Shown here one piece after another: positions 1-28,417 of a stretch of DNA of 28,417 nucleotides; the first letter of the stretch is position 1; every line of letters begins with the position of its first letter. Under the pieces are notes generated by a model. That model was not told the origin of the DNA, did not search any database, and was given only the letters and a program-made list of their open reading frames with translations. The stretch is from a virus: positions 1 through 28,417 of the IMG/VR virus record IMGVR_UViG_3300023442_000020. One strand, 5' to 3'. The position numbers were made by a program, and so were the translations under genes.

Positions 1-608
1 CACCGGTTTCCCTCGTCCTTAATGCGGATGTATACCACCAAGGCATTGGGCGCGTCAGAATACCTCGGGCCGTGCTGGAGTAGCTGTAGTCCGGAAGTGG
101 TACCGACGCCTATGGTTATTGCCGTCTTGCTTATGGCGGCAGTCGTAGTGGTCTCTTTTGGTATAAAAATGTTCTTTAGTTGGCTGCGCTGGATGTCGCG
201 GGCCGTGAACTGGTAGGCGTTACCGTTCTGGACCACCTTTATCGAGTCGTTTATCTGATGCGTCTGGATAAGAGTGTAGCCGCTCGTCCAGTCCGCGCCT
301 TTCTCCCCAATCCAGTGCTGTACTCGCTTGGCGCGTAGTCCGTCGCCAGCTAATAGCTTACTATTCAGAAGAGCCGATAGCTGCCGGTTGGTATCAACGA
401 AGGTGAACGATATGCCGCCGATGGTAGCGTTGGCACGGATCGGGTTTAGCCCTTGGGAGAAGGCGGAGGCGTCTATTATGTCGCCGTAGAATATATCCGC
501 ATCAGCGACGCCATCCAGAACGATGTCCGGGTGACTGACAAAGTATTTTAGATCGGTGTTGGTGGTATCGAAAGAGACCACGTATACCGTGCGAGGCTCG
601 AACTTCAT
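1..608 (-). CDS. Tail-tip/hub-like structural protein, N-terminal part (runs off window)
   Basis: An open frame starts at the ATG at 608 and stays open to the left edge, so only about the first 202 residues are seen. The start overlaps the stop of the upstream LamG tail gene as ATGA, which implies translational coupling. The visible part begins MKFEPRTVYVVSF and is a soluble beta-rich sequence without a signal peptide or membrane segment. No catalytic motif is evident. Its place after the tape measure gene is where siphophages encode baseplate or tail-tip proteins. I infer a tail-tip or hub component, but I do not recognise the family with certainty, and the missing C-terminal part could change the assignment. 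Confidence 0.6.
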   Translation of the reverse strand, partial: MKFEPRTVYVVSFDTTNTDLKYFVSHPDIVLDGVADADIFYGDIIDASAFSQGLNPIRANATIGGISFTFVDTNRQLSALLNSKLLAGDGLRAKRVQHWIGEKGADWTSGYTLIQTHQINDSIKVVQNGNAYQFTARDIQRSQLKNIFIPKETTTTAAISKTAITIGVGTTSGLQLLQHGPRYSDAPNALVVYIRIKDEGNR

Positions 609-2056
609 TGGTTAGACTCCTGCATCTTCAGCGTCGCAGTAAACATGTCCTTCTTTGACAGCCGGGCATCCGCAACTTTAGTCGACTTCATAACCATCGC
701 CGTATCCGTCCCGTCTTCGTAAATATCTACTGTGAATACCTCAGACCCCTGCGTGGAGTACACCAGCTCGTCCAGCTCGGACAGAAGTGGGAAGGTAGTG
801 CTGTCTGTGCGATGTACGATGTCGGTGCCCAGCGACCAGTCGTACTCGTTGCGATGCACCAACGACACCCGCTTACCACTCAGCGTCACCGTTTCGTTCT
901 TCACCACGCTGCGGGATCTATCCGCGCTCTGTAGCGGGATGGTCAGGGTTCGCTGTACGCCTTCCTGCGTGTAGGTACTGTATTTTTTAAACAGGTGTTT
1001 CTCTTTGTTGTAGATGGCTTTTATTTGTGCGGCGGTTGGGGCGTAGGCGAAGGCGCGCCAGAGTGATAAACCATTATTGTTATTTGCATACGATGCGCCA
1101 CCTTGGTCAATCCCAAAACTCAGGGATGCGTTTGCATTATTGAGTGATCCTGCTGCATTATTGACCAACACACTGATCACTAATGCACCGTCCACATAGA
1201 CATGAAACGTGTTCCCTCGCCGAAGTGCTGCTACATGATGGGGCAAAGAGTCGTCATACACGTTTGATGTAGTGGCCGAATCAATTGTTGTCCCCCCGTC
1301 ATCTGACACAATAAAACGCAACGCACCATCTGGTCTATAAAATAATTGGATCAATGCACCAACCCAACCACCGGAATAATATCCGCGACTGAGGATCATC
1401 TCATAGCTGGTGGTTGGCGATTGATTAGACCACCCCATAAAACAAAAATCACCCGTTCCAAAATCAAGATCACTGTTGTATGGCTGCTCTAAATAGTTCG
1501 ATGCGCTGAATCCTGAATAACCCATCAACCCCGCCCCGGTAGCCACTGCGGATTTCGTGATTGAGCCGTAAACGCCGAGGCCGTTGTTTGCTGTTGATAA
1601 GTCGGGCACTGCTAGGCGTACTGATACGTTGTCGATATCTCCGGCAAATGTTGAAAGCGCATAAATATACAGGTTTGTATCAGCGCCCACGACTAAAGAA
1701 AATGTATATGTCCCATTTGCATAAACGTACGGAGTCCTAACGCCCCATGTTGCGAATATTGATACCCCTCCAGCCGTGATATTTGAAATTGTGAACGTTA
1801 CTAATATTGAGGTCCCTGCTGGTGGGAGAATTGATGATTGCTGTAAATATCCACTTGCCCCTGCGACATGACTTGCAACCCCAGAAGCAATCGTCCAACC
1901 CGTACTCTTAATCCAGTCAGTATCAGTCGCAAAATCCCCATTCGTCACCAACTCAGACCCCACCAACGTCTCCGCCGTGGTGTCCGCCATCCACGCGCCT
2001 TTCTCATCGCCAAGTAATGAGAGGCCGCGTTGTGCTGTGTATTTGAATATTGCCAT
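605..2056 (-). CDS. Tail protein with embedded carbohydrate-binding and LamG-like domains
   Basis: This 483-residue protein looks modular. Residues 1-31 are a short N-terminal segment. Residues about 32-150 (LVGSELVTNGDF onward) resemble a CBM4/9-type beta-sandwich. Residues about 165-350 are a LamG/concanavalin-like domain, with recognisable features at LDFGTGDFCFMGW and HHVAALRRGNTFHVYVDG. Residues about 355-483 form a different beta-rich tail domain. The start ATG overlaps the tape measure stop as TAATG, and the stop overlaps the next start. LamG and CBM folds usually bind glycans, so a receptor-binding role at the tail tip is a reasonable inference. The middle of the gene is visibly more A/T-rich than its ends, which suggests a swapped-in module. 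Confidence 0.75.
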   Translation of the reverse strand: MAIFKYTAQRGLSLLGDEKGAWMADTTAETLVGSELVTNGDFATDTDWIKSTGWTIASGVASHVAGASGYLQQSSILPPAGTSILVTFTISNITAGGVSIFATWGVRTPYVYANGTYTFSLVVGADTNLYIYALSTFAGDIDNVSVRLAVPDLSTANNGLGVYGSITKSAVATGAGLMGYSGFSASNYLEQPYNSDLDFGTGDFCFMGWSNQSPTTSYEMILSRGYYSGGWVGALIQLFYRPDGALRFIVSDDGGTTIDSATTSNVYDDSLPHHVAALRRGNTFHVYVDGALVISVLVNNAAGSLNNANASLSFGIDQGGASYANNNNGLSLWRAFAYAPTAAQIKAIYNKEKHLFKKYSTYTQEGVQRTLTIPLQSADRSRSVVKNETVTLSGKRVSLVHRNEYDWSLGTDIVHRTDSTTFPLLSELDELVYSTQGSEVFTVDIYEDGTDTAMVMKSTKVADARLSKKDMFTATLKMQESNQ

Positions 2057-4149
2057 TATTGCTGCACCGCCAAAGCGATCTCCTGTGCTTGTGGGGAATC
2101 CCGCCTTATAACGATCTGCGAGCCTTCATTTATCCGCTCACTCAGCCGGTCTATCATCTGGTCTATTTGCTCGTCACCGGGGTTCTCCGCGCCGATGAAC
2201 ACTATTGTTTGCTGGGTTATTTGCTCGTCCCTGCGCTGTTGGGCAAACTCTGCCGTCGGTAGAGCCGGTAAAGCCCCGCCAGAGCCTCCACCAGAGCCTC
2301 CACCAGAGCCTCCACCTGCGCCGCCTACGCCAGTGGAGCCTATACTGGTGCTGTTTATGGCCATTAAGCGGGCTGTGCCGCTGGCTATGGCCGCTGCCGC
2401 TGCCGCATAGGCACGGACCGGGCTGGTTGGGTCTGTGGTTATAATCTGAGAGTCATACGCCTTTTGCGCGGCAGAATACGTGCTCACAATAGTCTGCGCC
2501 GCAGCGAGCTTCTTCCAGATATCAAAGGACTTTTTGCCACCCTGCTTGGCGATGGCAGCAAGGCCGCCGAACAAGCTCTGCGCTACGGAAAGGCTGCGCT
2601 GTTGCGCCTGTTGCTGTAACTTCAACCTTCCGTCCTGTAGCTCCTTTTCTATGTTCATCAACAAGTCTTTGCGTTGCTGTCCGGTTATCAACTCCAACTG
2701 GAAGGCGTCCTCGACAATGAACTGCTTCTCCTCCAGAGATACAGCCAGTAAGTCGGCTTCGGCGGTGTATCCCTCTTGTAGCTTCGCGAGCTTTGCGGCT
2801 ATTGCGGCCTGCCCAGTTTCCTCGGCTGTTACGTTACCCGCCAAGGCTATCCCGGTGTCCTGTTGCGGCGCGGCTGCGGCAGCGGCCATTTTTGCCTGTA
2901 GCTCTTCAAACTTGGCCTGTATTTCAACCATCTTCTTTTCTATGGCGGTGCTAGGTAGCTCTCCCATCAGGAGGTCGTTTATCTCCTGCATCGTTTGGGT
3001 CATTGCCGCCGCCATCTTGTCCGCTTCTTGCTGGACCGCGGTCGCACCGAGATCAACGCGCTGTAGCTCATCCACGCCGAGCATCTTGGCTAGACGCGGA
3101 AAGTCTTTCACCATCTGATTGGTTGAATCAACAACGTTGTTGATCATATCCTCTATGCTGGTGGCGAGTGCGGAAGCCGCCGCCGTTATCGTGAACTTCA
3201 GGGCGTCCCATGCCAGCTCCACGGATTTTGCGATGATTATGATTCCATAGATACCGTCAGCCAGAACGCCAACCGCGCCAGCGGCGGTCTTCGCTCCTTC
3301 TATTATATTGGTGGCCCAGACCTTGGCGGTATCGTCGCCGCGTTCCAGCGCACCGCCGATGTCCTTGTCTATGGTCATCCCGATGGCTTTAAAGTAGTTG
3401 AACACCCCGGCGTCCATAACGGTGTTGCGCCATTGGAACCACTTGTCCGCCATCATTGACGTCATACCGTCCCAAGTAGTGGACATCTCCAGCGCGGCGT
3501 CCTTAAACTTACCGTTGACTGCGCCAAACACCTCAAGGAATTTTTTCTTGAACTCCTCTCCAGATACAGAAGCCCCGGCGGCTATCCCCATCATTGCCGT
3601 TACACCAGCGTCCCTAAACCTGTCAGCCGCCCCGCTACCAGCGGAGAAGGCGCGGGCTATCTGGTCAGCAGCTCCAGTTATTCCACCCACCTTTTCGCCA
3701 AAGATGGCGGCCACGTTAGCCGCGGCCTGCGTCATCTCCACTATAGTGTCGCGATCTTTGCCGAACGCTGTGGATAGACGAGTGGCGGATGAGGTGATGT
3801 CCTCCAGTTCAAACGGCAGCTTCCCGGCAATAGTGGATAGCTGGTCGAATAGCAGGTTCGCTTCGTAAGTAGACCCAAGCAGGGTCTTCAACTGTATCTG
3901 TAACTGCTCCGAGGTGCGAGCAGCGTCAAGGAACTGCTTGGCTAGGAAGCCAACGGAGATACCAGCTATCGCCGTGTTTAGCATGTTGACCGAGTTGGTA
4001 ATGCCTCGGAACTTGTTGGCTATGCTTTTGGTTTTAGCTCCGATCTTCCTTTCAAAAGACCCGGTGTTCTTAACCGCCCTGTCAAGGTCACGCTTCAGGC
4101 CATCTATGTCGGCAACAATGTCAACAACAAGTTCGTCAATTACCGCCAT
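2056..4149 (-). CDS. Tail tape measure protein
   Basis: At 697 residues it is the largest protein here. It follows the tail chaperone genes, as tape measure genes do. The N-terminal 200 residues (IDGLKRDLDRAVKNTGSFER, then AARTSEQLQIQLKTLLGS and FELEDITSSATRLSTAFG) match the classic conserved start of siphophage tape measures. A hydrophobic stretch lies around residues 285-325, followed by helical Q/A/K-rich sequence that probably forms coiled coil. Near the C-terminus is a glycine/serine linker encoded by a tandem 12-bp repeat. The protein sets tail length inside the tube and may take part in DNA ejection. The length is modest, implying a fairly short tail. The start overlaps the end of the frameshifted chaperone frame. 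Confidence 0.9.
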   Translation of the reverse strand: MAVIDELVVDIVADIDGLKRDLDRAVKNTGSFERKIGAKTKSIANKFRGITNSVNMLNTAIAGISVGFLAKQFLDAARTSEQLQIQLKTLLGSTYEANLLFDQLSTIAGKLPFELEDITSSATRLSTAFGKDRDTIVEMTQAAANVAAIFGEKVGGITGAADQIARAFSAGSGAADRFRDAGVTAMMGIAAGASVSGEEFKKKFLEVFGAVNGKFKDAALEMSTTWDGMTSMMADKWFQWRNTVMDAGVFNYFKAIGMTIDKDIGGALERGDDTAKVWATNIIEGAKTAAGAVGVLADGIYGIIIIAKSVELAWDALKFTITAAASALATSIEDMINNVVDSTNQMVKDFPRLAKMLGVDELQRVDLGATAVQQEADKMAAAMTQTMQEINDLLMGELPSTAIEKKMVEIQAKFEELQAKMAAAAAAPQQDTGIALAGNVTAEETGQAAIAAKLAKLQEGYTAEADLLAVSLEEKQFIVEDAFQLELITGQQRKDLLMNIEKELQDGRLKLQQQAQQRSLSVAQSLFGGLAAIAKQGGKKSFDIWKKLAAAQTIVSTYSAAQKAYDSQIITTDPTSPVRAYAAAAAAIASGTARLMAINSTSIGSTGVGGAGGGSGGGSGGGSGGALPALPTAEFAQQRRDEQITQQTIVFIGAENPGDEQIDQMIDRLSERINEGSQIVIRRDSPQAQEIALAVQQ
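2279..2316. repeat. Tandem 12-bp repeat within the tape measure gene
   Basis: Three perfect copies of AGAGCCTCCACC occupy 2281-2316, preceded by a partial copy. On the coding (minus) strand they encode repeated GGGS units in the C-terminal part of the tape measure protein. Such a repeat can change copy number by slippage without breaking the frame, giving a variable flexible linker. Confidence 0.9.
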
Positions 4150-4710
4150 GTCGTAATCCTCCGCGTGGCCTTGCGTTTAATTTCTGCGTTGCCTTCTGCC
4201 TGAGCATTTCCTGTTGTTCCTGTTCCGCCCGTATCTTGAAGAATAGCGACCACTCCATAAGTTCTTGCGCGTCCATGCGGGACATCATTTCCTTGCGAGT
4301 CATACCGCCCAGCTTCTCGGCTAGGTGGAACTGGAACTGTCTGTCTGGTCGCTTTCTAAGTTTTTTTCCAGCACCTCTACGTCTGCCTGCGTCAAGGAGT
4401 TCATGCGCTGCGCCACCGCAAACACGCGATCCACAGCAACCACGCTCTTATTACCTAGAGCCTCGATGTCTTCCTCGCTGAATACCCGGTTACCTTCTTC
4501 ATCCACGATGACGAACGCCAGCAGCCGTGCGCGAACATTGGCAACCCGGTCGCCATCCCGCCCAGCAACAAGATCCTGCTCGTACAGGTCTCTTTCACCC
4601 GCAGACATGGAACGAACGCGGACGCTGCCGCCCCACTCCGGAACATCCACGGTTTTCGCTGAGGCGAAGTCGTCCGCAGATAATATTTGATCTCTTGTTA
4701 AAAACGCCAT
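4136..4710 (-). CDS. Tail assembly chaperone, long form made by -1 frameshift (gpGT-like)
   Basis: The short chaperone frame (4710-4321) contains the heptamer A AAA AAC at 4366-4360 in the correct phase for a -1 shift. After the shift, reading resumes with CTT at 4360 and stays open for 74 codons to a TGA at 4138-4136, giving a 191-residue fusion of 117 plus 74 residues. The extension includes FHLAEKLGGMTRKEMMSRMD and AQELMEWSLFFKIRAEQEQ, which resembles the T part of lambda-type GT chaperones (LAEKLG-MT, a short helix, then ELxEW). It overlaps the tape measure start by 14 bases. The long form would bind the tape measure protein and the G part would recruit tail tube subunits. Frameshifting itself is inferred from sequence. 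Confidence 0.8.
4321..4710 (-). CDS. Tail assembly chaperone, short form (gpG-like)
   Basis: This 129-residue, acidic, helical protein starts MAFLTRDQILSADDFASAKT. It contains VDVPEWGGSVRVRSMSAGER, the typical opening of phage tail assembly chaperones of the G type (a VxVPEWGG-VxVRxLsaxER pattern). It lies between the tail tube genes and the tape measure gene, the conserved position for this function. The zero-frame product ends at a TAG at 4323-4321 with a serine-rich tail. A fraction of ribosomes probably shift at 4366-4360 to make the longer form. It is absent from mature virions in known systems and acts only during tail assembly. Confidence 0.88.
   Translation of the reverse strand: MAFLTRDQILSADDFASAKTVDVPEWGGSVRVRSMSAGERDLYEQDLVAGRDGDRVANVRARLLAFVIVDEEGNRVFSEEDIEALGNKSVVAVDRVFAVAQRMNSLTQADVEVLEKNLESDQTDSSSST
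4360..4366 (-). other. -1 ribosomal slippery heptamer A AAA AAC
   Basis: Read on the minus strand, the bases from 4366 to 4360 are A AAA AAC. The zero-frame codons are GAA AAA AAC (4368-4360), so the heptamer is in the exact X XXY YYZ phase needed for tandem -1 slippage. A AAA AAC is among the most efficient known bacterial slippery sequences. The shift joins the G-like and T-like chaperone frames. Confidence 0.88.
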
Positions 4711-4740
4711 GTTGTACTCCTCTAATGTGTGTGGTTGGTG

Positions 4741-5151
4741 TTATACGGTTGCGCGTGTCAGGTCACCATCTCCCGGGAATGTCACGGATGTCTTTTCCAG
4801 TTCACCAACGCCACCAGCGATAGGACTGTAGCTCTCCAACAATACGTTGCCGCTGTAGGACGGATTGGTGGTGCTCACCGCGCCGCTGGTTGGTTTTACA
4901 ACAATGGAGAAAGCCGCAGCACCAACGAGTGGGAACAGCGTCGCGTCTACGTTACTGGTTGCGTAGTCCTGATTGAACTCCACGTCGATACTGAAGTCCT
5001 TCAGCCCGGCAATACGGGAACGGGAGTTTGCACCCATCGCCGTCTTGTCCAGTATTTCCGCGCTATAGTTGATTGTGACAGACGACACGCGGCTGGATAA
5101 ATCCACGCTGTTGACCACCACGGATGCGTCTTTCAATACGATTTCAGCCAT
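4741..5151 (-). CDS. Tail tube protein paralogue, short form
   Basis: This 136-residue protein starts MAEIVLKDASVVVNSVDLSS after a good GGAGAAGGA-type ribosome binding site. It carries the segment AEILDKTAMGANSRSRIAGL, shared almost unchanged with the next gene upstream (AEILDKTTIGATSRQRIAGL). Its C-terminal half (LLESYSPIAGGVGELEKTSV) also aligns with the paralogue. The size, beta-rich composition and location directly upstream of the chaperones fit a siphophage tail tube subunit. With two paralogues present, one may be the main tube protein and the other a minor or terminal ring; which is which cannot be told from sequence. Confidence 0.75.
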   Translation of the reverse strand: MAEIVLKDASVVVNSVDLSSRVSSVTINYSAEILDKTAMGANSRSRIAGLKDFSIDVEFNQDYATSNVDATLFPLVGAAAFSIVVKPTSGAVSTTNPSYSGNVLLESYSPIAGGVGELEKTSVTFPGDGDLTRATV

Positions 5152-5163
5152 CTTCCTTCTCCT

Positions 5164-5880
5164 CTATAAAATACCAATAGAAACAATAAAATCCACTGTC
5201 GTACCCGTGTACGTCCAGCTAACCCTCCACCAATCGTCCGCTATTGCCCCGGCTATTGGCGCGAGCCATTCCCCGCCTATAGCGGTGGCTGCCGTGAATG
5301 TTGCTTGCGTAATCGGGCTTGTCATACCAGAGGCGTTGTCACTCTCCACCGTAACCGTAAGCGTGCCGCCGGTAATGCTGGTGATGTGTAATGCCGCGTA
5401 GAGCTTCTGGGTTGCCCCCACGGCCCCGAGCTGGCGGGCCGTACCACTACCCCCGGCGGTTCGCGTAGCGTTGTGCATTACAGTACCCCGCACCAGCTCG
5501 TCCTCATTAAGCTCCGCGGATACAGAGAACGGCATCACCTCGCCAATCGCGCCACCGGGGGAATACTCACCCACCAACACGCTGGATATGAACGCATCAT
5601 CACCATCAGCCCCGGATGTCGGGCTTATTGTCATCGGATCTGACGTGCCGCCGACCTTGCCAAACAGGATACCATCAGGCTCACCAGTACCGGCGCTCCA
5701 GAATCCCTCGTGCTGCATCTCCATTGTCTTGAGACCGGCTATACGCTGGCGGGAAGTCGCGCCGATGGTCGTCTTGTCCAGTATCTCCGCCCCTGCGTTT
5801 ATTGCGAGGGCGTTCATATTACCCGAGAAGTCATACCCACCGAATAATAGTTTGCCGTTTGTTATAACCAGTTCCGCCAT
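5164..5880 (-). CDS. Tail tube protein paralogue with extra C-terminal domain
   Basis: This 238-residue protein has residues 1-150 homologous to the whole 136-residue neighbour, including AEILDKTTIGATSRQRIAGL and VLVGEYSPGGAIGEVMPFSV. A glycine-rich linker (ATRTAGGSGTARQLGA) leads to an extra domain of about 85 residues (LYAALHITSITGGTLTVTVE onward, with EWLAPIAGAIADDWWRVSW). This extra domain resembles Ig-like or binding domains displayed on phage tails, an inference from position and beta composition. It starts at an ATG after GAGGAGATTGAC. Tail tube proteins with a surface-exposed C-terminal domain are known in siphophages. Confidence 0.72.
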   Translation of the reverse strand: MAELVITNGKLLFGGYDFSGNMNALAINAGAEILDKTTIGATSRQRIAGLKTMEMQHEGFWSAGTGEPDGILFGKVGGTSDPMTISPTSGADGDDAFISSVLVGEYSPGGAIGEVMPFSVSAELNEDELVRGTVMHNATRTAGGSGTARQLGAVGATQKLYAALHITSITGGTLTVTVESDNASGMTSPITQATFTAATAIGGEWLAPIAGAIADDWWRVSWTYTGTTVDFIVSIGIL

Positions 5881-5891
5881 GTCAATCTCCT

Positions 5892-6293
5892 CTATTCGTG
5901 TAGCAAGACGACGAACGTCTGTATGCCGTGGTGGGTGAACCCGTCGGCCTCTTTAATCGTACTCTGGAATTGCAGCCGCGTCGAAATATGGGTATTTCCG
6001 GCCACTGTCAGGGAGCCGTTGTGCAGGATACCGGCAATGATATTCATTATGTCCTTGACTTCCTTCCTGCCCTCGGCACGCGACCATGTATCTATCTGGA
6101 GGACGTACTTGCCTCCGTCTTGCTGCATAGCTCCCCACCATTCGTAATTGTCGTCACCGATAGTTATATAGGGATGTGCGGATGTTTGCGGCACGAAGTC
6201 GTAGACGCCGTTGATTGCCGCCATCAGAGTAGCGTCGCCCGTCAGCGCGCCATAGACGGCTTTCTGTAAATCGGACAAGGCGTCAACGGCCAC
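5892..6293 (-). CDS. Tail completion/terminator protein, DUF3168 family
   Basis: This 133-residue protein starts at a GTG (6293), seven bases after a GGAGG ribosome binding site. The sequence shows the DUF3168 pattern: an N-terminal LQKAVYGALTGDATLMAAIN helix, then GVYDFVPQTSAHPYITIGDD, then VLQIDTWSRAEGRKEVKDIM. Members sit between HK97 gp10-like proteins and the tail tube gene and are thought to cap the tail for joining to the head. It overlaps the end of the gp10-like gene by 11 bases, consistent with a coupled cassette. Confidence 0.85.
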   Translation of the reverse strand: MAVDALSDLQKAVYGALTGDATLMAAINGVYDFVPQTSAHPYITIGDDNYEWWGAMQQDGGKYVLQIDTWSRAEGRKEVKDIMNIIAGILHNGSLTVAGNTHISTRLQFQSTIKEADGFTHHGIQTFVVLLHE

Positions 6294-6768
6294 TTGTAAC
6301 CCTCCGTATTCCTGCTTTATAGGACTTCTTCAATCTCAACACAATGTCTTGCGCCTTCCTGCGTAGGGCCGGGCGAATATACGGGCGGGGAGCGATGTAT
6401 ACCCCGCGGCTATCTTTTCCGCCGAACTCCATGCGGGCAGCGTATACAATATTGGTCGCATCGTTGACGCCTACGCTGGCCTTCATCCCTCTTTCGCTTA
6501 AGGTGAAGTTTATATGACTCGCCAGCCTGCCGGAATCCGTCGCCGGAGCTTCGCCGGGTGCTGAGGCGCGATGCCATTTTGTCTTCCCCCGCTTGTAGGC
6601 TCTGCCCGTCTTCGGCCCCTTCTGTATGGACATTCGCATGTCGTTCTGTAACATCAGGGCCGACGCCGACACCCCTTTGGCTACTTCCTGACGAACTACC
6701 TCCGGGAGGCTGCGCAGCTTATTTGATAGCGAGCTGAGACCGGATATCTTCATGGTCTTTTTCTTCAT
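6283..6768 (-). CDS. HK97 gp10-like tail completion protein
   Basis: This 161-residue basic protein has ISGLSSLSNKLRSLPEVVRQ near the start, APATDSGRLASHINFTLSER in the middle and YAARMEFGGKDSRGVYIAPR followed by PYIRPALRRK near the end. This order (helix, GxL-type segment, Y-E-G, PRPYIRPAL) is the signature of the HK97 gp10 family. The ATG at 6768 overlaps the stop of the head closure gene as ATGA. The family works at the head-tail interface. A second in-frame ATG lies at 6753, but the first has the better coupling geometry. Confidence 0.87.
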   Translation of the reverse strand: MKKKTMKISGLSSLSNKLRSLPEVVRQEVAKGVSASALMLQNDMRMSIQKGPKTGRAYKRGKTKWHRASAPGEAPATDSGRLASHINFTLSERGMKASVGVNDATNIVYAARMEFGGKDSRGVYIAPRPYIRPALRRKAQDIVLRLKKSYKAGIRRVTSGR

Positions 6769-7097
6769 ACCGCAACCCCGGCCTGTAACCGTATCATCAA
6801 GAACCGCCGCTTCTGGTCGTTGTTGAACACATTGCGAACATTGTAGGCCGCCCCTTGGATAACCACTCTGTCCGCCGGTAGTACATCGCGGCGATAGCGG
6901 ATTCTGAGCATGTATTCTTGGACGTTGGTCTGTTGCTCGGACACCTGCTTTTCGTTGCCGGATTTAACAGTAAGGTCTCCCCACACTGTAGCATAGGCGT
7001 CCCACGTTCTGGTGTAGCCGCCTGCGCCATCCGGTAGCCGGGTCTCCCGCTCCAGCGTACACCGCCGGTTCATCTTGCCCGCGCCGGTGCTAATCAC
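6765..7097 (-). CDS. Head closure/head-tail joining protein (SPP1 gp16-like)
   Basis: The 110-residue frame contains MNRRCTLERETRLPDGAGGY, TRTWDAYATVWGDLTVKSGN and AADRV-type segments (LPADRVVIQGAAYNVRNVF), typical of the phage head-tail joining family with the pattern Rxxx-DxxGGxxxxW-xxxxxVWA. I chose the GTG at 7097 because it overlaps the upstream stop as GTGA and has GGAG eight bases before it. An internal ATG at 7073 lacks a clear ribosome binding site. A far longer in-frame extension into the connector gene is unlikely. The protein would plug the connector after packaging. Confidence 0.82.
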   Translation of the reverse strand: MISTGAGKMNRRCTLERETRLPDGAGGYTRTWDAYATVWGDLTVKSGNEKQVSEQQTNVQEYMLRIRYRRDVLPADRVVIQGAAYNVRNVFNNDQKRRFLMIRLQAGVAV

Positions 7098-7732
7098 AAC
7101 CGACTCCGTTTGTACTGCGCAAGTAGCGCACCAACCGCCATAGGTACTGAGTCTATTTTGCTGTAGGAAGTCGCCTCGCGGTTCTCGTACCAGTGCCCAA
7201 CCAGCATCAGCATCGCCTGCTTTATCGGCTGCGGAATATCGGTGGCCTTGGTGCCGTAGCCGGTGACATACTCGATGACCACGCCGTTGTGGTGGCGCAG
7301 GTCGGTCGGCCAACTGTAGCCATAGACCAACGACACCCGGTCGCCGTAGGTATCCACAAAGTAAGCAGCCGTGCTTAATACGGATGCGGTGTTGGCTTCG
7401 TCGTAGGTCGTTATGCTGGTGACTGATATCAACGGGCCTTTAGGCAGCCACAGCTCATCCTTGTTCGGGAAATGATCGAAGACGATCTGCCAAGTCTGCG
7501 ACACCAGACTTCTGTTGATATCGTTCTCCACGTAAGTGCGGGCGGCAGTTATCAGCGCGTTTATCAGCGCGTCATCTTCTGTTATTCCTGGCTCCAGTCT
7601 TATGTGGTTTTTGACCTCCAGTATATCGACAGGCTCCACCGTAGCGTCTACGGTTCGGCGGATACCCGAGAACATTTTATGCTGGGAAGCCCGCGGGTCT
7701 TGCGCCATTAAAGTTTCGAGAGGCGAGGCCAT
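7094..7732 (-). CDS. Head-tail connector protein (gp6-like adaptor)
   Basis: This 212-residue protein contains EPVDILEVKNHIRLEPGITE and DDALINALITAARTYVENDI, the helical opening of phage gp6-like head-tail connectors, followed by SLVSQTWQIVFDHFP and a beta-hairpin region. Its C-terminal part (QPIKQAMLMLVGHWYENREA) is the usual closing helix. It forms the ring below the portal. Its start is preceded by GGAGAA inside the upstream small gene, and its stop overlaps the GTG start of the closure gene. Confidence 0.87.
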   Translation of the reverse strand: MASPLETLMAQDPRASQHKMFSGIRRTVDATVEPVDILEVKNHIRLEPGITEDDALINALITAARTYVENDINRSLVSQTWQIVFDHFPNKDELWLPKGPLISVTSITTYDEANTASVLSTAAYFVDTYGDRVSLVYGYSWPTDLRHHNGVVIEYVTGYGTKATDIPQPIKQAMLMLVGHWYENREATSYSKIDSVPMAVGALLAQYKRSRL

Positions 7733-7978
7733 TTACTTGTTCTCCGGAGCTGCTCCCAAATTCTTGTTCTTTGGTGCTTTACCCTTTGCTTTCTTTTCCT
7801 TGGGCTTCTTTTCTTCAGGCTCTTCTTTTTTGGCAACCTCAACCTGTTCGCCATCGTTGCCACGTATCAATGCCGTACCGACTGAGTTGCTGACTTCGAT
7901 AACGTCGCCAACTTTAGGCACACACACGTCGTCTCCGTTGGCTATTGGTATTCCTGAGCTGGTGATCTTCACTCGCAT
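7733..7978 (-). CDS. Small two-part protein with highly charged C-terminus, unknown function
   Basis: This 81-residue protein has an N-terminal half (VKITSSGIPIANGDDVCVPK, VGDVIEVSNSVGTALI) that resembles a small beta-barrel often encoded between capsid and connector genes. The second half is a lysine/glutamate-rich low-complexity tail (VAKKEEPEEKKPKEKKAKGK). I chose the ATG at 7978 because GGAGG lies seven bases before it; a TTG at 7984 would sit almost on the ribosome binding site. It is immediately followed by the connector gene. The role is unknown; a virion component is possible from position. Confidence 0.65.
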   Translation of the reverse strand: MRVKITSSGIPIANGDDVCVPKVGDVIEVSNSVGTALIRGNDGEQVEVAKKEEPEEKKPKEKKAKGKAPKNKNLGAAPENK

Positions 7979-8001
7979 ATTCAATCCTCCGCACTAAGGT
8001 T

Positions 8002-8040
8002 AAAAAGGAGCCGGGTGCTAAGGGGATGGACACCCGGCTC
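8002..8040 (-). terminator. Intrinsic terminator after the decoration protein gene
   Basis: A perfect 10-bp stem, GAGCCGGGTG (8008-8017) with CACCCGGCTC (8031-8040), has a 13-base loop. On the minus strand it is followed by CTTTTTAA (8008-8001). It lies just downstream of the 8056-8433 gene and would end or attenuate capsid-region transcripts before the connector genes. Confidence 0.88.
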
Positions 8041-8055
8041 AATAACCGCGCCAAC

Positions 8056-8433
8056 TTAGGCCAGCGCAGCGCCAGCAGGATTACCACGGACGATAGTGGC
8101 CCCGTATACCGCGCCGACCGTCGCGCCGGACACCGTGGTCACGACCCGCAGATACCGCTTGCTGCCAACATAACCAACGCGCTGGATGGTATTGCTGGCA
8201 ATAGCGGCGAAGGTGCCTTGTAGATCGCTGGATGCAACATCGGTGAACGTGGAGTTGTCGTCAGACTCCTGCAATTTCGGCGTGTGCGTGCCGTCAGTGC
8301 GGGTGCCGGGATGTACCACTGCCATCGCGGAGTCGTAACCGCGGATGTCTACGCCGCTGCCGTTGGTCGTGCTGGTGATGGCTGCCGGGGCCAAGCTCTG
8401 GGCCTCGTCAACATTGCTTTTGATATCACGCAT
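8056..8433 (-). CDS. Probable capsid decoration/stabilising protein
   Basis: This 125-residue protein begins MRDIKSNVDEAQSLAPAAIT and has GVDIRGYDSAMAVVHPGTRT, KLQESDDNSTFTDVASSDLQ and YVGSKRYLRVVTTVSGA. It belongs to a family I recall as common in phages directly after the major capsid gene, with a GVDxxGYDSA and QESDDxSTF pattern. It has no membrane segment. GGAG lies ahead of the ATG. It is bracketed by two intrinsic terminators, so it could be made in a different amount from its neighbours, as expected for a protein needed in hundreds of copies. The decoration role is inferred from position. Confidence 0.65.
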   Translation of the reverse strand: MRDIKSNVDEAQSLAPAAITSTTNGSGVDIRGYDSAMAVVHPGTRTDGTHTPKLQESDDNSTFTDVASSDLQGTFAAIASNTIQRVGYVGSKRYLRVVTTVSGATVGAVYGATIVRGNPAGAALA

Positions 8434-8453
8434 TGTAAAATCTCCTTAATTTT

Positions 8454-8479
8454 AAAAGAGGGCCGGTGTTACCCGGCCC
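8454..8479 (-). terminator. Intrinsic terminator or attenuator after the capsid gene
   Basis: A 7-bp G/C stem, GGGCCGG (8460-8466) with CCGGCCC (8473-8479), has a 6-base loop. Read on the minus strand it is followed by TCTTTTAAAATT. It sits in the gap between the major capsid stop (8488) and the next start (8433). The T tract is interrupted, so partial termination is likely. Confidence 0.7.
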
Positions 8480-8487
8480 ATCGTTGG

Positions 8488-9831
8488 TTAGACGGCCAGT
8501 TTGATGATCTTGATAGCGTCGGTGTCAACCACATCGCCACCAGAACGCGCCCGAGCGTAGAACTCAACAAACGGCTTCTGGGTGAACGGGTCTGGGTTGA
8601 TGGTAATGCCGCGGCGATCCACCCAAGTGTATCCAGCGCGGAAGTCGCCGAAGGCCCCCGACAGCGAGTTCGTTGCCGGAGTAGCGAAGTCCTGCGCGAA
8701 CCGTACCGGATAGCCCAACAGGGTAGACGGCTGGCCCACGGCAATGGAGGGAATCCACAGCGGGGTGTCGTTACCCGACAGGGCGAGGATCTTACCAATC
8801 AGCGTACGATGCAGGAGCCACTGGGCGTTCGCATAGTAGGCTTCCTTCAGGCCGGTCGAGATCGCGGCCAACTGAGCGTAGGTCACGCCACCGTTTGCGC
8901 CAGAATTAATCTGCTCCACCTGACCCCACGCCGTACCGGCAGTGTAGGTTGTAATGCCGCGGGCCTTACCAACACCGTCACCGCCGATGAACTCGCTGGC
9001 TTCGATGCGGGCGAACTTGTTGCCGATCTTGCGAGCGATGTAGGACTCGATGTCCATAAAGGAGTCCTCCAGCAATTCCGGTGACGCCTTGGGACGAGCT
9101 TCCATTGCGTGAGCTACGATTTCCCGCTTGCCGAGCTGGGCGGTGCCGCTGTTGGCGGTGCTACTGCCTTCCGACACGCGGCTGGCGCTGTACTCTTCTG
9201 GGTCTTCGATAATCTGCAACGCGTTGGAGCTGATGGTTTCGATCATCGCCACCTGACGCAGCGGCGAACTTTCAAACTGACGCTCAATGATGCGGTTGCT
9301 CATCTCCGGTGTCACCGTGTAGCCGCCATCGGGGTCAGAGCCAACGGACAACGCCTTGGCTTGGTCGGCACTCAACCCGCGGATGTCTGGGTTGCGGAGG
9401 TGGGCCTTGAACGCGGCTTTGTAGGCATCGAATACTTCGTGGTTCGCCTTGCCGTTTTCAACTACGCGGATGTCGCCGATAAGCAGGTCACCGTTCTCTT
9501 CGCGGGCGCGGATATTCTTACTGAAGAACAGGGTAGCTTCCTGATTCTTCTTGTCCGCTTCGTCATAAGAGTCGATGCCCAGCTGAGGGCGGTTCATCTT
9601 GGTGACGGTCAAGTCAACGGCTTCCTGCATCTTCACGATGTCGGCAGTCATCTTATCGGTGGCCGCTTTAATCAGCGGATCAATGTCGCCGGTTTTGAGG
9701 AACTGGTTTTGCGCGGCTTCCTGCGCAGTCTTCAGTTCGGCAAAAGCCGTGTTGAGCTTCTCGTGCGTATCCTTTACGTTGGACGCCAACTTCTCGATCT
9801 CGTTGGCAATCGGGTCTTTTTCATCAGCCAT
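8488..9831 (-). CDS. Major capsid protein, HK97 fold
   Basis: This 447-residue protein has an N-terminal helical, charged segment (about residues 1-110, including IEKLASNVKDTHEKLNTAFA) matching the delta/scaffold domain of HK97-type capsid proteins. From about residue 165 come DPDGGYTVTPEMSNRIIERQ and FESSPLRQVAMIETISS, which begin the mature shell domain. VAHAMEARPKASPELLEDSF and DFRAGYTWVDRRGITINPDP are further family landmarks. The upstream gene encodes the protease that would remove the N-terminal part. GAGGAGATTAAC precedes the ATG. A terminator-like hairpin follows the gene. Confidence 0.95.
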   Translation of the reverse strand: MADEKDPIANEIEKLASNVKDTHEKLNTAFAELKTAQEAAQNQFLKTGDIDPLIKAATDKMTADIVKMQEAVDLTVTKMNRPQLGIDSYDEADKKNQEATLFFSKNIRAREENGDLLIGDIRVVENGKANHEVFDAYKAAFKAHLRNPDIRGLSADQAKALSVGSDPDGGYTVTPEMSNRIIERQFESSPLRQVAMIETISSNALQIIEDPEEYSASRVSEGSSTANSGTAQLGKREIVAHAMEARPKASPELLEDSFMDIESYIARKIGNKFARIEASEFIGGDGVGKARGITTYTAGTAWGQVEQINSGANGGVTYAQLAAISTGLKEAYYANAQWLLHRTLIGKILALSGNDTPLWIPSIAVGQPSTLLGYPVRFAQDFATPATNSLSGAFGDFRAGYTWVDRRGITINPDPFTQKPFVEFYARARSGGDVVDTDAIKIIKLAV

Positions 9832-9851
9832 GTTAATCTCCTCGGTCTGTG

Positions 9852-10946
9852 TTAGAGGTTGCTAAGTACGTCATTGGCGTTTTTCAGGGCATTCGCCAAC
9901 CCTTTAGCCTCAACCTCTCGCTGAGGGCCGATTTTGGCCGTTATGGCCTTTGCCTCGGAATTGCTGAACCCTACCTCTCGCAGAGTTTGCTCATACTCCT
10001 TAGCGTCCGATGCCGCGCTCAACAGCGCAACATTGAAATTCTTTACCGCCGCACCATTGCCGCCTACGACAAACGGGGACTCCATATCCATCTTGCTGTA
10101 GTACCGCTCCACGTTGCTGGTGATGCGCGATAGCGCGTTGTCCGGTATACCGCTCGTGTTACCCAGCAGCGCCCCAGCCGCGGCGAACACCGCCTTGGGA
10201 ACTATAGTCAGCTCCCCGCCGATAACGTCCGCAATTTGTAGCTTATAACTGTCAAGGCTCTTTGGGCTGGAATCGTCGTACCACAGGAACGCCTCTTTGT
10301 ATTCATCCCAGTCCATATCGTCCAAGGAGCTTGCACCGCCCGCGTATTGTAGCAAGTGCATCTTGGCCATGTCGGCATCCCACATACGACCGCGATCAGC
10401 GACCTCGAAATCCTCATGGAATGGAATAACGGACTTGACGCCGCGGATCTTGGCCCGCGGGTTCATCGGAAAGGTAACAACGGATACTTCCCACAGGTCG
10501 GCCTCTTTAATTACTCGCACCCGCTTCTTTTCGTCTATCTCGTATCCACCGGCTGGGATTGAGAAGCCGATGGACATCGCGCTAATAGCACCCGCTTTCA
10601 TCAGGGCGTACGCCTCTTCCGCTTGGCGCACTTCCCGGATCAAGCGGCCTCGCACCACCAGCCCTTTATCGTCCTCCATCATCTCTTCCCACACGCCTAT
10701 CGGTTTTCGTGGGTCGTGCTGCCACAGCATTTTGATGTCCTTGAGGCTCTTTTTGCGTAGCGCCTTGGTGAATGCGCCCTTCTCCATAACATCGCGTCCG
10801 AGGTCTACGTTGCCGAACGTGGAGCCGTAGCCGGAAAATGTACCGTCCTCGGCCACCTCTTTTATCTCGAATGAGATGTCTATGGATTCCGGAGCGGTGA
10901 AGTCCTGCTCCTGCGCTAGTCCCTTCGTAATCAATGTACAGGCCAT
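9852..10946 (-). CDS. Prohead protease, HK97 family, with long C-terminal extension
   Basis: I chose the ATG at 10946 (MACTLITKGL) because AGGAGG lies eight bases before it; an upstream in-frame ATG at 10985 has no comparable site. The 364-residue product has FSGYGSTFGNVDLGRDVMEK, then LWQHDPRKPIG with the likely catalytic His77, AISAMSIGF with likely Ser125, and LWEVSVVTFPMNPRA with Glu153, matching the herpesvirus-like protease fold of HK97 proteases. Residues about 185-364 form a second region (MDWDEYKEAFLWYD, SYKLQIADVIGGELTIVPK) found attached to some phage proteases, of unknown role. It would process capsid and scaffold before packaging. Confidence 0.92.
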   Translation of the reverse strand: MACTLITKGLAQEQDFTAPESIDISFEIKEVAEDGTFSGYGSTFGNVDLGRDVMEKGAFTKALRKKSLKDIKMLWQHDPRKPIGVWEEMMEDDKGLVVRGRLIREVRQAEEAYALMKAGAISAMSIGFSIPAGGYEIDEKKRVRVIKEADLWEVSVVTFPMNPRAKIRGVKSVIPFHEDFEVADRGRMWDADMAKMHLLQYAGGASSLDDMDWDEYKEAFLWYDDSSPKSLDSYKLQIADVIGGELTIVPKAVFAAAGALLGNTSGIPDNALSRITSNVERYYSKMDMESPFVVGGNGAAVKNFNVALLSAASDAKEYEQTLREVGFSNSEAKAITAKIGPQREVEAKGLANALKNANDVLSNL

Positions 10947-11000
10947 ACTATTTGCCTCCTGTCGCCCTTTTAAATTATAGGCCATTTCTTGGTAAAACCC

Positions 11001-11774
11001 CTAATTTTCTTCGTAAATCAGCACGCATCTGCACCGTATAACCTCCTGTGCAGGGCCGTTCGGGTCGCCGGGCCGGTCTAGGGACGCGCCCCCCACAGTG
11101 AACGGCTTGCCCATGCGCCTACGCTGCCCGTCCGCGTCGCTATGAGTGGGTCTGGTGCGGTCATCCTCGGCCGCTACCCACACCCTCGTAAGCTCCAGCC
11201 CGCTTTCCTCCGCAACGGCGTCTGATGCGTAGGTCGCGGCGCTGTGGGTCTCTGTTATTGCTATAGTTTGCGCTCTCACGCGGGCAATACTGCCGCCCAT
11301 CTGCTCGGTTATGCTTGCGGCGATCTCTGATATGGGTAGCCCCTCGGCTTCCCCGGCCAATATGACATCCAGCATCCTCTTTCTGGTCACTTCCGTTATC
11401 TGGTCTATGCGTAGGGTGCCGAACTCGTTGAGATATTCCTGTATGGCGGTGTCGAACGACCGATGGCCGCCCTTTGCCGCTCGGCTGAACTCCCGCTTCG
11501 TTCTTTCTCCAAACAGAACCATCGCAGCTCGCATATTAGCCAGCAATACCGTTTTGAGACCGCCCTTTATGCTGGACGCTGCGATAGCCGCGGACTGTTT
11601 GCCGCCAGCCAGATACGCCCGAGCCATAGCACGAGCGTTTATTGCGAACAGCGAGCGGTACTTTGGCGCGTAGGTGTTCTCCAACCGGGCCATCAGCCGT
11701 AATTGTACCGCCAGCTCGCGATTTCTCGCGGCTCTGGAGGTTAGGTTTATTTGTTTTGCGTCAGCCGTTCTCAT
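11001..11774 (-). CDS. Phage Mu gpF-like head morphogenesis (minor capsid) protein
   Basis: This 257-residue protein has a helical N-terminal part. The C-terminal signature is TIAITETHSAATYASDAVAE, then RVWVAAEDDRTRPTHSDADG, then FTVGGASLDRPGDPNGPAQE and VIRCRCVLI. This series (TETH, DxRTRxxH, PGDPxG, CRC) is diagnostic of the Mu gpF / SPP1 gp7 minor head family. It overlaps the portal stop by 14 bases, and the portal is the known partner of this family. The role is in procapsid assembly or DNA ejection. The ribosome binding site is weak, so coupling to portal translation is likely. Confidence 0.9.
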   Translation of the reverse strand: MRTADAKQINLTSRAARNRELAVQLRLMARLENTYAPKYRSLFAINARAMARAYLAGGKQSAAIAASSIKGGLKTVLLANMRAAMVLFGERTKREFSRAAKGGHRSFDTAIQEYLNEFGTLRIDQITEVTRKRMLDVILAGEAEGLPISEIAASITEQMGGSIARVRAQTIAITETHSAATYASDAVAEESGLELTRVWVAAEDDRTRPTHSDADGQRRRMGKPFTVGGASLDRPGDPNGPAQEVIRCRCVLIYEEN

Positions 11775-13089
11775 TGTCGCAAAATGCCAAACCAGCCATC
11801 TCCTTCGCTTTATCTTCGGAATACCCGTTTTCCTCTACAAGCCATTTTTCGAGCGATTTCTGGGTGTCCTGCGTAGCGTCAAACCCGAGCGGTAACATGT
11901 TGGCCGGTACCAGTATCTCGTCGCCGTTGTCCATTGGGCCGTAGCCAACCGCCTCCCGTTTTTCGTTGACGGTGAGGAAGTCCGCATTCTCCAGACGGTT
12001 CCACATCGCCTCGCGGCGCGGTGCGAGTGCGGGTATGTTGTCCTCGTCTATACCGAGCATAATGCCTTCCTCGAACTTCGGCAGCAGCCAGTTGTTCAGC
12101 TCCCCAGCGATCTTGTACAGCAACGGCAGAACGGTCTGTTCCCATAGTGCCTGCCGAGCTTCTTTCATATTGGAGTACGTGTTGTCGCCCGGTATGCCGA
12201 GAATCATCGGCGGTACGCCGAAGGCCAGAGCGATGTCGCGTGCGCTGGTGTCTTTGGCCAGTATGTAGTCCATATCCTTCGGGCTGAGGCCCATTTCCTT
12301 CCAGTCCATGCCGCCCTCCAGCAGCATCGGTCTGCCGGCGTTCTTCGATCCGCTGTATTGTTCATCTATCTGCTTTTTCAGGCGCATGTACTGCTCGTCG
12401 TCTAGGTTCTGCGGCGCGTCCTTGGGGCCGTATACCAGAGCACCGCTCGGTCGTGCGCCGTTATCCAGTAGTGACTTGTTCCAGCTCAGGGTCTGGTTGT
12501 GGATGTCTATTTCAAACGCCGCGGCTTCTAGGCGGCTCATACCATACCAGTCGTTAAGCGGATGGAACGTCTTTATGTGTAGGATGTCTGCCTGCTCGGT
12601 CAGCGGGTCCACTTCCCACACCTTCTTCTCGCTGCCCACGCTGTATTCGTACGCCGCTGGGCCAGATGACCCGGCAACCACCTTCATGCGGTCTGGGCGC
12701 AAGCAATACAGCTCCCGCGGCTTATCCGATCCATGTACCGCCTCGATGTACGTGTTGCCTGATATTTCGTGGAATGCCATCACCCGTTCCAGCCACGAAG
12801 CCCCACTCTGTTGTGGATTGGGTCGGGACAGGAGATCAAGAACCTCGTGCTGTAAAATCTTAGCCTTGTTTCCTGAAGCATCGTGCTTATGGAGCAGCCA
12901 CTTCACGTGTGATGACGCGCCAGCAATCTCGTTGATACAGCGATAGGCTATGACGTTTTTGACATACCCTTCTTCTGACAACTGGCGGTATTTTCTTGGG
13001 GTCCATATCGCTTGCCCAAGAGTCTGCATGGAGATTATCGCCTGAACTGCGGACTCTTTTATTTGCCGTCTTTTAATCCAGCTAAACAT
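11761..13089 (-). CDS. Portal protein, HK97 family
   Basis: This 442-residue protein shows the family order: ISGNTYIEAVHGSDKPRELY, LRPDRMKVVAG, ILHIKTFHPLNDWYGMSRLE, IHNQTLSWNKSLLDNGARPS, MDYILAKDTSARDIALAFGV and PPMILGIPGDNTYSNMKEAR. The last is the conserved VPPxxLG segment. I chose the ATG at 13089, eight bases after GGAG, rather than the TTG at 13095. The portal is the dodecameric ring through which DNA is packaged. Its gene is separated from the terminase by about 5 kb of other structural genes, which is unusual. Confidence 0.95.
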   Translation of the reverse strand: MFSWIKRRQIKESAVQAIISMQTLGQAIWTPRKYRQLSEEGYVKNVIAYRCINEIAGASSHVKWLLHKHDASGNKAKILQHEVLDLLSRPNPQQSGASWLERVMAFHEISGNTYIEAVHGSDKPRELYCLRPDRMKVVAGSSGPAAYEYSVGSEKKVWEVDPLTEQADILHIKTFHPLNDWYGMSRLEAAAFEIDIHNQTLSWNKSLLDNGARPSGALVYGPKDAPQNLDDEQYMRLKKQIDEQYSGSKNAGRPMLLEGGMDWKEMGLSPKDMDYILAKDTSARDIALAFGVPPMILGIPGDNTYSNMKEARQALWEQTVLPLLYKIAGELNNWLLPKFEEGIMLGIDEDNIPALAPRREAMWNRLENADFLTVNEKREAVGYGPMDNGDEILVPANMLPLGFDATQDTQKSLEKWLVEENGYSEDKAKEMAGLAFCDNENG

Positions 13090-13091
13090 TA

Positions 13092-13499
13092 TCAATGCTC
13101 CACGTAGTTTACGATGACGAATACTCTGTCTGTCTGTCCTAGGCCTGTCGCCGAAAAGGTCAGCGGCTCGTTGACCGCACCAACGATGTGCATGTCCGCA
13201 GAATCAAGGGGCGCATTCTTCGCTGGGTATGCGCGCGCCACCTTTATCCCGGATGTAGCAAAGTCAAGGGAGATGGTGCCCGATGCTGATTCTGTTCTTA
13301 TGGATACCGATTTCACGCCGATATCTTTCCCCGGCGTTGGCGTTGCAATAGATACGGCCGTGACAGCACCACCGGATGCAGTATATTCTTCTGTGACCGT
13401 TACAAAGTGGTCGCTCGTGTCCACTCTTAAGGCGTTGTTCTCCACCGCTACCGGAACCCCGTATTGGTCAGCTACCTGTACCCGGTTCTCGAAGTTCAT
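13092..13499 (-). CDS. Hypothetical structural protein in the terminase-portal cassette
   Basis: The 135-residue product begins MNFENRVQVADQYGVPVAVE. It is beta-rich with no signal peptide or membrane segment. I chose the ATG at 13499 since it overlaps the upstream stop as ATGA; a GTG three codons earlier is possible. The segment IGVKSVSIRTESASGTISLD and the following strands look like a compact beta-sandwich. Its stop lies three bases upstream of the portal ATG and the portal ribosome binding site is inside this gene, so the two are coupled. I do not recognise the family; a virion role is inferred from the neighbourhood. Confidence 0.6.
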   Translation of the reverse strand: MNFENRVQVADQYGVPVAVENNALRVDTSDHFVTVTEEYTASGGAVTAVSIATPTPGKDIGVKSVSIRTESASGTISLDFATSGIKVARAYPAKNAPLDSADMHIVGAVNEPLTFSATGLGQTDRVFVIVNYVEH

Positions 13500-13780
13500 A
13501 ATATCCACACCGATAGGTTTGTTGCCGACCCTGCGTTGCTAATAACTGCGCGTATGTGTACCCCAACAGAAACCGCCTGTGTCTTTATCCCTTTTGTGGT
13601 GAACTGGAGTTCAAACGTTGGGTCGTCGAACCACTCCACGCCATCTGGTGAGAATTGTATTTTCGCCACCGCGCTGTCGAACACCCCCCAGACAAATACC
13701 GAGAGCAGGTCAGTGTCTGGTTTAACCCACGACCCAGAAGTGGCGTTGATGGCCACGTTGTCAAACAGTCTTTGAGCCAT
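13496..13780 (-). CDS. Hypothetical small beta-rich structural protein
   Basis: This 94-residue protein starts MAQRLFDNVAINATSGSWVK and contains FDSAVAKIQFSPDGVEWFDD. The pattern of a strand followed by SPDGVEW recurs in the next upstream gene (SNDNSTW), so both probably share one small beta-sandwich fold. The start is two bases after the upstream stop, without a convincing ribosome binding site of its own, so translational coupling is likely. The function is unknown; it belongs to the appendage cassette by position. Confidence 0.6.
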   Translation of the reverse strand: MAQRLFDNVAINATSGSWVKPDTDLLSVFVWGVFDSAVAKIQFSPDGVEWFDDPTFELQFTTKGIKTQAVSVGVHIRAVISNAGSATNLSVWIL

Positions 13781-13782
13781 TG

Positions 13783-14052
13783 TCAGAAGGCCACTGCCGT
13801 TACGCTGCCGGAGGTAGCGCCTGCCAAAGTAACCCGCCAGTGTAGGCCGGGCCGGTCATTGAACTCCACGGCCCCGCCTGCGGACAGCGTCTTACCAGAC
13901 GACACCCAGGTGGAATTATCATTGCTGTATTCCAGCGTCAGCGTACCGCCGCCAAAGTTACCCGATGCCACAATGGTCTTCGTGTCCGCGGATCCATTAG
14001 ACTGTGCGGCAGAGCTTGCGTTGTTTGAACTAGATAGTAAGGTGATTGCCAT
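13783..14052 (-). CDS. Hypothetical small beta-rich structural protein
   Basis: This 89-residue protein starts MAITLLSSSNNASSAAQSNG after GGAGAAAGATA. The core GNFGGGTLTLEYSNDNSTW followed by a beta strand is a pattern I associate with small phage structural or fibre-attachment proteins. It resembles the 13496-13780 product in its SxDxxxW segment. It has no membrane segment. The start overlaps the upstream stop by one base. The function is unknown. Confidence 0.6.
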   Translation of the reverse strand: MAITLLSSSNNASSAAQSNGSADTKTIVASGNFGGGTLTLEYSNDNSTWVSSGKTLSAGGAVEFNDRPGLHWRVTLAGATSGSVTAVAF

Positions 14053-14372
14053 TATCTTTCTCCAACAGAAACGATCTTGATTAGTATGGAACGGCGAACT
14101 TTCCGCGAGTCGCTGGTAACAACTTCCGCGACCACCTCATACTCACTGCCCAATGTCCCGCCCGATAACCAAACAAGTACAGAGGTGCTTGTGTCCGCTA
14201 GTGCGCTACTGTCAACGGTGATTCCGGTGTCTGCGGAAATGGTGAACGACGATATGGTCTCCGACGCCCCTAGAAAATCTGACTGGGCAGAATCCCGGCC
14301 GTTTGTTAGCGGCTTAAAGTCAAACCTGTAATCCAACACTTCCGCAGCCTCTTTTCGGAACTTTGCGCTCAC
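14052..14372 (-). CDS. Fibre-to-virion adaptor-like protein
   Basis: This 106-residue protein starts at a GTG (14372) overlapping the upstream stop as GTGA. It contains VLDYRFDFKPLTNGRDSAQ, TISSFTISADTGITVD and SVLVWLSGGTLGSEYEVVAE. The order (DYxFDxxxLxxG, IxSxxxxxxxGxTxD, VWLSGGTxGxxYxVxxxVTT) matches a widespread phage family often annotated as fibre-tail adaptor. A virion location next to the large LamG fibre-like protein supports that reading. The name comes from recalled family resemblance, not from a search. Confidence 0.65.
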   Translation of the reverse strand: MSAKFRKEAAEVLDYRFDFKPLTNGRDSAQSDFLGASETISSFTISADTGITVDSSALADTSTSVLVWLSGGTLGSEYEVVAEVVTSDSRKVRRSILIKIVSVGER

Positions 14373-14560
14373 CCCACGACTTCCTCAGCGTAGCCAAGGC
14401 GGATCAGCTTGATGGCGCACAACGACCAATCGGGTACCTTGTTTGTTAGGTCTACCTCCACCCCTTCCGCAAACTCCATCTTCTGGTACGCCATGTCGTG
14501 CGCATCCTTATCGTAGAATTTATGCTGCATCTCCACTCTTTGTAAAATCTTGATCTTCAT
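14369..14560 (-). CDS. Hypothetical 63-residue protein
   Basis: It starts MKIKILQRVEMQHKFYDKDA at an ATG preceded by GGAGG five bases upstream, so it is very likely translated. The sequence is mixed helix and strand with no membrane segment. The last bases overlap the GTG start of the next gene. I do not recognise the family. Small proteins of this kind are common between fibre and head genes. Confidence 0.6.
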   Translation of the reverse strand: MKIKILQRVEMQHKFYDKDAHDMAYQKMEFAEGVEVDLTNKVPDWSLCAIKLIRLGYAEEVVG

Positions 14561-14572
14561 ACTCGCCTCCTA

Positions 14573-15148
14573 TTAGACCGCCGCGGCTGTGCAGGTTACA
14601 GTCACGTTCAATGTGTCGCCATTGGCCACAGCCTTGTCCCCGCCTGTGAACGCGCCAACCCCATACAGAATACCTAACGTTCCCGATTTTGTGTTATCTG
14701 TTACGACAAACGCTCCCCCGACGGTCGCCGTGCCATTGATTGAAAACACGGCTTTGTTGGCGCTGTTATCCACGCTTTGCCCGGACACCGTACCGAGGGT
14801 CAGCGTCTGCCGCACTGTTTCGGTGTACGCTGCGACTTCTGCCCACCCGATGTGAGACCCCATCGTATCCCCGGCGGCAATGGTCGGTACGCCATCAGTC
14901 AGGCCAACATACCATGCCGCCGTGTAGGCACTGCCCTTGAGGTGTTTATCCAACGAGTCGTCCAGCCCGACGTTTACCACGAGATCGTCGAATGTGTCTT
15001 CCCACTTCAGGATGCCGTTGCTGTTGAAACATTCCAGATGGAATACGAACCGCAGGTTGCCACCGAGCACGGTCACTTCCTGCACATCGGCAGCGCCGTC
15101 CGCGCCAATAACCACCCGCAATGGATTCCTGTTTGTCGCTTTGCCCAT
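14573..15148 (-). CDS. Conserved phage structural protein, fibre cassette
   Basis: This 191-residue protein begins MGKATNRNPLRVVIGADGAA, with GGAG before the ATG. The segments ILKWEDTFDDLVVNVGLDDS and LDKHLKGSAYTAAWYVGLTD are characteristic of a phage family I recall from siphophages (LKWEDxFxNLVxxxGxNxxLDxxxxGSxYTAAxYxGL), of unknown function. The C-terminal half contains repeated small-residue beta strands. Its place right after the LamG fibre-like gene suggests an appendage or virion surface component. Confidence 0.6.
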   Translation of the reverse strand: MGKATNRNPLRVVIGADGAADVQEVTVLGGNLRFVFHLECFNSNGILKWEDTFDDLVVNVGLDDSLDKHLKGSAYTAAWYVGLTDGVPTIAAGDTMGSHIGWAEVAAYTETVRQTLTLGTVSGQSVDNSANKAVFSINGTATVGGAFVVTDNTKSGTLGILYGVGAFTGGDKAVANGDTLNVTVTCTAAAV

Positions 15149-15159
15149 ATCCTGACTCC

Positions 15160-16977
15160 TTAACTTTCAATTGGAAAAATTCTACCGTCTTCCCCGATCC
15201 CGAATACACGATTGTCGGCCTCTATAGAAAATAGCCGAATATCAGATTCAATGTATAACACCCTACCGTCTGGGGTCTTAACCCCTATAGATATAGAGGT
15301 TCCGACCGTATTTATGCTAATTATAGCCGATAAATCCAGCCCTGCGCCGGTTATTGCCGCGCCAACGATGTCCATTACCAGCGATCTACCGATCTGCACG
15401 GAAGACTCATAGATTGCGATAGCGTTGTTGGATATCGCTGTCTTGTTGGTAAACGTCACCGCTCCATCAATGGTTATCAACGCGCCTTGCGCAGTACCGC
15501 CCTTTATCAATAATGTCAGCGATTCCTGTACGCTGCGGCCCGCTACGGTGTTGTCCCCCGCACCTTTTGCTAATCCCGTTGTGGCCGCGGTGTTAATACT
15601 ACCGTCTTCCGCAACATATACCGTCTTCTTCAGCCCAGAACTTGCGAGAAGATTTGCGACGTTAGATGCGGCAATTCCATCCCCTACGGATAGCGTGGCT
15701 GCGGCCTCTATGGTTATGATCGAGGATGTAGCCATTGTGCTCGCAATTCCTAGTGTGGTGCTTGAGCCAGTGTCGTTAGCTCCCGCGTTGCCGATAGATT
15801 GCCCCTTAGCCTGCGACACTGCTTGGTCTGTCGCCACGTTATTATCTTGCGCGGTAGATAACCCGATGGCCATGGAAATTGTTTGCTGGGTATTTGTTGC
15901 CGCCGCGTATGAGTCACCTACGCCTCCAGCCAAAGATACCGCAGCGTCGTATACAGTTCCCGCCGCATTGGTAGTAAAACTCGCACTCCGCACCTGCGTG
16001 GACTGATTACCAGCAGCATCGGTGTGGATATAAAACACATAGTACGTTGTCGCAGCAGTGAGTCCGGTAGTACTTACACTCTGCGTACCTGTTGCTGTTA
16101 CTGGCTGTGAACTACCCGCAAGTATTGCTGCATCGGACTCTGTAGCGTTTACGCTGAATAGATACTTGAGCGCACCATTGGCCTCATTCGTGACTACCGT
16201 ACCGTCTGCGGTAGTGCTGCCTGTTGCTGTACCTGTTGGGCTGGTGAGTGTGGGGGCGGTCGTGTCGGCTGCTGAGGCAGGAAATATTAATATATTTGAG
16301 TTTGGATATATGACTCTAGGGTGCGCAGACACTGTTGAGCCGGTTATGGTAGCTAGTGCACCGTGTTGGTCATTTGCACCGCGAATAATCGGTGCGTGAA
16401 AAATACTATTCTGTGTAGACACCGTGCTAGGGGAATAACCCGCAGATAATGCGTTTATTTCTGCCGTAGATAACTTCTTGTCCCAGATTCCTACCTCTGC
16501 TATATCGCCACCGAGGTATGATGCGCCCTCATTCTTCATAGCGAATAACTCCCCGGCGTCATACCCGATCGTTATCGACGATGTTACAGAGTAAACCTCC
16601 TGATTAAGTGTCCCATCGGTATTGAAAACTTTTAGTGATACCTGCCCACCTTGGCTCCACGATAAAACAAATAAATACCACACCCCTGACGTAAGCGCTG
16701 TTGTTAAACTGGTATCAACTTTTGATCCCGCTGTAGACCCGTCAGAAATGCCGCCGTAATACACGCCGAGTGATGCACCTGTCTGACTAATCCCCCAAGA
16801 TTGCCACGGGTTTGATCCACTATTAGTTTTTTTTCCAATAATACCAGGATATGATATCCCCGCTGACGCAGGAATCTTGTGCCACAGTGAAACAGTTATC
16901 GCAGTTGTTGGTTGACGTAATAATGTGCTATCAGGGTAAGATAGGTAGTCACTGGTGCCGTTGAATGACCTAGCCAT
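15160..16977 (-). CDS. LamG-domain fibre-like protein with FN3-like domain and C-terminal repeats
   Basis: This 605-residue protein is modular. Residues 1-190 are a LamG/concanavalin-like domain (MARSFNGTSDYLSYPDSTLL, AITVSLWHKIPASAG, GGDIAEVGIWDKKLSTAEIN). Residues about 235-340 are an Ig/FN3-like domain (SVSTTGLTAATTYYVFYIHT, DAAGNQS). Residues 340-565 are alanine/threonine/serine-rich low-complexity sequence. The last 36 residues are four 9-residue repeats of the form DxRxxxIEx. The start follows an AAAGAGAC sequence. LamG domains bind glycans in many systems, so a capsid- or neck-attached adhesive fibre is plausible. The gene lies between terminase and portal rather than among tail genes, which favours a head or neck appendage. 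Confidence 0.7.
   Translation of the reverse strand: MARSFNGTSDYLSYPDSTLLRQPTTAITVSLWHKIPASAGISYPGIIGKKTNSGSNPWQSWGISQTGASLGVYYGGISDGSTAGSKVDTSLTTALTSGVWYLFVLSWSQGGQVSLKVFNTDGTLNQEVYSVTSSITIGYDAGELFAMKNEGASYLGGDIAEVGIWDKKLSTAEINALSAGYSPSTVSTQNSIFHAPIIRGANDQHGALATITGSTVSAHPRVIYPNSNILIFPASAADTTAPTLTSPTGTATGSTTADGTVVTNEANGALKYLFSVNATESDAAILAGSSQPVTATGTQSVSTTGLTAATTYYVFYIHTDAAGNQSTQVRSASFTTNAAGTVYDAAVSLAGGVGDSYAAATNTQQTISMAIGLSTAQDNNVATDQAVSQAKGQSIGNAGANDTGSSTTLGIASTMATSSIITIEAAATLSVGDGIAASNVANLLASSGLKKTVYVAEDGSINTAATTGLAKGAGDNTVAGRSVQESLTLLIKGGTAQGALITIDGAVTFTNKTAISNNAIAIYESSVQIGRSLVMDIVGAAITGAGLDLSAIISINTVGTSISIGVKTPDGRVLYIESDIRLFSIEADNRVFGIGEDGRIFPIES
15163..15270 (-). repeat. Four 9-residue coding repeats (DxRxxxIEx)
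   Basis: The last 108 coding bases of the fibre-like gene encode DGRVLYIES, DIRLFSIEA, DNRVFGIGE and DGRIFPIES in direct succession. Positions 1, 3, 7 and mostly 8 of each unit are fixed. The DNA copies have diverged, so this is selected protein structure, probably a beta-spiral or stacked-hairpin element. Confidence 0.85.
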
Positions 16978-16978
16978 G

Positions 16979-17470
16979 CTATGTCTCTTTGATTTCTACT
17001 GATACTAACTCAGCATCACCAACAGCGGTGTCGCTCACGGCATCACGGGTGAGTTTTAGTCTGAAAGATTCCCCAACCGCCAAAGAATCAATCTGAGCAC
17101 CGTCAGTAAATGCGATATTGACTATATCCACGAGACCACTGGTTGCTGGAACAATTGTGTTAATCACGCTCTGCGCAGTGGCAAAACTATCAGCATCAAT
17201 ATCCAGCACCTGATCGCCGATGCGCTCGAAGGCAACCTGCCAATCAATATCTCCACTGATTGCTGAGGTCATTGAATAATGGATGTAAACCGTTAAACCA
17301 CCAGATGCATAAGTTCTTGGCAAGACGCCTGAGAATACTGCGCTCTCGTTTGTCGTGTCGTCAAAGTCAAGGACTAGATGATTGTTCCTCGTGTCAAGCG
17401 TTGCATAATTTGATGCCGGGGGCTGGTTAGCCTGCGGTGTGAATACCAAGAGTGTGTCACCAGATGCCAT
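16979..17470 (-). CDS. Conserved phage structural protein, unknown function
   Basis: This 163-residue protein starts MASGDTLLVFTPQANQPPAS with GGGAG before the ATG, overlapping the upstream stop as TAATG. Landmarks are NYATLDTRNNHLVLDFDDTT, VFSGVLPRTYASGGLTVYIH and AVGESFRLKLTRDAVSD. I recall this pattern (GDTLxxFxxxANxPPxSxxAxxDTRNxHxVLDFD) from phage and metagenomic virus proteins without a known function. It is beta-rich and lacks a signal peptide. The gene lies directly before the LamG fibre-like gene, so a supporting or capping role for that appendage is possible. Confidence 0.65.
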   Translation of the reverse strand: MASGDTLLVFTPQANQPPASNYATLDTRNNHLVLDFDDTTNESAVFSGVLPRTYASGGLTVYIHYSMTSAISGDIDWQVAFERIGDQVLDIDADSFATAQSVINTIVPATSGLVDIVNIAFTDGAQIDSLAVGESFRLKLTRDAVSDTAVGDAELVSVEIKET

Positions 17471-17820
17471 TACAATTCTCCCTTAATCGCTGCAACTATT
17501 TCTGCCTTACTTATTTTCTGATCCACGGGGAGTCGCAGATTGATTGTTTTCACAAGAGCGGCAATCACCGCTTTTAGAACGCCTCTCTGACTCTCAAGCT
17601 CAGTTGCATCTTTCACCTTTTGCAGATCGGTAGCATCGACAATTGCTTGTGTAGCGGCGTCCATCACTGATACAACATCGCCAGTAATAACCCAATATTT
17701 AGGTGGAACCCCACTAACAGACGATAGATCTGGGTTAATAATCCAATCATTACTAGGGTGGTCAGGCGTGTTAGCAGACGTTAATAACTGCTTTGTAGTC
17801 CTATTCAGCACTGTTGCCAT
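17470..17820 (-). CDS. Hypothetical virion-associated protein
   Basis: This 116-residue protein contains VSGVPPKYWVITGDVVSVMD and AATQAIVDATDLQKVKDATE, followed by a helical C-terminus (LKAVIAALVKTINLRLPVDQ). The PPKYWxxxGxxVxxMxxAxxxxVD segment occurs in many phage fibre or virion-associated proteins as a short attachment domain. The ATG is two bases after the upstream stop and the ribosome binding site is weak. Function unknown. Confidence 0.6.
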   Translation of the reverse strand: MATVLNRTTKQLLTSANTPDHPSNDWIINPDLSSVSGVPPKYWVITGDVVSVMDAATQAIVDATDLQKVKDATELESQRGVLKAVIAALVKTINLRLPVDQKISKAEIVAAIKGEL

Positions 17821-17821
17821 A

Positions 17822-18232
17822 TCACTGTACCTGTAAATTAAATGGAGCAGCCGGGACGGTTCCGGCGTTTTGGAGGTTGTAATACTGCATCCCGGACTTT
17901 TTTACGAAAGCCTCCGGGGCGAAGTCGGATTCGCTGCCTGCTGAATTAACCGCCGTGATTGTCACGTAGTTATCGCCGTCAGGCATTGACGTGAGTGACA
18001 GCAATATCTCCACCGCCGTCGGGTCTGACACCATCACGCTGTTGGCGTCAGAGTACGCACCTGTGTCCGTGCGCCAGTAGAGCTTGTACCCGGCGAGGTC
18101 GGTGAGCGGGGAACCATCGGTGTTCTGTGTTGGAGCGGTGAATGTGACCTTCGTCGCCGGGGTTATAACAGTCGGCAACGCACCCACCGTCAGCGGGGCA
18201 ATGAGTAGTAGGATTAGCAATAGTTTCTTCAT
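17822..18232 (-). CDS. Exported protein with single fibronectin type III-like domain
   Basis: The product begins MKKLLLILLLIAPLTVGALP, a clear Sec signal peptide, so I chose the ATG at 18232, which has GGGAG nine bases before it. The mature part has FTAPTQNTDGSPLTDLAGYK, LYWRTDTGAYS and DNYVTITAVNSAGSESDFA, the strand layout of an FN3 domain. A short C-terminal tail follows. An exported single-domain FN3 protein within the structural block is odd, since virion proteins rarely carry signal peptides. It could act in the host periplasm or at the cell surface. Confidence 0.72.
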   Translation of the reverse strand: MKKLLLILLLIAPLTVGALPTVITPATKVTFTAPTQNTDGSPLTDLAGYKLYWRTDTGAYSDANSVMVSDPTAVEILLSLTSMPDGDNYVTITAVNSAGSESDFAPEAFVKKSGMQYYNLQNAGTVPAAPFNLQVQ

Positions 18233-18237
18233 GGTTG

Positions 18238-18618
18238 TTATCTCCCTATCTGCCACTCAATACCGAAGCCGAGGGCATCGTAGCTGGCGTCGTCCACCTT
18301 GAACGCGCACGAATGGTGGGTGTACGAGCCAATCAAAGACACGCCGTTCTTTCGGAATACTGTCTGCCGGATGCCGACATTGCTGCTGATTTCCGTTGTA
18401 TCTCTGCCGCCTTCACAGAACGGGTTATTGCGGTCGAAATCGGCGTAGAAATACAGCACCGGGCCATCTGGGAACAACCAGTCTGCCTTCGCACTGCATG
18501 AATAGAACAGCGCACTCAGGGCAAGCCCGAGCAATACCCATAGGATAGGCGCACCAACGATCCCAATCAGCGACCCATTCTCCTTATGGTCAATTATCCA
18601 CTGTTTGATTTTATCCAT
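18238..18618 (-). CDS. Membrane-anchored or exported protein with conserved cysteines
   Basis: The ATG at 18618 overlaps the terminase stop as TAATG and has AAGGAG before it, so I chose it over a start 17 codons upstream. The 126-residue product has a hydrophobic segment at residues 16-40 (SLIGIVGAPILWVLLGLALS) followed by a possible cleavage site, SAKA-DW. The rest is beta-rich, with DFDRNNPFCEGGRD and SYTHHSCAFKVDDASYDALG and cysteines 68 and 104. I recall similar small phage proteins with the THHSCAF...SYDA pattern and no assigned function. It could sit in the periplasm or outer membrane. Confidence 0.65.
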   Translation of the reverse strand: MDKIKQWIIDHKENGSLIGIVGAPILWVLLGLALSALFYSCSAKADWLFPDGPVLYFYADFDRNNPFCEGGRDTTEISSNVGIRQTVFRKNGVSLIGSYTHHSCAFKVDDASYDALGFGIEWQIGR

Positions 18619-20204
18619 TACAAACTCCTTACCATTGGTGCACTCTCCTCCGGGACGGGGATGTAGCACATAATCAACGCATCCGCCAAGTTGGGCGACG
18701 GGATGCCACGCTTCTTCATATTGTCCTTGGACTCCACCTTGATACGACCGGCGGCGTCATATTGTTTCTTGGGCCGCGACAACTCGGATACCAGCTCCAG
18801 AGCCAGCGCACTGGACGAGTCTATGCTGAGGATTTCCGACGGATCCATGCTCTTGCCCTCCACGACAGCTTGGTAGGTCTTCAAGCATCTGTCACGCAAC
18901 ATCCACCACGCCTGCGCCTTCACGTTCGCAAACATATCCTTGTTCTTCTTGCCTTCGGTGTACTCGTTGTTTGGGTTGACTACTCCTGACCCGGCGGCGA
19001 ACCCGATAACATCAGTGTCCAGCGTCTTGCCCGTTTCCCGCGCTATACTCGCCAGCGACCCCTTGACGCCCGCACCTACCCCGATAGAGTCGTACGCCAT
19101 ACGGTCTATGCCGTGGGTCTGGGCGTAGTTGTAAGCGTGCTTGGCGGTGTAGTCCGTATCGCCCTTGCCCCATTGCTCGATGTGGTTGACGAGAATACCG
19201 TACGCCCCGACCAGCGCGTTTTTGTCCCCGCCCTCGTCCGCAACGTCCAACCCGCAGACGGTCATGCCCGACGGATCCACGCCGAGCTTCTTATGCGCGT
19301 CCAGCGTGGCCTTGGCCCAGTCGGACGGGATGAATACCCCCTCCACCGAGGACGAGTAATCGCGGTCCACTTCCTGCGCGAACTCCGCGGTCAGCCCCTC
19401 CGCCTCGGCCTTCGCCTTGCGTTTGTCGTACCACTCCTGCGTCTTTGCCGGGTGATCCCGCCAGTCGAAGACAAACACACGGGCAACGCCGCCGAACCGT
19501 TTGCGATGAAATACGTTGCCTTCGCCGTTGACTGATGAAATATCTATCTGGACGTTGGTGTTGTCGCCCAGCGACGCCTCGATTAGCTCGGCCCGGTCGT
19601 AGTGCGCCGACTCGTCCTTGAAGTAGATCGACTTGCGCCCGCCGCGGCCGATATTGTCGCCAGCCTCGCCGGAGATGGTGGAGTTGTTGCTGGGATTCAG
19701 GCACTTCATAAAAGTGAGGTGATCTTTTTCGCTGAAATCCGGGGGGAGCAGATAGGCCGGGAGGTTACGGATAATCATACGCAACTTCTCGAATATGGAA
19801 TCCGGCTCGCCAAGCCGGTCGACAAGCATCTCCTTACGCGAACCCCACCCGACGGCGCTGCCTTCCAAGAACAGCCATACCCAAACAGAGAACGCGCAGC
19901 TGATCCATGTGGCCCCCATGTCTCTCGCCTTCTCCACTAACCCGTCCGCCTCGTCGCGCATACTGTCCAGCAGCCATTGGATATACTCTTCCTGCTTGGG
20001 GAACGGGATGAACGGCATCTTAGCGGGTAGCCCCTTCGCTGGGTTGCGCGGATCGTAGGTGATGCAATTGTCTCTGACGAACTGGATTGGGTTGTCGGAA
20101 TAGTAACTTCTGGCGGTCTCCCTTGGGTCTGGGGTGGACTGGATGATCCGCCGAACCTGTACCCGGCGCTCTTCCTCCTTGCTGAAGTCTGGCGGCCATG
20201 TCAT
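18618..20204 (-). CDS. terL: Terminase large subunit
   Basis: This 528-residue protein has the ATPase motifs KARDMGAT (residues 92-99, a Walker A variant of the terminase type) and IYFKDES (193-199, with D197 and E198 as Walker B and catalytic acid). The RNase H-like nuclease domain shows GLDVADEGGDKNA (D320), AYDSIGVGAGV (D372) and, near the C-terminus, NLADALIMCY. The length is typical. It pumps DNA into proheads and cuts the concatemer. The start overlaps the small subunit stop as ATGA. Clustering of its protein sequence would be the best way to predict the packaging mechanism. Confidence 0.96.
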   Translation of the reverse strand: MTWPPDFSKEEERRVQVRRIIQSTPDPRETARSYYSDNPIQFVRDNCITYDPRNPAKGLPAKMPFIPFPKQEEYIQWLLDSMRDEADGLVEKARDMGATWISCAFSVWVWLFLEGSAVGWGSRKEMLVDRLGEPDSIFEKLRMIIRNLPAYLLPPDFSEKDHLTFMKCLNPSNNSTISGEAGDNIGRGGRKSIYFKDESAHYDRAELIEASLGDNTNVQIDISSVNGEGNVFHRKRFGGVARVFVFDWRDHPAKTQEWYDKRKAKAEAEGLTAEFAQEVDRDYSSSVEGVFIPSDWAKATLDAHKKLGVDPSGMTVCGLDVADEGGDKNALVGAYGILVNHIEQWGKGDTDYTAKHAYNYAQTHGIDRMAYDSIGVGAGVKGSLASIARETGKTLDTDVIGFAAGSGVVNPNNEYTEGKKNKDMFANVKAQAWWMLRDRCLKTYQAVVEGKSMDPSEILSIDSSSALALELVSELSRPKKQYDAAGRIKVESKDNMKKRGIPSPNLADALIMCYIPVPEESAPMVRSL

Positions 20205-20716
20205 TTCTTGTCCGCGAGCAGGGCCAGTAGGTCGGCGGCTTCTTCTTTGCTGAGGGTGGGGTTGTTTGGCGTCATAGTGCCGTCGGTGGATTTGTGGTCT
20301 ATTTCGGACTGGTCTTTAAGCCCGATTTCACGCGCAATTATGCTTGCATTTAGGAACCCGGCAGCCGCGCCGGTGAGCTTCTGTTCGTATATCAAATAGT
20401 CCACTTCTTTGCAGACTTCAGAATAATCCGGATGCTTGCGATATTGGTGCCAAGTCTCTATTGTAAGCCCGAGAAACACGCACAATCCGCGGAGTGTCAT
20501 TGCGCGCATCTTGGGGATGTACTCGATACTGACGTCCCCCTCGTATGGGAAAGCCCGCGGCTCCATCAACGGGTTGTCCACGATCCACTGGAAATAATCC
20601 TCGCACGCCTCCGCAAGTAGCTCAGGCGTCTCGTAAGCCTTCTTGCGCCCGTGCCGAGACCTCGCCTTCCAAAACTGGTTGCCCTTCGGGTACCTGTAGC
20701 CAACGTTTCCCGACAT
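20201..20716 (-). CDS. terS: Terminase small subunit
   Basis: The 171-residue product (start MSGNVGYRYPKGNQFWKARS at 20716) contains RKKAYETPELLAEACEDYFQ and WIVDNPLMEPRA, the typical start of one small-terminase family (TPExLxxACxEYFxWxxxNPL). MTLRGLCVFLGLTIETWHQY follows as a DNA-binding helical segment, then a coiled region. I preferred this start to one 24 codons upstream because that extension would overlap the promoter region and is not family-like. It lies directly before the large subunit. It recognises the packaging site on phage DNA. Confidence 0.88.
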   Translation of the reverse strand: MSGNVGYRYPKGNQFWKARSRHGRKKAYETPELLAEACEDYFQWIVDNPLMEPRAFPYEGDVSIEYIPKMRAMTLRGLCVFLGLTIETWHQYRKHPDYSEVCKEVDYLIYEQKLTGAAAGFLNASIIAREIGLKDQSEIDHKSTDGTMTPNNPTLSKEEAADLLALLADKK

Positions 20717-20748
20717 CCCTATGCCCCCGGAATAAAATACTTTGGTTA

Positions 20749-20777
20749 AGTATAGCCTATGTCTGGAGGATTTAAAA
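20749..20777 (-). promoter_or_regulatory. Candidate late promoter for the terminase/structural block
   Basis: On the minus strand TATACT (20754-20749) is a good -10 element about 33 bases before the terS ATG. At a 17-base spacing upstream only TTTTAA (20777-20772) is present, a poor -35. This fits an activator-dependent late promoter or a site read by a phage factor, but the match is weak. Confidence 0.35.
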
Positions 20778-20813
20778 GACCCACTCAACGCTGGTAATGT
20801 GGGGGATAACCGA

Positions 20814-21015
20814 TGGCCCTTTATATAAGGGAAAATTCCTTATAAATACCACAGGTATTAACAGGAAAAATTCCACCCGGGATAGGGTAATATGCTGTAA
20901 GTTGTTGATTTAGGTATTTCTACAGTAAATCGTATTACCCTATTACCCTTATTACCCTTTTTCACTGTTATTATTTCTGGCCGTAATCAAGAATTTTCCC
21001 TTATATAAAGGGCCA
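20814..21015. repeat. Perfect 25-bp inverted repeat
   Basis: The arms are 20814-20838 and 20991-21015 and are exact reverse complements over 25 bases, separated by 152 bases. Each arm contains a smaller palindrome with CCCTT and AAGGG half-sites around a TATAT/ATATA core. Mirror-image placement suggests two copies of a protein-binding site facing the two divergent transcription units. Confidence 0.9.
20882..20957. repeat. TATTACCC repeats and 11-bp inverted repeat
   Basis: TATTACCC occurs at 20933-20940, 20941-20948 and 20950-20957, and inverted as GGGTAATA at 20885-20892. ATAGGGTAATA (20882-20892) is the exact reverse complement of TATTACCCTAT (20933-20943). The array lies inside the 25-bp inverted repeat. 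It looks like an iteron or operator cluster. Confidence 0.8.
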
Positions 21016-21029
21016 CCCCGCTCAAAATT

Positions 21030-21067
21030 CCCTTTATTTATAATTAAAAGGGCTATATACTCGCCCT
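21030..21067 (+). promoter_or_regulatory. Candidate promoter/operator at the regulator gene start
   Basis: TATAAT (21039-21044) and TATACT (21056-21061) are possible -10 elements, without a convincing -35. CCCTTT/AAAGGG (21030-21035, 21047-21052) and AGGGC/GCCCT (21049-21053, 21063-21067) are overlapping inverted repeats that end exactly at the ATG. If TATACT is used, the transcript would begin at or next to the start codon, that is, be leaderless. An operator bound by the downstream regulators is a plausible reading. Confidence 0.4.
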
Positions 21068-21241
21068 ATGGCTAAGAAAACACGCACCTTTATGATAGAC
21101 GCCCGCCTTTGGAACCGCTTCAAACGCGTGGCAAAAACCCAGCACAACCAGACCGCGAGCGGGTTGCTGCGCGACCTAATCACGGAGGCCGTCGATGGGA
21201 AAAAGAACAAACCAGTTACAAGATCCGACGCTAAAAACTGA
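21068..21241 (+). CDS. Ribbon-helix-helix (Arc/CopG-like) transcription regulator
   Basis: The 57-residue product starts MAKKTRTFMIDARLWNRFKR. It shows the Arc/CopG layout: a beta strand (RTFMIDA), helix A (LWNRFKRVAKTQH), a short turn, and helix B (TASGLLRDLITEAV), with a basic tail. Proteins of this type bind operators as dimers through paired strands. It is the first plus-strand gene after the palindrome-rich control region, so autoregulation or early/late switching is likely. No strong ribosome binding site is seen. The next gene starts inside its last 47 bases. Confidence 0.75.
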   Translation: MAKKTRTFMIDARLWNRFKRVAKTQHNQTASGLLRDLITEAVDGKKNKPVTRSDAKN

Positions 21242-21494
21242 GCTAATCGCCGTTTTTGGGTCGCTAAAACAGTTCGCCAAGGCGGCCGCCATCCCCTATA
21301 ACACAGTCCACCGGGTAACATCCGGCAGGCCGTGCTCGGACGAGGAGATATCCGCGGTGCTGGCTGCCGCGGCTCGGTTCAATCCGGAAGCCGTGAACGG
21401 CTGGGTGGAATCCGTCCCGCGGGACCCGGAGTTCACCAAGCTCTACCTAATCACCCTCGACCTGTACGCCGCGCTGAAGAAAGCCGATGAATAG
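21195..21494 (+). CDS. Small helix-turn-helix-like protein, putative repressor
   Basis: The 99-residue product starts MGKRTNQLQDPTLKTELIAV at an ATG preceded by GGAGG six bases upstream. LIAVFGSLKQFAKAAAIPYN followed by TVHRVTSGRPCSDEEISAVL reads as a helix-turn-helix of XRE/Cro type (a helix pair, a recognition segment NTVHRVTSGR, then a stabilising helix). The C-terminal 45 residues (EAVNGWVESVPRDPEFTKLY) may dimerise. It overlaps the ribbon-helix-helix gene in another frame, and its 3' end overlaps the opposite-strand nuclease gene by 48 bases. A regulator of the adjacent control region is the best guess. Confidence 0.65.
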   Translation: MGKRTNQLQDPTLKTELIAVFGSLKQFAKAAAIPYNTVHRVTSGRPCSDEEISAVLAAAARFNPEAVNGWVESVPRDPEFTKLYLITLDLYAALKKADE

Positions 21495-21878
21495 CGGGTC
21501 GCCCAGCGAGCGCCCCCGCCACAGCGCCAGCTCATACAGCACAGCCCGCGGAACGGTCCCGGTGTATACGCACCCACGCCAGTCAAACAACAGGTACTCC
21601 CCGGCAACCTCCAGCAAAACACCGCAGGATCCGCCCGCTTTCCCGTGGCGCACGAGCCATGCCTTCTGCGCATCCGTAAAATGATCGAGTTTCACCACCG
21701 TATCCGTCCGGACAGGCCATCTCCGGCGATATTTCAGCTCCAGCCACCACGTAGGCCCCCCAGCAACAAGGCCGCTTACATCAGGCGTACCAATGCCGCA
21801 CGAGTTCTCCACCCGGAACCAGTGGCCGCGTTTACCAACGGCCCCTTTGAACTTCTCCCACAGACCGGATTCACTCAT
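21447..21878 (-). CDS. PD-(D/E)XK nuclease, VRR-NUC-like
   Basis: The 143-residue product starts MSESGLWEKFKGAVGKRGHW. It has IGTPDVSGL with Asp33 and WWLELKYRR with Glu47 and Lys49, forming the PD-(D/E)XK catalytic triad. Then comes HFTDAQKAWLVRHGKAGGSC, the Q-x3-W helix characteristic of VRR-NUC and related phage endonucleases. These enzymes act on branched or damaged DNA and can process replication intermediates before packaging. It lies on the minus strand amid plus-strand early genes, and its transcript would run antisense across the two regulator genes toward the late block. GGGG lies ahead of the ATG. Confidence 0.82.
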   Translation of the reverse strand: MSESGLWEKFKGAVGKRGHWFRVENSCGIGTPDVSGLVAGGPTWWLELKYRRRWPVRTDTVVKLDHFTDAQKAWLVRHGKAGGSCGVLLEVAGEYLLFDWRGCVYTGTVPRAVLYELALWRGRSLGDPLFIGFLQRGVQVEGD

Positions 21879-21943
21879 TTGCTACCCCGTTTCTTTATAT
21901 GATTTAATTATATATTTATATCAAAGTATTATAGAAATATCTC

Positions 21944-21971
21944 TTGATTGTCTCCCAGTATTATATATAAT
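21944..21971 (+). promoter_or_regulatory. Sigma-70-type promoter for the early operon
   Basis: TTGATT (21944-21949) and TATAAT (21966-21971) are spaced by 16 bases in a very A/T-rich region between the leftward nuclease gene and the rightward operon starting at 22047. The -10 is perfect and the -35 matches four of six positions. This is the strongest host-type promoter seen in the window and would drive the dense rightward operon. Confidence 0.6.
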
Positions 21972-22046
21972 TAACTTAAGCATTAGGTAATTATTTAAAC
22001 CAACCGGCCTTGATACCCTCGGGCCAAAAACGAGAGGAGAAGACCA

Positions 22047-22250
22047 ATGAGCACAAAGACACTACCGATCTTCCGCAAATGCCTCGCAACAGGCGAGATC
22101 TTCCGCAGATCGCAACTGAATTATATGGTCGGCACCAAGGGCCGCGCCAAGGTAGCGAAGATCGACGCCCGACTCGCCCTCCTGCGGCAGATGGACAATA
22201 TGCGGCTCGGCGCGGCCATCACCAAGCTCGTCGCATCCCGCGCATTCTAG
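22047..22250 (+). CDS. Small basic protein, first gene of the rightward operon
   Basis: The 67-residue product starts MSTKTLPIFRKCLATGEIFR with GAGGAG nine bases before the ATG. It is basic (many Arg and Lys) and helical, with QLNYMVGTKGRAKVAKIDAR and LALLRQMDNMRLGAAITKLV. It has no membrane segment or recognised motif. As the first gene after a strong promoter and a small basic protein, it could bind nucleic acid or a host protein, but that is only inference. An overlapping 94-codon frame in the same region looks like a shadow. Confidence 0.6.
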   Translation: MSTKTLPIFRKCLATGEIFRRSQLNYMVGTKGRAKVAKIDARLALLRQMDNMRLGAAITKLVASRAF

Positions 22251-22259
22251 GAGGCGGCG

Positions 22260-22589
22260 ATGCTACATCACGACGACACAGAGCTGTTCCGTAGGGTTGA
22301 GGAGTTCGCGCACTGCATGGCGGAGCAACACCAGCTCCCCCTTGCGGTCGTTGAACCCAAGCGGCGGCCGAACGGAGCCTTCGGCCTCTGCTATCACGAG
22401 GAGGGGCGCATCAGCATCCTGATCCGGGAGCGGGCCTTCGCCTATGACGGCGGGGACTGGGCACCACAGCCACTCCCGTGGAGCACCATACGGGATACCG
22501 TCTGCCACGAACTCGCACACCTCGTCTATCCGGACCACGGCCCACAGTGGGCCAACCTGTACGCCCGGATAAAGGAGAGTGACGGATGA
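22260..22589 (+). CDS. SprT-like zinc metalloprotease domain protein
   Basis: The 109-residue product starts MLHHDDTELFRRVEEFAHCM after GGAGG. Near its C-terminus it has DTVCHELAHLVYPDHGPQW. The HELAH motif (His83, Glu84, His87) and the following His93-Gly pair match the zinc site of SprT/Spartan-like and WLM peptidases. It lacks the C-terminal DNA-binding and zinc ribbon parts of full SprT proteins, so it is a minimal domain. Related proteins cut DNA-protein crosslinks; whether this phage copy does so is unknown. Its stop overlaps the next ATG as ATGA. Confidence 0.75.
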   Translation: MLHHDDTELFRRVEEFAHCMAEQHQLPLAVVEPKRRPNGAFGLCYHEEGRISILIRERAFAYDGGDWAPQPLPWSTIRDTVCHELAHLVYPDHGPQWANLYARIKESDG

Positions 22590-22990
22590 AACACCCAGCG
22601 GCACTACTACTCGCGGCGGCGCTGGCCCTGCCGGTAGCGGCCACGGCCGTAGCCGGGGAGCTGATGGTACATACCGTCACCGCCCACGTAGGACTCGGCC
22701 AGAAGCTCCGCACGTTCACCCCCGGCCTAGCCTACACCACCAACGGCAAACGGGTAGGGGTATTGTCCAACAGCTACGGCAAGCCCAGTCTGTACGCCGC
22801 CGCCATCATCCCGATATCCCAGCGCACGCGCATCGGGGTCGGGGCCATATCCGGCTATAAGTACAGCAACATGACCATCGACGATGACTCCACCAGCGTC
22901 ATACCGCTGGTCGCGGCGGAGGTGGATGTAACAGACAGCGTCACGCTGATCTGGTTCATGCAGGCAATCAACATATCTATCAAATTTTAA
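22586..22990 (+). CDS. Exported small outer-membrane beta-barrel-like protein
   Basis: The 134-residue product starts MKHPAALLLAAALALPVAAT, a Sec signal peptide with likely cleavage near AVA-GE. The mature part is a series of alternating strands (HTVTAHVGLG, FTPGLAYTTNGKRVGVLSNS, KPSLYAAAIIPI, RIGVGAISGY, SVIPLVAAEVDV, SVTLIWFMQAINISIKF) and ends with phenylalanine, typical of outer-membrane barrels. I recall phage proteins with the NSYGKxSxYAG pattern and no assigned function. Being exported and early, it might block superinfection or alter the envelope. The start overlaps the SprT-like stop. Confidence 0.7.
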   Translation: MKHPAALLLAAALALPVAATAVAGELMVHTVTAHVGLGQKLRTFTPGLAYTTNGKRVGVLSNSYGKPSLYAAAIIPISQRTRIGVGAISGYKYSNMTIDDDSTSVIPLVAAEVDVTDSVTLIWFMQAINISIKF

Positions 22991-23001
22991 GGGGAACAAC
23001 C

Positions 23002-23103
23002 ATGGAGAATTTCTGGCTATTTTACGCCGGCGTCATTGTCGGCGGTGGACTTGGGATCATTGCGATGGGCCTCCTCCAGTACGGAGGCAGCGACAATGGC
23101 TGA
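23002..23103 (+). CDS. 33-residue single-pass membrane miniprotein
   Basis: The frame starts MENFWLFYAGVIVGGGLGII ten bases after GGGG and continues with AMGLLQYGGSDNG. It has one glycine-rich transmembrane segment and no other feature. The following gene begins inside its last eight bases, with GGAGG inside this frame, as expected of a compact early operon. It is too short to classify. A membrane-targeting effector is possible. Confidence 0.5.
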   Translation: MENFWLFYAGVIVGGGLGIIAMGLLQYGGSDNG

Positions 23104-23311
23104 CACAGACCTCCAAAGTATAACGGACGACGAACTGCTTGAGCTGTATCGCAACGCCGCCAGCGCCGTATCCTACTACAACGCCGCGGAAAGTCCGCAG
23201 TATGGACGGGAGACAGAAGCCCGCAACGCCGCCATTGCCCGGTTCCGCAAGATCGCAACGGAAGTCCAGACCCGCAACCTACCAACCCCTAAAGGAGGGT
23301 ACCTGCTGTGA
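23096..23311 (+). CDS. Small helical protein, unknown function
   Basis: The 71-residue product starts MADTDLQSITDDELLELYRN at an ATG eight bases after GGAGG; a longer upstream start lacks such a site. It continues AASAVSYYNAAESPQYGRET and ends TPKGGYLL. It is a two-helix sequence resembling small phage proteins of unknown function, soluble and slightly acidic. The stop overlaps the GTG of the next miniprotein. Confidence 0.62.
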   Translation: MADTDLQSITDDELLELYRNAASAVSYYNAAESPQYGRETEARNAAIARFRKIATEVQTRNLPTPKGGYLL

Positions 23312-23418
23312 ACATTTTGGAAAACGTGCTGATGCTGTTGCTGTTGCTATTACCGCTGGTGCTGCTGCTCGGGGTCGGGTGCTACATTGCCGACGAGTGG
23401 ATTGACCGCCATGAATAA
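23308..23418 (+). CDS. 36-residue leucine-rich membrane miniprotein
   Basis: It starts at a GTG overlapping the upstream stop as GTGA, with AAAGGAGG nine bases ahead, a strong site. The product has a leucine-rich transmembrane segment (VLMLLLLLLPLVLLLGVG) and a short charged tail (YIADEWIDRHE). The next gene starts inside its final codons. It is too small to classify; holin-like or membrane-effector roles are possible but unsupported. Confidence 0.5.
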   Translation: MNILENVLMLLLLLLPLVLLLGVGCYIADEWIDRHE

Positions 23419-23602
23419 CAACCGCACCATCTACCAACAGCACGGCTACACAGACCGCACACAATATTTCCGCCATTTGGCGGAGGAGTACAGCACCGGC
23501 CTGAACACGGTACTCCAGCTCGCCCACCTACTCGGGCACAGGGAGGATTTCGACGGGCTGGTTACGGCGCTGGAAGACTACACAGAAGAAAGGAGCTACT
23601 GA
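23411..23602 (+). CDS. Conserved small phage protein, unknown function
   Basis: The 63-residue product starts MNNNRTIYQQHGYTDRTQYF and continues RHLAEEYSTGLNTVLQLAHL, then GHREDFDGLVTALEDYTEE. The pattern YLxxLAEEYGxxxxxVxxLAxxLGxxEDFDGLVTALED is one I recall from many phages, always unassigned. It is helical, soluble and acidic at the C-terminus. The ATG lies inside the upstream miniprotein gene. Confidence 0.68.
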   Translation: MNNNRTIYQQHGYTDRTQYFRHLAEEYSTGLNTVLQLAHLLGHREDFDGLVTALEDYTEERSY

Positions 23603-23609
23603 CATAAAG

Positions 23610-23678
23610 ATGCCCGTGTCTTGGTACGAAGACAACCTGCGCAACCGCATAGCCGCCATCCACCACCGTCTTAAATAA
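23610..23678 (+). CDS. Possible 22-residue peptide
   Basis: A short frame, MPVSWYEDNLRNRIAAIHHR plus two residues, fills the gap between two real genes. GGAG lies further upstream than ideal (about 15 bases). It could be a true micro-gene with an amphipathic helix or simply spacer. Only its fit in the gap and amino-acid make-up support it. Confidence 0.3.
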   Translation: MPVSWYEDNLRNRIAAIHHRLK

Positions 23679-23695
23679 CAAAGGAGACCATAACA

Positions 23696-24040
23696 ATGAG
23701 TAACAGAGAAGAGAGGCTGAAAGCGGCGCAAGCTGACGCCAAGCAATCGCTGGAGATACTAAACAGCATAGACAACCACCACGACCTCGGGGCGTACCTG
23801 CTCGCGGTACTGTCGCTGATGATATCCGTGCTGGAGGGACAGGAACAGATACCGTGGACAGAAGGCGCAAAGCTGGTGGACGGCCTCACTACGCTGAAGG
23901 CGTTTGCGGTGGAGTATAGCGAGGGCGGTACCCCGGCCACTATTTCACACGCGATGGCCGTAGATCGGCACGAATACCTAAAGGGGCTGTTCGATATAAT
24001 CGAGTCCGCAGAGGAGGCAGAACACCATGCAAAACACTGA
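23696..24040 (+). CDS. Hypothetical early protein, helical
   Basis: The 114-residue product starts MSNREERLKAAQADAKQSLE with GGAG before the ATG. It is mainly helical with LGAYLLAVLSLMISVLEGQE as a hydrophobic helix, possibly buried rather than membrane-spanning. It ends in a glutamate/histidine-rich segment (IIESAEEAEHHAKH). The last 14 bases overlap the next gene, so the two are probably coupled. No family is recognised. Confidence 0.62.
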   Translation: MSNREERLKAAQADAKQSLEILNSIDNHHDLGAYLLAVLSLMISVLEGQEQIPWTEGAKLVDGLTTLKAFAVEYSEGGTPATISHAMAVDRHEYLKGLFDIIESAEEAEHHAKH

Positions 24041-25214
24041 CGTTATATTTCAAAACAACGGCGTTCTGGACGCGGTATCCATCGCGACCTTCGGGGTAAA
24101 CGCCAAGCAAACGGACAACCCCATCGGGTACTTCGGGACTGGCCTGAAGTACGCCATCGCTGTACTACTGCGGGAGAACCACCGTATTGTGATACAGGCC
24201 GGTGACGAGGTATTCGAGTTTACCCGCGAACAACAGGATATCCGCGGCAAGGCGTTCGAGCTTATCAAGATGAACGATACCCTGCTGGGGTTCACCACCG
24301 ACCTCGGGAAGAACTGGGAGATGTGGCAGGCATTCCGCGAGCTGTACTGTAACGCCATGGACGAACACGACGGACTTGTTACCACAGACCCAACCCGTGC
24401 CGCGCACGACAGCGAAAAGACCACGATCACCGTCACCGGCAGCGCCTTCCACGAATGCTATCTGTCGAGATCGGCTATTGTGTTGGAATCCAAACCCAAG
24501 GAAGTGACCGAGTGGGCCGATATCCACGCCGGGCGCTCAGAGTTCGTTTACTATAAGGGCATCCGTATATACGACGGGTTCCCGATCAGCGTATACACCT
24601 ACAACATCCACACCGGACTGGATATCAGCGAAGACCGCAGTGCCATTTATGGATTCCAGATGGCCCGGAGGATAGCGACGGCGATTGTGCTCAGTGAGGA
24701 CGAGGACTTTATAGAGGAAGTGCTGCTCTCCCCGCGTGGCACATTAGAGGCGGATGTTTTGGACTACATGGATGTCTACGACGAGCCCACCGACGCCTTC
24801 CTCGCCGTCGCCGAGCGGCTGCGGCTGAATCCGGCGGTCAACTCCTCCGTTTTCAAGGTACTTGCGAAACACAGACGCCTGCCGCCCCCTCCGGCAACCG
24901 AGCTAACTGATATCCAGCGACAGATGCTGAAGCGGGCGATAGTCTTCTGTAACCGCATCGGATACCCGGTCGATACCTACCCCATCACAACCACCTCCGA
25001 ACTCCGCGGCGGGATGCTGGGACTCGCCAAGGACAAGGAGATCTATTTGTCCCCTGACACTTACGGGTTTGGAACAAAATACGTGGCGGCCACCCTGATC
25101 GAGGAATACCTCCACCTCCACACCGGGCATGGTGATATGACCCGGGAGCTACAGAACCACCTGTTCAACGACATCGTTTCCCTCGGGGAACGTCTTATTG
25201 GCGAGCCGGTGTGA
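24027..25214 (+). CDS. GHKL-like ATP-binding protein with C-terminal zinc-peptidase-like motif
   Basis: The 395-residue product has NPIGYFGTGLKYAIAVLLRE (residues 31-50), resembling the glycine-rich lid of GHKL ATPases. It is followed by WQAFRELYCNAMDEHDG (100-116), resembling the N-box (Glu105, Asn109, Asp112). The order of the two is reversed relative to ordinary GHKL proteins, suggesting circular permutation. The C-terminus has ATLIEEYLHLHTGHGD (residues 355-370), with Glu359/360, His363, His365 and His368, like a divergent zinc-peptidase site. I recall phage ATP-binding proteins with this architecture and no defined function. The stop overlaps the helicase start as TGATG, implying joint synthesis. 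Confidence 0.65.
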   Translation: MQNTDVIFQNNGVLDAVSIATFGVNAKQTDNPIGYFGTGLKYAIAVLLRENHRIVIQAGDEVFEFTREQQDIRGKAFELIKMNDTLLGFTTDLGKNWEMWQAFRELYCNAMDEHDGLVTTDPTRAAHDSEKTTITVTGSAFHECYLSRSAIVLESKPKEVTEWADIHAGRSEFVYYKGIRIYDGFPISVYTYNIHTGLDISEDRSAIYGFQMARRIATAIVLSEDEDFIEEVLLSPRGTLEADVLDYMDVYDEPTDAFLAVAERLRLNPAVNSSVFKVLAKHRRLPPPPATELTDIQRQMLKRAIVFCNRIGYPVDTYPITTTSELRGGMLGLAKDKEIYLSPDTYGFGTKYVAATLIEEYLHLHTGHGDMTRELQNHLFNDIVSLGERLIGEPV

Positions 25215-26791
25215 TGTTGTACAAGACAAAGCCACGGCCCCAGCAATTAGAGGCGCTGCGCCTGTCGGATGGAAAACCCGCCTTTGCGTACTTTATGACT
25301 ATGCGAACAGGTAAAACCAAGGTCACCTTCGACGATGCGGCAAGGGCGTTCCGGGCCGGGGAAATCGACTGCTTGCTGGTGCTCGCGCCCAACGGCGTCC
25401 AACGGCAATGGGTAGAACAGGCCGCGGAACATTGCGCCGTGGAATACAAGGCGGCCTTCTACAGCGGTGGGCTCGGCGTGAAGGGCAAGCGAGCATTCAA
25501 GGAGCTTGTATCTGCGGACGTTGGCAACGCCCTGAAGATCCTTACCCTTAACTTGGAATCCATAGTGAACGCCACCGGCCGGAAGCTAATAGACGAGGCG
25601 CTGCGTAACAACAAGTGCATGATGGTGGTTGACGAGTCGACACGCATCAAGACATACAACGCCGCTACAACGAAGGCGGTTGTTGAGGCTGGGCGGGAGG
25701 CAGTATACCGGCGGTTGTTGAATGGGACTCCGATAACACAGAGTCCGCTGGATCTATACAGCCAGTTCCTATTCCTTAACCCGGCTATCCTCGGGAAGAC
25801 CACCTACACGGCGTTCAGAAACAGATACGCGGTTGTAAAGCGGTCGCTGAAGAGGTCGGGTCTGCATAAATTTAGATCGTATTGCTTCAATCAAGGCATT
25901 GATCCAAAGACGGTCAAACTGGAGGCGCTAACCTATCGCCAGTTAATGAAGGCCGGAATTAAACCGGGCCGGGATCTGTATGATAACGTGGTGGACTACC
26001 GCAACATGGAGGAGTTGGAAGCGGCCATAGCGCCCTACACTTACCGGCTATCACGCGACGAGGTGGAGGGGCTGCCGCCAATCGTCCCGTACATCCGCGA
26101 CGTGGAAATGCTCCCAGACCAGCGGAGGATCTACAAGGAGTTAGAGGATAATGCCTGCGCCCACCTTGGCATAGCGCCGACGGATTTGCTCGCGTTCTTT
26201 ATGGACGAAAACAAGGTGGAAGCCAGCAACGGTCTAACGATGTTACTCAAGGCGCAGCAGGTACTTGGCGGCCACGTAAAGAACAGCGAGGGCCAGCTAC
26301 AGTACATAAAACACAATAGAATCAACATCTTACACAGTATTCTGGACGAGGTTGTTGGCAAGGTTATAATCTGGGCGAGGTTCCAGCCTGAGATACAGGA
26401 AATTGTTACCTCGCTAAAAAGCAAGTACGGTCAGGATGCGGTAGCAGAGTTCCACGGTGGTATATCGCAGGGCGCAAGGCCGGTGGAGAAGGCGAGGTTC
26501 CAGCATAATCCAGAAACGCTATTTCTAGTTGGGCAGGTTCACGCAGGTGGTGTAGGCCAGACCTTCGACGCCGCCGACACCATCGTAAACTACAGCAACG
26601 ATTACAGCCTGTACGCCAGACTTCAATCCATAGAGCGGGCGACGGCCTACGGGAAAGGCGGTATAGCGCTGATCGACATGGTGTGCCCCGGTACCGTGGA
26701 CGAAAAAATACTGAAGGCGCTGAAGGTTAAAGAACAGCGAGCAGATAGTTTCCATTACAACACAACAGAGGAGAACGGCGATGGCAATTGA
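25214..26791 (+). CDS. SNF2-type superfamily 2 helicase
   Basis: The 525-residue product (ATG at 25214, overlapping the upstream stop) has RPQQLEALRL (Q-motif region), FMTMRTGKTKVTFD (Walker A, residues 28-40), VLAPNGVQRQWVEQ (Ia), MMVVDESTRIK (motif II, Asp140-Glu141), LLNGTPITQSPLDLYSQFLF (III) and, in the second half, VIIWARFQPEIQEIVTSL, FLVGQVHAGGVGQTFDAADT and YARLQSIERATAYGKGG (motifs IV-VI). These are SNF2/Rad54-like features found in phage helicases. Likely roles are DNA remodelling or recombination during replication. There is no extra nuclease domain. The 3' end overlaps the next gene by 11 bases. Confidence 0.9.
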   Translation: MLYKTKPRPQQLEALRLSDGKPAFAYFMTMRTGKTKVTFDDAARAFRAGEIDCLLVLAPNGVQRQWVEQAAEHCAVEYKAAFYSGGLGVKGKRAFKELVSADVGNALKILTLNLESIVNATGRKLIDEALRNNKCMMVVDESTRIKTYNAATTKAVVEAGREAVYRRLLNGTPITQSPLDLYSQFLFLNPAILGKTTYTAFRNRYAVVKRSLKRSGLHKFRSYCFNQGIDPKTVKLEALTYRQLMKAGIKPGRDLYDNVVDYRNMEELEAAIAPYTYRLSRDEVEGLPPIVPYIRDVEMLPDQRRIYKELEDNACAHLGIAPTDLLAFFMDENKVEASNGLTMLLKAQQVLGGHVKNSEGQLQYIKHNRINILHSILDEVVGKVIIWARFQPEIQEIVTSLKSKYGQDAVAEFHGGISQGARPVEKARFQHNPETLFLVGQVHAGGVGQTFDAADTIVNYSNDYSLYARLQSIERATAYGKGGIALIDMVCPGTVDEKILKALKVKEQRADSFHYNTTEENGDGN

Positions 26792-27323
26792 TTTTGAAGA
26801 AGGGGTGGAAGGCCCGACAAATGAGCAGATTGGAGAGATATCCAGTCTCGCAGAGTTACAGCGCAAGCAGGAGGCGGATGTCGAGGATTTAGAAAAGCGA
26901 TTAAAGACGGCACTCGCCGCTCTCCGCCAGACGCAGGAACAGGACTTGCCCGCTGCAATGCTGGCCGCCGGAATGGAACAGTTCAAAACAACCGGCGGGG
27001 TGAGCATCGGCATCAAGGAGACGCTGTACGCAAGCATCCCAAAAGCCAAAAGACCGGCGGCGGTAGCGTGGCTGTTGGAGCACAACCAAGAGAGCTTGGT
27101 AAAAGAAGATGTGGTGATACCCTTCGACAAGGGCGACCACCAGAAAGTTGGCGAGCTGGTGTCGCTGCTCGAACAGGCCGGATACGACCAGTTCTCGGTG
27201 AACGAGGCCATTAACACCGGGTCGGTGAAGGCCATGATCCGGGAGATGCTGGAGAACGGCGACGATGTCCCGCTGGATACCTTCGGCGCATACTTTCACC
27301 GTAAGGCGGTGATTTCGCTATGA
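26781..27323 (+). CDS. Conserved phage early protein, unknown function
   Basis: The 180-residue product starts MAIDFEEGVEGPTNEQIGEI with GAGGAG before the ATG. It has a coiled coil (residues about 20-55), then DLPAAMLAAGMEQFKTTGGV and IGIKETLYASIPKAKRPAAV with AWLLEHNQESLVK. This pattern (LPxAMxxxGMxxFxxxxGxxIxIKExxxAxIPK...AxxWLxxN) occurs in many phage replication regions, function unknown. It lies between the helicase and the acidic-tailed protein, so a replication-associated role is plausible. It overlaps both neighbours. Confidence 0.7.
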   Translation: MAIDFEEGVEGPTNEQIGEISSLAELQRKQEADVEDLEKRLKTALAALRQTQEQDLPAAMLAAGMEQFKTTGGVSIGIKETLYASIPKAKRPAAVAWLLEHNQESLVKEDVVIPFDKGDHQKVGELVSLLEQAGYDQFSVNEAINTGSVKAMIREMLENGDDVPLDTFGAYFHRKAVISL

Positions 27324-27523
27324 TAATGACAACGTACAAACTGGACGGCATTACCATATACCCGCAGTCTATTCCTGTTGGTAAACGCGGCGACAAAAGA
27401 AAACTCAGCGAGAACTGGTATGTACTCCCCGGCAAACGGCTGATACACGTTGACGAGCTAAAAAGACTGGCGAAGGTCAACGGCCTCCGTATTGTTGAGG
27501 AACGCTACCCGGTTCCCGGGTGA
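27320..27523 (+). CDS. Hypothetical 67-residue protein
   Basis: The ATG at 27320 overlaps the upstream stop as ATGA. The product reads MIMTTYKLDGITIYPQSIPV, then GKRGDKRKLSENWYVLPGKR and VDELKRLAKVNGLRIVEERY. It is basic, with two strands then a helix, like a small nucleic-acid or protein adaptor, but no family is recognised. A stable RNA pseudoknot begins five bases after its stop. Confidence 0.6.
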   Translation: MIMTTYKLDGITIYPQSIPVGKRGDKRKLSENWYVLPGKRLIHVDELKRLAKVNGLRIVEERYPVPG

Positions 27524-27527
27524 AAGA

Positions 27528-27565
27528 AACGGCCTGACTGTTGGCGGCCGTTATAATTGCCAACA
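27528..27565 (+). promoter_or_regulatory. H-type RNA pseudoknot in the leader of the acidic-tailed gene
   Basis: Stem 1 is AACGGCC (27528-27534) with GGCCGTT (27546-27552). Stem 2 is TGTTGGC (27539-27545) with GCCAACA (27559-27565). Both have seven perfect pairs. Loop 1 is 4 bases, there is no base between the stems, and loop 3 is 6 bases, so both can form together and stack. An unstructured A/T-rich linker with the GGAG site (27581-27584) follows, then the ATG at 27592. A translational control element is likely. A TATAAT inside loop 3 leaves a promoter as the alternative. Confidence 0.7.
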
Positions 27566-27591
27566 ATTTATTATGAGATAGGAGATTACCG

Positions 27592-28344
27592 ATGGCCGGT
27601 AAAAATGTAGCTGAAAAGAAGAGTGCTGAATTATCCAATAGCGTAGTTGATTTTGGTGCGGATGCCGACCAAGGGTTTGAAGAGGCGGACCAAGATGCTT
27701 ACTCGATCCCGTTTGTACGCATCCTCCAATCCAACAGCCCCCAATGTAATAAGGCCGACGGAGCGTATGTCGAGGGCGCGGAATCAGGGATGTTGTTGAA
27801 CGTGGCAACCGGGGTTGTTATGAACGACATCCGGGTCGTGCCTTGCCACTACCGCCGAGTGTACGTGGAGTGGAAGCCGCTGGACGAAGGCGGTGGTTTT
27901 GTCAACGAGTATAACGCCGAGGACGGTAAGGAGCTGGCGATGACGTTGGACGAGGACTACCGGCTGGAGAACGGTAACGAGTTGACAGACACCCGGATGC
28001 ACTATTGTATCGACGCTAACACCGGAGACCCGGTGGTCATCGCAATGGCCTCCAGCCAGTTGAAGAAGTCCCGTAACTGGATGAATGTAATGCGTTCGAC
28101 GAAACGGGAACGCGAGGACGGCAGCCGGTACAACCCGGCGATGTTCAGCAGCGTCTTCCACCTCAGCACCACCCCGGAGAGCAATGACAAGGGGTCGTGG
28201 TTTGGTTGGAAGATCACCCGCGAAGGCTTTGTAGAAGACCAGCACCTCTACGACACGGCCAAGGAGTTCCGGGCTATTGTCGTTGCCGGGAAGGCCGAGG
28301 TGAAGCACGAGAAAGACGCGGTGGTTGAAGAGGAGGAATTTTAG
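27592..28344 (+). CDS. Putative ssDNA-binding/replication-associated protein with acidic tail
   Basis: The 250-residue product starts MAGKNVAEKKSAELSNSVVD. It has DAYSIPFVRILQSNSPQCNK, YVEGAESGMLLNVATG and YRRVYVEWKPLDEGGGFVNE. The order IPFxxxLQSxSPQ, YxEGAxxGMxxNxxTG, YxRxYxEWxPxxxGGG matches a widespread phage family of unassigned role found in replication modules. The C-terminus VVEEEEF is acidic with a final aromatic, as in phage and bacterial single-strand DNA-binding proteins such as T7 gp2.5. DNA binding is therefore an inference. It is preceded by a pseudoknot and has its own GGAG site. Confidence 0.6.
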   Translation: MAGKNVAEKKSAELSNSVVDFGADADQGFEEADQDAYSIPFVRILQSNSPQCNKADGAYVEGAESGMLLNVATGVVMNDIRVVPCHYRRVYVEWKPLDEGGGFVNEYNAEDGKELAMTLDEDYRLENGNELTDTRMHYCIDANTGDPVVIAMASSQLKKSRNWMNVMRSTKREREDGSRYNPAMFSSVFHLSTTPESNDKGSWFGWKITREGFVEDQHLYDTAKEFRAIVVAGKAEVKHEKDAVVEEEEF

Positions 28345-28346
28345 TC

Positions 28347-28417
28347 TACCACCAGCCGGGGCGACCGCTTCGAAGACCGGGGCGAGGAAAGTCTTCGGCG
28401 CTGGCTGCGCAGTGTGG
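28347..28417 (+). ncRNA. RNase P RNA-like 5' segment, cut by window edge
   Basis: Directly after the preceding stop lies G/C-rich, apparently non-coding sequence containing GAGGAAAGTC (28384-28393), identical to the universally conserved CR-I/P4 start of bacterial RNase P RNA. It is followed at about the right spacing by GCGCAGTGTGG, resembling the GGGCAGGGTGCC that follows in E. coli rnpB. The upstream GGGGCGACCGCTTCG also resembles the P2/P3 region. CGAAGAC (28370-28376) can pair with GTCTTCG (28391-28397), an alternative local hairpin. Only the first 70 bases are present, so the call is a partial match and the 3' P4 strand cannot be checked here. Confidence 0.45.

Follow-up and report, generated by a model that had tools for sequence, protein, structure and literature searches.

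A Covarying Leader Pseudoknot Upstream of PF23977 Phage Genes as a Candidate Translational Operator for a Putative ssDNA-Binding Protein

Introduction

The gene 32 translational operator of the phages T4, T2 and RB69 represents the precedent for a leader pseudoknot controlling synthesis of a phage ssDNA-binding protein (SSB) (PMC535899, PMC3014915). In T4, the knot nucleates binding of gp32; the protein subsequently covers a stretch of weaker structure with UUAAA units over the ribosome binding site (RBS), and ssDNA competes for it (PMC535899). Likewise, a leader pseudoknot serves autogenous repression of rpsO (PMC3014915), a host gene encoding the ribosomal protein S15, which was compared with the present locus in principle only. 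Furthermore, the STAXI motif comprises pseudoknots located close to genes for ssDNA-binding proteins; it is a tandem of 2–3 knots, often with UUCG tetraloops (PMC2864571). Translational repression by a phage SSB also occurs in M13, where gp5 represses gene 2 (PMC535899). This protein acts on another gene, unlike the self-control proposed below. To our knowledge, no leader knot of this kind is known for gp5 and gene 2.

The locus described here is part of a viral DNA of 28,417 nucleotides (IMG/VR record IMGVR_UViG_3300023442_000020), the whole of which is referred to as the window. It resembles gene 32 of T4, T2 and RB69 in that an H-type leader knot and a subsequent, mostly A/U-rich stretch containing the RBS precede a putative phage SSB gene. 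It differs from STAXI in possessing a single knot and no Rfam match. Rfam searches at E-values up to 5 and at the gathering thresholds returned chance-level matches elsewhere only and none at the window leader; the leaders of the relatives L229, L232, L233, L083, L550, L009, L206 and L006 were likewise without match, including to STAXI. A literature search retrieved no paper on this PF23977 leader pseudoknot.

Results and Discussion

Structure and Placement of the Leader Pseudoknot

The leftward half of the window encodes head, packaging and tail proteins. The region around the pseudoknot is composed of the following features:

25211–26791, rightward: SNF2/DNA helicase
26781–27323, + strand: Pam3 gp33-like gene (DUF7307, PF23984; profile match, E 1.4e-26), the gene usually preceding those of PF23977
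27320–27523, + strand: small ORF of 67 aa without family match, overlapping the end of the DUF7307 gene
27528–27534, + strand: stem 1, 5' arm AACGGCC (exact pairing, shuffle test, covariation)
27535–27538, + strand: loop 1, TGAC (UGA invariant in 16 leaders)
27539–27545, + strand: stem 2, 5' arm TGTTGGC (exact pairing, shuffle test, covariation)
27546–27552, + strand: stem 1, 3' arm GGCCGTT (first G pairs with C27534; U.G in most relatives)
27553–27558, + strand: loop 3, ATAATT (UAAAC-like in relatives)
27559–27565, + strand: stem 2, 3' arm GCCAACA (exact pairing, shuffle test, covariation)
27566–27591, + strand: A/T-rich linker with the Shine-Dalgarno (SD) motif AGGAG at 27580–27584 (sequence inspection)
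27592–28344, + strand: Pam3_Gp34 (PF23977) protein of 250 aa, predicted OB-fold ssDNA-binding protein with the tail ...VVEEEEF (profile match, AF2 model)

An initial annotation of the DNA, made from the sequence alone, had described two perfect 7-bp interlocking stems with loops of 4, 0 and 6 bases; both stems are exact at this site. They form an H-type pseudoknot (27528–27565) without mismatch in either stem and without a linker between them. The knot was said to end 27 bases before the ATG at 27592, for which 26 nt were counted. The linker is A/T-rich (69%) and carries the RBS, as proposed.

Summed stacking of the window pseudoknot amounts to -29.5 kcal/mol. In 400 dinucleotide-shuffled versions of the leader, this value was never reached (best shuffle: -19.4 kcal/mol), and among 1668 overlapping 68-nt stretches covering both strands of the window it was reached at one site only, the two listed hits being that single site read on either strand. 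When the leader was folded together with the first codons, a competing nested fold was obtained in which the 3' arm of stem 1 pairs with the start region (-22.5 kcal/mol). Because of this fold, energy alone is not decisive, and it is conservation that decides; moreover, predictions of nested minimum-energy folds carry no information on knots.

The stop codon of the 67-aa ORF is located 4 nt upstream of the window pseudoknot. A similar placement was observed in relatives: in 12 of the 16 leaders described in the following section, the end of the upstream stop codon falls within a range from 6 nt upstream to 1 nt downstream of the knot's first base, and the distance from the end of the knot to the start codon is 19–28 nt in each of the 16. 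Linkers of these leaders contain 46–80% A/U (two members: 46–47%), the SD motif and at most two UUAA(A) units. In L002, the upstream open frame terminates within the knot, which is paralleled by ORF32.1 overlapping the T4 knot.

Covariation and Conserved Loops in Leaders of Homologous Genes

Viral contigs and genomes served as the source of homologues of the window protein. The nearest one, L002, encodes a 63–64% identical protein and features its own leader knot with different stem letters. Knots of the same type were also identified in L003, L006, L007, L008, L128, L206, L226, L228–L230, L232, L233, L242, L560, L561 and L580. Sixteen distinct leaders of homologous genes showed the same fold with differing stem sequences. 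These leaders were selected for showing the knot; yet the 12-member clade among them has no exception.

A lack of stem conservation or covariation in relatives would, according to the initial annotation, have refuted the proposal; in this check, the stems clearly passed on both counts. Changes on both sides occur somewhere in 11 of 12 tested pairs, with 50 double-changed cells observed versus 13.3 ± 3.1 in shuffles, and none of 500 shuffles reached any of five covariation measures. Sliding the register by 1–3 columns abolished the signal, with 5–17 double-changed cells left. Paired cells account for 91–92% in each helix, and stem 2 includes seven covarying pairs. In the MAFFT alignment, L002 and L128 are shifted by one or two bases, an error that reduces rather than inflates the pair counts. 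At its junction, stem 1 has a C-G pair in the window but U.G in 13 other leaders; the register without linker is therefore acceptable, although this one pair is not proved. Moreover, the presence of G-U pairs on the sense strand points to RNA.

The invariant alignment columns are located in the loops, namely the UGA of loop 1 and one A of loop 3. UAAAC is the common form of loop 3 in relatives, from which the window differs (UAUAAUU). Thus, loops are conserved while stems change, to the point of being wholly exchanged between leaders. Based on these results, the leader pseudoknot is almost certainly a selected mRNA structure. The opposite reading, in which the knot arises by chance or from two mutually exclusive hairpins of which a single one forms in vivo, can draw on the differing nested fold of the window leader, but is hardly credible given the covariation of both stems, the share of paired cells in each and the shuffle result.

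The Downstream Protein

The window protein matched the PF23977 profile with 222 bits (cut-off 27; E 1e-65) and corresponds to PHROG 2402, annotated as 'unknown function'. In total, 501 phage records, many of them from Pseudomonas phages, matched PF23977. A Pfam scan of the window protein up to E 1 returned PF23977 alone and no match to the gp32 family PF08804. As PF23977 is the only family matched, the assumption of a family unrelated to T4 gp32 holds at the sequence level. A PF08804 search of eight relatives gave no match, but neither did the control, so that nothing follows from this result.

AF2 models were obtained for the window protein (pLDDT 87) and its relative from L233 (pLDDT 90). 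For both, the top PDB match was the recombination directionality factor (RDF) gp3 of phiC31 (Z 8.8 and 8.7, respectively). Similarity to the RB69/T4 gp32 core reached Z 7.0/6.4 over 152/154 residues for the window model and 6.5/6.4 over 162/161 residues for the L233 model, the safe limit being 8; in the latter case, the gp32 matches ranked two Z units above the next entry. Further down the lists, most entries were OB domains (RPA, SSB, polymerase epsilon, MCM). Z values near 7 can originate from a common OB arrangement. Foldseek alone gave no PDB match at E < 0.001, and a PDB sequence search with the family profile returned nothing significant. As a separate observation, phiC31 gp3 ranked ahead of gp32 in these comparisons, and a relationship between the RDFs of serine integrases and the ssDNA-binding proteins of phages may exist.

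The acidic, aromatic-ended tail noted for the window protein is a family trait: the C-terminal residue is F in 105 and Y in 30 of 158 members (135/158, 85%). The ending PF occurs in 52 of 159 members, and the last ten residues contain on average 2.7 acidic versus 0.7 basic residues. Tail forms within the family, often of the DIPF/DVPF type, include EKDIPF, DEDVPF and DDEIPF and resemble the tail of bacterial SSB, such as that of E. coli. Furthermore, the gene order helicase, gp33-like, gp34-like recurs in named relatives, and in many cases the next gene encodes a Dda-like helicase, a primase or a polymerase. The bacterial-type SSB family PF00436 was not found in eight complete relatives, the control being detected. 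Vibrio phage K228 (L555) possesses a PF23977 gene and a separate SSB-annotated gene two genes on. A literature search on the function of YuA or Pam3 gp34 retrieved nothing.

The predicted fold, the tail, the replication-type neighbours and the missing PF00436 gene suggest that the PF23977 protein is likely an SSB. The earlier designation as SSB-like is upheld by these traits, including the apparent gp32-like core fold, but finds no counterpart in a gp32-family sequence match. Elsewhere in the window (22586–22990, + strand), a 134-aa protein shows a weak match to phage PagP (lipid A acylation; PHROG 3600, E 2.6e-5).

Distribution within the PF23977 Family

To place the 16 leaders in the family context, 159 distinct leaders were scored against their own shuffles. 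Among these, 23 beat all 100 shuffles (about 1.6 expected) and 36 beat at least 99 of 100 (3 expected), the best-scoring ones belonging mostly to the UGA/UAAAC class. In the protein tree, a core clade carries the knot in 12 of 12 members, and carriers outside it are the deep pairs L128 with L226 and the window with L002, as well as L242. The protein tree is compatible with one origin followed by losses as well as with a few origins.

A relaxed-descriptor scan covered 4.07 Mb of loci. Among the matches listed, 18 had an SD/start-like match downstream, of which 13 are PF23977 leaders; none of the remaining five, among the matches listed, has a UAAA loop. Matches to the CCGC, CCTC and CTTC patterns outside PF23977 leaders were discarded, since those listed lack stem 2 or loop 3.

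Many PF23977 genes have no such leader, their upstream stop being adjacent to the start. The circuit is thus not essential to the family, and the knot marks genes with an added control element. By eye, the leaders of PB1, tabernarius, E. coli WFH, Serratia MTx and others contain no convincing knot and hairpins at most. Two further candidate leader types were noted:

Second class (YuA, PaMx11, Bordetella phages): L083 2898–2932, L550 1125–1162, L551 1093–1128, L605, L606, L607
Third kind, a long hairpin with the loop UGGCA, for which UGCCA upstream of the SD motif is a possible pairing partner: L009, L010, L014, L021

In the second class (leaders of YuA, Bordetella MW2/FP1, PaMx11, PAKlein3 and Epa5), a near-constant stem 2 CGGG/CCCG is possible, together with the stem 1 variants GGGC/GCCC, AGGC/GCCT or CGTC/GACG. 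The YuA and PaMx11 leaders beat 100 and 99 of 100 shuffles, respectively, and loop 3 of PaMx11 also contains UAAAC. The leader of the L009 group features UUCAAAC/GUUUGAA as stem 1 and UGGCA/UGCCA as stem 2. With few independent sequences, judged without a formal pair count, the YuA/PaMx11/Bordetella and L009 classes are suggestive only.

Proposed Control of Translation and Alternative Explanations

The sequence elements of the T4 layout appear to be present at this locus, with a linker that is shorter (19–28 nt versus >40 nt in T4) and contains at most one or two UUAA(A) units. As in T4, the knot adjoins or overlaps the upstream reading frame; the predicted protein core appears to resemble that of gp32. 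Unlike in T4, the protein belongs to PF23977 and not to PF08804, without sequence match, and an invariant UGA in loop 1 and UAAAC in loop 3 are combined with many different stem sequences. Moreover, the single cysteine close to the N-terminal third lacks conservation in PF23977, so that no gp32-like zinc site is evident. Since the protein gave no match to the gp32 family, the RNA is not assignable to the gene 32 operator by ancestry; by analogy, it may well work like one.

Considering sequence and analogy together, the leader is probably a cis-acting RNA operator for translation of the phage's own SSB, acting by autogenous repression as in T4 gene 32. The RNA element itself is well supported, and we infer protein binding and autoregulation. 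Excess SSB, free of ssDNA, would recognise the pseudoknot via the conserved UGA and UAAAC loops, and further monomers would then spread over the A/U-rich stretch and keep the ribosome off. Once replication generates ssDNA, SSB would be drawn off and translation would resume. In addition, a ribosome terminating on the upstream gene might open stem 1, which could couple the two genes.

It is unlikely, though to be taken seriously, that the knot is bound by another ligand (another phage protein, host S1 or S15, or a small molecule in a riboswitch-like manner), the SSB gene being target and not regulator. Strong loop conservation also fits a specific foreign ligand, and H-type knots serve a ribosomal-protein operator as well (rpsO, PMC3014915), but no Rfam riboswitch or leader matched. 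Furthermore, among the matches listed, the motif was found before PF23977 genes only; with one gene family concerned, the gene product as its own ligand is the simplest reading.

A knot functioning without any ligand has a rather small probability. It would either govern how translation of the SSB gene is coupled to, or reinitiates after, that of the upstream gene, or protect a processed 5' end, and thereby confer on the SSB message a rate and stability of its own. In favour are the location of the knot at the upstream stop (12 of 16 leaders) and leaderless relatives with adjacent stop and start, which are probably coupled. Such a function would, however, not need UGA and UAAAC loops that stay conserved despite wholly changed stems.

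A signal in transcription, namely an attenuator, an intrinsic terminator or a promoter at TATAAT (27552–27557, in loop 3), is very improbable. T runs of 4–6 follow stem 2 in many relatives (AUUUUU in several), but the window is without such a T run after stem 2, promoter and terminator scans gave no site at its leader, and in the alignment TATAAT occurs at the knot position in no relative's leader. Moreover, the conserved stems interlock instead of being nested.

Conclusions

With this knot shared by many phages unrelated to T4, a control circuit so far described for T4-type phages alone may also operate in a larger, second group of phages. It is conceivable, although we would stop short of calling it probable, that PF23977 SSBs have, more than once, retained or newly evolved a leader knot for control of their own translation, as represented by the UGA/UAAAC class, the CGGG/CCCG class and perhaps the L009 group; autogenous SSB control through such knots would in that case be a design common among phages and not a peculiarity of T4. 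A second SSB family, unrelated by sequence and equipped with a covarying leader knot, would demonstrate recurrence of the design and assign a function to PF23977, a family of unknown function. Furthermore, it would supply natural operators with exchanged stems for the long-standing problem of how a protein that binds ssDNA without specificity singles out its own message.
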